The notes under the pieces: model-generated | What the model was told of the DNA's origin: nothing | Database searches by the model: none | The model's input: only the letters and a program-made list of their open reading frames with translations | Translations under genes and position numbers: made by a program | Assembly (NCBI GenBank): GCA_035308905.1 | Contig: DATGFS010000024.1 | Span: 1 to 64,000 of the forward strand | From: a bacterium | Lineage (GTDB): Bacteria > Sysuimicrobiota > Sysuimicrobiia > Sysuimicrobiales > Segetimicrobiaceae | Length of the DNA: 64,000 bases | Reading direction: 5' to 3' | In this document: positions 1-64,000 of the stretch, in pieces | Numbering within the stretch: position 1 is the first letter of the stretch | Layout: every line of letters starts with the position of its first letter

Positions 1-695
1 TCGCGGTGCTCGGCACCACGATCTCGCCCTACATGTGGTTCTGGCAGGCGAGCCAGGAGGTCGAAGAACGCGAAGCGATCGGCGAGCGCCGCCTCTGGCA
101 GCGGCACGGTGTGAGCCGCCGAGAACTGGCCTACGCCGCCTGGGACGTCGACGTCGGCATGCTCTTCTCCAACGTCGTCATGTACTTCATCATTCTCGCC
201 ACCGCGTCGACCCTGCACCGCGCCGGCCACACCACTATCACGTCGGCCGCCCAGGCCGCGGAGGCCCTACGGCCGCTCGCCGGCTCGCTCGCGACATGGC
301 TGTTCGCGATCGGCCTCGCGAGCGCGGGCTTGATCGCGATCCCGGTGCTGCTCGGCTCCGCCGCCTACGCCGTCGGGGAGCTGTTTGGATGGCGCACCGG
401 CCTCGGCGAGCGGCCGGGACGGGCGAGGGGATTCTACGCGGTCATCGTCGTCGCGACCGCCGTCGGCATGCTCATCAATTTCACGGGCATCAACCCAATC
501 GACGCGCTGTTCGTGACGGCGCTGATCAACGGCTTCATCACGCCGCCGATCCTGGTGCTGCTGATGCTCGCGGCCAACAACCGCGCGATCATGGGGACGC
601 GCGTGAACGGCCCGCTGCTCAATACAATCGGCTGGGGAACGACCGCGGTGATGACCGCCGCCGTCGTCGGCCTCATTCTGACCTGGAAATCCTAG
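1..695 (+). CDS. NRAMP family divalent metal transporter, C-terminal part
   Basis: Membrane carrier of the NRAMP (MntH-like) family that imports Mn2+ or Fe2+ with protons. The visible part begins in a segment reading TTISPYMWFWQASQEVEE, which matches the conserved loop and helix 6 of NRAMP proteins, and continues through about five hydrophobic segments to TAG at 693-695. The reading frame is open from base 3, so the true start and the DPGN metal-binding motif of helix 1 lie before the window; only about 230 of roughly 400-450 residues are seen. Metal transport also appears in the fur-vit unit at 7.7-8.7 kb, but the two are not adjacent. Confidence 0.85.
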   Translation, partial: AVLGTTISPYMWFWQASQEVEEREAIGERRLWQRHGVSRRELAYAAWDVDVGMLFSNVVMYFIILATASTLHRAGHTTITSAAQAAEALRPLAGSLATWLFAIGLASAGLIAIPVLLGSAAYAVGELFGWRTGLGERPGRARGFYAVIVVATAVGMLINFTGINPIDALFVTALINGFITPPILVLLMLAANNRAIMGTRVNGPLLNTIGWGTTAVMTAAVVGLILTWKS

Positions 696-722
696 CGCCG
701 CGCAGATCCGGCGCGGCCGCCG

Positions 723-1754
723 CTACTCCAGTCGGATCTCCTCCCCGATGCCCTTCGCCTGCGCGCGCGCGTAGGCAAAGCGCGCGGTCGCGACGTCCTC
801 GACCGCCATCCCGAGCGACTTGAACAGCGTAATCTCGTCCTGACTCTCGCGGCCGGCGTGGCGGCCGGCGAAAACCTCGCCGATCTCCGCGACGATGTGG
901 CGCTCCGTGATCGCGCCTTCACGGATCGGGCCGACGACGTCGCCGGCTTCGGTCATCGCCGCCTCCCGCGAATCGACAAACAGCCGGGCGCGGCGGACGG
1001 CGTCGGTGGCGAGTTCGCGCCAGTCCGGCCGGGCCGCGCCGACCGCGTTGAGATGCGCGCCGGGCGCGAGCCAGGCGCCCTCGACGACAGGCGTCGTGCT
1101 GCCGCTGACGGTGCAGATGACGTCGGCGCCGCGCACCGCGTCCTCCGCCGACGCGGCGACCGCGACCCGCACGCCGAATCGCTCCCGCATCTCCGCCGCG
1201 AAGCGCTCCGCGCCCGCCTGCGTCCGGCTCCACGCCCTGACCTCGGAGGGCGGGCGCACCTCGCGCAGCGCCTCGACGTGGCTGCGCGCCTGCACACCCG
1301 CGCCCAGGATCGCGAGCACGCGCGCGTCCTGGCGTGCGAGCCGGTCCGTCGCGGCGGCCGAGACGGCCGCCGTCCGCATCTCCGTGATGAGGCGCCCGTC
1401 CAGCACCGCGCGCAGCGCGCCGGTCGCGGGATCGAGCAGCAGAATCGTCGCGAGGTGCGTCGGCAGCCGGCGGGCGGCGTTGTTCGGGTAGAAGGCGACG
1501 GCCTTCAACCCCAGCGCTTCCTCTGATTCTCCGGCTTCGCCCGGCCTGCCGCCCGGCGCGGCCGGCGCCGGCGGCGCGAGATATGCCGGCATCACGCCGA
1601 GGAACCCGCCGTACCGCGCGACCGGCGTCGTCGACCGGACGGGCTGCACGGCGCCGCCGGTGCTGAAGCTCGCGAGCGTGCGGGCCATGAGCGGAATCAG
1701 CTCGCGCATCGCGAGCAGTTCGCGGAGATGGGATTCTCGCAGCAGCAGGGCCAT
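723..1754 (-). CDS. ornithine cyclodeaminase / mu-crystallin family protein
   Basis: 343-residue NAD(P)-dependent enzyme of the ornithine cyclodeaminase/mu-crystallin family, a normal length for the family. Members deaminate ornithine to proline or reduce cyclic imines and other 2-oxo/imino acids. The Rossmann segment reads LAILGAGVQARSHVEAL, and the family arginine segment (ITEMRTAAVSAAATDRLA) and the C-terminal KSLGMAVEDVATA are present. The ATG at 1754 was chosen because family homology begins with MALLLRE; an in-frame GTG at 1763 is possible. It diverges from the HAD hydrolase gene, sharing a 72-base gap. The exact substrate cannot be read from sequence. Confidence 0.88.
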   Translation of the reverse strand: MALLLRESHLRELLAMRELIPLMARTLASFSTGGAVQPVRSTTPVARYGGFLGVMPAYLAPPAPAAPGGRPGEAGESEEALGLKAVAFYPNNAARRLPTHLATILLLDPATGALRAVLDGRLITEMRTAAVSAAATDRLARQDARVLAILGAGVQARSHVEALREVRPPSEVRAWSRTQAGAERFAAEMRERFGVRVAVAASAEDAVRGADVICTVSGSTTPVVEGAWLAPGAHLNAVGAARPDWRELATDAVRRARLFVDSREAAMTEAGDVVGPIREGAITERHIVAEIGEVFAGRHAGRESQDEITLFKSLGMAVEDVATARFAYARAQAKGIGEEIRLE

Positions 1755-1826
1755 CTGTCGCACCCGTTGTAAGCGTCGTGAGCGGCCGGCACCTTGTTCG
1801 GCGGTCGCAACGGGAGGTCCCCCCGA

Positions 1827-2504
1827 ATGCCGGTTCGAGCCGTCACCTTCGACGTCTATTCGGCGATGTTCGACACCGTGGGCGGGCTCACCGGCGCCCT
1901 GCGCGCGTTTTTCCACCAACGCGGCATCGCCGCGGACTCCGCGGCGGCGGCCCGCGCCTGGCGGAGCGCGCACATGAGCTACCTGCTGCTCGCGAACTCG
2001 CTCGACCGGGAGCCGGCGTCGAACCGCGCGGCGATCGAAGCCTCGCTTCGCTACACCCTGCGGGGACCGGCCCCGGAGATCGTCCCCGCCGACATGGCCG
2101 CGCTCGTCGGGGCCTGGGAGCGCCTGCCGGCCTGGCCGGAGGCCGCGGAGGTGCTCGCCGAGGTGCGCCGGCGCCCCAGCGCGCTCGGCGTCCTGTCCAA
2201 CGGCGATTACGGCATGCTGGGCGCGCTCATGCGGACGTTTCCGGTGCGGTTCGACCGGATCGTGTCGGTCGAGGGCGGCAAGTTCAAGCCGCATCCATCG
2301 GTGTATCGAAAGACGCTCGCGGAGATGGGCGTGTCCGCGGAAGACCTGCTCCACGTCGCCGGCTCACCGAGTGACGCCGCGGGCGCGACCGCGGCCGGCC
2401 TCCGGACGATCTGGATCAACCGCGCCGCGGACGCGGTCCTCGACCCGCGGTTCGCCCCGGCGCACCAGTCCGCGGATCTACGGGGGATCCTGCCGCTCCT
2501 CTAG
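1827..2504 (+). CDS. HAD superfamily hydrolase (haloacid dehalogenase type II-like)
   Basis: 225-residue hydrolase of the haloacid dehalogenase superfamily. Motif I is TFDVYSAMFDT with the nucleophile Asp9, motif II is LSNGDY, motif III is the lysine in KFKPHPSVYRK, and motif IV is HVAGSPSDAAGA. The arrangement matches the L-2-haloacid dehalogenase/type II subgroup, although the usual YGTLFD is altered to YSAMFD, so dehalogenation is not assured; many relatives are phosphatases. The start is preceded by GGGAGGT at 1812-1818. Its stop overlaps the stop of the convergent MocR gene by four bases. Confidence 0.85.
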   Translation: MPVRAVTFDVYSAMFDTVGGLTGALRAFFHQRGIAADSAAAARAWRSAHMSYLLLANSLDREPASNRAAIEASLRYTLRGPAPEIVPADMAALVGAWERLPAWPEAAEVLAEVRRRPSALGVLSNGDYGMLGALMRTFPVRFDRIVSVEGGKFKPHPSVYRKTLAEMGVSAEDLLHVAGSPSDAAGATAAGLRTIWINRAADAVLDPRFAPAHQSADLRGILPLL

Positions 2505-3973
2505 TGCCGGGCGAGCGCGGCCGTCGCGAGCGCGCCGAGCGTTCGCAGACCGCGTTCGATCCGCGCGTGCCAGTTATGCCCGCAGCTCAGTCGCAGGCAG
2601 TTGGCGTACCGGCCGCCGGCCGAGAACACGTCCCCGGGCGCGAAGCAGATGCCCTTGGCGAGCGCGGCGTCGAACAGCTCACGACTGCGGAGCGGCTTCG
2701 GCAGCTCCAGCCACAGGACGAAGCCGCCGGCGGGCCGCGAGACCCTCGTCCCGGCGGGAAACGCCTGGTCGATGATCCGCAGCATATGATCGATGTTGTT
2801 GGCAAACGTCCGCCGCACGCGGCGCAGATGACGGTCGTACCCGCCCGACGAGAGAAACTCCGCCAGCGCCAGCTGCGGCAGCGCCGGCCCGCAGAGCGTG
2901 AACCCGAGTTTGCGCTCCAAGATTTTCTGCATGTGGCGCCCCGCGGCGATCCAGCCGACGCGGTATCCCGGCGCGAGGGTCTTCGAAAACGAACTGCAGT
3001 ACAGGATGTTGCCGGACGGCCGGAGCGCCATGAACGGCCTGGGACGCTCCTCGCCGAAGAAGATGTCGCCGTAGATGTCGTCCTCGATCAGCGGCAGCCC
3101 GTGTTTCGCCAGCAGGTCGAGGACCGCCGCCTTCTTCGCGTCCGTCATCGTGCAGCCGAGCGGGTTGTTGAAGCTCGACGCGAAGAGGCAGGCCGCGATC
3201 GCCCCGCGCTCGAGCGCGTCCCGCAGCGCCGGGACCTCGACGCCCGTCGCCGGGTCCGTCGGGAGCTCGAATGCCCGGAGATCGAGCGCCTCGATGATCT
3301 GGAGGAGGCCGAAGTACGTCGGCGACTCGATCCCGATCGCGTCGCCCGGCTTGGCGACGGCCTTCAGCGCGAGCGCCAGCGCTTCGGTGCAGCCGCAGGT
3401 GATGGCGATGTCCTCGGGCGAGAGCGCCTGGCCCCAGCGCAGCGCGCGGCGGCCGATTTCCCGGCGCAGCCGCGGGTCGCCCTTCGGCACCGTGTACGTG
3501 TTGCAGTCGACGCCCTTCGTCCGCGCCGCCCGGGCCAGGAAGCGGTCGAGCCGCGCCGACGCCAGCAACTCGGCACTCGGGATGGCGCACCCAAGCGGCA
3601 CCAGCTTCGGGTCCGCGGCGTGTTCCAGCAGCTTCAGCACGACGCCGGACACCGCGACACTCGCGGCCTTGGCCGGCGGTTTGGAGGCCGTCGGCAGCTG
3701 ACGCGATACCGGCTGCCCCGTGGCGACGTAGAAGCCGGACTGCGGCCGCGCCTCGAGCACGCCGCGGTCCTCCAGCAGGCGGTACGCCTGCAGCGCGGTG
3801 GACAGGCTGGTCTCGCGCTGCCGGCTGATCTCGCGCAGCGACGGCACCCGGGAGCCCGGCGCAAGCGTGCCGCCGGCGACGAGACCGGCGATGAAGCCGG
3901 CGAGCTGCTCGTAGCGGCAGAGCGGCTTCTCGCGCACGCGCGCCCTCCCGGGCCGTGGAACTGTTATGGCCAC
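2501..3973 (-). CDS. MocR-type transcriptional regulator (GntR helix-turn-helix fused to PLP aminotransferase domain)
   Basis: 490-residue regulator. Residues about 20-85 form a GntR winged helix (YEQLAGFIAGLVAGG, GSRVPSLREISRQRETS), and the remainder is a fold-type I aminotransferase domain with the PLP lysine in SSFSKTLAPGYRVGW. Such MocR proteins sense PLP or an amino compound and often control a nearby aminotransferase or transporter gene. The start codon is GTG. It diverges from the PhzF gene, and the AT-rich intergenic stretch carries repeated CTGTTAT elements that could be its operator. The ornithine cyclodeaminase-like gene nearby is a possible target, by inference only. Confidence 0.88.
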   Translation of the reverse strand: MAITVPRPGRARVREKPLCRYEQLAGFIAGLVAGGTLAPGSRVPSLREISRQRETSLSTALQAYRLLEDRGVLEARPQSGFYVATGQPVSRQLPTASKPPAKAASVAVSGVVLKLLEHAADPKLVPLGCAIPSAELLASARLDRFLARAARTKGVDCNTYTVPKGDPRLRREIGRRALRWGQALSPEDIAITCGCTEALALALKAVAKPGDAIGIESPTYFGLLQIIEALDLRAFELPTDPATGVEVPALRDALERGAIAACLFASSFNNPLGCTMTDAKKAAVLDLLAKHGLPLIEDDIYGDIFFGEERPRPFMALRPSGNILYCSSFSKTLAPGYRVGWIAAGRHMQKILERKLGFTLCGPALPQLALAEFLSSGGYDRHLRRVRRTFANNIDHMLRIIDQAFPAGTRVSRPAGGFVLWLELPKPLRSRELFDAALAKGICFAPGDVFSAGGRYANCLRLSCGHNWHARIERGLRTLGALATAALARH

Positions 3974-3998
3974 AACTTCAGTAATCTGTATCTGTTAT
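3961..3998. promoter_or_regulatory. repeated CTGTTAT elements, candidate MocR operator
   Basis: The AT-rich gap between the MocR gene and the PhzF unit contains CTGTTAT at 3961-3967, CTGTAT at 3986-3991 and CTGTTAT again at 3992-3998. The outer copies are 31 bases apart, about three helical turns. Known MocR regulators bind direct repeats next to their own gene, so autoregulation is plausible. The first copy overlaps the start region of the MocR gene. No binding data can be inferred. Confidence 0.35.
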
Positions 3999-4054
3999 CC
4001 TCGCGCCGCGCGCGCTAGAATCGCGGTGCGGGGACGTGCGAACGGAGGTGCGGC

Positions 4055-4174
4055 GTGCCCTACCAGGCGATATGTCAAACTGCTGCTGATCGAGCCGCGC
4101 GGCGTCCGGAATACCTGGCACGAGGGCGGCGAACGGACGGCGCCCAACGATGTCTGGATTTGACACGGCGATGA
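4055..4174 (+). CDS. possible 39-codon leader peptide upstream of the PhzF gene
   Basis: A GTG-initiated frame of 39 codons with a strong ribosome binding site (GGAGGTG, 4044-4050) and a TGA at 4172-4174 that overlaps an ATG of the PhzF gene in an ATGA. The product is basic and arginine-rich and resembles nothing I recognise. The good initiation signal and exact overlap suggest translational coupling, but in GC-rich DNA a frame this short can arise by chance. Confidence 0.3.
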   Translation: MPYQAICQTAADRAARRPEYLARGRRTDGAQRCLDLTRR

Positions 4175-5025
4175 GCCGGCGCCGCTTCCAGCAGGTCGAC
4201 GTGTTCACGACGACGCCTTACGCTGGGAACCCCGTGGCCGTGGTGCTCGATGGCGAGGGCGTGACGCAGGAGCAGATGGCGCGGTTCACCCGATGGACGA
4301 ATCTGTCGGAGGCGACGTTCGTCCTGCCGCCGGCCCGGCCCGAGGCCGACTACCGGGTGCGCATTTTCGCGCCGCTCGGCGCGCGCGGCGCCGCGGCCGC
4401 CGAGCTTCCGTTTGCCGGACATCCGACGCTCGGGACGTGCCACGCCTGGCTCGCGGCCGGAGGCACGCCGAAGCAGAAGGACGTGGTCGTGCAGGAATGT
4501 CCCGCCGGCCTGGTGAGGATCCGCCGGGGCGCAGACCGCCTGGCCTTCGCCGCTCCGCCGGTCATTCGAAGCGGACCCGTCGACGAGGATCTCGTCCGGC
4601 GCGTCGCGTCGATGCTGCGCGTCGACCGGGCCGGCATCGTCGAAGCCGCGTGGTGCGACAACGGTCCGGGATGGGTCGCGGTGTTTCTCCCGACCGCCGA
4701 CGCGGTGCTGGCGCTCGAGCCGGGGACGGTCGATATGCCCGTCGGGGTCGTCGGTCCCTATCCGAACGGTGCTCCGGCGGCGTTCGAGGTGCGGGCCTTC
4801 TTTCCGAAGCAGGGCGCCACCGCCGAAGATCCGGTGACCGGCAGCCTCAACGCGTCGCTGGCGCCGTGGCTGCTCGACAGCGGCCGGGCGCGGTCGCCGT
4901 ACGTGGCGAGTCAGGGCACGGCGTTGGGCTGCAGCGGGCGCGTCCACGTCGAGCGCGACAGCGAGGGGACGATCTGGGTCGGCGGCGGCACGATCACGTG
5001 CGTGAGCGGCCACGCGAACGTGTAA
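4171..5025 (+). CDS. PhzF family isomerase-like protein
   Basis: 284-residue PhzF/diaminopimelate epimerase-fold protein. The N-terminus (FQQVDVFTTTPYAGNPVAVV), the catalytic glutamate in TNLSEATFV (Glu47), the phosphate/substrate loop ELPFAGHPTLGTCHAWL and the second-domain EDPVTGSLNASLAPWL are all intact. PhzF itself isomerises trans-2,3-dihydro-3-hydroxyanthranilate, but most relatives have unknown substrates and no phenazine genes are seen here. Start at 4171 was chosen from homology and from the ATGA overlap with the short upstream frame; an in-frame ATG at 4150 would add seven residues. Confidence 0.88.
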   Translation: MSRRRFQQVDVFTTTPYAGNPVAVVLDGEGVTQEQMARFTRWTNLSEATFVLPPARPEADYRVRIFAPLGARGAAAAELPFAGHPTLGTCHAWLAAGGTPKQKDVVVQECPAGLVRIRRGADRLAFAAPPVIRSGPVDEDLVRRVASMLRVDRAGIVEAAWCDNGPGWVAVFLPTADAVLALEPGTVDMPVGVVGPYPNGAPAAFEVRAFFPKQGATAEDPVTGSLNASLAPWLLDSGRARSPYVASQGTALGCSGRVHVERDSEGTIWVGGGTITCVSGHANV

Positions 5026-5040
5026 GGCGCGCGATCGTAT

Positions 5041-5063
5041 GGCGTGTCCGGGAAGGGCACGCC
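5041..5063. terminator. hairpin between convergent genes
   Basis: A nine-base-pair stem with one G-T wobble (GGCGTGTCC / GGGCACGCC) and a five-base loop lies between the stops of the convergent PhzF and F420-type genes. There is no clear T-run, so it may act as a weak bidirectional terminator. Confidence 0.4.
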
Positions 5064-5079
5064 CACCGCTCTCCGAGGG

Positions 5080-5631
5080 TTACGCGCCCGTCCCGCCCGT
5101 CGCCGGCCGCGCCCCCGCCGGTGACGGCTCCGGCGACGCCGGCGCAGGCCTACGGCGTGAGCCAAAGCGTCCCGCCTGGCTAGTCCCCGGAGGGGGCGAC
5201 GCCGACGCCCGCAAATACTCCGTCACCCCGCCGATCCGTGTGACGAGACGGACGAACGAGGGAAACCGCCGGCCCGGATCGTGGGCCACAACCGGCGCGG
5301 AGAGCCGGTAGAGTCTGCCGTTCGTCTCGAGGTCGCAGCCGCCGGCCGCCAGCACGTTCTGCACCCACTCGCTGCCGCGCCCATAGGTCAGGGCGATCAC
5401 GAAGCCGTCCGGGACTTGAAACACATTGACAGGCGTCCGGTAGAGACGGCCTGTCTTCCGGCCGCGATGGATGACGATCGCGAACCCGGGCGCCCGCCCG
5501 GCGAATCGCCGCGTCAGCCGGTTCGTGACGGCGCGGTTGAAGCGCGCGACCGATTTCCGGCGAAACCGCACCAGCAGAATGAGACTCAACATCGCCGCCG
5601 GGATCACCGCGAGAAATGACAATCGCCGCAT
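5080..5631 (-). CDS. deazaflavin (F420)-dependent nitroreductase family protein
   Basis: 183-residue protein with an N-terminal membrane segment (residues about 5-22) followed by a split beta-barrel domain of the Ddn/DUF385 family. The diagnostic HRGRKTGRLYRTPVNV and TYGRGSEWVQNVLAAGG segments are present. Family members bind coenzyme F420 and reduce quinones, nitro compounds or biliverdin-like substrates. Its presence suggests the organism makes F420. The last 40 residues are proline- and alanine-rich and probably disordered. It converges on the PhzF gene. Confidence 0.82.
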   Translation of the reverse strand: MRRLSFLAVIPAAMLSLILLVRFRRKSVARFNRAVTNRLTRRFAGRAPGFAIVIHRGRKTGRLYRTPVNVFQVPDGFVIALTYGRGSEWVQNVLAAGGCDLETNGRLYRLSAPVVAHDPGRRFPSFVRLVTRIGGVTEYLRASASPPPGTSQAGRFGSRRRPAPASPEPSPAGARPATGGTGA

Positions 5632-5696
5632 GACGGGTCTCCTTGCCGGGCCTTCGTCTTCTACTTGTTAATTAGGGTGTTCCGCAAAGAGCGGCC

Positions 5697-6182
5697 TTAC
5701 ACACGCAGCGCGGAGAAGAATCTTTGCAGCAGCTCCCGGCATTCCGTCTCGCATACCCCGGCCGTGACACGCACCGTATGGTTGAAGCGGACGCCGTGGA
5801 AGAGATCGATGACGCTGCCCGCGGCCCCGGCCTTGGGATCCGCGGCGCCGTACACCAGACGGTCGACGCGGGCCTGCAGCAGCGCCCCGGCGCACATCGG
5901 GCACGGCTCGAGGGTGACGTAGACGCTGCAGCCGGTAAGACGCCAGCCGCCGAGGTGCCGCGCGGCCTGCCGCAGCGCGAGCAATTCCGCGTGGGCGGTG
6001 GGATCGCGGTCGGCTTCGCGCCGGTTCTGACCGCGCGCGATGATCCGGCCGTCGCGGGCGATCACCGCGCCGATCGGCACGTCCCCGAGGATCGCGGCGT
6101 CGGCCGCCTCGGCCAGCGCCGCGCGCATGAAGCGTTCGTCATCGGGAGACGACGGGGGACCCGGTGTGGGGCCGGCGGTCAC
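5697..6182 (-). CDS. tadA: tRNA-specific adenosine deaminase
   Basis: 161-residue zinc deaminase that converts A34 to inosine in tRNA-Arg(ACG). Zinc and catalytic motifs are HAE (His64, Glu66) and PCPMC (Cys94, Cys97); LVYGAADPKAGAAGS is typical of TadA. The GTG start at 6182 forms a GTGA overlap with the stop of the upstream gene, supporting coupled translation, and leaves a short disordered N-terminus. It is the last gene of an operon with an HpcH-type aldolase and an unknown protein, whose link to tRNA editing is unclear. Confidence 0.92.
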   Translation of the reverse strand: MTAGPTPGPPSSPDDERFMRAALAEAADAAILGDVPIGAVIARDGRIIARGQNRREADRDPTAHAELLALRQAARHLGGWRLTGCSVYVTLEPCPMCAGALLQARVDRLVYGAADPKAGAAGSVIDLFHGVRFNHTVRVTAGVCETECRELLQRFFSALRV

Positions 6183-6802
6183 TCGCTCGGGTTCGGCATC
6201 GGCGCGCCTTCGGCGGCGAGGTGCAGCGCCTGCAGGCCGCCGAGCAGCGCGGAGACCGCGTGCGCGATCTTGCGGGGACGGTCTTCTTCCACCAGCTCGT
6301 CCTCTTTGAGCACGACGCTCGACTGCACGCGCGCGCTGTAGACGGGCGGCGCGTCTTCGGTGGAGAAGTGCTGCTGCAGACTGATGCTCGGCACGCCGGG
6401 CTCCGCGCCCGCCGGCATGATCGCGCGGCGCAGCGCTACGACGTCGGGCGGCACGAGCAGCCGGTCCATCGTCGCCTCGGTCAGCAGCTCGCCGAAGACC
6501 TGGACCTCTTCGTGCACCGTGCGCGAAAACTCGACGCCCTCGTCGTATTCGGCGATGTGCCGCCCGAACGACAGCGCGTCGACCAGGAATCGCAATTCGG
6601 CCCACGGCCAGGCCGACGTCTGGGGCGTGTCCGCGGGCGGCTCGCTCTCGAGGTGCACGACGTAGCGGTACTCGCGGCTCATGTGGTCCACGTCGACGAG
6701 GAACGCGTACCCGGACACGACCAGGTGGTTGTCCTCGAGCGCTTCCGTCAGACGGCCGGCGAACTCGTGAAACGGATCGTGGTAATCGAGCCGGCCGGCC
6801 AT
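6179..6802 (-). CDS. hypothetical protein, 207 residues
   Basis: I do not recognise this protein. It is acidic, with no signal peptide or membrane segment. The N-terminal half has alternating hydrophobic residues (HLVVSGYAFLVDVDH, YRYVVHLES) suggesting beta strands, and the C-terminal part (RKIAHAVSALLGGLQALHLAAEG) is helical. It starts four bases after the stop of the HpcH-family aldolase and overlaps tadA by GTGA, so the three are probably co-transcribed. Confidence 0.7.
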   Translation of the reverse strand: MAGRLDYHDPFHEFAGRLTEALEDNHLVVSGYAFLVDVDHMSREYRYVVHLESEPPADTPQTSAWPWAELRFLVDALSFGRHIAEYDEGVEFSRTVHEEVQVFGELLTEATMDRLLVPPDVVALRRAIMPAGAEPGVPSISLQQHFSTEDAPPVYSARVQSSVVLKEDELVEEDRPRKIAHAVSALLGGLQALHLAAEGAPMPNPSE

Positions 6803-6805
6803 AAC

Positions 6806-7600
6806 CTAGGAGCGTCCGGGAGCGGGAAGGCGGACCGCGGCGTCGCGAAGCCCCTTCACCTGCGCCTGCGCAGCCCGCAGCAGCAGGCGCCCGATGCCGT
6901 CGAGCATCAGACCCGCGCCCAGCGGCCGGTAGGTCTCGACGTCCTGCGGCTCGAGGGCCAGGATCCCGGACAGCGTCTCCGCGTCCTTCGCAGCCCGAAG
7001 AATCCGGCGGATCGCGTCCTGCACGTCGGGATGGCGCATCTGGCCGGGATAACCGAGGCTCGTCGACAGATCGTTCGGCCCGATGAAGATCATGTCGAGG
7101 CCGGGGACGCGGACGATCTTCTCCACCGCATCCAGGCCGCGGCGCGTCTCGATCTGCACGATCGACAGCACCGCCTCGTTGCTGGCCGCGACGTGGTCCG
7201 CCGCCGGCACGATCCCCCAGCCGGCCGCCACGGTGTTGCCGGCGAGGCTGCGCCGGCCCGCCGGCGGATAACGGCACGCCGCCACCACGTCCGCCGCCTG
7301 CTCCGGCGTCTCGATTTGCGGCACCATGACCCCGAGGCAGCCGCTGTCGAGCATGCGGAGAATCGTCTTCGGGTTCGCGTCGGGCACACGCGCCAGCGGC
7401 ACGATGCCGGTGGCGCGGCAGGCGCGGCCCATCGCCTGCACGGTTTCGACGTCGAGCGGCCCGTGCTCGAGATCGATCAGCACGCAGTCGTAGCCGGCGA
7501 CGCCGATGATCTCGACGACTTCCGGTGAGGGCAGCGCGCAGATGGTGCCAAAGGCTGCTTCGCCCGCGCGGATCTTGGCTTTGACCGGGTTGCTAAGCAT
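6806..7600 (-). CDS. HpcH/HpaI family aldolase
   Basis: 264-residue class II (metal-dependent) pyruvate aldolase of the HpcH/HpaI family, which cleaves 2-oxo-3-deoxy sugar acids or 4-hydroxy-2-oxo acids to pyruvate plus an aldehyde. Recognisable segments are CVLIDLEHGPLDVETVQ, the arginine of PLARVPDANP, GVMVPQIETPEQA, the metal-binding glutamate in IVQIETRRGLDAVE and IFIGPNDLSTSLG. The ATG at 7600 follows GGGAGG about ten bases upstream; an in-frame ATG at 7630 is less likely. First gene of an operon with the unknown 207-residue protein and tadA. Confidence 0.88.
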   Translation of the reverse strand: MLSNPVKAKIRAGEAAFGTICALPSPEVVEIIGVAGYDCVLIDLEHGPLDVETVQAMGRACRATGIVPLARVPDANPKTILRMLDSGCLGVMVPQIETPEQAADVVAACRYPPAGRRSLAGNTVAAGWGIVPAADHVAASNEAVLSIVQIETRRGLDAVEKIVRVPGLDMIFIGPNDLSTSLGYPGQMRHPDVQDAIRRILRAAKDAETLSGILALEPQDVETYRPLGAGLMLDGIGRLLLRAAQAQVKGLRDAAVRLPAPGRS

Positions 7601-7662
7601 TCGGTGAATTCCTCCCACGCTCTGTTCCATTCGGCGCGGGAGAATTCCCCTCTGCGGCCGCG

Positions 7663-8196
7663 CTACGATCTCCCGATCAGCACCCCGGCGAGGAAGACCA
7701 AGCCGCCGCCGACGATAACCTGCACGATCGAGAGCCAGAAGCTCAGCCTGAAGTAGCGGTAGCGGATGAGCGCGATCACGACCAGCTCGATGCCGACGAC
7801 CATGTACGCGACCGCGAGCGCCAGGCCGAGATGCGGGATCAGGAACGGCAGCGCGTGGAGGATGCCCCCGATGAGCGTCGCGACGCCGGTGATCATGCCG
7901 CGCGCGAACGGATGCCCGCGGCCGGTCAGCTTCCCGGTGTCCGACAGCGCCTCCGCGAACCCCATGCTGATGCCGGCGCCGACCGCGGCGGCGGTGCCGA
8001 CCAGCAGCGCGGTGTGCGGGTTTCGCGTGGCGAAGGCGCTCGCGAAGAGCGGCGCGAGCGTGGAGATGGACCCGTCCATGAGGCCAAGCAACGCGGGCTG
8101 CACGACTTGAAGGAGATAGCTCGTGCTGCGGGCCTCGATCGCCGCCAGATCCTGCTTGACCCCCGGGATCGTCAATTCGCCCCGAACCTCAGGCAT
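7663..8196 (-). CDS. VIT1/CCC1-type iron/manganese transporter
   Basis: 177-residue membrane protein with about five hydrophobic segments. The first reads [23 protein letters not shown] and the second includes [14 protein letters not shown], matching helices of VIT1/CCC1 carriers that move Fe2+ or Mn2+ out of the cytoplasm. It lacks the long cytoplasmic metal-binding insert of eukaryotic VIT1. The ATG at 8196 is preceded by GAGGGGG. It overlaps the end of the Fur-family gene by eight bases, so the regulator and transporter form a metal-homeostasis operon. Confidence 0.8.
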
Positions 8197-8746
8197 CGCG
8201 CGCCCCCTCGGTTCGCCGCCCTCCGGACGCCTTCGTGCCCGAGCGGCCTCCTGCGCGGCGCGACTGGGCGCGGCACCGAGGGCAAACCCCGTGGAGCTCG
8301 AACCGGGCGGATCGCACATCGAATCCCGCGCGCACGGCGGTCCTCCGCTCGAGGGCCTCGAGCCGCGGATCGGCGATGTCGGTCACTCCGCCGCAGCGCT
8401 CGCAGACCAGATTGACATGGCGTCCTGCGCGGCCGTCGTACCGGCGCACGCGTCCGCCGACCTCCTGGACGAGCCCCAGATCGGCGAACAGATCGAGCGT
8501 CGCGTACACGGTCGCCCGGCTGACCCCCGGGAACCGTGCCCGCACGGCGGCGTGCACCATCTCCACGCTCGGGTGCGTAGTGCGGCCGACCACAGCCTCG
8601 TAGATCGCCATTCGCTGCGGGGTGAGGCGGCCCCCGCGGGCGCGCAGCAGTCCTCGCAGCGGGGTCCACCGCGCCCCGGCGGGCCCCCGCGCCTCCGCGG
8701 GAGGCACGGCCGCTACTGTCTGAACGTGGTTCTTATTAGGAATCAT
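8189..8746 (-). CDS. Fur/PerR family metal-responsive regulator
   Basis: 185-residue Fur-family repressor. The winged helix covers residues about 28-100 ([33 protein letters not shown]). Structural zinc cysteines are in CERC (115, 118) and CPRC (155, 158). The regulatory site reads [10 protein letters not shown], with Asp104, His110 and Asn112 where PerR has an H-x-H pair, so the metal set may differ from classical PerR. The ATG at 8746 has no ribosome binding site, but a promoter lies exactly so that transcription begins at the ATG. The N-terminal 25 residues and the C-terminal tail are unusually long. It is followed by a VIT-type transporter. Confidence 0.88.
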
Positions 8747-8751
8747 TACAA
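8737..8751 (-). promoter_or_regulatory. candidate Fur/PerR operator overlapping the start codon
   Basis: The minus strand reads TTGTAATGATTCCTA across the ATG of the Fur-family gene. It matches 10 of the 14 defined positions of the PerR consensus TTATAATnATTATAA and is an AT-rich island in GC-rich DNA. Sitting on the predicted transcription start, it would let the protein repress its own operon. Confidence 0.4.
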
Positions 8752-8753
8752 AT

Positions 8754-8782
8754 AACTTACACGGGCGGTCCGCCGCTGTCAA
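8754..8782 (-). promoter_or_regulatory. leaderless promoter of the Fur-family gene
   Basis: On the minus strand a perfect -35 TTGACA (8777-8782) and a -10 TAAGTT (8754-8759) are separated by exactly 17 bases. The ATG of the regulator at 8746 begins eight bases after the -10, where the transcript would start. The gene has no Shine-Dalgarno sequence, so a leaderless mRNA is expected. Confidence 0.6.
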
Positions 8783-8886
8783 CACGGGGCGACAGGGACG
8801 CCCGCGGCGCGGGGCCAAGTATCTTTCCGGCAGGCCCGCCGGCCGAGACGTGTCCGGCCGGCGGCGATGGTTCCCGGAGGTGACGG

Positions 8887-9846
8887 ATGCGCCTGGTGAC
8901 ATTCGCGGCGCGCGGCCAGACCCGCGTCGGGGCAGTGGAAGGCGATTGGATCGTCGATCTCACCCGCGCGGCCCGCGCGCACTACGCGGCCCGCGGCGTC
9001 TCGCGCCCCGGGGCGCGGGCCCGCGCGCTGATGCCGCCGTCGATGACACAGGTGCTCGTCGGCGGGGACGAAGCGCTCGCGCTGGCGCGGGAGATCACGG
9101 CCGAGACCCGGCGGGCGCTCACCCACGCGCCGGAGGCGCGCGCGCTCGAGAGCGACGGCGTGGTCTGGCGAGCCGGCGACGTCCGCCTGCTGCCGCCGGT
9201 GCCGGCGCCGCCGAAGATCCTCTGCGTCGGACGCAACTACGCGGAGCACGCGCGCGAAGGCGGGGGCGAGCCGCCGACGATCCCGATCTATTTCGGCCGG
9301 TTCCCCCACAGCCTGCTCGGCCCCGGCGAGCCGTACGTCCTCCCGGCCGTGAGCGAGCAGGTGGACTACGAAGGCGAGCTCGCGGCCGTCATCGGACGCC
9401 GCGGCCGCGATATCCCGGAGTCGCGCGCGCTCGAGTACGTGGCCGGCTACACCGTCTTCAACGACATCTCCATCCGGGATTTTCAGCGCCGGACGACCCA
9501 GTGGATGATCGGCAAGAACTTCGACCGCAGCGGGCCGCTGGGGCCGGCGCTGGTCACCCGCGACGAGGTCCCGGACCCGCAGTCGCTCACCCTCACGGTC
9601 GAGGTGAGCGGCGAGCGCCTCCAGGAAGCCGGCACGAACACCATGATCTTCCCGGTGGCCTTCCTGATCGCGGATGTCTCGCGCGCGCTCACGCTCGAAC
9701 CCGGCGACGTCATTGCGACCGGCACGCCGAGCGGCGTCGGATTCGCCCGCAAGCCGCCGCGCTGGCTGCGCGCCGGTGACACCGTGCGGATCTCGATTAC
9801 GAAGGTGGGCGTTCTCGAGACGCCGGTGGTCGCACAGGACGGATGA
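8887..9846 (+). CDS. fumarylacetoacetate hydrolase family protein
   Basis: 319-residue FAH-family enzyme; members hydrolyse or decarboxylate beta-diketo or 2-oxo acids in aromatic and sugar-acid breakdown. The N-terminal domain runs to about residue 100, and the catalytic fold begins at KILCVGRNYAEHA. Metal ligands lie in the conserved DYEGELAAVIG, and substrate-binding segments GYTVFNDISIRDFQ and TGTPSGVGFARKPP are intact. A strong GGAGGTGA site precedes the ATG. The EamA exporter overlaps by ATGA, so the two are co-expressed. Confidence 0.9.
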   Translation: MRLVTFAARGQTRVGAVEGDWIVDLTRAARAHYAARGVSRPGARARALMPPSMTQVLVGGDEALALAREITAETRRALTHAPEARALESDGVVWRAGDVRLLPPVPAPPKILCVGRNYAEHAREGGGEPPTIPIYFGRFPHSLLGPGEPYVLPAVSEQVDYEGELAAVIGRRGRDIPESRALEYVAGYTVFNDISIRDFQRRTTQWMIGKNFDRSGPLGPALVTRDEVPDPQSLTLTVEVSGERLQEAGTNTMIFPVAFLIADVSRALTLEPGDVIATGTPSGVGFARKPPRWLRAGDTVRISITKVGVLETPVVAQDG

Positions 9847-10778
9847 CCGTCCGGTCTCTCGGCGCGCTGCTCCTGCTCGCGATCGTCTGGGGCGGGTCGA
9901 TCCCGCTCACCAAGCTCGGGCTGCGCGACATCCCGCCGCTGACGCTGACGGCGCTGCGGTACCTCACCGCGGCGCCGTGTTTCCTGTGGCTGCTGCGGGG
10001 ACGCCGGCTGCCGCCGGCGGGAGTCTGCGCCGCAGCGGCGGGCCTCGGCCTGCTCGGCATCGGCGTCGGCCAGGTCTCCCAGACCCTCGGCGTGCGCCTG
10101 ACCCCGGCATCCGTCGCGACGGTCGTCTCGGCCCTCATCCCCGTCCTGGTCGTCGCGCTCGCGGCGGTTCGGCTCCGGCAGCCGATCGGGGGGACGCAGG
10201 TGGCCGGTCTCGCCGCGGCACTGCTGGGCGTCGCCCTCGTCGCCGGGGGCGATCCAAGAGCTCTCGCGCCCCTGCACGCTGCGACCCTCCGCGGCGTCGC
10301 GCTGGTGCTGCTGTCGTCGGTCGCGGTGGCACTGTACTACGTCTTGAGCGTCGAACTGATCGAACGGTATTCAGTGCTCACCATCGCGGCGATCAGTTCG
10401 CTCGCCGGCGCGGCGGTGCTCGCCCCCGTTGCAGTGTGGGAGCTCGGCCACGCGCCGATGCGCCTGACGGCAAGCGCGATCGCGGCCGTCCTGTACCTCG
10501 GGCTCTTGGTGACGGTCGGGGGATTGTGGGTCTGGTTCGGGGCGCTCATGACGCTGCCGGCGCGCATCCCCGCCGCCCTTCAGTATCTCCAACCCATTGT
10601 CGGGGTGCTCGCGTCGGCGGCGCTCTTTGGCGACCGCCTCGACCGCTGGTTTTGGACCGGAACAGCGCTCGTCCTCGCCGGCATCGCGCTGAGCGCGGGA
10701 ACCCGGACCCGCCCCACCGCCCGGCCGGGCGTGGCGGTGACCCGGCAGCCGGGTATAAATGAGTCAAGTTCCGCCTGA
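9843..10778 (+). CDS. EamA/DMT superfamily transporter
   Basis: 311-residue inner-membrane protein with ten hydrophobic segments in two EamA repeats. The first repeat begins LLLLAIVWGGSIPLTKLGL and contains PPLTLTALRYLTAAP; the second begins around residue 145. Members export amino acids, purines or small metabolites by proton antiport. The start overlaps the FAH-family stop in an ATGA. Substrate unknown; the pairing suggests export of a compound related to the FAH pathway. Confidence 0.87.
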   Translation: MTVRSLGALLLLAIVWGGSIPLTKLGLRDIPPLTLTALRYLTAAPCFLWLLRGRRLPPAGVCAAAAGLGLLGIGVGQVSQTLGVRLTPASVATVVSALIPVLVVALAAVRLRQPIGGTQVAGLAAALLGVALVAGGDPRALAPLHAATLRGVALVLLSSVAVALYYVLSVELIERYSVLTIAAISSLAGAAVLAPVAVWELGHAPMRLTASAIAAVLYLGLLVTVGGLWVWFGALMTLPARIPAALQYLQPIVGVLASAALFGDRLDRWFWTGTALVLAGIALSAGTRTRPTARPGVAVTRQPGINESSSA

Positions 10779-10949
10779 TTTCGAGCGGCAGGTTTGCGGC
10801 GAGGGCGGGACCGGCAACGCCATGCAACTCCGCCCGGACATGGTCGCCGGCCCCCACCCTCGCCGTACTTTGTGGCGGCATTCGCGCGCGGTCCGCCTGG
10901 TGTGTCGCCGGCAAAGGGCCGCCCGGCCGATCCGCCGAATCCGCCCCTC

Positions 10950-11618
10950 ATGATGCCGATCCGTCCGATGTTGCCGATCCGTACGCGTCCGCTTGCCGCG
11001 ATCCTCACCGCGGTGGCGCTCTGTCTGGTCACCGGCCTCGCCGCGCCCGCGTCCGCGGACTTGACCGTCAAGGGCGACGCCGCGGCGTGGCGTGAGGTCG
11101 TCGCCGCGTACGGCAAGCTCAACGGCCTGGCGGGATACCGGATGAAAACGACGATGCCCCAGGGCAGCATGGTGATGGAAGTGGCGCCTGGGAGCGGCGC
11201 GATGCATTCGACGATGCAGAGTCAGAACGGCGACGCGGAAGTGATCGTGGTCGGCGGCCAGTCGCGGATGCGGACGACGATGTCGGGCGCGCCCTCGGGA
11301 TGGCGCTGCGTGAACCTCCCCCAGATGCCGCGGCTCAGCGACCCCACCGCCTTCCAAGGCACGGTCGACATCGCCCGCGCGCCGGACGCGGCGATCGACG
11401 GGCAGCCGATGCGCGTCTACCTCTACACGATGCAGGGGGGGGCCGGCGGACCGATGGGCGGGGCGGTCGGCGTCAAAACGACGCTTTACGTCGGAAGCGA
11501 CAACGGCCTGCCGCGACGCGTCGTCCTCGCCATGCCGCGCGGCGATCAGGCGCTCGATTACTACGACTACGGCGCGCCGATCCAGATCACGCTGCCGCCG
11601 TGCGCCCCCGGATCGTAA
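10950..11618 (+). CDS. secreted protein of unknown function
   Basis: 222-residue exported protein with an N-terminal signal peptide (RPLAAILTAVALCLVTGLA, cleavage likely after ASA near residue 30). The mature part is rich in beta strands and methionine and includes a C-terminal LDYYDYGAPIQITLPP, reminiscent of lipoprotein-carrier-like (LolA/LppX) or outer-membrane sorting folds; this is only a resemblance. No cysteine follows the signal, so it is not a lipoprotein. The start is the first of two adjacent ATGs; no clear ribosome binding site is present. Confidence 0.65.
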   Translation: MMPIRPMLPIRTRPLAAILTAVALCLVTGLAAPASADLTVKGDAAAWREVVAAYGKLNGLAGYRMKTTMPQGSMVMEVAPGSGAMHSTMQSQNGDAEVIVVGGQSRMRTTMSGAPSGWRCVNLPQMPRLSDPTAFQGTVDIARAPDAAIDGQPMRVYLYTMQGGAGGPMGGAVGVKTTLYVGSDNGLPRRVVLAMPRGDQALDYYDYGAPIQITLPPCAPGS

Positions 11619-11620
11619 CC

Positions 11621-11648
11621 GCGTCCCCCGAGTCGGGCCCGGGGACGC
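11621..11648. terminator. hairpin between convergent genes
   Basis: An eight-base-pair GC stem (GCGTCCCC / GGGGACGC) with a 12-base loop lies a few bases after the stop of the secreted protein gene and before the stop of the convergent VOC gene. It lacks a T-run. Confidence 0.45.
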
Positions 11649-11667
11649 TCGTCGCGAGGATCACGCG

Positions 11668-12159
11668 CTAGGGGGGCGGGAACACCGCCTCCGGCGCGAC
11701 GCGCTCTTTCGGCAGCTCGATGAACTCCACGATCATGCCGAGCGCGTTTTCCGTATCCATGTACGCGAAGGCGCCGTCCCCGTGCAGGCCGTGACCGCCT
11801 CCGCTCTGCAGCACACGGACGCCTGACTTCGCGGCCCCAGCAATGGCGTCGTCGATCGAGGGCACGATAATGCCGATGTGGTGCAGCCCCGGTCCCTTCT
11901 GCCGGAGGTGCTCCGTGTAGATGTTCTCCTGGGAGAGCGGTTGGATCAGCTCGATCGTGACCTCGCCCATCCGCGCGAGCGCGAGCCGCATCCGATAGTC
12001 CTGGGGACGCCCGCGATAGGTCATCCGCTTTACGAGCGGGGCTTGATAGGTATAGATGCGCCAGGGGCCGATCCCGAAGCGCTCCCAGTACCGCCGGACG
12101 GCGGCGTCGAGATCCTCGACCACGAGCGCCACCTGATTGATCGTCTGCCCGGCCAGCAT
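11668..12159 (-). CDS. VOC family protein (methylmalonyl-CoA epimerase-like)
   Basis: 163-residue vicinal-oxygen-chelate fold protein with two beta-alpha-beta modules. Residues about 3-25 (INQVALVVEDLDAAVRRYWE) and GPGLHHIGIIVPSIDDAIA resemble methylmalonyl-CoA epimerase and glyoxalase relatives; metal-ligand candidates are the histidine of LHHIG and the late glutamate of GMIVEFIE. The ATG at 12159 has an AAGGAGG site seven bases upstream. It lies 76 bases behind the selenoglutaredoxin gene on the same strand and could be the third gene of that operon, but a separate promoter is possible. Confidence 0.8.
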   Translation of the reverse strand: MLAGQTINQVALVVEDLDAAVRRYWERFGIGPWRIYTYQAPLVKRMTYRGRPQDYRMRLALARMGEVTIELIQPLSQENIYTEHLRQKGPGLHHIGIIVPSIDDAIAGAAKSGVRVLQSGGGHGLHGDGAFAYMDTENALGMIVEFIELPKERVAPEAVFPPP

Positions 12160-12235
12160 CTCGTCTCCCTCCTTCATGCGATGAGGTCTTCGCACCGGCG
12201 CCGGACGCCCGCCGACGCTCTCGGCAGCGCGAAGG

Positions 12236-12478
12236 CTAGTCGGGGGACAACCCAAGCAATGCCGCGAGGCGCTTTCGATCGAACCCGACAACCACCTCGC
12301 CGTCGACGACCGTCACGGGCGTGGTGGCAAGGCCCAGTCGTTCGAGCTCGGCCATCGCCGCCGGATCCTCGGCGACGTCGCGGGCCAAGTACGGAACGCC
12401 GTGTTGGGTGAGGAACTCCTCGACCCTGCGACAGAAAATTCAGCCCGGTTGGTTGAAAACCGTCACTGACTTGGCCAC
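12236..12478 (-). CDS. glutaredoxin-like selenoprotein with UxxC active site
   Basis: 80-codon glutaredoxin/NrdH-type protein interrupted by an in-frame TGA at codon 13 (12440-12442). The frame reads VTVFNQPG, then TGA, then IFCRRVEEFL, so the UGA stands exactly where the first cysteine of the CxxC redox site belongs. The rest is a complete glutaredoxin: cis-proline motif ATTPVTVVDG (Pro54) and EVVVGFDRKRLAALLGL. A hairpin with bacterial SECIS geometry starts 14 bases after the UGA. Start is GTG at 12478 with AAGGAGG six bases before; stop is TAG. It lies 17 bases behind the ArsR gene. Without selenocysteine insertion only 12 residues would be made. A nonsense mutation is the alternative, but the position and intact downstream frame argue for Sec13. 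Confidence 0.85.
12406..12426 (-). promoter_or_regulatory. bacterial SECIS-like hairpin
   Basis: Downstream of the UGA (12440-12442) the minus strand folds into GGGT, a bulged C, GAGG, the loop AGTT, then CCTC and ACCC: eight perfect base pairs with one bulged base. The loop contains GU, and 23 bases separate the UGA from the loop G. Both agree with bacterial SECIS elements that bind SelB, such as that of E. coli fdhF, although the bulged base is C rather than the U of E. coli. The hairpin is inside the coding region, as expected for bacteria. Confidence 0.7.
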
Positions 12479-12495
12479 AATGCGCCTCCTTGCGC

Positions 12496-12858
12496 TCAAA
12501 TCCAGTCGGGGCCGATTCGCCGGCAGCGGGCGAGGTAACCGCACCGCTCCGCTGAGAGGTCCTTCGCGAGGCCGATGAGACGTTCCACGCGCTCGTCCGC
12601 CAGCCGGTATGCAACGTGCCGTCCGCGCCGCCGTGCCGCGACAAACCGGCACCACTTCAAGCAGGCCAGGTGATTGGACAGCCGGCTCCGCGGCGCGCAC
12701 ATGATCGCGGCCAGGTCGGCGACCGTCCGCTCCCCGTCACGCAAAATCTCCAGCACGCGAAGCCGCGTGGGATCTCCGAGCACTCGAAAGTATCGCGCCC
12801 GGGCCGCGAGCGCCGGGCCCGGCGCACAGGCCTCCTGATGCCTGACGGCCGACCTCAT
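12496..12858 (-). CDS. ArsR/SmtB family metal sensor (CmtR-like)
   Basis: 120-residue winged-helix repressor. RYFRVLGDPTRLRVLEIL and the recognition helix with SRLSNHLACLKWC are typical of ArsR/SmtB. The cysteine pair in the recognition helix (Cys66-x3-Cys70) plus a C-terminal Cys106 reproduces the C-x3-C plus distal Cys pattern of the mycobacterial Cd/Pb sensor CmtR; Cys11, Cys54 and Cys112 are extra. A soft, thiol-loving metal such as Cd, Pb or Hg is the likely signal. The gene has no ribosome binding site and its promoter places the transcript start at the ATG. It heads the unit with the selenoglutaredoxin and diverges from the MerB-like gene. Confidence 0.88.
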   Translation of the reverse strand: MRSAVRHQEACAPGPALAARARYFRVLGDPTRLRVLEILRDGERTVADLAAIMCAPRSRLSNHLACLKWCRFVAARRRGRHVAYRLADERVERLIGLAKDLSAERCGYLARCRRIGPDWI

Positions 12859-12861
12859 GGC

Positions 12862-12891
12862 TTGACTTATAACAGGTTTTCCTGTTAGCGT
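12862..12891 (+). promoter_or_regulatory. candidate promoter of the MerB-like gene
   Basis: On the plus strand TTGACT (12862-12867) could serve as -35 and TAGCGT (12886-12891) as a weak -10 with an 18-base spacer. The -35 overlaps the -10 of the divergent arsR promoter, and the palindrome lies between the two elements. Confidence 0.4.
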
Positions 12892-12894
12892 CAA
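12866..12894 (-). promoter_or_regulatory. leaderless promoter of the arsR-selenoglutaredoxin unit
   Basis: On the minus strand -35 TTGACG (12889-12894) and -10 TATAAG (12866-12871) are 17 bases apart. The ATG of the regulator at 12858 begins eight bases after the -10, where the transcript would start, and no Shine-Dalgarno precedes it. The layout is identical to that of the Fur-family gene. Confidence 0.65.
12871..12886. promoter_or_regulatory. palindromic operator between arsR and the MerB-like gene
   Basis: A perfect inverted repeat AACAGG-TTTT-CCTGTT occupies the -35/-10 spacer of the arsR promoter and overlaps the proposed promoter of the divergent MerB-like gene. A dimer of the ArsR protein bound here would block both transcripts, and metal binding would release them together. 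Confidence 0.65.
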
Positions 12895-12925
12895 ACGCAC
12901 CGGACTGCCGCGGGAGGCGATGGCT

Positions 12926-13525
12926 GTGACGGATCGAGAGAGCCGGGTGCGGACCGCAATCCTGAGGCGCGCGCTCCTCGGCCGGGACACGGCCGGTCCC
13001 GCGCTTGCGGAAGCCGCGGGACTCTCCCCCGCGGATGTGAGCGCCGCGTTGACCGCGCTGCACGATGCCGGGGCCGTTTATCTCCGCGACGGGGCCGTGA
13101 TGGCCGCATATCCGTTCTCGCTCGTACCGACCGAGCATCGCGTCGCGCTCGGCGGCGTAACCGTCTACGCCAACTGCGCCGTCGATGCGCTGGCGGTGCC
13201 GCCGATGGCGGATGGTGAGGCGCAGATCACGTCGGAATGCGGCCACTGTCGCGGGCCGATCGTCGTGTTGATGCGGGGACCCCGCATTCTCGGGTCAGAA
13301 CCGGCCGCGCCGGTGGTCTTTTACCCGGCGAAGGAGTGCTGTCTTCCCGGACCCGCGGTACTGACGCATTGTCCGCACATTCAATTCTTTTGCGGCGAAG
13401 ACCATGCCGCGCGCTGGCAGCAGACGCACCTGGAACACTGGGGCACCGTCTTCGATCTTGCCGGGGCGGCGGAGTACGCGCACCGGCACTTCGCCGGCGT
13501 CATCGACATCCTGCGCCCGCGGTAG
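12926..13525 (+). CDS. MerB-like organometallic (alkylmercury) lyase
   Basis: 199-residue protein of the alkylmercury lyase family, which cleaves carbon-mercury bonds and releases Hg2+. An N-terminal winged-helix-like domain (residues about 5-65) precedes the catalytic part. VYANCAVDAL gives Cys84 and Asp87, matching MerB Cys96/Asp99; Cys105 matches MerB Cys117; HCPHIQFF gives Cys149, matching Cys159. Four further cysteines (108, 138, 139, 156) are extra, including adjacent Cys138-Cys139. GTG at 12926 is chosen because GGAGG lies eight bases upstream; the ATG at 12920 is too close to it. No merA, merT or merP is nearby; instead a selenoglutaredoxin and CmtR-like sensor face it. A substrate other than organomercury is possible. 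Confidence 0.85.
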   Translation: MTDRESRVRTAILRRALLGRDTAGPALAEAAGLSPADVSAALTALHDAGAVYLRDGAVMAAYPFSLVPTEHRVALGGVTVYANCAVDALAVPPMADGEAQITSECGHCRGPIVVLMRGPRILGSEPAAPVVFYPAKECCLPGPAVLTHCPHIQFFCGEDHAARWQQTHLEHWGTVFDLAGAAEYAHRHFAGVIDILRPR

Positions 13526-14450
13526 GCTCGCTCGCCGAGACACACAGATCTTGGAGCAGCGCCGCGGCGTCCGCGGCGCGATCGGCCCAGAAGCCCGCCG
13601 CGGCCCCCATGACACCGCCGTGGGCGGCGTGACGCACCGAGCACGCCCGCGCTTCGGTCCCCAGCCAGCCGAGTACGGCCTCGGGCGCCTGCGACAGCAG
13701 CGCGGCGAGCGCGAACTTACGCTCCCCCACTCGGAGGCCGAGTTCGAGCTCCCGCGCCGCCCGTCCGAGATCGGCGCGCGTGAGAATCATGCCACAGCGC
13801 ACGGGCGCCAAGAGACCGGTGATGAATGCCTGCGATCCTTCCCGGCGCGGATCCGGAAGCGGCGGCGCGTCACGCAGGTGCGCCGGCATTGGAGCGGGGC
13901 CCGAGCCGGAGGGCGCGGCGTCGCGGGCAGTCTCCTCGGCGAGTGCCGCGCGAAGCAGACCGGCCCACGCGCGGTACGCCGGCGGAGCCATGGCCTCGAC
14001 TCGATCGAGGTAAGGCGGCAGCCACGAGACGAGATGCTCGTGACGCAGCGCCGAGCGGGCCTGCCGCCACAAGAGGCGCCGCGCCTCGTCCCGCTCCTCC
14101 GCCTCCCGGTCAATAAGTCCCGCATACAGCCCGAGGAGGGCCGCGAGGTGATCGGGCTCCGCCGGCGGGGCGAGGCGCAGGGCCCGCCAGAAGCCGGCGA
14201 CCCGGTCGCGCGCCTCACCGCCCAGCATGCCCTCCGCGCCCAGGTAGACCGAGGCGTAGGGATAGAGATGCAGCACGAAGAGATCCGTGAACTGGGAGGC
14301 ATCGGGAACACCCGGGAGCCCGAGCGCCTCCCACACCCGCGCGTGGCCGTCGTCCGGCGGCTCGCAGAGGACGCCGAGCGCCCGGAAGATTTCGGGGGAC
14401 GACGCTTCGCTCGGAGCGCGCGTCGAGAGATTCATCGCCGGTTGGCTCAC
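13500..14450 (-). CDS. TorD-family molybdoenzyme chaperone
   Basis: 316-residue cytoplasmic chaperone that helps insert the molybdenum cofactor into its partner enzyme. The all-helical TorD/DmsD signature is seen in LYPYASVYLGAEGMLGGEA, VAGFWRALRLAPPAEPDHL and LLGLYAGLIDRE. It is longer than the usual 200-220 residues, with a C-terminal extension of unknown role. The GTG at 14450 overlaps the stop of the catalytic subunit gene in a GTGA; an in-frame ATG at 14435 is an alternative. Its last 26 bases overlap the end of the convergent MerB-like gene. Adjacent position assigns it to the molybdoenzyme upstream. Confidence 0.85.
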   Translation of the reverse strand: MSQPAMNLSTRAPSEASSPEIFRALGVLCEPPDDGHARVWEALGLPGVPDASQFTDLFVLHLYPYASVYLGAEGMLGGEARDRVAGFWRALRLAPPAEPDHLAALLGLYAGLIDREAEERDEARRLLWRQARSALRHEHLVSWLPPYLDRVEAMAPPAYRAWAGLLRAALAEETARDAAPSGSGPAPMPAHLRDAPPLPDPRREGSQAFITGLLAPVRCGMILTRADLGRAARELELGLRVGERKFALAALLSQAPEAVLGWLGTEARACSVRHAAHGGVMGAAAGFWADRAADAAALLQDLCVSASEPTAGAGCR

Positions 14451-17395
14451 ACGCCCGCGCGCACGGGCTCTCCTGCCGGCGGCGTGCCGGCCGGCAGCCG
14501 GTACGCCTCCCGCGTCGGGCGGAGGGGGCGCATCAGCCAGTAGGGACGCCGGGTCCCGTCCGGCGAGTGGCGGTCCGCCGGCCGGGTCAGCGCCAGCCAC
14601 TCGCGGAAGACCGCCGCGGACTTCTGCGTGTCGACGGCGATGTCGCCGTACCGGTCCTCCGGCCCGGCGGGCCGCACGCGCACGGCCTGGTGCCAGCAGT
14701 GCTGGCCGGAGATCGGATCGGGATGCACCGGAAACGTCAGGTTCTGGTGGACGCCGACGTCGGTCCACCAGATCCGCAGCGTGTCGCGGTCCGACGACGC
14801 GTACGGTCCGGTCCCCGCGCGGCGGCGCATCGTCCAGCGGCTGCCTCCGCCGTCGCCCGCGGCGCGGTCGAGCGCCACGGTCGCCATCAGCTGCCGCTGG
14901 CCGTGGTCGTGGATCTTCCACCGCCCCATGTGGTGGCTGCACGCGACGACGCCGGGCCGGATGCCTTCCGTGACCCAGGCCTTCACGACGAAATAGCCGA
15001 TCTCAGTCTCGACGCGCACGAGCCCGCCGGTCGCGACGCCGATTCGCGCCGCGTCGGACGGGTGGAGCCACAGCGGATTCGTATGCGCGATCTCATCCAG
15101 CCATTTCGCGTTGGCGCTGCGCGTGTGGATCTGCACCGGCAGCCGGAACGTCGAGATGAGCGGCATCTGGTCCGGGGCGAGGCGCTCCGGATGCACGTGG
15201 CTGCGCGGGTACGCCGGCAGCGCGAGCTCGGGCCAGCCCCACCGCGACATCGTCGGCGAGTAGAACTCGAGGCGTCCCGACGGTGTGGGGAATCCGCGCC
15301 GCACCACCCCGTCGATCTCGACGCCGACCGCGCGCCGGCCGTCCGCGTCGGGATCCGGCATGCCCTGCGGCACCACGTTCGGATTTGGGGGAGCGGACGC
15401 GCGCGTGTACGCGCGGCCGAACCGGTCGACGCGCACGTCGTCGAGCTCGGAAGCGGGGACGGGCCGATCGTACAGCGGGCCGAGGCCGCGGGCGATCTCG
15501 AAGGCGCCGTACCGCCGCATATACTCGAGCGGCGTGCAGCCCTCGGCCGCCGCGCGCTCGGGCAGGCCCGGTACCGAGTGCTCGAAGATGTACGCGTAGT
15601 ACTCGTCGATTCCGAGCTTCTCGCCGGGGTGCTTCTGCGATTCGAAGTACTTTCGGATGCCGAGTGCCCCGTCGGGATCGACGCGCCAGGACAGCTCGAT
15701 CCAGAACTCGTTCTCCTCCCAGACCTCGCCGGGGTTGACCTGGCGGGTGTCGGTGACGCGCTCGCCGAGGCGCTCGCGCGCCGCGCGCAGCACCGGCTGG
15801 CGGAAGCCGACCCACTGACCGTCGTACTGCTCGTAAGAGTGCAGGTCGTGGCGCTCCGAGGCATGCCCCATCGGCAGAATGTAGTCGGCGAAGTACGCGG
15901 TCTCGTTCCAGGTCGGCGTGAGCGCGACGTGCAGGCCGATGAGGCGCTCGTCGGTGAGCGCCTCGATCCATGAGAAGCCGTCGGGGTTGGTCCACACGGG
16001 ATTGTAGACGCGGGTGAAGTAGACTTGAAGCTTCCCGCGGCCCTCGCGCAGCAGATGCGGCAGCAGGAACGACATCTCGTTGACCGCGAGCGGATACTCG
16101 CGCGGCCAGGTTAGCTCGTTCCAGGCCTTCGGGTGGGACGGGACGTAGATCGGCTTCGGCACGAACTTGTTCCAGGCGTTGGGGTAGGTGCCGCCCGGGG
16201 TCGCGATCGCGCCGAGCAGCGCGTTGAGGAGAAAGAGCGTGCGCGCCACCTGCCAGCCGCCGAGATTGCCCGCGGCCGCGCTCCGCCAGGTATGGGTGGA
16301 CAGGCGCGTCCCGGCGTCGGCGACGACGTCCGCGATCTCGCGCAGCGTCCCCGCGGCCACCCCCGACTCCCCTTCCGCGAACTCGAAGGTGTACCGCGCG
16401 TAGACCGTGCCGAGGATCTCCTCGAAAGTCTCGAACGTCTGCGGCCGGTCCGGGTGCTCGGCGGCGAGGTACTCGCGCCAGTTCCACCAGCGCCGCACGA
16501 ACTCGCGGTCGTACCGCCGCCCGGCGATGAGGTGGTGGGCGATCGCGAGCAGGATCGCCGGCTCCGAGCCGGGCCGCGGGGCGACCCAGTAGTCCGCGTG
16601 CGTCGCCGTGTTGGAGAGACGCGTATCCATCACGATGAGCCGGGCGCCGGCGTGCTTGCCCTCGATCACGCGCTGCGCGTGCGGGTTGAAGTAGTGGCCG
16701 GACTCGAGGTGGCTGCTGATCAGGAGGATGACACGGGCGCTGGCGTGGTCGGGGCTCGGCCGGTCGAGGCCGAGCCAGTAGTGGTAGCCGGTCCGCCCGC
16801 CGCTCGAGCAGATGTTGGTGTGGGTGTTGTGGCCGTCCACACCCCACGCAGCGAGCACCCGCTCCGTAAAGCCGTCTTCGCCGGGCCGCCCGACGTGGTA
16901 CATGACCTCGTTGTGGCGGCCGGAGGCGATCGCGCCTCGGATGCGCGACGCGATGTCGTCGAGCGCCTCGTCCCAGGAGACGCGCACCCAGGCGCCTTCG
17001 CCCCGCGCGCCCGCGCGCTTGAGGGGGTGGAGAATGCGGTCCGGGTCGGTGATCTGATTGAGCGTGGCCGGGCCCTTCGCGCAGTTGCGCCCCCGCGAGC
17101 CCGGGTGCTCCGGGTTGCCCTCGAACTTGCGGACCTGGAACGTCTCGCGGTCGACGTACGCGAGGAGACCGCAGGCGGATTCGCAGTTGAAGCACGTCGT
17201 CGGCACGAGCATGTACCGTTTCTCGACCCGGCGCGGCCACGCATGCGTGTCCAGCTCGACCCAGTCGTCCCAGCGTTCCTTCGGCGGAAACGCCGCGAGG
17301 TGGACGCGGCTCGGCCCCGGATAGAACGTCTCACCGCGCGCGGCGGCGGCTTCACGCGCCGCGCTGACGCGGCGGCCGAGATCGTCCAATTTCAT
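14447..17395 (-). CDS. Mo-bisPGD oxidoreductase catalytic subunit (DMSO reductase family)
   Basis: 982-residue catalytic subunit. A [4Fe-4S] cluster is bound by Cys68, Cys71, Cys75 and Cys105 (TTCFNCESACGLL, GRNCAKG), with the electron-relay lysine after the last cysteine. Cys196 in HTNICSSGGRTGYHYWLG is the probable molybdenum ligand; the C-terminal MGDG-binding domain begins near TRSANAKWLDEIAHTNPLW. The family includes polysulfide, tetrathionate, arsenate and sulfite-oxidising enzymes; I cannot name the substrate. No Tat signal is present, so it probably works on the cytoplasmic side, as SoeA-type enzymes do. ATGA overlap joins it to the electron-transfer subunit, and GTGA to TorD. Confidence 0.88.
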   Translation of the reverse strand: MKLDDLGRRVSAAREAAAARGETFYPGPSRVHLAAFPPKERWDDWVELDTHAWPRRVEKRYMLVPTTCFNCESACGLLAYVDRETFQVRKFEGNPEHPGSRGRNCAKGPATLNQITDPDRILHPLKRAGARGEGAWVRVSWDEALDDIASRIRGAIASGRHNEVMYHVGRPGEDGFTERVLAAWGVDGHNTHTNICSSGGRTGYHYWLGLDRPSPDHASARVILLISSHLESGHYFNPHAQRVIEGKHAGARLIVMDTRLSNTATHADYWVAPRPGSEPAILLAIAHHLIAGRRYDREFVRRWWNWREYLAAEHPDRPQTFETFEEILGTVYARYTFEFAEGESGVAAGTLREIADVVADAGTRLSTHTWRSAAAGNLGGWQVARTLFLLNALLGAIATPGGTYPNAWNKFVPKPIYVPSHPKAWNELTWPREYPLAVNEMSFLLPHLLREGRGKLQVYFTRVYNPVWTNPDGFSWIEALTDERLIGLHVALTPTWNETAYFADYILPMGHASERHDLHSYEQYDGQWVGFRQPVLRAARERLGERVTDTRQVNPGEVWEENEFWIELSWRVDPDGALGIRKYFESQKHPGEKLGIDEYYAYIFEHSVPGLPERAAAEGCTPLEYMRRYGAFEIARGLGPLYDRPVPASELDDVRVDRFGRAYTRASAPPNPNVVPQGMPDPDADGRRAVGVEIDGVVRRGFPTPSGRLEFYSPTMSRWGWPELALPAYPRSHVHPERLAPDQMPLISTFRLPVQIHTRSANAKWLDEIAHTNPLWLHPSDAARIGVATGGLVRVETEIGYFVVKAWVTEGIRPGVVACSHHMGRWKIHDHGQRQLMATVALDRAAGDGGGSRWTMRRRAGTGPYASSDRDTLRIWWTDVGVHQNLTFPVHPDPISGQHCWHQAVRVRPAGPEDRYGDIAVDTQKSAAVFREWLALTRPADRHSPDGTRRPYWLMRPLRPTREAYRLPAGTPPAGEPVRAGV

Positions 17396-18942
17396 GCGAG
17401 CGGCACCGCCTGTCCCGCCTGGACGTAGGCGTGATCGTACGCGAGCAGCCCTGCCAGCGACAGCACCGCGGCGAGGGCGCCCGTCGCGAGCGCGGACGTC
17501 CCGCCTGTCACCGCGACCACGGCGGCCGCGACGACGCCGAGGACCGTCAGCGCGATCCCGGTCGAGAACACCCGGCGGAACCGGCCACCGGTCAACTCGT
17601 GCACCGCCAGGCGCGCGTGCGCGGTTTCCTGCCGGCCGGCTCGCGGCCCGCCGGCCTCCACCCACACGAACGCGAGGTGCGTGAGCCCGGCGCCGGCAAG
17701 GGTCACCGCGAGCGGCCGGATCACCGTGGGGTCGAGCCAGCCGGCGCACGGCAGGAGCGCCGCCGCGCCGGCCAGGAGCGCCTGGAGCGCCAGGTGCGGC
17801 GCGAGCCACGGGCTCTCCCACAGATCGCGGGCGCGCGCCTGCGCGAACAGATATGCGGTGTAGGCGGCGGTCAGCACGGCAGCGACCAGTCCCGGCAGCG
17901 CGAGCCCGCCCTGAAGCGCGGACCATCCCGCGGCGCCGGCAACGAGATGGAGCGCCAGCACCAATCCGTATGCCGCGATCAGAAACGCGCCGCGCACGAG
18001 CCAGCTCTTCCACTGCGGCCGCGTGAAGATCAGATAGAACCGCTCCGGATGCTTGAGGTCGGCGACGAGCAGCACGCCGGTGACGGCCAGGAACACCGCG
18101 GCGAGTGCGGGCGCCCCCCACCGCCAGAGCGCGCTCGTGCCGCGCAGCAGGCCCGCGCCGAGGAGCAGCACCGCGATCAAGTACGCGCCCGCCGCGACGC
18201 TTTTCGTCCAGGTGTAGAGGCTCACGCGCCAGCCCCACGGCGCCTGGTGCGGCAGATCGTAACTGAGCAGCGCCGCGGCCTGGGACGAGGCCCACCCGTC
18301 CGGCGCGCCCGACGTCACGCCGCCGTTCCCGTTGCCCTGCTCGCTCCACATGAAGAGTCCGCCGTCCGGACGCCGCGCCGCCAGCGGATCGAGCGTCGCG
18401 TCGCCGGCTCCCTTGTAGTAGAGCTTGGGCAGCGTCCGCTTCTCCGGCTTGCGCACGCGAACGGGATCTCCGTGCACGATCTGCGCCACTTTGGAGGCCG
18501 GATCCTCGACGTCGCCGACCAGGATCGCCTCGGTCGGGCACACGACGACGCACGCGGGCTCGAGGCCGACGTCGAGGCGGTGCGCGCAGAAGTTGCACTT
18601 CTCCGCGGCGTGGTCGTCGGGGTTGATGAAGATCGCGTCGTAGGGACACGCCGCGATGCAGGCCTTGCACCCGATGCAGATCGACTTGTCGAAGTCGACG
18701 ATGCCGTCCGGCCGCCGGTACATCGCGGACGTCGGACACGGCGAGACGCACGGCGCGTCGTCGCACTGGTTGCAGCGCGTGACCTGGAAGGCGCGCCGGG
18801 CGTCCGGAAAGACGCCCACGTCGACGTATTTGACGTAGGTGCGGGTGACACCGAGGGGAACGTCGTTCTCGGACTTACACGCGGTCGTGCAGGCGTGACA
18901 CCCGATGCACCGGGTGTGATCGATGACCTTGGCCCACTTCAC
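17392..18942 (-). CDS. fused four-cluster ferredoxin / NrfD-type quinone subunit
   Basis: 516-residue fusion of two subunits normally encoded separately (PsrB/DmsB and PsrC/NrfD). Residues 10-140 carry four [4Fe-4S] cysteine groups: Cys12/15/18/22, 57/60/65/69, 89/92/95/99 and 116/119/131/135. After a linker, eight hydrophobic helices from about residue 240 form an NrfD-like quinol-binding module with the hallmark DLKHPERFYLIFTRPQWKSW. It would pass electrons between the membrane quinone pool and the molybdenum subunit. The start codon is GTG. First gene of the three-gene operon with the catalytic subunit and TorD. Confidence 0.88.
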   Translation of the reverse strand: MKWAKVIDHTRCIGCHACTTACKSENDVPLGVTRTYVKYVDVGVFPDARRAFQVTRCNQCDDAPCVSPCPTSAMYRRPDGIVDFDKSICIGCKACIAACPYDAIFINPDDHAAEKCNFCAHRLDVGLEPACVVVCPTEAILVGDVEDPASKVAQIVHGDPVRVRKPEKRTLPKLYYKGAGDATLDPLAARRPDGGLFMWSEQGNGNGGVTSGAPDGWASSQAAALLSYDLPHQAPWGWRVSLYTWTKSVAAGAYLIAVLLLGAGLLRGTSALWRWGAPALAAVFLAVTGVLLVADLKHPERFYLIFTRPQWKSWLVRGAFLIAAYGLVLALHLVAGAAGWSALQGGLALPGLVAAVLTAAYTAYLFAQARARDLWESPWLAPHLALQALLAGAAALLPCAGWLDPTVIRPLAVTLAGAGLTHLAFVWVEAGGPRAGRQETAHARLAVHELTGGRFRRVFSTGIALTVLGVVAAAVVAVTGGTSALATGALAAVLSLAGLLAYDHAYVQAGQAVPLA

Positions 18943-19130
18943 ACCTGCAGGTTCGCCAAGACAAAGCGCGGGGCCCTGCCGCCCGGGTGCGGATTATCCC
19001 GACGATACCCGCGGTAACGGGACCGGTCCCCTCGACGTCGTAGTGGAGTCGAAATGCCCGGGCCGGCGCGCGCCGCGCGCCCGCCCGGAGATGCCTTCTA
19101 CGAACTGGAAACGAGCGTGCCGCGGCTCGG

Positions 19131-20510
19131 CTACTCGCCTCCCGCAAGCGCGCCGACGGGCACCGGCTCGCCGCCCACCTCGTCCCAGATCCTCGTCTTG
19201 TTCGTCTCCGGCAGGAAGAAGCCGCCGACGATAAACGACAGCAGCGCCGTGCCGATCGGCCACCAGAGACCGGCGTAGATGTTGTGGGTGGCCACTGAGA
19301 TCGACGCCGCGATGACCGGCGTGAGCCCGCCGAACCAGCCGTTGCCCATGTGGTAGGGCAAGGACATCGACGTGTAGCGGATCCTGGCCGGGAAGTACTC
19401 CACCAGGAACGCCGCGATCGGTCCGTACACCAGCGTCACGTAGATGACCTGGATGAAGACCAGCAGCACGAGCACCGGCATGTTGCCGGCGTTGGCTTTC
19501 AGCCCGTGGTAGATCGGCAGGTACGTGAGCGCCGCGAGCAGCAGACCGGCCATAATGACCTTCTTCCGGCCGATCCGGTCCGACAAGCCCCCGAAGACGA
19601 GGAACAACGGCGTCGCCAGGGCGAGCGCGATCGCGACCGTGACGGACGGACCAATGAAGTCCGCCTTCGGAAAGACCTGCGTCTGCAGGAACAGCAGCAC
19701 ATAGAACTGGCCGGTGTACCAGACGGTCGCCTGGCCCGACGTCGCGCCGAACAGCGCGAGGAGGATCATCTTCCAGTTGCGGCCGCTGCCGAGGCTCTCT
19801 TTCAACGGGTGCTGGGATGACTTGCCCTGCTCCTTGAGCCGCGCGAACAGCGGCGCCTCCGCGAGGCGCATCCGGATATACATGGCGAGGAGCAGCAAGA
19901 ACGCGGAGAACAGGAACGGCAGCCGCCAGCCCCAGGCCCGGAACGTGGCATCGCCGAGCCACACCCGGCAGAGCAGCACGACGAGGAGCGCCAGCATGAG
20001 CCCGATCGTCGCCGTCGTCTGGATCCACGCCGTGTAGTATCCGCGTCTCGCGTCCGGGGCGTGCTCCGCGATGTACGTCGCCGCGCCGCCGTACTCGCCG
20101 CCGAGGGCGAGGCCCTGAACCAACCGGAAGAGCACCAGCAGCGTCGGCGCGAGAATGCCGATCGCCGCGTACGTCGGCACCAGGCCGGTCAGCGTCGTCG
20201 CGACGCCCATCACGCTCAAGGTGACAAGAAATGCGTATTTCCGCCCGACGAGATCGCCGATCCGTCCGAAGACGACCGCGCCGAACGGCCGGACCACGAA
20301 GCCGGCGCCCCACGTGGCCAGCGAAAGGAGGAGTCCGGCCGTGGGATTGGCTTTCGGAAAGAACAAACTGCCGAAGAATACCGCGAGGCTCGCATAAATA
20401 TAGAAGTCGTACCATTCAATTACGGTCCCAGCGGACGAGGCCAAGATGATCTGCATGAGGCTCAACTGCTTCGTGCCACCACTTGCCATTGCCGGTGCAT
20501 GTGCCGACAT
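19131..20510 (-). CDS. MFS transporter, metabolite:H+ symporter (MHS) type
   Basis: 459-residue inner-membrane carrier with 12 hydrophobic segments. The first helix region ASSAGTVIEWYDFYIYASLA is diagnostic of the MHS subfamily (ProP, KgtP, ShiA), and the loop DLVGRKYAFL and VQGLALGGEYGGAATY motifs follow. Relatives import dicarboxylates, proline, betaine or shikimate with protons. ATG at 20510 has AGAGGTGG directly upstream. It stands alone between the molybdoenzyme operon and the lactonase-like gene; substrate unknown. Confidence 0.88.
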   Translation of the reverse strand: MSAHAPAMASGGTKQLSLMQIILASSAGTVIEWYDFYIYASLAVFFGSLFFPKANPTAGLLLSLATWGAGFVVRPFGAVVFGRIGDLVGRKYAFLVTLSVMGVATTLTGLVPTYAAIGILAPTLLVLFRLVQGLALGGEYGGAATYIAEHAPDARRGYYTAWIQTTATIGLMLALLVVLLCRVWLGDATFRAWGWRLPFLFSAFLLLLAMYIRMRLAEAPLFARLKEQGKSSQHPLKESLGSGRNWKMILLALFGATSGQATVWYTGQFYVLLFLQTQVFPKADFIGPSVTVAIALALATPLFLVFGGLSDRIGRKKVIMAGLLLAALTYLPIYHGLKANAGNMPVLVLLVFIQVIYVTLVYGPIAAFLVEYFPARIRYTSMSLPYHMGNGWFGGLTPVIAASISVATHNIYAGLWWPIGTALLSFIVGGFFLPETNKTRIWDEVGGEPVPVGALAGGE

Positions 20511-20647
20511 TCGCCACCTCTTTCCGTTTTCTGACGTCGGGGTCAGTGCAGCGGACGCGGTGTCCTCACCGCGCGGGGATGCGAAGGTGCGGCTAATTTC
20601 GCCAGCCATTCGCCGGGCCGGTAAGTTTCCCTTCCGGCCGGCCCGCG

Positions 20648-21430
20648 CTAGGCCAGGCGGTAGATCCCCGAGGCGACCTCCGGAAACCGGCGGTACACCT
20701 CCCCGTCGTGACCGGGACAGATGCGGCTCTCGTCGCCTTTGGCGAGGTCGCGGATGCGGGCCATCGCGTCCAGGCACTCGGGGATGCTGTTGATGTGGAC
20801 GGCCGGCGGGGCCCACTCTTTAAGGTTCCGGTACGAGGTCAGGGCGTCGTTGGCGAGCACGAAGGGCCCGGTCGCGGCCTCGACGACGACGATCTGCATC
20901 CCCGGCGAGTGGCCCCCGACCCACTCCAGCCGGATGCCCTCGAGCGGCTGCGCGTTGCCCTCCACGGTGCGGAGGCGGCCGCTGCTGCGGAGCGCGTCGA
21001 GATCTTCGGTGAAGCAGTCGCTGATGAACCGGCGGACCCAGCCGTCGCGGCCGGCGCCGCTGGTCCAGAACTCGAGCTCTCGCCGCTGCACCCAGAACGT
21101 CGCCCGCGGCAGCCATCCCTCGAGATCGAAATGGTCCCAATGGAGGTGCGTCAGCACCACCGTCTCGATCGATTCCGCGGACACGCCGGCGGCGTCGAGC
21201 AGCTGGTAGCGCGTCCGCGGGACGGCCTCCGCCGGCAGGCCCTTGAGCGCCGCGAGCCGCGGCGTAAACCCGGTGTCAACGAGCACGGGACCGCCCGGTC
21301 CCCGCAGCAGCCAGAGGAAGTACGCGGATGAGGTCGTCCCGGTGCCGGCCGGGTGCAGGTACAGGCGGGTAGACCAGTCCACCTCCCTCGCCCCGGGGCT
21401 CAACGCCAGGATTTCATAGGTCGCGGCCAT
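20648..21430 (-). CDS. MBL-fold metallohydrolase, N-acyl-homoserine-lactonase-like
   Basis: 260-residue zinc hydrolase. The binuclear zinc motif HLHWDH lies in ETVVLTHLHWDHFDLEGW, further ligands are the histidine of WVGGHSPGMQIVVV and the aspartate of VLANDALTSY, and the terminal CPGHDGEVY supplies the last histidine. The order resembles AiiA-type lactonases; members also hydrolyse other lactones. ATG at 21430 is preceded by GGAGG. It diverges from the acyl-CoA synthetase gene. No quorum-sensing synthase is in the window, so signal quenching is not implied. Confidence 0.82.
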   Translation of the reverse strand: MAATYEILALSPGAREVDWSTRLYLHPAGTGTTSSAYFLWLLRGPGGPVLVDTGFTPRLAALKGLPAEAVPRTRYQLLDAAGVSAESIETVVLTHLHWDHFDLEGWLPRATFWVQRRELEFWTSGAGRDGWVRRFISDCFTEDLDALRSSGRLRTVEGNAQPLEGIRLEWVGGHSPGMQIVVVEAATGPFVLANDALTSYRNLKEWAPPAVHINSIPECLDAMARIRDLAKGDESRICPGHDGEVYRRFPEVASGIYRLA

Positions 21431-21577
21431 GCGTCCCTCCATATAAGTGCGGCGACGGCACAGCGCGTGTCGCGGAGTGCGCCGTCGGGCGAAGTCGCGG
21501 CACTCCTTCCACGCGCGCGCGCGGCGCTCCCGTCAGACCGAGGCGATGCCATCGACGCCGTTGAATCCGGTGCCTCG

Positions 21578-23266
21578 ATGGATGCGCGCACGCTCGTGCG
21601 GTTCGACCGGCGCCCGATGGCGGAGCTGCGCGCCGGATTTCGCTGGCGCATCCCGGCCGAGTACAACATCGGCGTGGACGTCTGCGACAAGTGGGCCGGC
21701 GACCGCGGCCGGGTCGCGCTCGTCGACGCGAACGCCGACCCGCCGCGCCCCTACACCTTCGCCGAACTCCGGCAGCGCTCGAACCGCTGGGCCAACGCGC
21801 TCGCCGCCCTCGGCGTCGGGCCGGGCGACCGTGTCGCGATCGTGATGTCGCAGCGGCCGGAGACCGCCCTCGCCCATCTCGCCACGTATAAGCTCGGCGC
21901 GGTGGCCGTGCCGCTCGCCACGCTGTTCGGCGAGGACGCGTTGGAGTACCGCCTGCGCGATTCGGGCGCGCGGGCGGTGATCCTCGACGGTCAGGCGGCG
22001 CCCCGCCTCGCGCGCGTTCGCGACCGGCTGCCGGACCTCGCCTCGATCATCGCGGTCGACGAGGAGGCGCGCGCCGTTTCCGGCGCGCTCGACGCGGCGG
22101 CGCTCGAGGCGCGCGCCGGGGACCGGCTGACGCCGCGGGCGACGCGGCCGGACGATCCCGCCGGCATCCTATACACGTCGGGGACGACCGGGCCGCCGAA
22201 GGGCGCGGTGCTGCCGCACCGCGCGCTGATCGGGCATCTGCCGGCGTTCTGTCTGTTCCACGATCTCGCGCCGCAGCCCGGCGATCGTCTGTGGTCGCCG
22301 GCGGACTGGGCGTGGATCGGCGGCCTCTTCAACGTGCTGCTGGCGGGCTGGCACTACGGCCTGCCGGTTGTCGCGTACCGGCAGACGCGATTCGATGCGG
22401 AGCGGGCGTTTTGGCTGCTCGACCGGTACGAGATCCGCAACGCGTTCATCTTCCCGACTGCGCTCAAGCTGATGCGCCAGGTCCCGGCGCCGCGCCGGGC
22501 CGACACCGTGCGCCTCCGGTCGGTGTGCAGCGCGGGCGAGCCGGTCGGCGAGGAACTGATCGCCTGGGGCCGCGAGGCGCTCGGGGTGACGATCAACGAG
22601 TTCTACGGCCAGACGGAGATGAATCTCCTGACCGGCAACTGCGGCGTGGTGCAGGCGGTCCGGCCCGGCAGCATCGGCACGCCCTATCCCGGCCACCATG
22701 TCGACGTGCTCGACGAGACCGGGACGCCGGCTCGGGCCGGCGAGGTCGGCGAGGTCGCGGTCCGGCGGCCCGACCCGGTGATGTTTCTCGGCTACTGGAA
22801 CGACCCCGCGGCGACGGAGCGGAAATTCCGCGGCGACTGGGCGCTCATGGGCGACCTCGCCGCACGCGACGACGACGGCTACCTGTGGTTTACCGCGCGC
22901 AAAGACGACCTCATCAAAAGCGGCGCGTACCGCATCGGACCCGGCGAAGTCGAAGAGTGCCTGCTGCGCCATCCCGCCGTCGCCATGGCCGCCGTGATCG
23001 GCGTGCCCGATCCCGAGCGGGGGCAGAACGTCAAAGCGTTCGTCTGCCTCGCGCCCGGCCACGAACCGTCCGCGGCCCTCGCATCCGCGCTGCAGGAATT
23101 CGTCAAAACCCGCGTCGGCTTCCACGCGTATCCGCGCCTCGTCGAATTCGTCGCGGAGCTGCCGCTCACCACGACCGGCAAGCTCCAGCGCTACGTCCTG
23201 CGCGCGCGAGACCAGGGCGCACCGGCGCAAGGGACCGCCCCGACGGGGCGAGAATCGATTCGGTAG
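21578..23266 (+). CDS. AMP-dependent acyl-CoA synthetase
   Basis: 562-residue adenylate-forming enzyme that activates a carboxylic acid to its CoA thioester via an acyl-AMP. The ATP loop ILYTSGTTGPPKGAVLPHRA, the FYGQTEMNLL motif A5, the GDLAARDDDGYLWF hinge and the catalytic lysine in TTTGKLQRYVLR are all present. The N-terminus YNIGVDVCDKW resembles medium-chain or aromatic acid CoA ligases. Start chosen at the ATG where homology begins; no strong ribosome binding site is visible. The molybdenum hydroxylase gene follows after 39 bases. Confidence 0.88.
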   Translation: MDARTLVRFDRRPMAELRAGFRWRIPAEYNIGVDVCDKWAGDRGRVALVDANADPPRPYTFAELRQRSNRWANALAALGVGPGDRVAIVMSQRPETALAHLATYKLGAVAVPLATLFGEDALEYRLRDSGARAVILDGQAAPRLARVRDRLPDLASIIAVDEEARAVSGALDAAALEARAGDRLTPRATRPDDPAGILYTSGTTGPPKGAVLPHRALIGHLPAFCLFHDLAPQPGDRLWSPADWAWIGGLFNVLLAGWHYGLPVVAYRQTRFDAERAFWLLDRYEIRNAFIFPTALKLMRQVPAPRRADTVRLRSVCSAGEPVGEELIAWGREALGVTINEFYGQTEMNLLTGNCGVVQAVRPGSIGTPYPGHHVDVLDETGTPARAGEVGEVAVRRPDPVMFLGYWNDPAATERKFRGDWALMGDLAARDDDGYLWFTARKDDLIKSGAYRIGPGEVEECLLRHPAVAMAAVIGVPDPERGQNVKAFVCLAPGHEPSAALASALQEFVKTRVGFHAYPRLVEFVAELPLTTTGKLQRYVLRARDQGAPAQGTAPTGRESIR

Positions 23267-23305
23267 CCGGCGTTCCGACCCGGACGTCCTCCTCGAGGTG
23301 AAGCC

Positions 23306-25606
23306 GTGGCCCTGACGATCGTAGGTCAATCCCTGCCGCGCGTCGACGCGCAGGAGAAACTGACCGGCCGGACGGTGTTCACCGCGGATCAAGATCTGCG
23401 GGGACTACTGCACGGCCGGCTGGTCCTGAGCCCGCACGCGCACGCGAAGATCCGGCGGATTCCGGTCGAGGCGGCGAAGGCCGTTCCCGGCGTGGTCGCC
23501 GTGTTCACCGCGGCGGATCTGCTGTACGGCGACGAGACGCCCAACGCGCGCGGCCGCTGTCTGCTCGCGCGCGGCGAAGCGCGGTTCCCCGGCGAGCCGG
23601 TGGCCGCGGTGCTCGCCGAATCGGAAGGCGCCGCCGCGGACGGCGCGGCGCGGCTGGCCGCCGCGATCGAATACGATGCGCTTCCCGCGCTCATCGACCC
23701 CACGGCCGCCGCCGACCGGTCGGCGCCGCTTGTCCAGCCGGGCCTCTCGGGCCGCAGCTCGGAAGCCGGCCTCCACGCCTCGGTGGCGGTACAGGAACAA
23801 CAGGAAGAAACACCCGGCAACGTGGCGAGCCAGGTCAGGTTCTCGCGGGGCGACATCGAGCGCGGCCTTCGCGACTCCGCCGTCGTCGTGCGGCGCACGT
23901 TCCGCACGCCGATCGTCCACCAGGCCTACATCGAGCCCCACGCAACCATGGCGCAGTACGACCGCGCCTCCCGGCGGCTGACGGTGTGGACGGCGACCCA
24001 AGGCCTCTTCTACACGCGCGAGCAAACCGCGAGTGTGCTCGGACTGCCGGAGTCCTCGGTCAAGATCGTGCAGATGCCGGTCGGAGGCGGTTTCGGCGGC
24101 AAGATCCTGCTGCTGGAGCCGATCGCCGGCGCCCTCGCCATGGCGTCCGGCCGTCCGATTCGTCTCGTCCTCACCCGGGCGGAGGAGTTTCAGACCGCGA
24201 CGCCCGCGCCGCAAACGATCCTCGAGGTCGCGCTCGGCGCCGCCCGGACCGGCGAATTCCACGCACTGCAGGCGCGGCTGCTGTTCGATGCCGGCGCGCT
24301 GCCGGGGGCACCCGTCCCGATCTGCGCCCTGCTGATGGGCGGCGCGTACCGGGTGCCGCATCTCGATATCCGCGGGCGGGAAGTGCTGACGAACAAACCG
24401 CCGCAGGGCGCGTATCGTGCGCCGGGATCCGTGCAGGCCGCGTTTGCGATCGAGTGCCTCGTCGATGAAGTCGCCGCCGCCCTGGAGCAGGATCCGCTCG
24501 AACTGCGGGTCCGCAACGTCTCGCAGGAAGGCGATCCAATGCCCAACGGCGAGAGCTGGCCGCGAATCGGGCTCCGCGAATCGCTGCTGGCCGTGCGCGA
24601 GAGCCGGCTCTGGCGCGAGCGGCCGAAGGGAGGCCGGCGGGCCGGTGCGCGATCCGCCGACGGCACCCTTGCGGGGACGGGGCTCGCGGTGGGGGGCTGG
24701 CTCGGCGGCCTCGAGGCGGCGAGCGCGTGCGTGCGTCCCAATCCCGACGGCACGGTGCACGTCGTCGTCGGGTCGGTCGACATCAGCGGCACCGCGACGG
24801 CGCTCACGCAGATCGCCGCCGAGACGATCGGCGTGCCGGTGCAGCAGGTGCGGCTCGTCCCCGAGGACAGCGACGGCGCGCCGCAGTCCGGGATGTCGGG
24901 GGGCAGCAAGATCATCTACACCGTCGGCTCCGCGGTGCAGAAGGCCGCGGCCGACGCCCGGCGGCAGATTCTCGCGCTCGCGGCGAAGCGGCTGGAGGCG
25001 GCGGAAGCCGATCTCGACATCGTCGACGGCATCGTCCGGGTGCGGGGGGTGCCCTCGCGCGCGGTCGCCGTGGCCGACGTGATCAAGATGACGTCCGGCT
25101 TCGGCGCCCAGCACGCGCCGGTCTTCGGCGTGGCCTCCGAAGCGATCACGACCCGCTCGCCCGGGTTCGGGGCGCACGTCGCCGCGGTCGACGTCGATCC
25201 GGACTCGGGGCGCGTTCGCGTCAGCGGCTACGCCGCAGCCCAGGACGTGGGCCGCGCGATCAACCCCGCGCTCGTGCGCGGCCAGATCCAAGGCGGCGTC
25301 GCGCAGGGCATCGGCTGGGCGCTCTTCGAGCAGATGGTCTACGACGAGGCCGGCACCCTCACCACGGGCACTTTCGCCGACTACGCGCTGCCGCGGTCGA
25401 CGGACGTGCCGCCGGTCGACGTCCATCTCGTCGAGGTGCCGTCGGCGCGCGGGCCGTTTGGCGCGAAGGGCGTCGGCGAGCCGCCGGTCGTGCCGGTGTC
25501 GTCCGCGATCGCGAACGCGATCGCGGACGCGAGCGGAGCGCGGATCGACAGCCTGCCGATCACGCCGCAGCGCGTCGTCGCCGCGCTCGCGGAGCGGCGC
25601 CGGTAG
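23306..25606 (+). CDS. molybdenum hydroxylase large subunit (xanthine dehydrogenase/CO dehydrogenase family)
   Basis: 766-residue Mo-cofactor-binding subunit of the xanthine oxidase family. The N-terminal a/b hammerhead domain (GQSLPRVDAQEKLTGRTVF) is followed by cofactor segments MPVGGGFGGKI, GAYRAPGSVQAAFAIE and the active-site glutamate in FGAKGVGEPPVVP. These enzymes hydroxylate purines, aldehydes or N-heterocycles. The FAD and [2Fe-2S] subunits that normally accompany it are absent on both sides, so it must pair with partners encoded elsewhere or act unusually. GTG start with GAGGTG upstream. Confidence 0.88.
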   Translation: MALTIVGQSLPRVDAQEKLTGRTVFTADQDLRGLLHGRLVLSPHAHAKIRRIPVEAAKAVPGVVAVFTAADLLYGDETPNARGRCLLARGEARFPGEPVAAVLAESEGAAADGAARLAAAIEYDALPALIDPTAAADRSAPLVQPGLSGRSSEAGLHASVAVQEQQEETPGNVASQVRFSRGDIERGLRDSAVVVRRTFRTPIVHQAYIEPHATMAQYDRASRRLTVWTATQGLFYTREQTASVLGLPESSVKIVQMPVGGGFGGKILLLEPIAGALAMASGRPIRLVLTRAEEFQTATPAPQTILEVALGAARTGEFHALQARLLFDAGALPGAPVPICALLMGGAYRVPHLDIRGREVLTNKPPQGAYRAPGSVQAAFAIECLVDEVAAALEQDPLELRVRNVSQEGDPMPNGESWPRIGLRESLLAVRESRLWRERPKGGRRAGARSADGTLAGTGLAVGGWLGGLEAASACVRPNPDGTVHVVVGSVDISGTATALTQIAAETIGVPVQQVRLVPEDSDGAPQSGMSGGSKIIYTVGSAVQKAAADARRQILALAAKRLEAAEADLDIVDGIVRVRGVPSRAVAVADVIKMTSGFGAQHAPVFGVASEAITTRSPGFGAHVAAVDVDPDSGRVRVSGYAAAQDVGRAINPALVRGQIQGGVAQGIGWALFEQMVYDEAGTLTTGTFADYALPRSTDVPPVDVHLVEVPSARGPFGAKGVGEPPVVPVSSAIANAIADASGARIDSLPITPQRVVAALAERRR

Positions 25607-25643
25607 GAACCGCACCAAGGCTCACAAGGTCTGGGGGAGCGCC

Positions 25644-26102
25644 GTGGCTCACGCCAAAGGCAGATCGGTCGCGGCACGCGTCCGTCTCGTGCGGGTCCAG
25701 GTGGCGGCGGCGCTCGTGCTCGCCTTGGCCGCGCCGCTCGGCGCTGCCGCGAATCCGTTTGACGGCACGTGGCAGGCGCTGCTCGTGGTCAACGGCATCC
25801 GGTGCGCCGTGAAACTCGTCATGTCCACCGGGCGGCGATGCGCCGAATCGATTCAGTGCGGCGGCTACATGACATGGCAGTCGGGCACGTATGTGTTCGC
25901 CAACGGCACGCTCGTTCGCACCGTCGTCGACTGGGAGCCGAAGCAGCGGTACGTGCTGGACAACGGCTACACCGGTCACTACGAGGGCAACGCGAAACCG
26001 CCCGGGGGATCGTTCCGGGTCGCGTTCACCTCACCCAACACGATGGTCTGGCGGGACGTGCAGTTCGGCGGCACCGTCACCTACCGGCGCGCACCGCGCT
26101 AG
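25644..26102 (+). CDS. small secreted protein of unknown function
   Basis: 152-residue exported protein. A basic N-terminus and the hydrophobic stretch VAAALVLALAAPLGAAA form a signal peptide ending near residue 34. The mature part starts NPFDGTWQALLVVNG and contains three cysteines and a repeated Trp/Tyr/Gly pattern typical of a small beta-barrel, as in DUF2147-like or avidin/lipocalin-type exported domains; this is a resemblance only. The start is GTG after GGGGGAG. It follows the molybdenum hydroxylase by 37 bases and may share its transcript. Confidence 0.65.
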   Translation: MAHAKGRSVAARVRLVRVQVAAALVLALAAPLGAAANPFDGTWQALLVVNGIRCAVKLVMSTGRRCAESIQCGGYMTWQSGTYVFANGTLVRTVVDWEPKQRYVLDNGYTGHYEGNAKPPGGSFRVAFTSPNTMVWRDVQFGGTVTYRRAPR

Positions 26103-26129
26103 GCCGCGCGCTTTGCAGTAACCCTGCCC

Positions 26130-27134
26130 CTAACGCTCGCCCCCGCGCCGCAGCGCCGGGGAAGTGAGCACCGCCGGATTCAGCACCCGCTCCGGGGCGT
26201 CCAGTAGAAATGCCGCCACGTCGGCGGCCGCGTCCCGGTAGAAGATCTCGTAATTCTCGCGCGTCACGTAGCCGAGGTGGGGCGAGAGCACGAGGTTATC
26301 GAGCGACAGGAACGGGTGCCCCGGCGGCAGCGGCTCTTCGTCGAAGACGTCGATCGCCGCTCCCGCGATCGCGCCGGCGCGCAGCATCTCGACGAGCGCC
26401 GTTTCGTCGACGATCGGTCCCCGCGAGGTGTTGACGAGGTAGGCGGTCGGCTTCATCCGCCGCAGGCCGTCCGCGCCGATCAATCCCCTCGTCCGGGCGC
26501 TCAGCTGCAGGTGAATCGTCACCACGTCGGACTGCGCCAGCAGCTCCTCTTTCGTGACGCGCTCCGCGCCGCACTCCGCCGCGCGCGCGGCGGTGAGGTT
26601 CTGGCTCCAGCCGAGGAGGCGCATGCCAAAGGCGCGGCCGATCGCGGCGACCTGCGACCCGAGCCGGCCGAGGCCGATGACGCCGAGGGTCTTGCCGTGG
26701 AGGCCGGCGCCCAGCGACGTCTGCCAGCGGCCCCCGCGCGTCGCCCGGTCCTCCTGCGGGATCCGCCGCACGGCCGCGAGGATCAACGCCCACGTCAGCT
26801 CGACGGTCGGCGGCGCAAGCCCCTCCGTCCCGCAGACGACGACGCCGAGGCGGGTGGCCGCTTCGATGTCGATCGACGCGTTGCGCATCCCGGTCGTCAC
26901 CAGCAGACGCAGCCGGGGCAGCCCGGCGAGGATCCGCTCGGGGAACGGCGTGCGCTCGCGCATCGCCACGATCGCCTCGAAGGGCGCGAGCCGCCGGAGC
27001 AGCGCGGCTTCGTCGCGGACGTGATCGCGGAACGCTTCGACCGCGGCCCGCGGCCCGAACGCGGCCCAGTCGGCCAGCTCGAGGGCCACGCCCTGATAAT
27101 CGTCGAGCAACGCGACCCGAAAGGGGTCAGCCAC
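26130..27134 (-). CDS. D-2-hydroxyacid dehydrogenase family protein
   Basis: 334-residue NAD-dependent dehydrogenase of the phosphoglycerate/formate dehydrogenase family. The Rossmann motif GKTLGVIGLGRLGSQVA, the catalytic arginine region LVNTSRGPIVDE, the glutamate in DVFDEEPLPPGHP and the histidine in LVLSPHLGYVT are all in place. It reduces a 2-oxo acid or oxidises a D-2-hydroxyacid. Start is GTG at 27134, overlapping the end of the MlrC-type gene by eight bases, so it is the last gene of a leftward hydrolase operon. Confidence 0.9.
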   Translation of the reverse strand: MADPFRVALLDDYQGVALELADWAAFGPRAAVEAFRDHVRDEAALLRRLAPFEAIVAMRERTPFPERILAGLPRLRLLVTTGMRNASIDIEAATRLGVVVCGTEGLAPPTVELTWALILAAVRRIPQEDRATRGGRWQTSLGAGLHGKTLGVIGLGRLGSQVAAIGRAFGMRLLGWSQNLTAARAAECGAERVTKEELLAQSDVVTIHLQLSARTRGLIGADGLRRMKPTAYLVNTSRGPIVDETALVEMLRAGAIAGAAIDVFDEEPLPPGHPFLSLDNLVLSPHLGYVTRENYEIFYRDAAADVAAFLLDAPERVLNPAVLTSPALRRGGER

Positions 27135-28644
27135 GTCCGCCGCTCCACGTGAGATCGCGGTCGAGCGGCCAGATCGGCCGCCGCACGTGGGCGAATTGGA
27201 AGCGGTCGAGGTTCGGGTTGGCCGCGCCGGGCGCGTCGACTTCGATGATCGCGTGCGTGATCGGCTCGAAGTCGGCGCGGAAGTGCCCGCGCGACTTGAT
27301 CACGAGCAGCGGCTCGCGCTCGGGCTCGATCCCCGCGACGCGGAAGAACCCGCGGTCGTTCGCCGCGTGCCGCACCGACGTGACCGCGATCTTGAGCCCG
27401 CCGGCGTCGATCTGCGCGGTCGGCCCGCAGCGCATCTTGCGCCCGCGGACGACCGGCCCCGTGCCGACGAACTCGCCGTCGCTGAGGTACGCCACGCGTC
27501 CTGTGACTTCCACCGGCGCCCCGAACGCCTCCGGCGCCACCTTGCCCCCGACCCGGAACGTGGCCGTCCCGCCGAGCCCCACCTGCCCCGCCTGGCGCGC
27601 GGTCTCCGGATCCCACACGCACGCCACGGCGCCCTGCGCGCGCCGGCGCACCAGCTCGCGGAGCAGCTCGGTCGTGTCGCCGGTGCCGCCGCCCCCGGGG
27701 TTGTCGGCGACGTCGGCGAGCGCGACGGGCCTGCCGGGACGCCCGGCGACGAGACGCAGCGCGCGCTCGACCGCCTCGGCAACCGGCGGCAGCGGCTTGA
27801 GAAACGCCTCGCGCAGTTCCCACGCCCGGCGGCCCATCGCGTCCGCGCACTCGCGCCCGGCCGCGGGATCGGTCGCGGTCACGAGCACCGACGTCCCGGC
27901 CTGATCGAAGTCCGCGTACGGGAAGCCGCCGAACACCGACACGTCCACGATGTGCGGCCGGCCCTCCCACGCCCGCCCTTCCTCGAGCAGATCGTGCATC
28001 GGGCCCTCCGCCGTGCGCATGTTGATCGTGGGCGGCAGCATCGGGGGTTTCGCGATGCAGACCTTCGGGCGCGGCAGCTCGCCGCGGAGGATCCGCGCGA
28101 GGCAGCGGGCCGCGTCGACACCCCGCTCGTACGGATCGACGTGCGGGTTGGTCCGATACACGAACACCCCGTCGACGCTCTCGCAGAACGGGGCCGTCAT
28201 GTTGCCGTGCAGATCCAGCTCGACGATCACCGGGACTTCGGGTCCCACCGCGGCCCGGACGTAGCGGCAGATGTCGCCCTCGGCGTCGGGCGCGCCGTCG
28301 GAGCACATGGCCCCGTGCAGATGGAGCAGCACGCCGTCGACCGGCCCCGCGGCGCCGAGCCGCGCGACGAGCCGGTCGCGAAGCGCCGCGTGCGCGGCGG
28401 CCGCGACGTTGCCGGACGGGGTCGCCCCGCCGGCGAGCGTCCCGATAATCTGCCAGCGCTCCCCGGACGCCACCTCCAGAAACCCGCCGAGCCCCGTCTT
28501 GGCGCCGGTGTGCTCGCGGACGAGGGCGTCCCCCTCGAGGATGCCCTCCCCTTCCTGAAACGAGGCGAGCGTCGTCGGGACCGGCGAAAACGTGTTGGTC
28601 TCGTGCGAAATGCGTCCGATCGCGATCTTCGGCACCGCGGTCAC
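27127..28644 (-). CDS. M81 family metallopeptidase (MlrC-like)
   Basis: 505-residue protein matching microcystinase C/M81 along its length: IAIGRISHETNTFSP at the start, VDGVLLHLHGAMCSDG, PVIVELDLHGNM with zinc ligands, YRTNPHVDPYERG, and ADVADNPGGGGTGDTTELL in the C-terminal domain. MlrC hydrolyses small linear peptides, and relatives often sit in amino-acid or amide catabolic operons. GTG at 28644 lies close to GAGGT; a second GTG nine bases in is possible. The gene lies 18 bases behind the CocE-type hydrolase and overlaps the dehydrogenase gene. Confidence 0.9.
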   Translation of the reverse strand: MTAVPKIAIGRISHETNTFSPVPTTLASFQEGEGILEGDALVREHTGAKTGLGGFLEVASGERWQIIGTLAGGATPSGNVAAAAHAALRDRLVARLGAAGPVDGVLLHLHGAMCSDGAPDAEGDICRYVRAAVGPEVPVIVELDLHGNMTAPFCESVDGVFVYRTNPHVDPYERGVDAARCLARILRGELPRPKVCIAKPPMLPPTINMRTAEGPMHDLLEEGRAWEGRPHIVDVSVFGGFPYADFDQAGTSVLVTATDPAAGRECADAMGRRAWELREAFLKPLPPVAEAVERALRLVAGRPGRPVALADVADNPGGGGTGDTTELLRELVRRRAQGAVACVWDPETARQAGQVGLGGTATFRVGGKVAPEAFGAPVEVTGRVAYLSDGEFVGTGPVVRGRKMRCGPTAQIDAGGLKIAVTSVRHAANDRGFFRVAGIEPEREPLLVIKSRGHFRADFEPITHAIIEVDAPGAANPNLDRFQFAHVRRPIWPLDRDLTWSGGRG

Positions 28645-28662
28645 ACCTCGCTGCTCGTCGCG

Positions 28663-30510
28663 TTAGGTCGGAATAATCGGCAGGATCACGCGCGACGGCC
28701 GTCCCGCGTCATGGAAGACCGCCTGGGTGGCGGTTTGGTGGGCCTGGTCGAGGCCCAACGGGCCGCCGGTGTTGGGATTTACGTCGAACCGAGGAAAATT
28801 CGACGACGAGACGTGCAGGCGGATACGGTGCCCACGCTTGAAGACGAGGCTCGTCGGATACAGCGTGATCGTGAACTCGTAGGGCCGGCCGGGCTCGAGC
28901 AGCTCCGGCCGCTCGCGGTTGTCCCGGTAGCGCGCGCGGATGATCGAGTCGCCGATGTTGAGCTCGTAGCCGTCCGGATAGTCGGGGTTGGGCGGGTAGA
29001 CGTCGATCAACTTCGCCGTGAAGTCCGTGTCGTGCGCGGAGGACGCGGCCCAGAGATGCACCTCGACGGTGCCCGTGACCTCGACGTCGCGCGCGAGCGG
29101 CGGCGTGGAGAACACGAGCACGTCGCGCCGCACCGACAGGGGGAGGCGGTCCCGCGCGCCGTAGACGTGGGGACCGCCGCGCTGGTCGAAGCCGCCGCCC
29201 GGCATGATATCGTAGCCCACCGAGATGTTGCCGCCGATCGTCGGCACCGGATCCGCTGGATCGAAGACGAACCGCGACGGCCCGGCCCCGGCGGGCGGCG
29301 AGTGCGGGGCCAGCCCGCCTCCCGGCTGCAGATAGAATGGCGTGTACTCGGTGCGCGCGGGCGGCCATTCGCGTTCGGTCCGCCAGCGGCCGCCGACGTC
29401 GAGCTTGCCGGAGCCGGGGACCTTGCGGCCGGAGCCGCCGCCCATGACGAAAATCTGCACCGGCGGGTCGTCGAGCACGCCGTTTGCCCCCTTCGGGGAC
29501 AGCACCGCGTCGAACCACCGCAGCCGGAATTGGTCGTAGCCGAGCGGCGCGTCGGGCCCGAATTCGGCGTCGCCCGAATAGGCGAGATCGAGGTTGGCGC
29601 CGCCGTGGATCCACGGCCCCATGATGAGCCGGACGGGCCCCTTCTTGCGGCGGCTCAACTCGACGTAATTGGTCACGGTCGAGCGCGCGTACGAATCGTA
29701 CCACCCGCCGCAGAAATAGACGGGGACGTCGGCGTGGCGCTCGTACAGGCCCTCGATCGAATACCCCGGACGTCCGGACCAGTACGCGTCGTAGTCCCCG
29801 TGCTGCCAGATGTCGAGCAGCCAGCGCTCGTAGGACGGCACGTGCCGGAGGGGCGTGAGACCCGCCTTCGGCGGCAGCTGGGCAAGCCAGGACCGGATCT
29901 CGCCCCACGCCTGGTTCATCGCGACGCGCGTGGCGGCGTCGGAGGCGGCCTCGTGCGACGTGAGCGCCATCATGAACGAGTAGAGCGCGAACCGCACCTC
30001 GAGCGCGCCGCCCTGGCGCATCGAGGCGGTGTGGTAGTTGTGAAACCCCATGCTCACGAACTGCGCGGCGAGCCCGGGCGGATCGAGCGCCGCGAGGCTG
30101 GTCTGCGTGCACGACGAGTAGGACAGGCCGATCGTCGCGACGCGGCCGTCGCACCACGGCTGCGCGCGCACCCACGCGACCGTCTCCACGCCGTCGGGTC
30201 CTTCGTTGCCGAACGGGTAAAACTCGCCCTCCGACTCGAATCGGCCGCGCACATCTTGTACTACGACGGCGTAGCCGTGGCTGGCGAAATACTTCGCGGA
30301 GAGCACCAGCGGCGCGCCGAGCTTGTTGTAGGGCGTGCGCTCGAGGATCGCCGGCCACGGGCCCGGGGCGCCGGCCGGCAGGTAGACGTCCGCCGCGAGG
30401 TGCGTCCCGTCGGAGAGCCGCATCGTGACGTGCCGCTCGCAGGCGACCGGATGCGTCGGGGTCGCCCAGCCGGCGCCCGGCGGCGCCCCGTTCCGCGGAG
30501 ACGGGCTCAT
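28663..30510 (-). CDS. CocE/NonD family serine hydrolase
   Basis: 615-residue hydrolase of the X-Pro dipeptidyl-peptidase/cocaine esterase family. The N-terminal alpha/beta-hydrolase domain has RLSDGTHLAADVYLP, the oxyanion Tyr in LERTPYNK and the nucleophile in TIGLSYSSCTQ. The C-terminal jelly-roll domain (FSTPPLARDVEVTGTVEVHL, RIRLHVSSSNFPRFDVNPN) is complete. It hydrolyses an ester or acyl-peptide bond. ATG at 30510 overlaps the stop of the dipeptidase gene in an ATGA. No signal peptide, so it acts inside the cell. Confidence 0.9.
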   Translation of the reverse strand: MSPSPRNGAPPGAGWATPTHPVACERHVTMRLSDGTHLAADVYLPAGAPGPWPAILERTPYNKLGAPLVLSAKYFASHGYAVVVQDVRGRFESEGEFYPFGNEGPDGVETVAWVRAQPWCDGRVATIGLSYSSCTQTSLAALDPPGLAAQFVSMGFHNYHTASMRQGGALEVRFALYSFMMALTSHEAASDAATRVAMNQAWGEIRSWLAQLPPKAGLTPLRHVPSYERWLLDIWQHGDYDAYWSGRPGYSIEGLYERHADVPVYFCGGWYDSYARSTVTNYVELSRRKKGPVRLIMGPWIHGGANLDLAYSGDAEFGPDAPLGYDQFRLRWFDAVLSPKGANGVLDDPPVQIFVMGGGSGRKVPGSGKLDVGGRWRTEREWPPARTEYTPFYLQPGGGLAPHSPPAGAGPSRFVFDPADPVPTIGGNISVGYDIMPGGGFDQRGGPHVYGARDRLPLSVRRDVLVFSTPPLARDVEVTGTVEVHLWAASSAHDTDFTAKLIDVYPPNPDYPDGYELNIGDSIIRARYRDNRERPELLEPGRPYEFTITLYPTSLVFKRGHRIRLHVSSSNFPRFDVNPNTGGPLGLDQAHQTATQAVFHDAGRPSRVILPIIPT

Positions 30511-31592
30511 GCGCCCCACGTCTCCCGCAGCACGCGCACCCAGTTGCCGTGCGCGAGCTTCGCCAGATCGCCCTCCGTGTGGCCGCGCGCGCGCAGCGCC
30601 GCCATGAGCCGCGGCAGCCCCGCGGCGTCCCGCAGCTCCGCCGGCATCGTGGCGCCGTCGAAGTCCGAGCCCAGGCCGACGTGATCGATCCCCATCCGCT
30701 CCGCCATGTACTCGACGTGGTCGACCATCCGCGCGATCGGCGTGTCCGGGGAGCGTCCGCCGTCCTCGCGGAGGAAGCCGACGTGATAGTTGAGCCCGGC
30801 GATGCCGTGGCTGTCCTTGATCGCGTCCATCTGACGGTCGGTCAGGTTCCGGGCGCTCGCGGAGAGAGCGTGCGCGTTCGAGTGCGTGCAAATCAGCGGT
30901 GCCCGGGAGATCTTCGCGACGTCCCAAAAGCCCTGCTCGTTGATGTGCGACAGATCGATCATCACCCGCCGCGCGTTGAGCTGCCGGACGAGCGCGCGGC
31001 CGAGATCGGTGAGTCCCGGGCCGGTGTCCGGGCTGCTCGGGAACTTGAACGGCACGCCGGTAGCGTACCGGTTGCGCCGGCTGTGCGTGAGCCCGACCGA
31101 GCGCACGCCCGCGGCGTAGAAGGTTTCGAGCGCCCGGCCGTCCGGGTCGAGGGGCTCCGCGCCCTCGAAGTGCAGCAGCATCGCGAAGGTCCCCCGGTCG
31201 AGACACGACTGCAGCTCGGCCGCCGTGCGCACCGCGGCCACCTGCCCGTCGGAAGCGGCCACGACGTGCAGCAGCCGTCCGAGGAGATCGACCGCCTGCG
31301 CCTCCGCGTATTCGAGCGGCATCGGCTCTGGCCACGTGCGCTCATCCGCGTAGCGGCTCATCGCGGATTCGAGGGTGGCCGCCCGGGACCGGACGTCCTC
31401 GGCCGGCGGGGCCGGATCCGGAATATACACGGCGAAGAATCCGCCGCCGAGTCCGCCCTCCCGGGCGCGCGGCAGATCGATGTGGCCGGTCTCCGACCGT
31501 TCGAAAAACGATCGGCCGGTCTTCATCATGCTGAGGACCGTGTCGTTGTGCCCGTCGAAGACCAGCGGGTCGTTCTGCCTCCGGGGCGTCAT
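30507..31592 (-). CDS. M19 family membrane-type dipeptidase
   Basis: 361-residue zinc dipeptidase of the renal dipeptidase family (M19, amidohydrolase fold). Zinc ligands appear in order: DGHNDT (His15, Asp17), the glutamate in LLHFEGAEPL, DLSHIN and THSNAHAL; GIDHVGLGSDFDGA near the end is the final metal-site strand. It would cleave dipeptides, commonly with a D-residue at the C-terminus. AAGGAGGAG precedes the ATG at 31592. ATGA overlaps bind it to both the sulfurtransferase gene before it and the CocE gene after it. Confidence 0.92.
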   Translation of the reverse strand: MTPRRQNDPLVFDGHNDTVLSMMKTGRSFFERSETGHIDLPRAREGGLGGGFFAVYIPDPAPPAEDVRSRAATLESAMSRYADERTWPEPMPLEYAEAQAVDLLGRLLHVVAASDGQVAAVRTAAELQSCLDRGTFAMLLHFEGAEPLDPDGRALETFYAAGVRSVGLTHSRRNRYATGVPFKFPSSPDTGPGLTDLGRALVRQLNARRVMIDLSHINEQGFWDVAKISRAPLICTHSNAHALSASARNLTDRQMDAIKDSHGIAGLNYHVGFLREDGGRSPDTPIARMVDHVEYMAERMGIDHVGLGSDFDGATMPAELRDAAGLPRLMAALRARGHTEGDLAKLAHGNWVRVLRETWGA

Positions 31593-32455
31593 CGGTTCCG
31601 CTCCTCCTTCCCGGTGGACCGTGCCACCGGGTTGTCGGGATATGAGCACCAGTCACTCCAGCTTCCGGGGTAGAGACGCGCGGCCGTAAGACCCGCCTCT
31701 TCCATCGCGAGCAGATTGGCGCACGCGGTAACGCCGGAGCCGCAGTACACGACGACCTCGCCGCCGCCGAGCCCGCCGAACCGCTCGGCCAGCGCGGCCC
31801 GCGGCTTCAGCCGGCCCTGCGCGTCGAGGATTTCGGTCCACGGCAGGTTCACCGCGCCCGGAACGTGGCCGGCGACCGGATCCAGCGGCTCGACCTCACC
31901 CCGGTAGCGCTCGGGGGCGCGCGAATCAACGAGGTGCGCGCCGCCCTCCGCCGCGATGCGGCGCACGCGTTCGACGTCGACGGCCAGTTCCCGCCGCGGG
32001 TGCGGGACGAACCGGCGGGCCGCGCGCGAGGGAATTTCCCGGCTCACCGGCTCGCGGGCGGCGACCCACGCGGGCCACCCGCCGTCGAGGACGTAGACAC
32101 GATCGTGCCCGAGATAACGCAGCATCCACCACAGGCGCGCCGCGGGCGTGACCCCGGCCAGCGGCGTGTCGTACGCGGCGACTGTGACGGTACCGTCGAT
32201 GCCGAGCCGGCCGAGCCGCTCGCAGAACGCGTCGCGGTCGGGCAGCGGGTGCCGGCCGCCGTGCGCCTGCTTCGGACCGCTGAGATCCCGGTCCAGATCG
32301 AGATACACCGATCCGGGGACGTGCGCCTCGCCGTAGGCGGCGCGGCCGGCCTCGGGCTTCGCGAGGTCGAACCGGCAGTCCACGATGACGACGGCCGGAT
32401 CGTCGAGGTGCCGGGCGAGCCATGGGACATCGATGAGATTGCGGCGCTCAGTCAT
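31589..32455 (-). CDS. 3-mercaptopyruvate/thiosulfate sulfurtransferase
   Basis: 288-residue protein with two rhodanese domains. The N-terminal domain (residues 1-145) lacks a catalytic cysteine, as is normal; the C-terminal one carries Cys238 in the loop VVYCGSGVTACANLLAME. The CGSGVT loop is the form seen in mercaptopyruvate sulfurtransferases (SseA). It moves sulfane sulfur to thiols or cyanide. It is the first gene of the leftward hydrolase run and overlaps the dipeptidase by ATGA; it diverges from the DapA-family gene. Confidence 0.9.
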   Translation of the reverse strand: MTERRNLIDVPWLARHLDDPAVVIVDCRFDLAKPEAGRAAYGEAHVPGSVYLDLDRDLSGPKQAHGGRHPLPDRDAFCERLGRLGIDGTVTVAAYDTPLAGVTPAARLWWMLRYLGHDRVYVLDGGWPAWVAAREPVSREIPSRAARRFVPHPRRELAVDVERVRRIAAEGGAHLVDSRAPERYRGEVEPLDPVAGHVPGAVNLPWTEILDAQGRLKPRAALAERFGGLGGGEVVVYCGSGVTACANLLAMEEAGLTAARLYPGSWSDWCSYPDNPVARSTGKEERNR

Positions 32456-32590
32456 AGGTGGTTGACACGCTTCGGCGCGGGAAACGGTCCGTCCCGCACC
32501 CGCGCCGGGCCTGCCCTGTCTCCGCAGGACCTCCGGCCGCTTCGGAGCCTCCTGCAGGGCCGCGGCCACGCCCGAGACGAACGTCCCCGC

Positions 32591-33475
32591 ATGCCGGCGG
32601 AGCCCTGGCACGGCATTTTCCCGTACCTCGTGTCGCCGGTCGATGCGGAGGGGCGGGTGCGCACGGACGTCCTGACCGGGCTGGTCGACCATCTCGTCGG
32701 ATGCGGCGTGCACGGGCTCAGCCCCCTCGGCAGCACCGGCGAATTTCCGTACCTGACGGCCGGGCAGCGCGTGGAAATCGTACGCACGGTGGTTGAAGGG
32801 GCCCGCGGCCGCGTGCCCGTTGTCCCGGGCGTCGCGGCCTACAGCACACACGATGCGATCGAGCAGATCCGCCTCATGCGGGAAGCGGGCGCCGACGGGG
32901 TGATCCTGATTCTGCAAACGTACTTTCCGCTGGCCCGCGAGGGCGTGATGTCGTTCTTCGAGACCGTGGCGGACACAGCCGGGTGCCCGATTTGCGTCTA
33001 CACGAATCCGCGGCTGCTCGGATTCGACCTCACCCCCGACCAGATCATCGCGCTCTCGCGCCTCCCGAACATCCGCTACGTCAAGGACGCGTCCGGCGAG
33101 ACCGGCCGGCTGCTCACGATCCTGAACCGGACCGCGGGACGGATCGCCGTCTTCAGCGCCTCCGCGCACGTGCCGCTGCTGGTGTTCCGCCTCGGCGGCG
33201 TCGGCTGGATGGCCGGCCCGGCGTGCCTTGTGCCGGCGGCGTGCGTGCGTCTTTATGACCTCGCCCAAAGCGGACAATGGGAAGACGCCGAGCGCCTGCA
33301 GCGGCGCCTGTGGCCTGTCAACGAGGTCTTCCAGCGGCACGGGCTCGCCGCGTGCGTTAAAGCGGGGCTGCGCCTCTTGGGATTCGACGCCGGCGACCCG
33401 ATCCCACCGCAGCGCCCGCTCGCAGACACGGCGATCGACGAAATCCGCGAGGCCCTCGCGGGCGTGGGCGGCTGA
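32591..33475 (+). CDS. dihydrodipicolinate synthase (DapA) family lyase
   Basis: 294-residue class I aldolase of the DapA/NAL family. Conserved elements are GLSPLGSTGEFPYL, the catalytic tyrosine in VYTNP (Tyr137) and the Schiff-base lysine in IRYVKDASGE (Lys165). The GxxGE signature and overall length fit the family, but sequence alone does not separate lysine biosynthesis from catabolic oxo-acid aldolases; the surroundings favour a catabolic role. It starts at ATG 32591 and converges, two bases apart, on the tautomerase gene. Confidence 0.88.
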   Translation: MPAEPWHGIFPYLVSPVDAEGRVRTDVLTGLVDHLVGCGVHGLSPLGSTGEFPYLTAGQRVEIVRTVVEGARGRVPVVPGVAAYSTHDAIEQIRLMREAGADGVILILQTYFPLAREGVMSFFETVADTAGCPICVYTNPRLLGFDLTPDQIIALSRLPNIRYVKDASGETGRLLTILNRTAGRIAVFSASAHVPLLVFRLGGVGWMAGPACLVPAACVRLYDLAQSGQWEDAERLQRRLWPVNEVFQRHGLAACVKAGLRLLGFDAGDPIPPQRPLADTAIDEIREALAGVGG

Positions 33476-33477
33476 GG

Positions 33478-33678
33478 CTACCGCTTGGCCGCGTTTGCGG
33501 AAAACTCGGGCGCCCCACCGGTCACCCAATCGTCCTTCGCCACGTCTTCGAAGACCACCTGACACGCTTCCCGTGTCGTTCCGCCGATCGTGATCAGCGC
33601 CTCGGTGATGGCTTCGGCGATCCGGCGCTTCTTCTCGGTCGAACGTCCTTCGAACAACGTCACTCGAACAAACGGCAT
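33478..33678 (-). CDS. 4-oxalocrotonate tautomerase family protein
   Basis: 66-residue tautomerase subunit. After removal of Met the N-terminal Pro1 becomes the catalytic base (PFVRVTLFEGRSTEKKRRI), followed by the helix AEAITEALITIGG and the strand CQVVFEDVAKDDWVTGG, all typical of 4-OT. It shifts keto-enol double bonds, usually in aromatic or oxo-acid breakdown. A GGAGGAGG site precedes the ATG. It runs opposite to, and just behind, the DapA-family gene. Confidence 0.88.
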   Translation of the reverse strand: MPFVRVTLFEGRSTEKKRRIAEAITEALITIGGTTREACQVVFEDVAKDDWVTGGAPEFSANAAKR

Positions 33679-33868
33679 GAACGGCCTCCTCCACGGCAGT
33701 GGTCGGGCGACCCGGACTGCGGGGCGTCTGCTACCACAGATACAACGCGCCGCCCGGGCAGGCCTGTCCCGCCCGGCTTTCGTGCGGGCCGTCGACGAAG
33801 GGTGCCCGGGGCCCGCGGCGAACGCTCGTCTCACCGAAAACGTCACCTAGAGGCGGAGGCCACCTCCG

Positions 33869-35158
33869 ATGCTCCGGCGGCCCGAAGAGAAGGTCAAAGA
33901 ACTCAGCGAGATCACGATCAAGTCCGACACGCGCGACATCCTGTCGCACGCGACGATCCAGGCCGAGGCGCTCGAAGATTATTTCCTCGTCGACATGGAC
34001 GCGCACGTCACGGAAACGCAGTTCTGGCCCGAAATCATTAACCTGATCGACAACGACGTGATCAAGCAGATGGGCCAGGCGATGATGATGCGGCCGGGGC
34101 CCTCGACGGCGCTACTCAACCAAATGCCCGGCCTGATGTTTCAGAACGTCTACGGGCGCATCCCCCACCAATTGACCCTGGCCGAACCCGTGGATGGCGC
34201 CGGGTGCCACCACCTCACGGAGCTGATGCGCCGCGCGATGGACGCGATGGGCCTCGACTACCAGGTCGTTTTTCCAACCCCGATGCTGGTACTGGGAATG
34301 CATCCCCAAGATGACATCGAGGTCGCGGTCGGCCGCGCCTACGACCGGTGGCTCGTCGAGCGCATCCTGCCGGAGGACGAGCGGATCAAGGGCCTGCTGT
34401 ACCTGCCCTTCAATACGCCGAAGGCCTGTCTCGACATCGTCCGGGACTTCGGCAGCGCGCCCGGTGTCATCGGCTTCACCGTCTGCGCGACCCGGAACAA
34501 ACCCGTCCACCACGACTCTTATATGAAGCTCTACGCGATGATCGAGGAGACCGGCAAGCCGCTGACCTTCCATTCCGGCTACCATTGGGGCGACCCGTCC
34601 TTCGCGCAGCTCAACCGGTTCATCTCGATGCACAGCATCTCGTTCGTGCACTACAGCCTGATCCACGTCGCGAACTGGGTGATCAACGGGCTGCCGGAGC
34701 GCTTCCCGGGGCTCAAGATCGTGTGGGTGGAAAGCGGCCTCGCCTGGATCCCGTTCATCATGCAGCGGCTCGACCACGAGTTCATGATGCGGGTCTGTGA
34801 GGCACCGGCGCTCAAGCGTCCGCCGAGCGAGTATATTCGGGAGATGTACTTCACCAGCCAGCCGCTCGAGAAGACCAACATGAAGCTGCTCCAGGCGACG
34901 TTCGAGGCGATCAACGCGGAGACGCAGCTCCTCTACGCGTCCGACTGGCCGCACTGGGACTTCGATCCGCCAACCGCGATCACGACGATCCCGTTCCTCA
35001 GCGAGCAGGCGAAGCGCAACATCCTCGGCCTCAACGCGGCCCGGGTGTTCAACCTCGAGGTCAAGCGGACCCGGCCGAAGGCGCGCGACGTGCTCGCCGG
35101 ACGGCAGGAGGCCGCGGAGCGGCCGGAAGTCCTGCGGCAGACAGGGGACCGCGTCTGA
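33869..35158 (+). CDS. amidohydrolase family protein (COG2159 type)
   Basis: 429-residue metal-dependent hydrolase or decarboxylase of the amidohydrolase-2 family (relatives: aminocarboxymuconate-semialdehyde decarboxylase). The N-terminal metal motif is DMDAHVTE in place of the usual DxHxH, the barrel histidines appear in TFHSGYHWG and IVWVESGLAW, and the last aspartate lies in LLYASDWPHWDFD. An N-terminal extension of about 40 residues precedes the barrel. Start follows GGAGGCC. It heads a three-gene unit with a 105-residue unknown protein and a Rieske protein, suggesting an oxidative ring- or amide-degrading system. Confidence 0.85.
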   Translation: MLRRPEEKVKELSEITIKSDTRDILSHATIQAEALEDYFLVDMDAHVTETQFWPEIINLIDNDVIKQMGQAMMMRPGPSTALLNQMPGLMFQNVYGRIPHQLTLAEPVDGAGCHHLTELMRRAMDAMGLDYQVVFPTPMLVLGMHPQDDIEVAVGRAYDRWLVERILPEDERIKGLLYLPFNTPKACLDIVRDFGSAPGVIGFTVCATRNKPVHHDSYMKLYAMIEETGKPLTFHSGYHWGDPSFAQLNRFISMHSISFVHYSLIHVANWVINGLPERFPGLKIVWVESGLAWIPFIMQRLDHEFMMRVCEAPALKRPPSEYIREMYFTSQPLEKTNMKLLQATFEAINAETQLLYASDWPHWDFDPPTAITTIPFLSEQAKRNILGLNAARVFNLEVKRTRPKARDVLAGRQEAAERPEVLRQTGDRV

Positions 35159-35159
35159 T

Positions 35160-35477
35160 ATGGCGGGCGACGCGCACGCGGAGTTCGCCGCGGCGGCGGG
35201 CGCGTTTGCGGCCGCGGCGGAGCGCGCACTCGCGGGCGGCGCGGCGTCGCAGCTGGCCGCCGGCGACATCGAGCGGGCCATGAACGCCGCGGTGAAAGTC
35301 TACGCCGCGAAGACGGAGGCTCTGGCCGGGGAAACGCCCGCGCCGCCGGTATCGGCGGACCGGGTGACCCCGACGGAGGTGGTCGTGGTCGTGAGCGAGA
35401 TGCTCCGCGCGGTCGACGTCAGCCTGTTCGACCTGGCGATGTGGTACCGCCGGCCGGCCGGCGGCCCGCAACCATGA
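35160..35477 (+). CDS. hypothetical protein, 105 residues, between amidohydrolase and Rieske genes
   Basis: I do not recognise this protein. It is alanine-rich and probably all-helical, with a last helix VVVVVSEMLRAVDVSLFDLAMWYR, and no signal peptide. It starts one base after the amidohydrolase stop and ends 25 bases before the Rieske gene, so it is likely a conserved accessory subunit of the same system. Confidence 0.7.
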   Translation: MAGDAHAEFAAAAGAFAAAAERALAGGAASQLAAGDIERAMNAAVKVYAAKTEALAGETPAPPVSADRVTPTEVVVVVSEMLRAVDVSLFDLAMWYRRPAGGPQP

Positions 35478-35502
35478 AATTAGAGGCGCCCGAGGCAGCC
35501 CG

Positions 35503-35928
35503 ATGAGGGAAGTCTTGATCGGGCGGGTCTCGGAGTTTCCCGATTCGGGCCGGCAGATCGTCGCCGTCGATGACGCCGAGATCGGCGTGTTCTGTGTCAA
35601 CGGCCGGTTCACGGCCTTCGAGAACGTGTGCCCGCATCTAGGAGGACCCGTCTGCCAGGGGAAGATCATCCCGCGCGTCCAGGAAATGGTCGGGGAGGAT
35701 AAGACCAGCCTGGGCCTGTCCTTCTCGAAGGATCAGACGAACGTCGCCTGCCCGTGGCACGGCTACGAGTTCGACGTCGAGACCGGCCGCCACCAAGGCA
35801 ACTCCCACTTGCGGCTGCGCGCGGTTAAGATCGAAGTCGTCGGCGGCGACCTCGTCGTGACGGTGCCGGAGCGCACGCGCGAACGGATCGCGCGCGCCCG
35901 CCCGGCCGGCGGGCGGACCTCGGACTAG
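35503..35928 (+). CDS. Rieske [2Fe-2S] protein
   Basis: 141-residue Rieske ferredoxin-like protein. Cluster ligands are Cys43 and His45 in NVCPHLGGPV and Cys83 and His86 in ACPWHGYEFD. The 37 residues between the two motifs are about twice the usual number; the insertion (IIPRVQEMVGEDKTSL) may be a docking loop. It likely donates electrons to, or is part of, a complex with the amidohydrolase-family protein encoded two genes upstream. No membrane anchor or signal is seen. Confidence 0.88.
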   Translation: MREVLIGRVSEFPDSGRQIVAVDDAEIGVFCVNGRFTAFENVCPHLGGPVCQGKIIPRVQEMVGEDKTSLGLSFSKDQTNVACPWHGYEFDVETGRHQGNSHLRLRAVKIEVVGGDLVVTVPERTRERIARARPAGGRTSD

Positions 35929-35969
35929 TTTGCGGCAGGGCTACCCGGCGGCCGGCGCTCCCGATCTGC

Positions 35970-36581
35970 TCAGTACGTGGGACAGTGGAGCGCGGTGGCC
36001 GTGTTCGCGGTGAACCCGCCGAACGATATGAAGGCCGGCGCGAGGTAGCAGAACTGCCCCGGCTGATAGACGGTCAGCGCCTGCACGTAGGCACCGCCCG
36101 GCGGCACCGTCAACAGTAGCCCGCGTTTGTCGTAGAGCCAGTACTGCAGACCGCTCACAAGCGCGTTCAGGATCGGCGGGCCGTAGGTCTGCTGGACTGA
36201 ACGGACCGGAAGGCTGAACGGGAGTATGCCCTGATTAATGCAGTGCTGCGGTATCGGGACCGGCCACGACCGCAGGATGTTGAGGCCGGCGACCACGTTG
36301 TCCCGTCCGAGAACGTCGAGACCGTTAAACCGCATGTGGGTCCACTGGTGGCCCCGCAGGCGGCGGTTCTCAACGAGGGTCGCCCGGCCGTACCACTGCG
36401 AAATTTGACCGAGCGGGATTCCCAGCTGCACCGGCCCAAGGCTGACGCCCGGGACGAAGGACCCTGCGGGATCGCACCAACTCTGGCTGTTCGGGTTGTC
36501 GTCCGCAAGCGCCGCCGGTCCGCTCGGCCAGAGAACGGCGGTTAACGTCACTGCTACGATGGCCACGACGAGTGATCGCAT
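35970..36581 (-). CDS. secreted protein of unknown function
   Basis: 203-residue exported protein with a clear signal peptide (SLVVAIVAVTLTAVLWPSG, cleavage after ALA near residue 26). Four cysteines in the mature part could form two disulfides. Segments such as PGVSLGPVQLGIPLGQISQWYG resemble the repeated short motif of SmpA/OmlA-like or BLIP-type domains found in exported proteins; this is a weak similarity. GAGGGGG lies eight bases before the ATG. It diverges from the SRPBCC gene. Confidence 0.65.
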   Translation of the reverse strand: MRSLVVAIVAVTLTAVLWPSGPAALADDNPNSQSWCDPAGSFVPGVSLGPVQLGIPLGQISQWYGRATLVENRRLRGHQWTHMRFNGLDVLGRDNVVAGLNILRSWPVPIPQHCINQGILPFSLPVRSVQQTYGPPILNALVSGLQYWLYDKRGLLLTVPPGGAYVQALTVYQPGQFCYLAPAFISFGGFTANTATALHCPTY

Positions 36582-36850
36582 GCGAGAGCCCCCCTCAGCG
36601 CCATGGACGCCTGCAATCTATGCTACCCGATTCATTCCCCAAACGGGCCCGCCGCCTACTTAACGCGGGCGCTCAGCCCCCGGTTCCCCGGCCGCCGGCG
36701 CCGTCTCTATTAACGACGGCCGGGCCGGGGCGGGTTCCCTGCGCCGCGCCGGGTTTGATGGCGGCCGGCCGAACCCGCGGACCCCGGCGCACGTTCTTGA
36801 ATTATGATTGTGAAGAAGGCGGCCCGCGGCCGGCCGGCTGGGAGAAGGCG

Positions 36851-37393
36851 ATGTTCGCAACCGGTCTGATCTCGTTCCTCGTGCTGACGCTCGCCCAGAT
36901 TCCGACGCTGTCCGGAATCCCGGATCTCAGCACCCATAAGGAAATCAAAGTAGCGGTCGAGATCAAGGCGTCCGCCGACACTGTCTGGCACACCCTAACC
37001 AACTTTCCCGCGTACGACATCTGGAATCCCTACATCTACCCGGCTTCCGGCGAGCCGATCGCCGGACGGCAGCTCGATTTGACGCTCCGGGGCCGTACCG
37101 TCATTCATTTCCAGCCCACCGTGCTCGTCGCCAAACCCGGCGAGGAGCTCATCTGGGGCGGGAAGGTCCCCCTCGGGGCGGTCCAGCGCGAGGTAACGTT
37201 CGAGATCGTGACGCTGGAGCCCCATCGAGTCCGGTTCACCGCGATGGAGCGGTTTCGCGGTGTCCTCCTGCCCCTCGCCGGGGGTGTCACCCGCGATGCC
37301 GCCGCCGGATGGCAGGCCATGGCGAAGGCCTTGAGAAACCGCGCCGAACTGCTGGACTTCTCTCCGCCCTCGAACCCCGTCCCGCACCGCTAG
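36851..37393 (+). CDS. SRPBCC (START-like) family protein
   Basis: 180-residue protein with a hydrophobic N-terminus (GLISFLVLTLAQI), either an anchor or signal, followed by a helix-grip ligand-binding fold: KEIKVAVEIKASADTVWHTLTNFPAYDIWNPYI is the family signature, and the long C-terminal helix reads GWQAMAKALRNRAELL. Such proteins bind lipids or aromatic compounds or act as cyclases. GGAGAAGG precedes the ATG. The 269-base gap before it holds a TATGAT (36803-36808), possibly a -10, but no clear -35. Confidence 0.8.
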   Translation: MFATGLISFLVLTLAQIPTLSGIPDLSTHKEIKVAVEIKASADTVWHTLTNFPAYDIWNPYIYPASGEPIAGRQLDLTLRGRTVIHFQPTVLVAKPGEELIWGGKVPLGAVQREVTFEIVTLEPHRVRFTAMERFRGVLLPLAGGVTRDAAAGWQAMAKALRNRAELLDFSPPSNPVPHR

Positions 37394-37601
37394 CGCGTCA
37401 CACGACCGCGCCACCCCCGGGCGGGCACCCGAACGAGTACGCCCAAAAACATGTTGGGGTGAGCCGGAACGGCGGAATAATGTGAACACCATTTAGACAA
37501 CAACGACAACCGCATACGGGACGACGGGCGAGATGCTCTCCGACATCGCGCCCCGGTCAAGGCCAGGCGGCATCGACAGACGCGACCGGGCGGAACTGGA
37601 C

Positions 37602-37889
37602 GTGAGGCTGATGATGGCGCTGCTGAGTGTGATCGTGCTGGTGGCGGTACTCGTCGGACCGGCAGGTGCGCAGTCGGTCTACCAAAACGACGACCCGACC
37701 TATCCGGTCTTCGAAGTGAACACACAGACCGAGGCGCATACGGCGACGACGTGGGCGGAGCACGCGGCGCAGTCCATCGCAAAGATTGCGGCGTCGCCGA
37801 CCGGCAAGGCGGTCCAGGTCGCCGTGGGGCTGTACAACGTGCTGGTGAACAAGTCGATGCCGGTCACGTCCGCGAACATCGGGTTCTAA
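37602..37889 (+). CDS. small secreted protein
   Basis: 95-residue exported protein with a signal peptide (LLSVIVLVAVLVGPAGA, cleavage after AGA/QS). The mature portion of about 70 residues has a tyrosine-containing start (QSVYQNDDPTYPVFEV) and amphipathic helices; no cysteines. I do not recognise the family. The GTG start at 37602 gives an arginine before the hydrophobic core; ATG at 37611 is an alternative. Confidence 0.5.
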   Translation: MRLMMALLSVIVLVAVLVGPAGAQSVYQNDDPTYPVFEVNTQTEAHTATTWAEHAAQSIAKIAASPTGKAVQVAVGLYNVLVNKSMPVTSANIGF

Positions 37890-37909
37890 CGCGGCCCGCC
37901 CGGCGGTCT

Positions 37910-37947
37910 GTCCCCGCGGCGCCCGGCCTGCGGCCGGGGGCGGGGAC
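37910..37947. terminator. strong hairpin between convergent genes
   Basis: GTCCCCGC pairs with GCGGGGAC, and within it CCCGGCC pairs with GGCCGGG around a three-base loop, giving about 15 base pairs with a small internal bulge. It lies between the stop of the small secreted protein gene and the stop of the peptide ABC permease gene, serving both directions. Confidence 0.6.
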
Positions 37948-37948
37948 G

Positions 37949-38851
37949 TTACAGCCGGCGCAGCCGAGGATCGAGCGCGTCCCGCAGGCTGTCACCCACC
38001 ACGTTCAACGCCAGCACTAGTGTGAGGATCGCCAGCCCCGGAAAGGTCGAGATCCACCACTGCACGAGATAGTCGCGGCCGGACGCGATCATGGACCCCC
38101 ACTCCGGAATTTGCGGGGGCGGCCCGAGGCCGAGGAAGCTGAGCGACGCGAACGTGAGAATGGCATGCCCGACGTCGAGCGTGCCGAGTATCACGATCGG
38201 CGAGACGATGTTGACCAGGATGTGACGGCTGAAGACGCGGAATGTGGACGCGCCGACCGCCCGGGCCGCTTCGACATATTCGCGCCCCCGCGCGGCCAGC
38301 ACGAGCCCCCGGGCGAACCGCGCGTAGGACGGCCACCACGCCACCATGATGGCGATGACCGCGTTTCGGATCCCCGCCCCCAGGGCGGCGGAGATGATCA
38401 TCGCGAGGATCACCGTGGGGAACGCCAGCATGAGGTCGGTGACGCGCATGATCACCTCGTCGACCGCGCCGCCCGCGCCGCCCGCGACGCTCCCCACCAG
38501 CGTTCCGAGCAGCACCGCCAGCGCCACCGCGGCCATGCCGACCGGGATGGAAATCCGCGCGCCGTAGAGCACGCGGCTGAGGATGTCGCGGCCGAGCGGA
38601 TCGGTGCCGAGCCAGTGCGCCGGTCCGGGCGGGGCGAGGCGCTGCGCGATATCCTGCGCGAGGGGCAGCGCCGGGGCGATGAGCGGCGCGGCTGCGGCCG
38701 CGACGAGCCACGCCGCCACGACCACCAGCGCCCCGACGGCGAGCGGCGAGCGGACGAACGGCCGGGGCAGCAGCCGCGCGGCCCGCCGGGCCCATGGACG
38801 GGCGACCGCCGCGGAGGCCGCACCGCCCCGCGTAGAGGGGGTGACCGCCAC
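37949..38851 (-). CDS. dipeptide/oligopeptide ABC transporter permease (DppC type)
   Basis: 300-residue inner-membrane subunit with six predicted helices. GTDPLGRDILSRVLYGARIS is the diagnostic DppC/OppC N-terminal motif, and the ATPase-contact loop reads YVEAARAVGASTFRVFSRHI. GTG start at 38851, five bases after the DppB stop, was chosen because no upstream start in frame gives a better fit. The ATPase subunits that normally follow are missing; the downstream side is a terminator and then other genes. Confidence 0.9.
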   Translation of the reverse strand: MAVTPSTRGGAASAAVARPWARRAARLLPRPFVRSPLAVGALVVVAAWLVAAAAAPLIAPALPLAQDIAQRLAPPGPAHWLGTDPLGRDILSRVLYGARISIPVGMAAVALAVLLGTLVGSVAGGAGGAVDEVIMRVTDLMLAFPTVILAMIISAALGAGIRNAVIAIMVAWWPSYARFARGLVLAARGREYVEAARAVGASTFRVFSRHILVNIVSPIVILGTLDVGHAILTFASLSFLGLGPPPQIPEWGSMIASGRDYLVQWWISTFPGLAILTLVLALNVVGDSLRDALDPRLRRL

Positions 38852-38856
38852 CGCCG

Positions 38857-39876
38857 TCAGCCCATCCGGATCCGCGGGTCGGCGACCGCGTAGGCGACGT
38901 CGACCAGCAGATTCGCGAAGACGTACACGGAGGCCACGACGATCCCCACCCCCATGATCGCCGGGAAGTCGAGCGACGTGGCGCTGCGGAACGCGTACGA
39001 TCCGAGGCCCGGCCAGGCGAAGACGGTCTCGGTGATGACGGCGCCCGAGAGCAGCCCGCCGAAGCTCAGGCCAACGATCGTGATCACCGGAAGCAGCGCG
39101 TTGCGCGCGGCGTGGCGCAGCGTGACCCGCAGGGCCGGAAGTCCCTTGGCGCGCGCGGTCCGCACGTAGTCCTCGCCGAGCACGTCGAGCATGCTGCCGC
39201 GCATCATGCGGGTGATGACCCCGATGCTGTAGGCGGAAAGCACGAGCGCGGGCAGCACGAGATGCGAGAGCGCATCCCGGGCGACGTCCGCCTCGCCGGC
39301 GAGCAGGGCGTCGATCACGACGAAGTTGGTCACGGCCGGCGGGCGCGAAAGACGCGGGCTCAGCTGGCCCGCGGACGGCGCCCACCCGAGCCACGCGTAG
39401 AAGATCAGCAGCGCCACCAGCCCCAGCCAGAACACCGGCATCGAGACCCCGATCAGCGACCCGCTCCGGCTGATCTGATCGACCGCGGTGTCGCGGCGGA
39501 CGCCGGCGACGATGCCGAGCGGAATGCCGACCGCGAGGCTGATCAGCATCGCGGCGAACGCGAGCTCCACGGTCGCAGGGAGATCCTGCCCGAGATCGGT
39601 CGCGACGGCCTGATGCGTCGAGATCGACGTCCCCATGTCCCCGTGCAGCAGGCGCCACACGTAGATCAGGTACTGCTGCGGCGGAGACCGGTCGAGCCCC
39701 CACTGGTGGCGAAACGCGGCGACGACCTCGGGATTGGCGGCCGCCTGTTCGCCGAGGTTGGCCGCGACCGGGTCCGCCGGCACCGCGTGCGAGAGCACGA
39801 ACGTCAGCAGCGTGATCCCGACAAGCATCACCGGCAGCAGCAACACACGCCGGCCGATGTAGACCGCGAGGTTCAC
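38857..39876 (-). CDS. dipeptide/oligopeptide ABC transporter permease (DppB type)
   Basis: 339-residue inner-membrane subunit with six helices. The family start (YIGRRVLLLPVMLVGITLLTF) and PADPVAANLG motif are present, along with the ATPase-contact region YVRTARAKGLPALRVTLRHA. Start is GTG at 39876, seven bases after the stop of the second binding protein gene. Together with the DppC-type subunit it forms the translocation channel. Confidence 0.9.
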   Translation of the reverse strand: MNLAVYIGRRVLLLPVMLVGITLLTFVLSHAVPADPVAANLGEQAAANPEVVAAFRHQWGLDRSPPQQYLIYVWRLLHGDMGTSISTHQAVATDLGQDLPATVELAFAAMLISLAVGIPLGIVAGVRRDTAVDQISRSGSLIGVSMPVFWLGLVALLIFYAWLGWAPSAGQLSPRLSRPPAVTNFVVIDALLAGEADVARDALSHLVLPALVLSAYSIGVITRMMRGSMLDVLGEDYVRTARAKGLPALRVTLRHAARNALLPVITIVGLSFGGLLSGAVITETVFAWPGLGSYAFRSATSLDFPAIMGVGIVVASVYVFANLLVDVAYAVADPRIRMG

Positions 39877-39882
39877 GGCGCC

Positions 39883-41580
39883 CTAGGTGCGCTTGACCGT
39901 GAAGAAGTCGGTCCCCCAGACGCTGTTGAACGTGACGCCGCGCAGGTCCGCACGGTAGCCCCAGGGCAACGCCGGCGTGAACAGCGGGATGTACGGGCCG
40001 ATCTCCAGCAGACGCCGCTGGGCCTTCTGTAAGAGCGCAACCCGGGCGCGCGCATCGGCCTCCTGCTCCGCCTGGTCGCCCCAGTGCGCCAGTTCGCCCG
40101 CCGCCGCGCTCGCCGTCGCCGGCCAGCGCAGCCGCTTGCCGACGAGGCGCCCCGGAAGGTACACGAGGAAGTCGGTCGCGTCCGGATAGTCGGCGACGTA
40201 GCCGCCGAAGAGCGCCGGGGCCTTGGCCGCCCGGTACTCCCCGAGCGCGACCGCGCCGGGCAGTCCGTTGAGCTCCACCGTGATGCCCACGGCGGCGAGG
40301 TCGGCCTGGAGCTTCTGCGCCATGATCGGGTACTGGATGCCGAACGACGTCTGGTCGCTCGCGTAGTTCATGCGGCCCCGCGGGGAGGCGATGCCGGACT
40401 CCCGGATCAGGGCCTTCGCCCGGTCGCGGTCGGTCTTGACGGCCTCCCGAGGGTCGAGCGCGCCCGCCAGGTTATTGGGAATCACGCCGGCCATCCGTAC
40501 CGCGCCCGGCCCCGCGATCTTCAAGATGCCGTCGTAGTCGAGCGCGTAGCGGATCGCCTGGATGATCTTGGGATTGGCCAGCGAGCCGCTCAATTCGGGA
40601 TCCGTGTTGACCATCATCACGAACGAGGCGGCGATCAGACTGTTCTTGATCGTCACGCTCGGCACGCGCGAGAGCGTCTGCGCGTTCGAGAGCCCGAGCC
40701 CGGTCGCGACGTCGAGATCGCCGCGCTCGAGCCCGAGCGCCTGCGTCGAAGCTTCGGGGATGTTCTTGATCACGACCCGCGCGATCGACGGCGCGCCGCG
40801 CCAATGCCGGGGATTGCGCGCGAGCACGACTTCCTGATTCGGCGTGTGGCTCTCGAGGATGAAGGCCCCGCCGCCGAGCGAATGCGAATTGAGGTACCCC
40901 TCCGCATGGTCCCGGCTCGCGGCGTCGGGGCCGGCGTCCGCGCCCTGCGCGGCCGCCGTCTTGCTGTCGACGATCCCAAGGGCGCCGTTCGACAGGATCG
41001 GGATGATCGACGGCTGGGGGTCCCGCAGCCGCAGCACGACCGTGTAGGGATCGGGCGCTGTCACCGCGGCAACGTTGTCGAGGAAGAACGCCGGGTTGGA
41101 TTTCAAGTTCATCACCCGTTCGAACGACCACTTGACGTCCGCCGACGTCAGCGGATTGCCCGACGCGAAGCGGATGTCGCGCCGAAGCGTGAAGGTGTAC
41201 AGGCGGCCTCCTCCGGTGACGTTCCAGGACGCCGCCACGTGCGGCCGGGGGTTCGAGAGGTCCTCGCCGTTCAGGGTCACGAGCGCGTCGTACGTCGCGT
41301 GGCAGATCATCTCGCCGAGCGGCTCGAGCGTGTGCCCCGGATCGAGGCTCCGGATGACGTAGCTCGGCGCCATCACGACGGTGTCCCGGGACGACGCGGC
41401 GGCCCCGAGCGCCGTGGTCCCGCGCCGGAGCGCGCCCATCGCGGCCGCCGCCGCGCCGGCGGCCGCCGCCGCGACCAGATTCCGGCGGGTCAGCGTGCCG
41501 CGCGCCGGCGCGACGTCCACCGCGGCCGGCCGCTGTGATTTCACCGTGCCCTGCGTCATCATGGCCCTCCCGTTGGTCAT
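39883..41580 (-). CDS. peptide-type ABC transporter substrate-binding protein, copy 2
   Basis: 565-residue family 5 (DppA/OppA) solute-binding protein. An N-terminal twin-arginine region (GTLTRRNLVAAAAAGAAAAA) suggests Tat or Sec export, followed by LDPGHTLEPLGEMICHATYD, TSADVKWSFERVMNLKSNP and ADYPDATDFLVYLPGRLVGK. ATG 41580 forms an ATGA overlap with the paralogous gene upstream; ATG 41559, with GGGAGG six bases before, is an alternative start. Close similarity to the adjacent copy indicates a tandem duplication with diverged ligand preference. Confidence 0.9.
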   Translation of the reverse strand: MTNGRAMMTQGTVKSQRPAAVDVAPARGTLTRRNLVAAAAAGAAAAAMGALRRGTTALGAAASSRDTVVMAPSYVIRSLDPGHTLEPLGEMICHATYDALVTLNGEDLSNPRPHVAASWNVTGGGRLYTFTLRRDIRFASGNPLTSADVKWSFERVMNLKSNPAFFLDNVAAVTAPDPYTVVLRLRDPQPSIIPILSNGALGIVDSKTAAAQGADAGPDAASRDHAEGYLNSHSLGGGAFILESHTPNQEVVLARNPRHWRGAPSIARVVIKNIPEASTQALGLERGDLDVATGLGLSNAQTLSRVPSVTIKNSLIAASFVMMVNTDPELSGSLANPKIIQAIRYALDYDGILKIAGPGAVRMAGVIPNNLAGALDPREAVKTDRDRAKALIRESGIASPRGRMNYASDQTSFGIQYPIMAQKLQADLAAVGITVELNGLPGAVALGEYRAAKAPALFGGYVADYPDATDFLVYLPGRLVGKRLRWPATASAAAGELAHWGDQAEQEADARARVALLQKAQRRLLEIGPYIPLFTPALPWGYRADLRGVTFNSVWGTDFFTVKRT

Positions 41581-43238
41581 GCCGTCTTCCGGATTGCCGC
41601 GAGGTCGAGCGCCCACACGCTGTTGTAGGAGACCCCCGCCACATTGCTCCGGTGGGCGAATGGGATCGCCGGCTGGAAGAGCGGCACATAGGGCCCGGCC
41701 TGGACCAGCATGTGCTCGAACTGCTGCAGCATCGCGATGCGCTTGCGGGCGTCGGGTTCCGCCTCCGCCGCATCGGCAAGCGCGGCGAGCCGCTGCGCCG
41801 CCGGGCTCGCCGAGGGCAGCCAGCCCGCGCGCTTCCCCACGACCCGCCCCGGCGCGTAGACGAGAAAATCGCTGGCGTCCGGATAGTCCGCCGCCCACCC
41901 CCAGCATCCGAACTGGTCCTTGCCGGCGCGGTAGAGGGTCAGGGACGTCACGTTCGGGAGGCCGTCGAGCGCCAGGTTGATGCCGACGCGGGCGAGGTCG
42001 GACTGGATCTTCTGGGCGATCAGCGACGTGGGAATGCCGAACTGGATCGCGTCGCTGGAATACTGAAACTTGCCCGTGACCGCGGCCAGGCCCGATTCCT
42101 TGAGCAGCGCGCGGGCGCGCGCGAGATCCGTCTTGGCCGCCTCCCGGGGATCCAGCGATCCGGGCATGAGCGTGGGAATGACCCCGGCGAGCCGCGCCGC
42201 GCCGGGCCCGGCGATCTTCATGATGCCGTCATAGTCGAGCGCGTAGCGGACGGCCTGCTGGACCTTCGGGTTCGAGAACGGTCCGCCCACGTCGGGGTTG
42301 TTGTTCATCAAGATGTAGAACGTCGTCGCGGCGGGCGTCGCCCGCACAACGACGCTCGGCACGCGGCGGAGCGGCTCTTCCTGGTCCGGTCCGATCGTCG
42401 AGGCCACGTCGATGTCGCCGCGCACGACCTGGAGAGCCTGGGTGACCGGATCCGGCACGTGCCGGATCACGATCCGCTCGAGACGCGGCGGGGGACCCCA
42501 ATACCGCGGGTTGCGCGCGAGGATCAGTTCCTGCGACGGCGTGTAGCTCTGCAGCGTGAACGGCCCGCTGCCGGCGGAATGCTGGAAGAGGTAGGGCTCG
42601 GCGTGATCGCTCGTGTTCGCGCCGGCGCCGGCGTCGCCCCCGTTCTGGATCAGGAGGCGGCTGTCGAGGACCGACAGGCCGGGATGCGACAGAATCGGAA
42701 CGAGGTCCGGCTTGGCCGCCTTGGTGCGGATCACCACGGTGGACGGGTTCGGCGCGTCGATGCCGTCCACGCCGTCGAAGAGAAACAGCGTATTCGCCTT
42801 GAGGTTCAGAATGCGGTCGAAGCTCCACTTCACGTCGGCCGACGTCAATTCGTTGCCGCTCGCGAAATGCACGCCGGACCGCAGCGTGAACGTGAACGTC
42901 CGGCCGTCGGCGCTCGTCCGCCACGCCGTGGCGAGCACCGGACGCGGCGTGCGCAGATCCTCGCCGTAGAACGTCACGAGCGTGTCGCAGCACGCCTTCT
43001 CGACGCTCATGCCGTTGACTTCGATCGTCCGGCCCGGGTCGAGCGTTCGGAACAGCGCGGCGCCGCCGACGATGAGCGTGCCTCGCTCGCCCGCGGCCGA
43101 GGCCGCCTCGGCCGGTCCGGGGGCGCCGAGCGCGCGGCTGCTTCCGGCGAGCAGCACCCCCGCGCCGAATCCGCGAAGCACCGACCGGCGGCTCACCCGG
43201 CGCCCGGCCGGCCTTCCACACGAGTCCGTACGCGTCAT
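41577..43238 (-). CDS. peptide-type ABC transporter substrate-binding protein, copy 1
   Basis: 553-residue family 5 solute-binding protein with a convincing Tat signal (VSRRSVLRGFGAGVLLAG). It shares long stretches with the following gene, for example LTSADVKWSFDRILNLKAN and ADYPDASDFLVYAPGRVVGK, and nearly the same C-terminus (VSYNSVWALD versus VTFNSVWGTD). A GGGAGG site lies before the ATG at 43238. It is the first gene of the four-gene importer operon and diverges from the M14 peptidase gene. Confidence 0.9.
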   Translation of the reverse strand: MTRTDSCGRPAGRRVSRRSVLRGFGAGVLLAGSSRALGAPGPAEAASAAGERGTLIVGGAALFRTLDPGRTIEVNGMSVEKACCDTLVTFYGEDLRTPRPVLATAWRTSADGRTFTFTLRSGVHFASGNELTSADVKWSFDRILNLKANTLFLFDGVDGIDAPNPSTVVIRTKAAKPDLVPILSHPGLSVLDSRLLIQNGGDAGAGANTSDHAEPYLFQHSAGSGPFTLQSYTPSQELILARNPRYWGPPPRLERIVIRHVPDPVTQALQVVRGDIDVASTIGPDQEEPLRRVPSVVVRATPAATTFYILMNNNPDVGGPFSNPKVQQAVRYALDYDGIMKIAGPGAARLAGVIPTLMPGSLDPREAAKTDLARARALLKESGLAAVTGKFQYSSDAIQFGIPTSLIAQKIQSDLARVGINLALDGLPNVTSLTLYRAGKDQFGCWGWAADYPDASDFLVYAPGRVVGKRAGWLPSASPAAQRLAALADAAEAEPDARKRIAMLQQFEHMLVQAGPYVPLFQPAIPFAHRSNVAGVSYNSVWALDLAAIRKTA

Positions 43239-43383
43239 AGAGGCCTCCCGCAAGAGTATCGTGGGCCTCTGCTTCGACGCGCGGGCCGTGGAGCCCCTAC
43301 GAGCGAAGGTGCGCCATTGGGAGCGGCCTACTTGGCGGTGCCCACGAGGGCCCCGGGGCGGCGCCCGCCGAAACTCTCTGCCC

Positions 43384-45126
43384 ATGACGGTCCTGCTGGA
43401 CGAGCGACTGCCGCGAACCCTCGAGGGTCTGCTGTCGCGCCTCGAGCGCGAGGCCGCATCCGGCGACCGGGTCGAGGCGTGGCTCTTCGAAAGTGCCGCG
43501 CGGCGGCGGGCGGCGGAACGCCGCCTAGCCGAACGGGGCGTCCCCGCGGTGCTGCGCAGCGCGTACAAGCCGCTGGTGCACTTCTTTCTCGAGGAGGCGG
43601 ACGCCGGTACGCTGCGGCGCGCAGCCATCCGCTACCCGGTGCGCGACGGCGCGTCCGAGAAGCGCTTTCGCCTCGAAGCGTATCCCCTCGCCGCGCTGCT
43701 CCCAGGCGTGGACGTCCGGCTTCTTCCCTCGCCCGGCGCGTGCCACTACCAGGTCGATCTCGAGCGGCGCGGCGGCGGCACCGAGATGCACCGCGTATTC
43801 GCGCCGAACCGGATGCGGGAGGACCATCTCGGCGAGCGGGTCCTCGCCCCCGCGGGGTGGCTTCGGATCACGGGAGCGGGCGAGGATCGGCCGCGCGTCG
43901 ATGAACCGATGGCCACCGAGTACGAGACGATCTTTCACCGTGTCCTGAGCGCGGTGCGCGGCCGCGACTGGGGGACGCGCGAACCGTATTTCGAGCAGCT
44001 CGTGATCGACGCCGAGATCCCGGACGTCGACGAGCCGCTCCCATACGGCGACGAGTGCCTCAGCACATGCGAGGCGCTCCACGAAGACCTCTACTTCTCT
44101 ATCTTGGAATACTTCAAACATCGGGCGGGCCGCCCGATCGACGACCGGACGACCCGGCCCGGCCAGATCGTCCCCGACATCCATCAGGGGGCGGAAGCGC
44201 CGCGGGTGCGCGTGACCCTCGAGACGCCGGCGGTCGAGCCGAACCGCTCAGGACCGCCCGCGCGGCTCGAGTCCGCCGCCGGCCCGCTCGCGCTCTCGGA
44301 GATCTGGGACGCGACCGCGGCGCTCGGGGGACAGCCAATCTCGGCGCAGTCGCGGCAGGGCCGCCCGGTTCGCGGCGTATACCGGCCGGGCCGCCGTCCC
44401 GCGGTCGTCGTGACGGCCGGACAACATGCCAATGAAACGACCGGCGTCGTCGGCGCCCTGCGCGCGGCCCGGCGCCTCGCGGAAGATCCCGGCGCCTCGT
44501 TCGCGGTGATTCCGCTCGAAAATCCCGACGGCTACGCGCTGCACCGCCGCCTCTGCCGGACCAACCCGCGCCACATGCACCACGCGGCGCGCTACACCGC
44601 GCTCGGCGACGACCTGCAGTCCCGGACGCGCGAACCGTGGCACGAAAAGGCGGCCCGGCTCGACGCGCAGCGTCTGAGCGGTGCGCGCCTGCATATCAAC
44701 CTCCACGGCTACCCGGCGCACGAGTGGACGCGCCCGCTCACCGGCTATCTTCCGCGGGGATTTCAGACCTGGTCGGTCCCCAAGGGCTTCTATCTCATCC
44801 TGCGCCACCACCCGTCGTGGGCGCCGCGCGTCCGGGGATTTCTCGACGCGCTCACGGCGCGGCTCGCGGCCGTTCCGGGTCTCGTCGAGTTCAACCGGTC
44901 GCAGCTCGCCGCGTCGGCGCCGCATACCGGGGAGCGGCCCGATCCCGTGCTGCACGAGATCCCCTGCCAGATCACGGAAGACGAGACGGCGCCGTTTCCG
45001 CTCGGACTGATCACGGAGTTCCCGGACGAGACGATCTACGGCGATCTGTTCGTGCTGGCGCATACGGTTCAGATGGAGACGGTGCTCGCCGCGGAGACGC
45101 TCAACGCCGAGATGACCGACCCATAA
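43384..45126 (+). CDS. M14 family metallocarboxypeptidase-like protein
   Basis: 580-residue protein. A long N-terminal part (residues 1-330) has no recognised domain. The C-terminal half is an M14 zinc peptidase fold: AVVVTAGQHANETTGVVGAL gives the H-x2-E zinc motif, HINLHGYPAHEW the third ligand, and LITEFPDETIYGD the catalytic glutamate. Family members remove C-terminal amino acids or cleave gamma-D-glutamyl bonds. The absence of a signal peptide points to cytoplasmic action. It diverges from the peptide-binding-protein genes, so processing of imported peptides is a reasonable inference. Confidence 0.82.
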   Translation: MTVLLDERLPRTLEGLLSRLEREAASGDRVEAWLFESAARRRAAERRLAERGVPAVLRSAYKPLVHFFLEEADAGTLRRAAIRYPVRDGASEKRFRLEAYPLAALLPGVDVRLLPSPGACHYQVDLERRGGGTEMHRVFAPNRMREDHLGERVLAPAGWLRITGAGEDRPRVDEPMATEYETIFHRVLSAVRGRDWGTREPYFEQLVIDAEIPDVDEPLPYGDECLSTCEALHEDLYFSILEYFKHRAGRPIDDRTTRPGQIVPDIHQGAEAPRVRVTLETPAVEPNRSGPPARLESAAGPLALSEIWDATAALGGQPISAQSRQGRPVRGVYRPGRRPAVVVTAGQHANETTGVVGALRAARRLAEDPGASFAVIPLENPDGYALHRRLCRTNPRHMHHAARYTALGDDLQSRTREPWHEKAARLDAQRLSGARLHINLHGYPAHEWTRPLTGYLPRGFQTWSVPKGFYLILRHHPSWAPRVRGFLDALTARLAAVPGLVEFNRSQLAASAPHTGERPDPVLHEIPCQITEDETAPFPLGLITEFPDETIYGDLFVLAHTVQMETVLAAETLNAEMTDP

Positions 45127-45127
45127 C

Positions 45128-45148
45128 ACGGCGTGGGGCCACCGCCGT
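45128..45148. terminator. short hairpin after the M14 gene
   Basis: ACGGCG-TGG pairs with CCA-CGCCGT just after the M14 stop and touching the stop of the convergent 50-residue gene. No T-run; weak evidence. Confidence 0.3.
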
Positions 45149-45300
45149 CAGCCGCCCCGCGTGAAAAATTGCACCGCGCGCTCGTGTTTCTCAGCGGCCG
45201 CGCGCGTCTTGAAGGTCCCGAGATTGCGCCGCCTGCCGGTCTTGGGATTGGGCTTTCTCGAGTAGAGGCGGTACCCGCCCGATTTGAGCTTCCGGATCAT
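45148..45300 (-). CDS. 50-residue basic protein
   Basis: A very basic small protein (about 16 Lys/Arg in 50) beginning MIRKLKSGGYRLYSRK, with GRRRNLGTFKTRAAAEKHERA. The pattern of three short strands followed by a helix resembles the arm-DNA-binding domain at the N-terminus of tyrosine recombinases, so DNA or RNA binding is likely. GGAGA lies upstream of the ATG. No integrase or phage gene is nearby. Confidence 0.6.
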   Translation of the reverse strand: MIRKLKSGGYRLYSRKPNPKTGRRRNLGTFKTRAAAEKHERAVQFFTRGG

Positions 45301-45420
45301 GACGCGTCTCCGATCGGTGAAGTCGCGGTGCCGGCATTCACCTGCAAGATTTCCCGCGTCCGCGGGCCGCGAAACAACCCCAAAGGTGGCGCTTGCTGAG
45401 ATGCCGAAGGGTGGCGCGCC

Positions 45421-46941
45421 ATGCACGCCGGCGGCGCTGCGCGCGATCCCGTGTACGTCGGGCAGGTGCTCGAGCCGCGCTATGCGTTCGCGTGCCGGGA
45501 GGAATTTCCGCATCTGCGCGACGTCCTCGTCGCGCACGTGCTGATGCTCCGCCGCCGGCACCTGCTCGACCCGGGCGCCGCGGGGGAGACCCTGCGCGCG
45601 CTCGTCTCGCTGACGGCCGCCGACCTGCCGCCGTACGACCCGCGCTGGGAGGACCTGTACTTCGTGATCCACGACCGCGTGGACACGGCGACGCGCGGCC
45701 GCGGGGAGTTTCGTTTGGCCCTGAGCCGGAACGACGCCGGGGCCGCGGTCGCGCGCCTGATGCTCCGGGAGCAGACGCTCGACGTCATCGCCGCCGCCGA
45801 CGGCGTGCGCGGGGCGGTGATCGATCAGGCCGAGCGCCACCGCGCCACGCTGATCATGGCGCACACACACCATCAGCACGCGCAGCCGACGACCGCCGGC
45901 CACTATCTGCTGGCCGCGGCCGCCACGCTTGCCCGGTGCGCGGACCGCTACCGCTGCGCGCTCGACCGGCTGAACCGGTCGCCGCTGGGCGCGGTCGCCC
46001 TCACGACGACCGGCTTCGCGATCGACCGGCACTACGTCGCCGCGCTGTTGGGCTTCGACGGCATCGTCGAGAACAGTTACGACGCCGTCGCGGCCGGCGA
46101 CTACGTGTGCGAGCTCGCGGGCTGCCACGCGGTGCTGGCCACGAGCCTCAGCCGCGTCGTACACGACCTGCTGTTCTGGGCCGGCTCGGAGATCGACGGG
46201 CTGCGCCTCGCGCCGTCCTTCATTCAGATCAGCAGTCTGATGCCCCAGAAGCGCAACCCGGTGGCCCTCGAACACATCCGCAGCGCGCTCAGCCGCCTGC
46301 TCGGGGAGTGTCTCGGCGTCTGGGCCTCGTCGCACAACACGCCGTTCGGCGACATCAACGACCCGGTGGAGGACCTCCTCCCGCCGCTGACCGCGTCCCA
46401 CCGCGAGCTGCGCGGAACGCTCGACCTGCTCCGGGCCGTCGTCGCGCAGGCGGAGATCCGGCCGGAGGCATGGGCCGCCGCGCTGCGCGGGACGTTTGCG
46501 ACGAGCACCGAACTCGCCGATACGCTCGTCCGCGAGGGGGGCCTGCGCTTCGCGGATGCGCACGCGGCGGCCGCGCATCTCGTGGCCGCACGGCGGGCGC
46601 GGGGAGAGGATTTCGGCGGCGTCCGGCCGGAGGAGGTCGAAGCGGCCACCGAAGCGGCGGCGGGCCGCCGCGTGACACTGTCCAAGGAGGCGCTCGCCGC
46701 GGCCCTGGATCCGGCGGCGTTTGTCGCGCGGCGCGACGTCGAGGGCGGCCCCGGGCCGCGCGCCGCGGACGTTATGCTGCAGTCGGCCCGCTCAGCGCTG
46801 TCGGACAGCCGCGGCCGGACCGACGCGGCGCGCGCAAAGATCGCGGACGCCCGGGCGCGGCGCGAACAGGCCGTGGCCGATGCGCTGGCGGCGCCGTCGC
46901 GCTCGGGCGACGACGGCCGGCCCGGCGGCCGGGCACCATGA
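45421..46941 (+). CDS. argininosuccinate lyase/fumarase superfamily lyase
   Basis: 506-residue lyase of the fumarase/aspartase superfamily, closest in layout to ArgH. The three conserved regions are EFRLALSRNDAGAAVARLM, the catalytic histidine region MAHTHHQHAQPTTAGHYLL and the signature loop SSLMPQKRNPVALEHIRSA. The first region lacks the GRSRND of true ArgH (here LALSRND), and the C-terminal tail is long and charged. It adds or removes a fumarate-type group on an amine; arginine biosynthesis is unlikely to be its role. It precedes a sugar ABC importer. Confidence 0.85.
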   Translation: MHAGGAARDPVYVGQVLEPRYAFACREEFPHLRDVLVAHVLMLRRRHLLDPGAAGETLRALVSLTAADLPPYDPRWEDLYFVIHDRVDTATRGRGEFRLALSRNDAGAAVARLMLREQTLDVIAAADGVRGAVIDQAERHRATLIMAHTHHQHAQPTTAGHYLLAAAATLARCADRYRCALDRLNRSPLGAVALTTTGFAIDRHYVAALLGFDGIVENSYDAVAAGDYVCELAGCHAVLATSLSRVVHDLLFWAGSEIDGLRLAPSFIQISSLMPQKRNPVALEHIRSALSRLLGECLGVWASSHNTPFGDINDPVEDLLPPLTASHRELRGTLDLLRAVVAQAEIRPEAWAAALRGTFATSTELADTLVREGGLRFADAHAAAAHLVAARRARGEDFGGVRPEEVEAATEAAAGRRVTLSKEALAAALDPAAFVARRDVEGGPGPRAADVMLQSARSALSDSRGRTDAARAKIADARARREQAVADALAAPSRSGDDGRPGGRAP

Positions 46942-47006
46942 CCGTTGAGCCGGCCGGCGTCACGGGGGACGGAAGGTCGACACCACGACAGAGGGAGGCT
47001 CGGACG

Positions 47007-48293
47007 ATGGGCAGGACGATGCTGAGAACACTGATCGCGCTTGCGCTGGCGACGGCGCTCGGCGGCGCCGCGGCGGCGCAGGCCCAGCCGGCGACCACGA
47101 TCACGTACTGGCAGTACTACTTCGAGAGCAAGGTCAAGCTCATGGATGCGCTGATTCCGCAGTTCGAGCGGCAGAACCCCGGCATCCACGTGGTTCAGGA
47201 GACCTTCCCGTACGACTCGTACAACCAAAAGGTGGCCAGCGCGGTCCCCGCGGGCCAGGGCCCCGACGTCGTCAACCTCTTCTATGGGTGGCTCCCGCAG
47301 TACGTCGGGAGCGGATACCTGATCCCGCTGCCGGCCAACGCCTTCCCCGACGCCCAGATCGAGCGCGACTTCGTGCCGATGGTCAAGGCCGCGAAGTTCG
47401 ACGGCAAGTACTGGGCGCTGCCGACCGCGGTCCGCACGCTCGCGCTGTTCTACAACCGCGACATGTTCCGGCGCGTCGGAATCCGGGCGCCCGCGACGTG
47501 GGACGAGTTTACCGCCGACGCTCAGCGGCTGACCGAGCGGGATGCCCGGGGCCGCATCACCACCGAAGGGTTCGGCATTTCTCCGGACGGCCAGGACCAT
47601 CAGCTGATCCGCGAGGTCCTGTTCCGGCAGTGGGGCACCGCCCCCTACAGCAGCGACGGCCGCAAGGTCACGTACAACAACGCGCGCGGCGCGGCGGCCC
47701 TGCAGTGGTACACCGATCTCGTGACCAAGGACAAAGTCGGCGTGATCGGCTTCTTTCCCGGCGGCAACGGCTACCGCGACGCGTTCGTCGCGGGCAAGGC
47801 CGGCATGATCGTCGACGGCTCGTTCGCGATCGGCTCGATCCGCTCGGCCGCGAAGTTCGACTGGGGCGTGGCGATGCTCCCGCGCCGGACCGCCGGCGGG
47901 ACGCCGGGCAACTTCGGGTCGTTCTGGGTGCACGGGCTGACCCGGAAGGCCGCCGGCGCGCGGCAGGCGGCCGCGGTCGCGTTCCTCAAGTTCATCACGT
48001 CGCCGGACGTGCAGCGCACCTGGCTGCAGCAGGTCGGGGAGATCCCCGCCGCCAAAGCGCTGGCCTCGGACCCGAAACTCGCACAGGATCCGGTGTACGG
48101 CCCGTTCATCTCGAGCCTGCCCTTTGCGCACGCGACCTTCTTTGTCGACGAAACCGCGCAGCGGACCGTGGTGCTCGACGCGATCAACGAAGTGGTGCTC
48201 AATCACACGGACCCCAAGGCCGCGCTGGACCAGGCCGCGGCCAAGGAGCAGAAAGTGCTCGACGACTTCTGGGCGAAGCAGAAGCACCCGTAG
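47007..48293 (+). CDS. sugar ABC transporter substrate-binding protein (family 1)
   Basis: 428-residue extracellular solute-binding protein with a signal peptide ending near AAAQAQP. The mature start TTITYWQYYFESKVKLMDALIPQFERQNPGIHV, KYWALPTAVRTLALFYNRDMF and the late VAFLKFITSPDVQRTWLQQVG are typical of the MalE/UgpB group. No lipobox cysteine is seen. GGGAGG is upstream of the ATG. The first gene of a three-gene sugar importer unit with two permeases. Confidence 0.9.
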   Translation: MGRTMLRTLIALALATALGGAAAAQAQPATTITYWQYYFESKVKLMDALIPQFERQNPGIHVVQETFPYDSYNQKVASAVPAGQGPDVVNLFYGWLPQYVGSGYLIPLPANAFPDAQIERDFVPMVKAAKFDGKYWALPTAVRTLALFYNRDMFRRVGIRAPATWDEFTADAQRLTERDARGRITTEGFGISPDGQDHQLIREVLFRQWGTAPYSSDGRKVTYNNARGAAALQWYTDLVTKDKVGVIGFFPGGNGYRDAFVAGKAGMIVDGSFAIGSIRSAAKFDWGVAMLPRRTAGGTPGNFGSFWVHGLTRKAAGARQAAAVAFLKFITSPDVQRTWLQQVGEIPAAKALASDPKLAQDPVYGPFISSLPFAHATFFVDETAQRTVVLDAINEVVLNHTDPKAALDQAAAKEQKVLDDFWAKQKHP

Positions 48294-48339
48294 GGCCGGT
48301 CACGGCTTCGGCGCGCGCGGTGACGCGCGCGGCTCGTCG

Positions 48340-49272
48340 GTGGCGCTGAGCGTCGCGCGGCCGCGCACCCCTCCGCGGCAGACGCGCCTCGGGCTCGGCG
48401 CGCGCCGCGCGCTGTGGGCGTACGCGTTTCTCGCGGTGCCGATGGCGTTCTTTCTCGCCATCCGCATCGCCCCGGCGCTGTCCGCGCTGGCGATCAGCCT
48501 GCACCGGTGGAACATCCTCAGCGCCGAGCAGCCGTTCGTCGGCCTGGCGAACTTCCGCGAGATCGCCGCCGACCCGCTGTTCTGGAAGGCGGTCCGCAAC
48601 ACCATCCGGTACGCCGTCGTGGGCATCCCGGCGCAGATCGCGCTGGGGCTCGGCGTCGCCCTGCTGCTGCGGCGCATCGTCCGGCTGCGCGGCTTCTTCC
48701 GCGCGCTCTACTTCGTTCCGTTTGTCACGCCCGTCGTCGCCGCGGCGTGGGTCTGGCAGTGGATGTACTCGCCGCAGTTCGGGCCGCTCGGCCGCATCTT
48801 CGACGTGGTGGGGCTCGAGATTCCGCCGCTGCTGCGAACGCCCTCGCTCGCGCTCTACGCCGTCACCGCCATGGTGGTGTGGGAGTATCTGGGTTTTCAG
48901 ATCGTGATCTTCCTCGCCGGCCTCAACGCGATCCCGGGCGCGTACTACGAAGCGGCGGCCGTCGACGGCGCGGGGGGCTGGCGCCTGTTCCGCCACATCA
49001 CCGTCCCGCTGCTCAACCCGACGCTCGTCTTCTCGACCGTGTACGGTACGATCATCTACCTGCAGTTGTTCACGCAGGTGCTCAACATGACGTTCGGCGA
49101 TCCGGGCGGGCCGCTCGGCAGCACGGAGACCGTCGTCCTCTACGTGTACACGCAGGGCTTTCAGCGGTTCCACATGGGCCAGGCCGCGGCCGCGACCGTG
49201 ATCCTGTTCGGCGTGATCATGGTCATTTCGCTGGCGCAGCTCACCGTGCTGTCCCGCCCGGTGGAGTACTGA
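48340..49272 (+). CDS. sugar ABC transporter permease (MalF/UgpA type)
   Basis: 310-residue inner-membrane permease with six helices. FVGLANFREIAADPLFWKAV and the ATPase-contact EAA motif YYEAAAVDGAGGWRLFRHITVPLL are diagnostic. The start is a GTG at 48340 with no strong ribosome binding site; the true start could vary by a few codons. It overlaps the second permease by one base (TGATG). Confidence 0.88.
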   Translation: MALSVARPRTPPRQTRLGLGARRALWAYAFLAVPMAFFLAIRIAPALSALAISLHRWNILSAEQPFVGLANFREIAADPLFWKAVRNTIRYAVVGIPAQIALGLGVALLLRRIVRLRGFFRALYFVPFVTPVVAAAWVWQWMYSPQFGPLGRIFDVVGLEIPPLLRTPSLALYAVTAMVVWEYLGFQIVIFLAGLNAIPGAYYEAAAVDGAGGWRLFRHITVPLLNPTLVFSTVYGTIIYLQLFTQVLNMTFGDPGGPLGSTETVVLYVYTQGFQRFHMGQAAAATVILFGVIMVISLAQLTVLSRPVEY

Positions 49273-50090
49273 TGGCGGGCCGCGCGTGGGCCACGGCCGG
49301 GGCGTACCTGGCGCTCGCGGCCGGCAGCGTGCTGGTCGTCTTTCCGTTCGCGTGGATGCTGGCCACGGCGCTGAAGGGGCCGCGCGAGATCTTCGAGCTG
49401 CACTTCTGGCCGCACAGCCCGACGCTCGACAACATCCGGGAGGTCCTGCTGCGCACGCAGTTTCCGCGGTGGTTCGCGAACAGCCTCGGCGTGGCGCTCG
49501 CCACGACCGCGAGCGTGGCGTTCTTCGACTCCCTCGTCGGTTACACGCTGGCCAAGCTGCGGTTCCCCGGGCGGACGGTCGCGTTCGTCGTCATCTTGAG
49601 CACGCTGATGATCCCGACCGAGATGCTGGTGATTCCCTGGTACACGATGAGCGCGCGGCTCGGCTGGATCAACACCTACTGGGGGATCATGTTCCCCGGC
49701 CTGTTCAGCGCCTTCGGCGTCTTCCTGATGCGCCAGTTCATGACCGGCGTGCCCGACGAACTGCTCGACGCCGCGCGCATCGACGGGCTGTCGGAGTTCG
49801 GCCTGTTCACGCGCATCGCGCTGCCGTTGGTGCGGCCGGCGCTCGCGGCGCTCTGCATCTTCACGTTCCTCGGCAACTGGAACGCCTTTCTGTGGCCGCT
49901 CATCGTGATCCAGACCCCCGCGATGCGCACGCTCCCGGTCGGGATCGCGCTGTTCAGCGGGGAGGCCGGCTCCTCTTGGCACCTCATCATGGCCGCCTCC
50001 GCGCTGGCCGTCCTGCCGGTGCTCGCGGTGTTCGCCGTCCTGCAGCGCCAGATCATCGAAGGGGTCGTGCTGACGGGCCTGCGCGGCTAG
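49272..50090 (+). CDS. sugar ABC transporter permease (MalG/UgpE type)
   Basis: 272-residue inner-membrane permease. LATALKGPREIFELHFWPHSPTL-type N-terminus (given here in part), the EAA loop LLDAARIDGLSEFGLFTRIA and the end IIEGVVLTGLRG are typical of the MalG group. ATG at 49272 shares a base with the previous stop. No ATPase gene follows; the next gene is an amidohydrolase. Such importers often share an MsmX-like ATPase encoded elsewhere. Confidence 0.88.
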   Translation: MAGRAWATAGAYLALAAGSVLVVFPFAWMLATALKGPREIFELHFWPHSPTLDNIREVLLRTQFPRWFANSLGVALATTASVAFFDSLVGYTLAKLRFPGRTVAFVVILSTLMIPTEMLVIPWYTMSARLGWINTYWGIMFPGLFSAFGVFLMRQFMTGVPDELLDAARIDGLSEFGLFTRIALPLVRPALAALCIFTFLGNWNAFLWPLIVIQTPAMRTLPVGIALFSGEAGSSWHLIMAASALAVLPVLAVFAVLQRQIIEGVVLTGLRG

Positions 50091-50137
50091 GGACCCGGGC
50101 ACTAGGGGCGGGCCGCGCACGGCTCGAACCAACCGCC

Positions 50138-51073
50138 ATGACCGGCCGCATCCCTGTGCTCGACTGCCACGCGCACTTTCCGGTGCGCGACGGACGCGAC
50201 GCGACGCGCGAGGCCTACGTCGCCCGCCACGGCGAGGCGAAGTGGGAGACTGTTTCCGGCTGGCTCCGCGACGACCAGCGCGGCTGGCGCCGGGCGTGGG
50301 GCTTTCCCGATCCCGAACCGCCGGGGACGGACGACGAGATGGCGCGGCGGTGGGCCGCGGAAGTGGACCGGCACCGCCTCGTGCGCGTCGTCTTCGTGAC
50401 CGGCGGCGGCAACGAGCGGCTGGCGAAAATCGTCGCGGCGCATCCGGACCGGTTCGCCGGCTTCGCGCACCACGATCCGTTCCGGCCCGACGCCCCGGCG
50501 GAGCTGGAGCGCGCGGTGCGAACGCTCGGCCTCCGCGGCTACAAGCTGATCGCGCCGCTGTTGTCCGGAAGGCTCGACGACGAGCGCCTCTATCCGGTGT
50601 GGGAGACCGCGGAGCGTCTCGGGATCCCGGTCCTCATCCACTTCGGGCCGCTCCGCTACCAGGGGATCGTCGCCCACCCGAACATGAGCCCGCTTGTCCT
50701 ACAGGACGTGGCCCGCGGTTTCCCGGGCATTCCGTTCATCGTGCCGCATTTCGGCTGCGGCTACCCGCGGGAGCTGCTGCACATCGCGTGGGTCTGCGGC
50801 AACGTGCACGTCGACACGTCCGGCTCGAACGAGTGGATGCGCTGGATGCCCTACCCGCTCACGCTCGAGGGACTGTTTCGGATGTTCCGCGAGACCGTGG
50901 GGCCCTCGCGCATCCTCTTCGGCACCGACTCCTCATGGTTTCCGCGCGGATTTGCGTCGCGCTACCTCGACGACCAATACCGCGCCGCCTGGACCGCGGG
51001 CTTCACGGACGAGGAGATGCGCGCCGTTTTTGCCGGCAACGCGGCGCGCCTCTTGCGGATCACCCCGCCGTAG
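50138..51073 (+). CDS. amidohydrolase family protein (COG2159 type)
   Basis: 311-residue TIM-barrel hydrolase. The DCHAHF motif at residues 9-14 supplies two metal ligands, followed by VLIHFGPLRY, PFIVPHFGCGYPREL and the terminal aspartate in ILFGTDSSWFPRG. The set fits the amidohydrolase-2 branch (hydrolases and decarboxylases). It lies 48 bases behind the sugar permease gene and may be part of that transcription unit, suggesting the imported compound carries an amide, ester or carboxylate. Confidence 0.87.
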   Translation: MTGRIPVLDCHAHFPVRDGRDATREAYVARHGEAKWETVSGWLRDDQRGWRRAWGFPDPEPPGTDDEMARRWAAEVDRHRLVRVVFVTGGGNERLAKIVAAHPDRFAGFAHHDPFRPDAPAELERAVRTLGLRGYKLIAPLLSGRLDDERLYPVWETAERLGIPVLIHFGPLRYQGIVAHPNMSPLVLQDVARGFPGIPFIVPHFGCGYPRELLHIAWVCGNVHVDTSGSNEWMRWMPYPLTLEGLFRMFRETVGPSRILFGTDSSWFPRGFASRYLDDQYRAAWTAGFTDEEMRAVFAGNAARLLRITPP

Positions 51074-51161
51074 GCCCGCGCGGGACGCACAGGCCGGTTT
51101 CCTTCGTACAATCTATGCAGGCGATGCAGGCCGGGGCCCCGACCGCCGGTGGGGGTGGTGC

Positions 51162-51635
51162 GTGGAGATCTTCGAAATCTTGGATGGCCGCCTCTATCAG
51201 AGCGGCGCGCCGCAGGAAGCCGCGGAGTGGGGCTCGATTCACGCCCGCGGCATCGACGTGGTCGTCGACCTCTTCGGCACGCTGGACCCGGGCGTGCCGA
51301 CGGCGCCCAATTCCATCCTGTACATCTTCTGGCCGATCGAGGACGTCGACGCGCTGCCGGCGCTCGGGATCTTGAACACCCTTGTCGACGCGGTGGTGCG
51401 GCTCATTCAGCTGGGCCACAAGGTGCTGGTCCACTGCCACATGGGCAAGAGCCGGTCGGGCCTGCTGAACGCGCTCGTGGCGATGAAAGTCCTCGGCATC
51501 AGCGGGGCCGACGCGGTCGACCTCGTGCGCAGGCGGCGTCCGGACGCCCTCGGCAACGCCGTGTTCACCGCGTACCTCCGGGCGCTGCCGGCGCCGCCGG
51601 GCCCGCCGCCGTCGAGCGCGGCGCGTACGCCATGA
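51162..51635 (+). CDS. dual-specificity/tyrosine phosphatase-like protein
   Basis: 157-residue protein with the complete phosphatase loop VHCHMGKSRSG (nucleophile Cys92, Arg98) after a helix, and a possible general acid in WPIEDVDA. The beginning (LDGRLYQSGAPQEAAEWGSI) resembles the DSP/PTEN-like group acting on phosphotyrosine, phosphoserine or inositol phosphates. GTG start with GGGGGTGG upstream. Its stop overlaps the MFS gene in an ATGA, so the two are translationally coupled. Confidence 0.82.
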   Translation: MEIFEILDGRLYQSGAPQEAAEWGSIHARGIDVVVDLFGTLDPGVPTAPNSILYIFWPIEDVDALPALGILNTLVDAVVRLIQLGHKVLVHCHMGKSRSGLLNALVAMKVLGISGADAVDLVRRRRPDALGNAVFTAYLRALPAPPGPPPSSAARTP

Positions 51636-53293
51636 ACGTCAAGACCGTCAAGCGCGGCACGCTGTGGGCGGCGATTCTCGGCTCGTGCATCGTGTTCTTG
51701 GACTCCACCGTGGTGACGGTAGCGCTCCCGCGCATTGGGCGCGAGCTGCCGGCGCATTTCCTGGGGGTCTTGGAAGGGCAGTCCTACGTCTACAGCGGGT
51801 ATCTGCTGGCGGAGAGCGCGTTTCTGATTCTCGCGGGCGGCCTAACCGACGTCTACGGCCGGCGGCGGATGTTCCTGGTGGGGCTCGTCGCGTTCGGGAT
51901 GACGTCGCTTCTCAGCGGGCTCGCGCCGACCATGGAATGGCTGGTCGTGTTCCGGGTGCTGCAAGGGGTGGCCGGCGCCATTCTCGTTCCCGGCTCACTC
52001 GCGCTCATCACCGCCACCTTCTCCGGCGAGGAGCAGGGCCGCGCGTTCGGCGTATGGTCCGGCGCCTCCGCGGGGCTCGCGATCCTCGGTCCGTTCATCG
52101 GCGGCCTCCTGGTGGACAGCGTGTCGTGGCGGGCGGTGTTCCTGTTGAATGTCCCGCTCGTGCTGACGGGGCTTTGGGTCACCGCGCGGTACGTACGCGA
52201 AACCCAACATCTCGAGGCGTCGAAGGGCTTCGACGTGTCGGGTACCGTCTTGACGGCGCTGGCGGTCGGCGGGCTCGTTATCGGCACCATATCGGGAGAA
52301 CAGCGAGACTGGCACAGTCCGGCGGCGTTCGCGGCGCTCGGCGTCGGCGCCGCCGCCGCGGCGCTGCTCCCGTTCTGGATGCTGCGCGCCCGGAATCCCC
52401 TGGTTCCGCCCGCGCTATTCCACTCGCGCAACTTCACGGTGACGAACCTCTCCACCCTCGTCATCTACGCGGCGCTGTCCGCGACGTTCTACTACCTGAC
52501 GCTCTTCCTGCAGGGAACGCTCGGGTACTCCGCTTCGGCGGCCGGCATCGCGACGATCCCGGGAGCGATCTTCATGGCGCTGTTCTCGCCGAGGTTTGGG
52601 GCGCTCGCGGCGCGCTACGGTTCGCGCTGGTTCATGGCGGCCGGCCCGGCCCTCATGAGTATCGGGGTCCTCTGGTTCGCGCGCCTCCCCGCGGGCAGCG
52701 CCGCTTGGGCGCTGCGGCTGTCCGACGCGGGGACGTTCGCGCCGCCCGCAAGCTACTTTACCGACATCCTGCCCGGATTGCTCATGTTCGGCATCGGCGC
52801 GATGCTGATGGTCGCCCCCCTCACGGCGACGCTCATGGCCTCGGCGCCGGTCGAGCACGCGGGCGTCGCGTCCGCCATCAATACGGTGATCTCAGATGTC
52901 GGGCCCCAGCTCGCGGTCGCCGGCCTGTTCGTCGCGGTGACCGCCTATTTCTATGGCGCGCTGGCGGCGCACGGGCCGGACCCGGGCATCGCGGCGGCGG
53001 TTGCGCGCCACGACGTCACGGCGTTCAACCCGCCCGCGGGGCCGGTGCCCGAGAGCGTTCGAGACGCCGCGCGCGCCGCGTCGACCGGTGCGTTTCATCT
53101 GGTGATGCTGGTCAGCGCCGCGCTGCTTCTCTGCGGCGCGGCGATCAACGCCGTGGGAATCCGGACGCCCGTCTCGCCGGTGGCGGCGCGAGTGGCCTCG
53201 CCGGACCCCTCGTGGCGCCGCTACTGCCACCTGGCCGTCAAGCAGACAGCATCGCCGCCCGCCCGGGGCGCGGCGACGTCACATCCCACCTGA
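51632..53293 (+). CDS. MFS transporter, EmrB/QacA (DHA2) type
   Basis: 553-residue exporter with 14 predicted helices. FLDSTVVTVALPRIGRELP in helix 1, the loop TDVYGRRRMFLVG and the antiporter motif VFRVLQGVAGAILVPGSLAL are diagnostic of the DHA2 drug:H+ antiporter family. The start overlaps the phosphatase stop. The last 40 residues are soluble and basic. A terminator hairpin follows immediately. Confidence 0.9.
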   Translation: MNVKTVKRGTLWAAILGSCIVFLDSTVVTVALPRIGRELPAHFLGVLEGQSYVYSGYLLAESAFLILAGGLTDVYGRRRMFLVGLVAFGMTSLLSGLAPTMEWLVVFRVLQGVAGAILVPGSLALITATFSGEEQGRAFGVWSGASAGLAILGPFIGGLLVDSVSWRAVFLLNVPLVLTGLWVTARYVRETQHLEASKGFDVSGTVLTALAVGGLVIGTISGEQRDWHSPAAFAALGVGAAAAALLPFWMLRARNPLVPPALFHSRNFTVTNLSTLVIYAALSATFYYLTLFLQGTLGYSASAAGIATIPGAIFMALFSPRFGALAARYGSRWFMAAGPALMSIGVLWFARLPAGSAAWALRLSDAGTFAPPASYFTDILPGLLMFGIGAMLMVAPLTATLMASAPVEHAGVASAINTVISDVGPQLAVAGLFVAVTAYFYGALAAHGPDPGIAAAVARHDVTAFNPPAGPVPESVRDAARAASTGAFHLVMLVSAALLLCGAAINAVGIRTPVSPVAARVASPDPSWRRYCHLAVKQTASPPARGAATSHPT

Positions 53294-53302
53294 ACTTGGG
53301 AG

Positions 53303-53330
53303 GGCCCCCGCCTCGCCGGAGACGGGGGCC
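53303..53330. terminator. strong GC hairpin between convergent genes
   Basis: GGCCCCCG pairs with CGGGGGCC, with an inner CTC/GAG extension and a short loop, 10 bases behind the MFS stop and 29 bases beyond the stop of the convergent methionine-rich gene. No T-run, but the stem is very stable. Confidence 0.55.
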
Positions 53331-53358
53331 GGAGGCGCAGACCGGGCTCGGCCGGCGA

Positions 53359-53661
53359 TTACATGTGGCCGTGCTCGACGGCAAGGATCAGGTTCTTGTT
53401 CGCGTCGATGAGCATCTGGATGGTATTCGCCATGTCGTGCAGCATCTTCATCATCGCTTTCTCATTGGCGGTCATCGGCATCTTGCTCATCGAGTCCATC
53501 TCCATCATCATCTGCGAAAGGGTCTTGGCGGCCTGATCGTTGGCCACTTTGGCCTTGTCGCTTTCCGGCGACGCAAAGGCGCTGTGGATCTGTCCGAGCG
53601 GGCCCGCCATCAGCAGGCCCACGAGCATGATCACGGCCACCTTCTTCCAGTGCTTTCGCAT
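53359..53661 (-). CDS. methionine-rich secreted helical protein
   Basis: 100-residue exported protein. The signal peptide (KKVAVIMLVGLLMAGPLGQ) is cleaved near AFA/SPES. The mature 70 residues are helical and hold 13 methionines, clustered as MMMEMDSMSKMPM and MMKML, and end in HGHM. Methionine clusters plus terminal His/Met are typical of copper(I)- or silver-binding exported proteins, but no family is recognised. AGGGGGTGA precedes the ATG. A tandem 11-base repeat overlaps its proposed promoter. Confidence 0.6.
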   Translation of the reverse strand: MRKHWKKVAVIMLVGLLMAGPLGQIHSAFASPESDKAKVANDQAAKTLSQMMMEMDSMSKMPMTANEKAMMKMLHDMANTIQMLIDANKNLILAVEHGHM

Positions 53662-53718
53662 GTATCACCCCCTGGCGCAATTTGTTGCACCTCCAGGGTA
53701 TCGGCGGCCAATAAAGCG

Positions 53719-53747
53719 TCGATAAGGTTCGTGTAAGGTTTGTGCAA
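53719..53747 (-). promoter_or_regulatory. candidate promoter with tandem 11-base repeats
   Basis: On the minus strand TTGCAC (53742-53747) and TATCGA (53719-53724) are 17 bases apart, 58 bases before the methionine-rich gene. The plus strand shows two adjoining repeats, TAAGGTTCGTG (53723-53733) and TAAGGTTTGTG (53734-53744), identical in 10 of 11 bases. Tandem 11-base repeats are the usual binding pattern of OmpR/PhoB-type response regulators. Confidence 0.45.
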
Positions 53748-53764
53748 TGACGGGATGAACGCGT

Positions 53765-53795
53765 TGAGGCCCGGAGCGCCGGGCGCTCCGGGCCT
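53765..53795 (-). terminator. perfect 13-base-pair hairpin
   Basis: GAGGCCCGGAGCG and CGCTCCGGGCCTC form a perfect 13-base-pair stem with the loop CCGGG, 31 bases beyond the stop of the glycine-zipper gene. It likely terminates that leftward gene and insulates the methionine-rich gene. Confidence 0.6.
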
Positions 53796-53826
53796 CACCA
53801 TCACATCGCAGCGGCGCTTTTCGACG

Positions 53827-54486
53827 CTACCGCTCGTGCACCACCGAGCAGCCCCGGTCCACACTCCACTCGCCGTTGGTGCAGCGGTAGTAGCGGTGAC
53901 CCTGGTACGTGTAGGCCCGATTAATTGGATACTGGGCCGGCAGCCAGGCCGGCGCGTTGCCGGCCGGATAGTAGCTGTACCCGTAGGGCGAATAAACCGG
54001 CTGAGGCTGCGCCGGGTAGTAATTGTAGCCGTACGGTGAATAGACCGGCTGGGGCTGTGTGTTCTGGTGCCCCACCACGTAGCCGATGAGACCGCCGAGC
54101 AGCAGCGCGCCGATGCCGATCGCGACCGGCGAGGAGAGGATCGAGCCGGACGTCGACGGCGCAGCGGCCTGCGACGTCACGCTAATCTGACTCAGGTCGA
54201 AGGCGTTCCCCGTCGGGACGAGGACCGCCGTCGCGGACGCGCCGGTGTATGACTGCAGCGAGCAGAACGAGGTCGACGCCCCGTTGACGGAGGCAACGGT
54301 TTGGTCGGTGGCCTGGAAGGTATCGCTGCCACCCGCCGTGGAGAGCGTCACCTGCCCGTTCTGGCAGTCAACGGATTGAATGGTCCCCTGCACCTGGACC
54401 GGCTGGACAGTCTGGGCATTTCCGGTGCCGGCGAGGGCGAGGCAGGCGAGCAACACCGAAACCGCTATCGCAGTGACGTGCCGCAT
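53827..54486 (-). CDS. exported glycine-zipper protein with Tyr/Pro repeats
   Basis: 219-residue protein with a signal peptide (VTAIAVSVLLACLALAGTGNA). The first domain (TVQPVQVQGTIQSVDCQNGQVTLST) resembles small beta-barrels that bind nucleic acid or ligands in exported proteins. Next comes a glycine-zipper membrane helix (VAIGIGALLLGGLIGYVVGH), then two 16-residue repeats starting QPQPVYSPYGY, and a C-terminal cysteine-containing domain AYTYQGHRYYRCTNGEWS. AAGGGGG lies upstream of ATG 54486; an earlier in-frame ATG at 54516 exists. Likely cell-envelope; function unknown. Confidence 0.65.
   Translation of the reverse strand: MRHVTAIAVSVLLACLALAGTGNAQTVQPVQVQGTIQSVDCQNGQVTLSTAGGSDTFQATDQTVASVNGASTSFCSLQSYTGASATAVLVPTGNAFDLSQISVTSQAAAPSTSGSILSSPVAIGIGALLLGGLIGYVVGHQNTQPQPVYSPYGYNYYPAQPQPVYSPYGYSYYPAGNAPAWLPAQYPINRAYTYQGHRYYRCTNGEWSVDRGCSVVHER
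53964..54059. repeat. two tandem 48-base coding repeats
   Basis: The units 53964-54011 and 54012-54059 are each 48 bases and encode the Tyr/Pro/Gln repeat QPQPVYSPYGY-x-YYPA of the glycine-zipper protein. They differ at only a few positions, mostly third codon bases, which indicates an in-frame duplication kept under protein-level selection. Confidence 0.8.
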
Positions 54487-54611
54487 GGTCCGTTCCCCCT
54501 TATGCACCCAACCCATTTCGAATGCCGTGCGAATCGATTACCTTCAAAATACCGCTGGATTACGAACGTCTTGTGAAGGCACGATGTGAATGTCGTGGGA
54601 AACGAAGGGGT

Positions 54612-55151
54612 CTAGCGGCCGTCCAGGACTCGCCCGCGCCCGAATACGCCGCCGAGCACGTCGACGATCTCCCGCTCGACGACGGGCGCCGTCACCTGCC
54701 TGAGGAAATACTCCGCCCGCTTCCCGGACCTGTCCACGCCCGCCGGAAGTTTCGAGGCGCTCCCCGGACTCGCCACGCTCTGCCGGACCGTGATCCGCGT
54801 GTCGAGCCAGTCGCACACGAAGGCGACGTACGGCGTGCTCGTGGACGTGAACAGGGACCGTTCGATGCCCGCGGGATACACCTGCATCGTGACCTGGGTG
54901 TTCCGCGGTCGCCGGTCGACGTCAGTGTAGGCCTGTGTCGTGGCAATCTGGTAGTCGTGGCCGCGGCGGCGCAGCGCGGCCCCGACGTCTTCCATCGTCG
55001 GACGAATCGTCTCCTCGATCAGCCGCTCGAACTCCCCGATAAACGCGTCGTGCCGCCGGCGGACTGCTTCGTGCCGCTTACCCTCTTCCGCGAGCCGCTT
55101 CTCGTACCGCGTCATCAAGGTCTCCAGCCGCGCTCGGGTCTCTTCGCGCAC
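54612..55151 (-). CDS. hypothetical protein with N-terminal coiled coil
   Basis: 179-residue cytoplasmic protein of unknown function. Residues 1-65 are highly charged and helical (ETRARLETLMTRYEKRLAEE), probably a coiled coil; the following part (TQVTMQVYPAGIERSLF, TPYVAFVCDWLDTRITVRQSV) is strand-rich. GTG start after GAGGGGGTGA. It follows HyuB at a distance of 68 bases on the same strand, but nothing ties it to that pathway. Confidence 0.6.
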   Translation of the reverse strand: MREETRARLETLMTRYEKRLAEEGKRHEAVRRRHDAFIGEFERLIEETIRPTMEDVGAALRRRGHDYQIATTQAYTDVDRRPRNTQVTMQVYPAGIERSLFTSTSTPYVAFVCDWLDTRITVRQSVASPGSASKLPAGVDRSGKRAEYFLRQVTAPVVEREIVDVLGGVFGRGRVLDGR

Positions 55152-55219
55152 CCTTCACCCCCTCGGCGCCGGGGCTGTTCCCTCTGCCTTTTGCCCTATT
55201 CCCGGACGTGCGGACGCTC

Positions 55220-56896
55220 TCAGCGACGCGCGATCCGCACCGCGGTGCCGCGCTCGAGATCGACTGCGACCCCGTAGTCGGTCCGCGCGCGCTCGACGGA
55301 GACATAGCCGTTCCGCACGTCCTCCAGCACGCGGGCCGGATCGCGCTCCGACGGCGGCCCGTACCCGCCGCCGCCCGGCAGGCCGAGCGTGACTTCCGTG
55401 CCCGCGGGCAGAAGTGAGCGCGTCTTCGGCCGGACCGGCGCCGCGGGATCGTTCGTGGTGACGGTCCCGGGCCGGCCGGCCGCGCCGCCGAGCAGACCGG
55501 GCGCGGGGGACGCGATCCGCTCGTACAGACCCGAAAAGAGGAACGGCCGGTCCGTGCGGACGCCGATCTCCTGCACCTGGCCCAGCCCCCCGCGAAACTT
55601 CCCCGGGCCGCCCGAATCCTGGCGCAGCTCCCGCCGGCGAATGACCACCGGCGACAGCGCCTCGATCACCTCGACGGGCGTGCCGGCGATGCCGCTCGGA
55701 AAGGCCGTCGCCGACAGGCCGTCCCGCGTGGCCAGTGCGCCCGTGCCGCCGGCGGAGAACCACACGTACGTGAACGGCGCGTTCCGGCGCGGGTCGTGGC
55801 CGAAGATCTGCGTGTCCCACAATCCGTCGAAGCCCGGCGCCTTGACGCGGTCCGGCAGCACCTGGGTCAGCGCGCCGAAGATCGCGCTCGGCAGGAAATG
55901 GCCGACGAGGTGTCGCCCCGCCACCGCCGCCGGAAACTTGGCGTTCAGAATCGAGCCTTCCGGCGCCGTGACCTTCACCGGGCGGAAGCTGCCTTCGTTG
56001 TTCGGCACGTCGGGCGAGATGACGCACTTCACGGCATAGGTCGTGTAGGCATGCGTGTAGTTGAACGCCACGTTGATCCCTTGGCGCACCTGCGGCGACG
56101 AACCGGTGTAGTCGATCTCGAGGTCGTCGCCCCGGACGGTGACCGTCACGGCGATGTGGACGGGCGCGTCGAATCCGTCGCAGGTGAGCTCGTAGCGGTA
56201 GGCGCCATCCGGGAGGGCCGCGATGCGCGCGCGCATCGCGGCCTCGGACCGCTCGACGATGACGTCGGACAGCTGCTCGATGTCCGCGAGCCCGAACTCG
56301 GCGAGGAACGCGAGGAGCTGCTGCCCGCCGATCTCGTTGCCCACCACCTGCGCGTGGATGTCGCCGAGCACTTCCTTGGGCGTCCGGACGTTGGCGCGCA
56401 GTAAGTCGAACAGCGGCGTGTTGGGCCGGTCGCGATCGAACAGCTTCATGACCGGGATCTGCAGGCCTTCCTCGAAGATCTCGCCCGCGTCGGCGGAGAG
56501 GCCCCGGCCGCCGATATCCAGCGCATGACAGGTATTGCCGAAGAACGCCACGAGCCGGTCGCCCTGGAAGACCGGCGTCATCACGGTGATGTCGTTGAGC
56601 TGGGAGGCGGTCTTCCAGGCGTCGTTCGTGACCAGCACGTCACCGGGTCCGAGCGTGTCGAGCGGAAACGCCGCGAGAAAGTGGTGCATGCTGGTCGCCA
56701 TCGAGTTGATGTGGCCCGGCGTCCCCGTCACCGCCTGCGCGATCATGCGGCCGCGCCGGTCGAATACCCCGGCGGAGATGTCGCCGGCCTCCCGCACCAC
56801 CGACGTGAACGACGTCCGCATCAGCGCCGCGGCCTGTTCGTTCACCACGCCGACCATCCGGTTCCAGAGCACCTCGAGGAGGATGGGATCCATCAT
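55220..56896 (-). CDS. hydantoinase B / oxoprolinase family protein
   Basis: 558-residue HyuB-type subunit of ATP-dependent hydantoinases, 5-oxoprolinases and acetone carboxylase-like enzymes. Conserved features are LEVLWNRMVGVVNEQAAALMRTSFT, GHINSMATSMHHFL, VLVTNDAWKTASQLNDITV and the C-terminal GLPGGGGYGPPSERD. ATG 56896 overlaps the stop of HyuA in an ATGA, as expected for two subunits made together. Substrate type cannot be fixed from sequence alone. Confidence 0.92.
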   Translation of the reverse strand: MMDPILLEVLWNRMVGVVNEQAAALMRTSFTSVVREAGDISAGVFDRRGRMIAQAVTGTPGHINSMATSMHHFLAAFPLDTLGPGDVLVTNDAWKTASQLNDITVMTPVFQGDRLVAFFGNTCHALDIGGRGLSADAGEIFEEGLQIPVMKLFDRDRPNTPLFDLLRANVRTPKEVLGDIHAQVVGNEIGGQQLLAFLAEFGLADIEQLSDVIVERSEAAMRARIAALPDGAYRYELTCDGFDAPVHIAVTVTVRGDDLEIDYTGSSPQVRQGINVAFNYTHAYTTYAVKCVISPDVPNNEGSFRPVKVTAPEGSILNAKFPAAVAGRHLVGHFLPSAIFGALTQVLPDRVKAPGFDGLWDTQIFGHDPRRNAPFTYVWFSAGGTGALATRDGLSATAFPSGIAGTPVEVIEALSPVVIRRRELRQDSGGPGKFRGGLGQVQEIGVRTDRPFLFSGLYERIASPAPGLLGGAAGRPGTVTTNDPAAPVRPKTRSLLPAGTEVTLGLPGGGGYGPPSERDPARVLEDVRNGYVSVERARTDYGVAVDLERGTAVRIARR

Positions 56897-59028
56897 GACG
56901 CCGGCTTGGATTTCAGGGTTGCCGCGCGCCCCGTGTCTTCGATGACGAGGTTGAGCCAGTTGTCGATCCACGCCCGGGCGTCCGGTCCCACGACCACGGT
57001 CGATTCGCGTTCCTCCACGATGGCCGGCCCGGCGAGTTCGTGGCCTGGAGCAAGACGGTACCGGTCGTAGACCGGCACCTCCGCGAATCCGCTGCGTTCA
57101 GGAAGATACGCGGGCCGCCGTGTCTTGAGCGCCGCCGACGGGTCGCCCGAATCCGAGGCGGCGGGACCGCCGGTCTCGGCCGGCAGCCGCAGCGTGGGTT
57201 TCGGCCCGTGCGCGGCGACCCGCCAGCTCACCACGTCCACGGCCACGTCCGGGGCGGTGTGCCCGTAAATCGCCGTGTAGGCGCGCTCGAAGGCGTCGCG
57301 GAGCGCCGCTTCGGCGCCGGGCCCGAGCGGTACCGGCGGCAGGGGCACGCGGATCTCGTGCCCCTGCCCGCGGTAGCGCATGTCGGCCCACCGGCGAAAG
57401 CCGATCTGATCATCGGCCACCGTCGTGGACAGGATCCGGCGGCCTTCCTGCTCCATCTCGCCGACGGCGGCGCGGACGGCGGTCCATTCGATCGACTCGA
57501 CGCCGGTCGGGAGCGTGCGCACGAAGTCAAAGACGAGCGGCGCAACGAGAAACCCCATCGCCGACGCGACGCCCGCCCCCAGCGGACACACGACCGTCGA
57601 GCACCGTAGGATTCGCGCGAGGCGATGGGCGTGCACCGGACCGGCGCCGCCGAAGGCGAAGAGCGGAAAGCGCCTGATGTCCTTGCCGCGCTCCACGGCG
57701 TGCACGCGCACGGCCGAGGCCATGTTTTCGTTCACCACCTGGTGGATACCCCACGCCGCCTGCACGGGATCGAGCCCGAGCGGCCCGGCGACGCGCTCCT
57801 CGATCGCGCGCCGCGCGGCCTCGCGGTCGAGGCGCAGCCGGCCGCCGAGGAAAAACTCGGGGTCGAGGTAGCCCAATATCAGGTCCGCGTCGGTGACCGC
57901 CGGCTCCGTGCCGCCGCGGCCGTAGCACGCCGGGCCGGGATCCGCGCCGGCGCTGTCGGGGCCCACCGTCAGGAGGCCGAGACCGCTCACCCGCGCGACA
58001 CTGCCCCCGCCGGCGCCGATCTCGATCATCTCGATCGCCGGCACCTTGATCGGCAGTCCGCTGCCGCGCTTGAAGCGATACACTCTCGCGACCTCGAACT
58101 CCGGGGCGGTGAGCGGCTCGCCCCCTTCGACGAGACACGCCTTCGCCGTGGTGCCGCCCATGTCGAAAGACAGCAGATCGGGACGTCCCGCGAGCGCGCC
58201 GTGGTGCGCCGCGGCGAGCGCGCCGGCCGCCGGACCCGACTCCACCACGCGGATCGGGAACCGGGACGCCGTCTCGACCGAGCAGATGCCGCCGGTGGAC
58301 TGCATGATGAACAGCGGCCCGCCGATGCCCATCCCTTCCAGGCGCTCTTCCAGCCGGCTGAGATAGCGCGCGGCAAGCCCCTGAATATACACGTTGGCCG
58401 CGGTGGTGCTCGTGCGTTCGTATTCCCGGATCTCCGGCACGACTTCGTGGGACAGGGCGCAGGCCCACTCCGGCGCGGCCGTCCGGATCAGCCGCCCCAC
58501 GGTCTGTTCGTGCGCGGGCGCGCGGTAGCTGTGGAGGAAGCAGACGGCCACCGCGTCAATGTGTTCGCGGCGCAGCGTCTCGACGAGGCGCCGTACTTCT
58601 TCCAGGTCGGGCGCCGCTTCCACGGTCCCGTCCTCGAGAACTCGCTCGCCGAGTTCGTAGCGGAGATACCGGGGCACAAGCGGCGCCGGACGTTCGATAA
58701 ACAAGTCGTACATATCGTAGCGGTGCTCGCGGGCGATTTCGAGCGCGTCCCGAAACCCTCGGGTCGTGATGAGGGCCGTACGCGCCCCCGTGCGTTCGAT
58801 CAGTGCGTTGGTGAGCAGCGTGGTGCCGTGCACCACCGCGCTCACCTCGCGCGCCGCGGCGCCCGCCGCCTCGAGCAGGTCCCGCACGCCCTGCACGACG
58901 ACGCCCGCCGGGTCCGCGGGCGTCGTCAGGACCTTGCCGACCTGAAACACTGTCCCGAGATCGTCGAGCAGAATCAGATCGGTGAACGTCCCGCCGATGT
59001 CGACGCCGATCCGGAGGGTCGCGGGCAT
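56893..59028 (-). CDS. hydantoinase A / oxoprolinase family protein
   Basis: 711-residue HyuA-type ATP-binding subunit. The N-terminal ASKHA motif LRIGVDIGGTFTDLILLDD, VVHGTTLLTNALIERTGART, the second phosphate motif LLSFDMGGTTAKACLV and FAFGGAGPVHAHRLAR are intact. With HyuB it would open a hydantoin, N-methylhydantoin or 5-oxoproline ring at the expense of ATP. It lies ten bases behind the ureohydrolase gene, inside the leftward run that starts with the SDR gene. Confidence 0.92.
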   Translation of the reverse strand: MPATLRIGVDIGGTFTDLILLDDLGTVFQVGKVLTTPADPAGVVVQGVRDLLEAAGAAAREVSAVVHGTTLLTNALIERTGARTALITTRGFRDALEIAREHRYDMYDLFIERPAPLVPRYLRYELGERVLEDGTVEAAPDLEEVRRLVETLRREHIDAVAVCFLHSYRAPAHEQTVGRLIRTAAPEWACALSHEVVPEIREYERTSTTAANVYIQGLAARYLSRLEERLEGMGIGGPLFIMQSTGGICSVETASRFPIRVVESGPAAGALAAAHHGALAGRPDLLSFDMGGTTAKACLVEGGEPLTAPEFEVARVYRFKRGSGLPIKVPAIEMIEIGAGGGSVARVSGLGLLTVGPDSAGADPGPACYGRGGTEPAVTDADLILGYLDPEFFLGGRLRLDREAARRAIEERVAGPLGLDPVQAAWGIHQVVNENMASAVRVHAVERGKDIRRFPLFAFGGAGPVHAHRLARILRCSTVVCPLGAGVASAMGFLVAPLVFDFVRTLPTGVESIEWTAVRAAVGEMEQEGRRILSTTVADDQIGFRRWADMRYRGQGHEIRVPLPPVPLGPGAEAALRDAFERAYTAIYGHTAPDVAVDVVSWRVAAHGPKPTLRLPAETGGPAASDSGDPSAALKTRRPAYLPERSGFAEVPVYDRYRLAPGHELAGPAIVEERESTVVVGPDARAWIDNWLNLVIEDTGRAATLKSKPAS

Positions 59029-59038
59029 CCGGCGCCGG

Positions 59039-60022
59039 CTAGGCGCGGCGGGGCTGCGCCGCGGGCTTCAGGACCGGCTGCCGCCGGCCGTGATTCACCG
59101 CGAAGACGGCGGCGATCTCGAACAGCAGCTGCGCCGCCACGATCGAGGTGACGTCGTTGGTGTCGCAGGGAGGCGACACCTCGACGAGATCGGCGCCGAC
59201 CAGTTGGAGGCCGGCGAAGCCGCGAATGATCTGCATCGCCTGCCAGGTCGTCAGCCCGCCGATCTCCGGCACGCCCGTGCCCGGGGCGCACATCGGATCC
59301 AGTCCGTCGATGTCGAACGTGAGGTAGACCGGCGCGTCGCCCACGGTCGCCCGCATCTCCTCGACGATCGGCTCGACGCCGCGCCCGTGGATCTCGTCGG
59401 CGGTCACGAGGTGGTAGTGCTCGCGCGACCAGGCGAGGTCGTCGGGGTAGAAGAGGCTGCCGCGGATGCCGAGCTGCACCACCTTGGACGGCACGAGCAG
59501 GCCGTCCTCGTGCGCCCGGCGGAAGGGCGTGGCGTGCGTCAGCCGGGCGCCGAACTGCGTATCGTGCGTGTCGGTGTGGGCATCGATCTGGACGACCCCG
59601 ACCGGTCCGGTGTGCCTGGCCACCGCCCGCAAGATCGGATACGTGATGCCGTGGTCGCCGCCGACGGCGATCGTCCGGCACCCCGCCGCGTAGATCGCGT
59701 CGAACTCCCGCGTGATCGAATCGTAGGTCTTCTCGATGTCGAACGGCGTGGTCAAGACGTCGCCGTAATCGGCGATCCGGATGCGTTCGTGCACCGTCAC
59801 CTCGTGCACGGGATGGTGCAGGCGCACCGCGCTGGAGGCCGCGCGGACCGCCCGCGGCCCGAGCCGCGCGCCGACGCGGTACCCGGCGCTCGTGTCGAAG
59901 GGCACCCCGACGTACGCCACGTCGAGCTGCCGCGGATCGGACACGTGGGGCATGCGCATGAACGTCGCGATGTTGCCGTGCCGCGGATACACCATGCTGT
60001 CGACCGGCTTTGGAAAAGTCAT
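59039..60022 (-). CDS. ureohydrolase (agmatinase/guanidinobutyrase family)
   Basis: 327-residue manganese enzyme of the arginase/agmatinase family that splits a guanidino compound into urea and an amine. Binuclear metal motifs GGDHGITYPI, IDAHTDTHD and FDIDGLDPMCAPGTGVPE are complete. The family includes agmatinase, guanidinobutyrase, guanidinopropionase and others with the same motifs, so the substrate is open. Its place between a sarcosine/dimethylglycine-type dehydrogenase and hydantoinase genes favours a catabolic role rather than polyamine synthesis. Confidence 0.9.
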   Translation of the reverse strand: MTFPKPVDSMVYPRHGNIATFMRMPHVSDPRQLDVAYVGVPFDTSAGYRVGARLGPRAVRAASSAVRLHHPVHEVTVHERIRIADYGDVLTTPFDIEKTYDSITREFDAIYAAGCRTIAVGGDHGITYPILRAVARHTGPVGVVQIDAHTDTHDTQFGARLTHATPFRRAHEDGLLVPSKVVQLGIRGSLFYPDDLAWSREHYHLVTADEIHGRGVEPIVEEMRATVGDAPVYLTFDIDGLDPMCAPGTGVPEIGGLTTWQAMQIIRGFAGLQLVGADLVEVSPPCDTNDVTSIVAAQLLFEIAAVFAVNHGRRQPVLKPAAQPRRA

Positions 60023-60067
60023 GCTTCGCGCCCCCTCGATGCGGAGATGTGCGCCTCGGCTCCGAAT

Positions 60068-62497
<2,430 letters not shown>

Positions 62498-62506
62498 GGC
62501 CGGCCG

Positions 62507-63325
62507 CTACGGGGTCTTGGCCATCAGCCCGTAGAAGGCGTCGACGCTCGGGCCCTGCACCGCCAGTTTGCCGGCGGAGTAGCCGCCGTCGACGCAGAGC
62601 ACCTGCCCTGTCACGAAGCGCGCGCGATCGGACGCGAAAAACAAGACCGCGTCGGCGATTTCGTCCGGCGTGGCGAGCCGCCCGATCGGCACCTGCGCGA
62701 CGAACGCGCGCTGATACTCGGGCGTCTGCTTCGAACGCGAGATCCCGGAGATATCGGTCAGCCCCGGGGACACGACGTTGACGGTGATGCCGTGGGGCCC
62801 CATCTCCATGGCCATGACCCGCGCCAGTTGAATTTCGCCCGCCTTCGACGCGGCGTGAGGACCGCCGGTGACGCGGGCGTTGTTTCCCGACGTCGACCCG
62901 ATCAAGATAATGCGCCCGCCCTGCCCCTGCGCGATCAGCCGGCGGCCGACCGCCCGGCTCAACACAAAGGCGCCCCGCAGCTGGACATCGACCTGCAGAT
63001 CCCACTCGTCGTCGGTCAGGTCCACGATCTTCTTGTGCACACCCACCCCGGCGCCGTGCACGAGAATATCGACGCGCCCGCAGCCTTCCACGACGCGGTC
63101 CACCATGGCGTTCACCTGCGCGCTGTCGCGGACATCGGTGCGGATGAAGCGGACGTCGCAGCCGAGTTCGGCCAGCTCCCGGACACGCGCCTCCGCCCGT
63201 TCCTCGTCGACGTCGGCGATCACGCCGCGGGCGCCCTCCCCGGCAATCCGCCGCACGATCACGCCGCCGATCCCCTGCGCCGCGCCCGACACGATCACGA
63301 CCTTGCCCGCAAACTCGCCGGTCAT
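62507..63325 (-). CDS. SDR family protein with altered catalytic tetrad
   Basis: 272-residue short-chain dehydrogenase/reductase fold. The NAD(P) motif is VIVSGAAQGIGGVIV, and the C-terminus RFVTGQVLCVDGGYSAGK is normal. The catalytic motif reads GGPHAASKAG: Lys161 is present but the tyrosine four residues before it is His157. The tetrad asparagine is also changed (VDVQLRGAF, Gln115) and NNAG is HGAG. It may be inactive, regulatory or use another mechanism. GAGGGGGA precedes ATG 63325; a longer N-terminus lacks support. First gene of the leftward run. Confidence 0.85.
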   Translation of the reverse strand: MTGEFAGKVVIVSGAAQGIGGVIVRRIAGEGARGVIADVDEERAEARVRELAELGCDVRFIRTDVRDSAQVNAMVDRVVEGCGRVDILVHGAGVGVHKKIVDLTDDEWDLQVDVQLRGAFVLSRAVGRRLIAQGQGGRIILIGSTSGNNARVTGGPHAASKAGEIQLARVMAMEMGPHGITVNVVSPGLTDISGISRSKQTPEYQRAFVAQVPIGRLATPDEIADAVLFFASDRARFVTGQVLCVDGGYSAGKLAVQGPSVDAFYGLMAKTP

Positions 63326-63610
63326 CGCCGTCCCCCTCGTCAGCTGATGGCGTCGCGCTGAAGCGGCGCCGATCCCGCCGCAGGGTCTTGTGGCACCGAT
63401 CCAGAAATTCTCCACTGAAGACTGCCGGTGATCTATTAGACCGCCCTCGTTGATGAACCTGCCGGGCCGCACGTTGGACCCCCGGTTCCCGATCACTCGA
63501 GCGAAGGACGTCGTTGCCGTCCGTGAGTCCTGGGCGACTCGCGTTCCAGGAGCACAACGCCCGCCGGCGGCCCGACCAGTTGCTCCACCATGTCAAGGAG
63601 GGACCAGACA
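63326..63610. other. divergent intergenic region between two SDR genes
   Basis: 285 bases without a convincing gene. It should hold the promoters of both divergent SDR genes. An AT-rich patch around 63430-63441 includes the small palindrome TCTATTAGA (63432-63440), a possible regulator site. No clear -35/-10 pair with good spacing was found on either strand. Confidence 0.4.
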
Positions 63611-64000
63611 ATGATGCCGCCGCACAAACGGGTGGCCCTCGTCACCGGCGCGGCGCGCGGCCTTGGCTGGGGAATCGCGCGGGCGTTTGGCCGCGCCGGA
63701 ACGCGGGTGTGCGTGACCGATATCGACGACAACGAACTGGCGCGCTGCGGCCGGGACCTGGCCGCGGACGGCGCCGAGTTTCAGCCCTACGTCTTCGACG
63801 TCGCCGACCTCGCGGAGTGGAGGCGGGTGGTGAAGGACGTCGTCGATCGCTGGGGCCGATTGGACGTCGTGGTGCACAACGCGATCTACATGCCGCTCGT
63901 CACCTTCGAGGCAACCACGCCGGCGGAATGGTGGCGCCAGATCAACGTCGGTCTCGGCGGGCTGTTCAACTGCGCGCATGTGGCGTGGAATCAGATGAAG
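63611..64000 (+). CDS. SDR family protein, N-terminal part (cut by window end)
   Basis: The first 130 residues of a short-chain dehydrogenase/reductase. RVALVTGAARGLGWGIARAFG is the NAD(P)-binding motif, VTDIDDNELARC follows the second strand and GRLDVVVHNAIYMPLV stands where NNAG normally is. An AAGGAGGGA site precedes two adjacent ATGs. The catalytic Tyr/Lys region is beyond the window. It diverges from the other SDR gene and could be part of the same regulon. Confidence 0.85.
   Translation, partial: MMPPHKRVALVTGAARGLGWGIARAFGRAGTRVCVTDIDDNELARCGRDLAADGAEFQPYVFDVADLAEWRRVVKDVVDRWGRLDVVVHNAIYMPLVTFEATTPAEWWRQINVGLGGLFNCAHVAWNQMK

Follow-up and report, generated by a model that had tools for sequence, protein, structure and literature searches.

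Does the TGA that interrupts a small redoxin-like frame in this genome encode selenocysteine (Sec), and what might a selenoprotein redoxin be doing beside a gene for organomercurial lyase? The frame lies in the first 64,000 nt of contig DATGFS010000024.1 (assembly GCA_035308905.1, phylum Sysuimicrobiota), the stretch that we refer to as the window.

A redoxin frame with one in-frame TGA

The grx gene (12236-12478, minus strand) has 80 codons, running from a GTG start at 12478 to a TAG stop that ends at 12236. A Shine-Dalgarno sequence, AAGGAGG (12485-12491, minus strand), can be read directly 6 nt ahead of the GTG. The single internal TGA (12440-12442, minus strand) is codon 13 and provides the first residue of a UxxC active site in the context PG-U-IFC. 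With TGA translated as U, the product is VAKSVTVFNQPGUIFCRRVEEFLTQHGVPYLARDVAEDPAAMAELERLGLATTPVTVVDGEVVVGFDRKRLAALLGLSPD*, in which the TTPV and GF.....LLGL segments are intact. This read-through translation matches the Pfam Glutaredoxin model PF00462 at 55.3 bits (E 7.8e-15, gathering score 22.9), and both features of the glutaredoxin superfamily, the active-site motif (UxxC) and the cis-Pro (TTPV), are present. The initial annotation described a glutaredoxin frame interrupted solely by TGA. Its coordinates are exact, and the ribosome binding site, GTG start, TAG stop, PG-U-IFC and downstream motifs can all be re-read in the sequence; the strand, which it left unstated, is minus. It also expected gene finders to overlook the gene, and the table-11 ORF list indeed has no ORF of at least 80 aa encoding the protein, only an upstream ORF terminating at the grx TGA. 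The gene escapes ordinary gene finding because just 12 codons stand before the UGA.

The PF00462 match upholds the description as glutaredoxin-like, with the refinement that the protein is nearer to YruB/NrdH-type redoxins than to glutathione-dependent glutaredoxins. Its best NCBIfam matches are YruB (65 bits), UXX-star (52.3 bits) and, third, NrdH (47.2 bits), all under their cut-offs. Among solved structures the best match is 7C10 (named "Glutaredoxin", E 2.5e-14), followed by two thioredoxin-named chains and then NrdH redoxins; the Sec-glutaredoxin of Clostridium oremlandii, 4TR0, is a far weaker match (25 bits, E 1.6e-4). Glutaredoxins of the Grx1/Grx3 type bind glutathione (GSH) through a Gly-Gly-x-Asp motif. 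The Grx3 form of this motif, which follows the cis-Pro strand, is absent from grx, where VVGFDRKRL stands instead, and the Grx3 model scores 25.4 bits for a cut-off of 90. Given the missing motif, re-reduction by a thioredoxin-reductase-like enzyme seems likelier than by GSH.

Decoding of the UGA codon

The window's assembly (4.0 Mb, 97% complete) encodes selA, selB, selC and selD. The selA gene (547 bits) has selB adjacent on the same contig, C33, and selC, the tRNA-Sec gene with anticodon TCA, is about 2 kb from them. The selD gene (389 bits) carries an in-frame TGA of its own; Sec-containing SelD proteins are known. At the position of the Sec13 codon, 41 homologous Sec loci have TGA and a further 32 homologues have a codon for Cys, and the translated loci have no random stops or frameshifts at this column. 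The same-codon TGA occurs in homologues 79-83% identical to grx in two genomes of the same genus and 48-60% identical across the order, and more distant homologues carry Cys. A search of 43 genomes of the phylum finds a grx homologue in 18, nearly all copies having TGA at this codon (a paralogue in G032 has Cys), and a search of 386 genomes adds further Sec members in several other families together with many Cys members. Beyond the UGA, dN/dS is 0.10-0.25 within the genus and 0.08-0.33 for other pairs, which indicates purifying selection. The Sec members are strongly clustered: 4 changes suffice to place the Sec label on a 73-sequence tree, compared with 24 when labels are shuffled. The tree is built on 78 columns, and finer resolution is beyond their reach. 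For 4 of the 18 phylum genomes with grx, selA is below cut-off or absent; three of these are MAGs 68-77% complete and one, G018, reaches 93% completeness over about 320 contigs. With several MAGs incomplete, a strict link between Sec-grx and selA within the phylum is not demonstrable.

A SECIS-like hairpin, GGGU[C]GAGG-AGUU-CCUC-ACCC with a bulged C (12406-12426, minus strand), begins 13 nt after the UGA codon. Sec members have such a hairpin about 16-20 nt past the UGA, with compensatory changes and synonymous-codon constraint. The order-type hairpin is exemplified by GGUGAAGG-AGUU-CCUUCACC, and that of other families by GCGAAAGA-GUU-UCUUUCGC; where the protein reads MEYLS in place of KEFLS, the hairpin is GCGAUGGA-GUA-UCUAUCGC. 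In a few Sec members (L041 and L156, for instance) the minimum-energy fold of the segment differs from the hairpin. We compared fold stability with that of synonymous shuffles that keep the protein sequence fixed and draw on each locus's own codon use, repeating an earlier version with pooled usage. The mean z is -1.89 for Sec loci (n=41) and -0.12 for Cys loci (n=32; Mann-Whitney p=9.5e-7). The hairpin of the window on its own is no more than mildly stable, with z -0.83 (about -1), and is not significant by shuffling; significance is reached in the set only. A single register does not fit all Sec loci, since the helix register slips one base from lineage to lineage: the pairs sum to column 55 in alignment A2 and to column 56 in A3. 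Because of this slip, the RNAalifold consensus is weak on A2. In one register group, 95.5% of cells are paired with 13 double-sided changes, compared with shuffled means of 86% and 2.7, and sliding the partners by 1-3 bases lowers pairing to 68% or less. In the other register group, 81.6% are paired compared with 75.6%. Codon choice shows the same constraint. The third base of Leu23 lies in the stem, and this codon is CTT or CTC in 25/25 Sec members and CTG in 0/25, while CTG makes up 76/142 of the other Leu codons of the same genes (p=5e-8); the third base tracks its stem partner in 24/25. Related sequences are not independent, so all these p-values overstate the case. The compensatory changes between families would be hard to explain otherwise than by a conserved hairpin.

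The machinery, the TGA conserved among homologues and the hairpin conserved 3' of it all agree with the initial prediction of a selenoprotein, and on this comparative evidence grx is almost certainly a selenoprotein gene with Sec at UGA-13. SelB and tRNA-Sec, guided by the downstream hairpin, would insert the residue. We consider it very improbable that the UGA is decoded as another amino acid, such as Trp, or is simply read through: the column holds Cys rather than Trp in homologues, UGA serves as the grx terminator in several relatives, tRNA-Sec and SelA/B/D are present, and we find no point in favor of this reading. That the UGA is a real stop, in a pseudogene, through a sequencing error or after a 12-residue leader, is scarcely credible, as nothing beyond the bare presence of a stop codon speaks for it, against an identical TGA in dozens of genomes from separate assemblies, purifying selection beyond the TGA, hairpin covariation and the Sec machinery in the genome. 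Pseudogene, sequencing error and UGA-as-Trp are thus candidates that we reject on conservation, selection and machinery.

Mercury genes around the redoxin

Upstream of grx by 17 nt lies arsR (12496-12858, minus strand), an ArsR/SmtB metalloregulator that scores over the cut-off of the NCBIfam HTH_metalloreg model. It is CmtR-like: its best PDB match is 2jsc (Rv1994c, the CmtR of M. tuberculosis, E 9.5e-15), and its HLACLKWC aligns with HLSCLRGC of CmtR, keeping Cys-x3-Cys. Divergent from arsR-grx is merB, for organomercurial lyase (12920-13525, plus strand; 99 bits with Pfam MerB, and matches to MerB structures in the PDB). Its start is 61 bp from arsR, and between the two there is a perfect operator-like palindrome, TAACAGG-TTTT-CCTGTTA (12870-12887, no strand). 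The exact palindrome also adjoins arsR in G009 and G005, both with merB in the locus, and G001 has a degenerate copy. C86, D89 and C151, the Cys/Asp/Cys catalytic residues of MerB, are invariant in the four MerB sequences aligned (window and three relatives). No merA scores over the cut-off in the window's 97% complete assembly (best 341.6 vs 454.45 bits). We rejected the VOC/glyoxalase gene downstream of grx (about 12177-11668, minus strand) as a partner, since the relatives searched have no homologue of it beside grx. Further upstream on the same strand (14447-18942, minus) is a large gene, molybdopterin-oxidoreductase-like by sequence, with iron-sulfur and membrane-subunit-like sequence; its frames are open and have no internal TGA.

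This mercury neighborhood, which the initial annotation missed, recurs in relatives. All three genomes of the genus have merB adjoining grx, in two arrangements. In G002, merB is followed by grx on one strand. G001 carries two partial loci: in the first, arsR-merB is intact and grx truncated, and in the second, grx is intact and merB broken. These G001 loci (L068 and L067/L142) are complementary half-broken copies, the broken merB being joined to a MerR-like piece. Outside the genus, Ca. Methylomirabilis (L061) has arsR-merB-grx with merT-like and merF-like genes after it, a Rokuibacteriota contig (L062) has merA-merE-grx, G139 has merE-grx-merT with merA further down, and G179 has grx-Zn ribbon-merF-merT/HMA-merE. 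In G385 and G115, grx stands between an upstream merF and a downstream MerT-like gene, and G385 has the order arsR-merF-Zn ribbon-grx.

To count linkage, we require a mer homologue within 3 kb, with MerA counted only at 38% identity or more. By this measure 13/42 Sec loci and 0/29 Cys loci have mer genes (Fisher p=0.0005); L085 and L163 are one place counted twice, which corrects the Sec count to 12/41. Sec and Cys loci partly differ in lineage, so the test is not phylogenetically independent, and we regard the contrast as supportive rather than decisive. MerA-like matches of 22-27% identity near some Cys-Grx genes are left uncounted as probably generic flavoprotein disulfide reductases.

A small zinc-ribbon protein directly adjoins Sec-grx in two mer clusters (L147, about 4560-4880, plus strand; L152, about 4650-4960, minus strand), its gene preceding Sec-grx in one and following it in the other. 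The L152 mer cluster, headed by Sec-grx, also has a MerT-HMA fusion (about 2900-4200, minus strand) reading GMTUPFTUP, in which two in-frame TGA take the place of the Cys of the Pfam HMA metal site. In three genomes we observe a MerA/dihydrolipoamide-dehydrogenase-like flavoprotein with an in-frame TGA at its first redox-active Cys, GGTUxNVGCIPTK (L075:7018-8262, minus; L140:4148-5509, minus; L141:4844-6193, plus); the one in L075 lies just upstream of Sec-grx on the same strand.

Possible roles and relation to known systems

It is quite possible that grx is a genuine Sec-redoxin with a general role, supplying electrons to peroxiredoxin, MsrA, ribonucleotide reductase or thiols under metal stress, and that mer loci are one of several contexts that recruit it. 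Within 3 kb of about 70% of Sec loci there is no mer gene, and the neighbors that grx has in other genera are a copper-type set (CsoR, CopA, CopZ) or TlpA/CcdA, so mercury may be one use among several. The C. oremlandii enzyme, a characterised Sec-Grx, serves Sec-MsrA, going by the title of a reference in PMC13188914. Against a purely general role, mer linkage recurs with varied gene orders in several families and is absent from the 29 Cys-homologue loci. In L078 (1294-4364) and L080 (7211-10361), a CsoR-like regulator, a CopA-type P-ATPase and a CopZ-like gene, named from sequence, are divergent from Sec-grx; with such neighbors in two genomes, the redoxin may serve other soft metals.

On balance we favor, with some reserve, a selenoprotein redoxin with a role in mercury detoxification as the explanation of the whole; the mercury role is inferred from gene context. 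The product would be a redoxin of the NrdH/YruB type with a thioredoxin fold and a Sec-x-x-Cys site. Gene order, the gap of 17 nt and the conservation of the palindrome suggest that grx and merB are co-regulated by the ArsR-type sensor acting on the shared palindrome. Co-transcription of grx with arsR and induction by metal are presumed. The selenol would probably attack Hg(II)-thiolate or disulfide bonds that remain after organomercurial cleavage, and take Hg(II) from MerB or free mercury-blocked thiols. Cys16, at +3, would resolve the intermediate, and the redoxin could then be re-reduced by a thioredoxin-reductase-like flavoprotein or, if a MerA/MerT-type partner is present, hand Hg(II) to it. 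The initial annotation had proposed a low-pKa, metal-binding redox site at Sec13; both properties stay conjectural here, and the mercury neighborhood gives the metal-binding proposal a concrete direction.

Christakis, Barkay and Boyd treat as an open question how MerB keeps working in roughly 900 merB+ genomes without merA, and note that what becomes of Hg(II) in organisms with MerB only is not known (PMC8261052). A MerA-like enzyme of Synechocystis depends on glutaredoxin, according to work cited there. Encoded with merB, the Sec-redoxin is a natural candidate for a role of this kind, and its position beside merB where no clear merA is present makes it a concrete candidate for bacteria of this type. 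The stronger proposal, that it belongs to mer loci as a part dedicated to mercury handling and in MerB+/MerA- bacteria takes Hg(II) from MerB or regenerates blocked thiols, doing part of the usual work of MerA, is tentative, and we think it rather doubtful in this full form. Selenium's very high affinity for mercury is usually treated as one basis of mercury toxicity. The loci described here suggest that bacteria have put a selenol redoxin into mercury loci, selenium perhaps aiding mercury handling. In the literature searched we find no description of a Sec-redoxin as part of a mer locus; the UXX-star (PMC12013261) and organometallic-selenoprotein (PMC9879109) papers lie outside that search.

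Sec-glutaredoxins are already known as a kind, and 63 predicted selenoproteins are reported for a Methylomirabilota MAG (PMC13188914). Like the C. oremlandii Sec-Grx (PDB 4TR0/4TR1; PF00462, UxxC), the protein is small and of glutaredoxin fold, with Sec replacing the first Cys of the active site and a Cys at +3 as the resolving residue; unlike it, the protein has merB as its neighbor where the reported partner there is Sec-MsrA, and the two sequences are distant. With the YruB (TIGR02196) and NrdH (TIGR02194) redoxins it shares length and a VxGFxxxxL-type C-terminal motif, but it falls under the curated cut-offs (65 vs 88.55 and 47.2 vs 85.75) and has Sec in place of Cys. The UXX-star families (NF041212, NF041211, NF041114 and NF047338) are likewise glutaredoxin-like selenoproteins, for which metal binding is presumed (PMC13188914); grx differs in having a resolving Cys (UxxC) and scores 52.3 vs 66 for the nearest of them, further below for the others. 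Repressors of the ArsR type are known for mer operons, for example in Streptomyces lividans and Sulfolobus (PMC3466566). The locus resembles mer operons with ArsR-type regulators and MerB in its arsR, merB and operator-like palindrome, to which relatives add merA, merE, merT and merF; it differs from known mer operons in that the window's genome has no merA over the cut-off, and in the Sec-redoxin inside the cluster.
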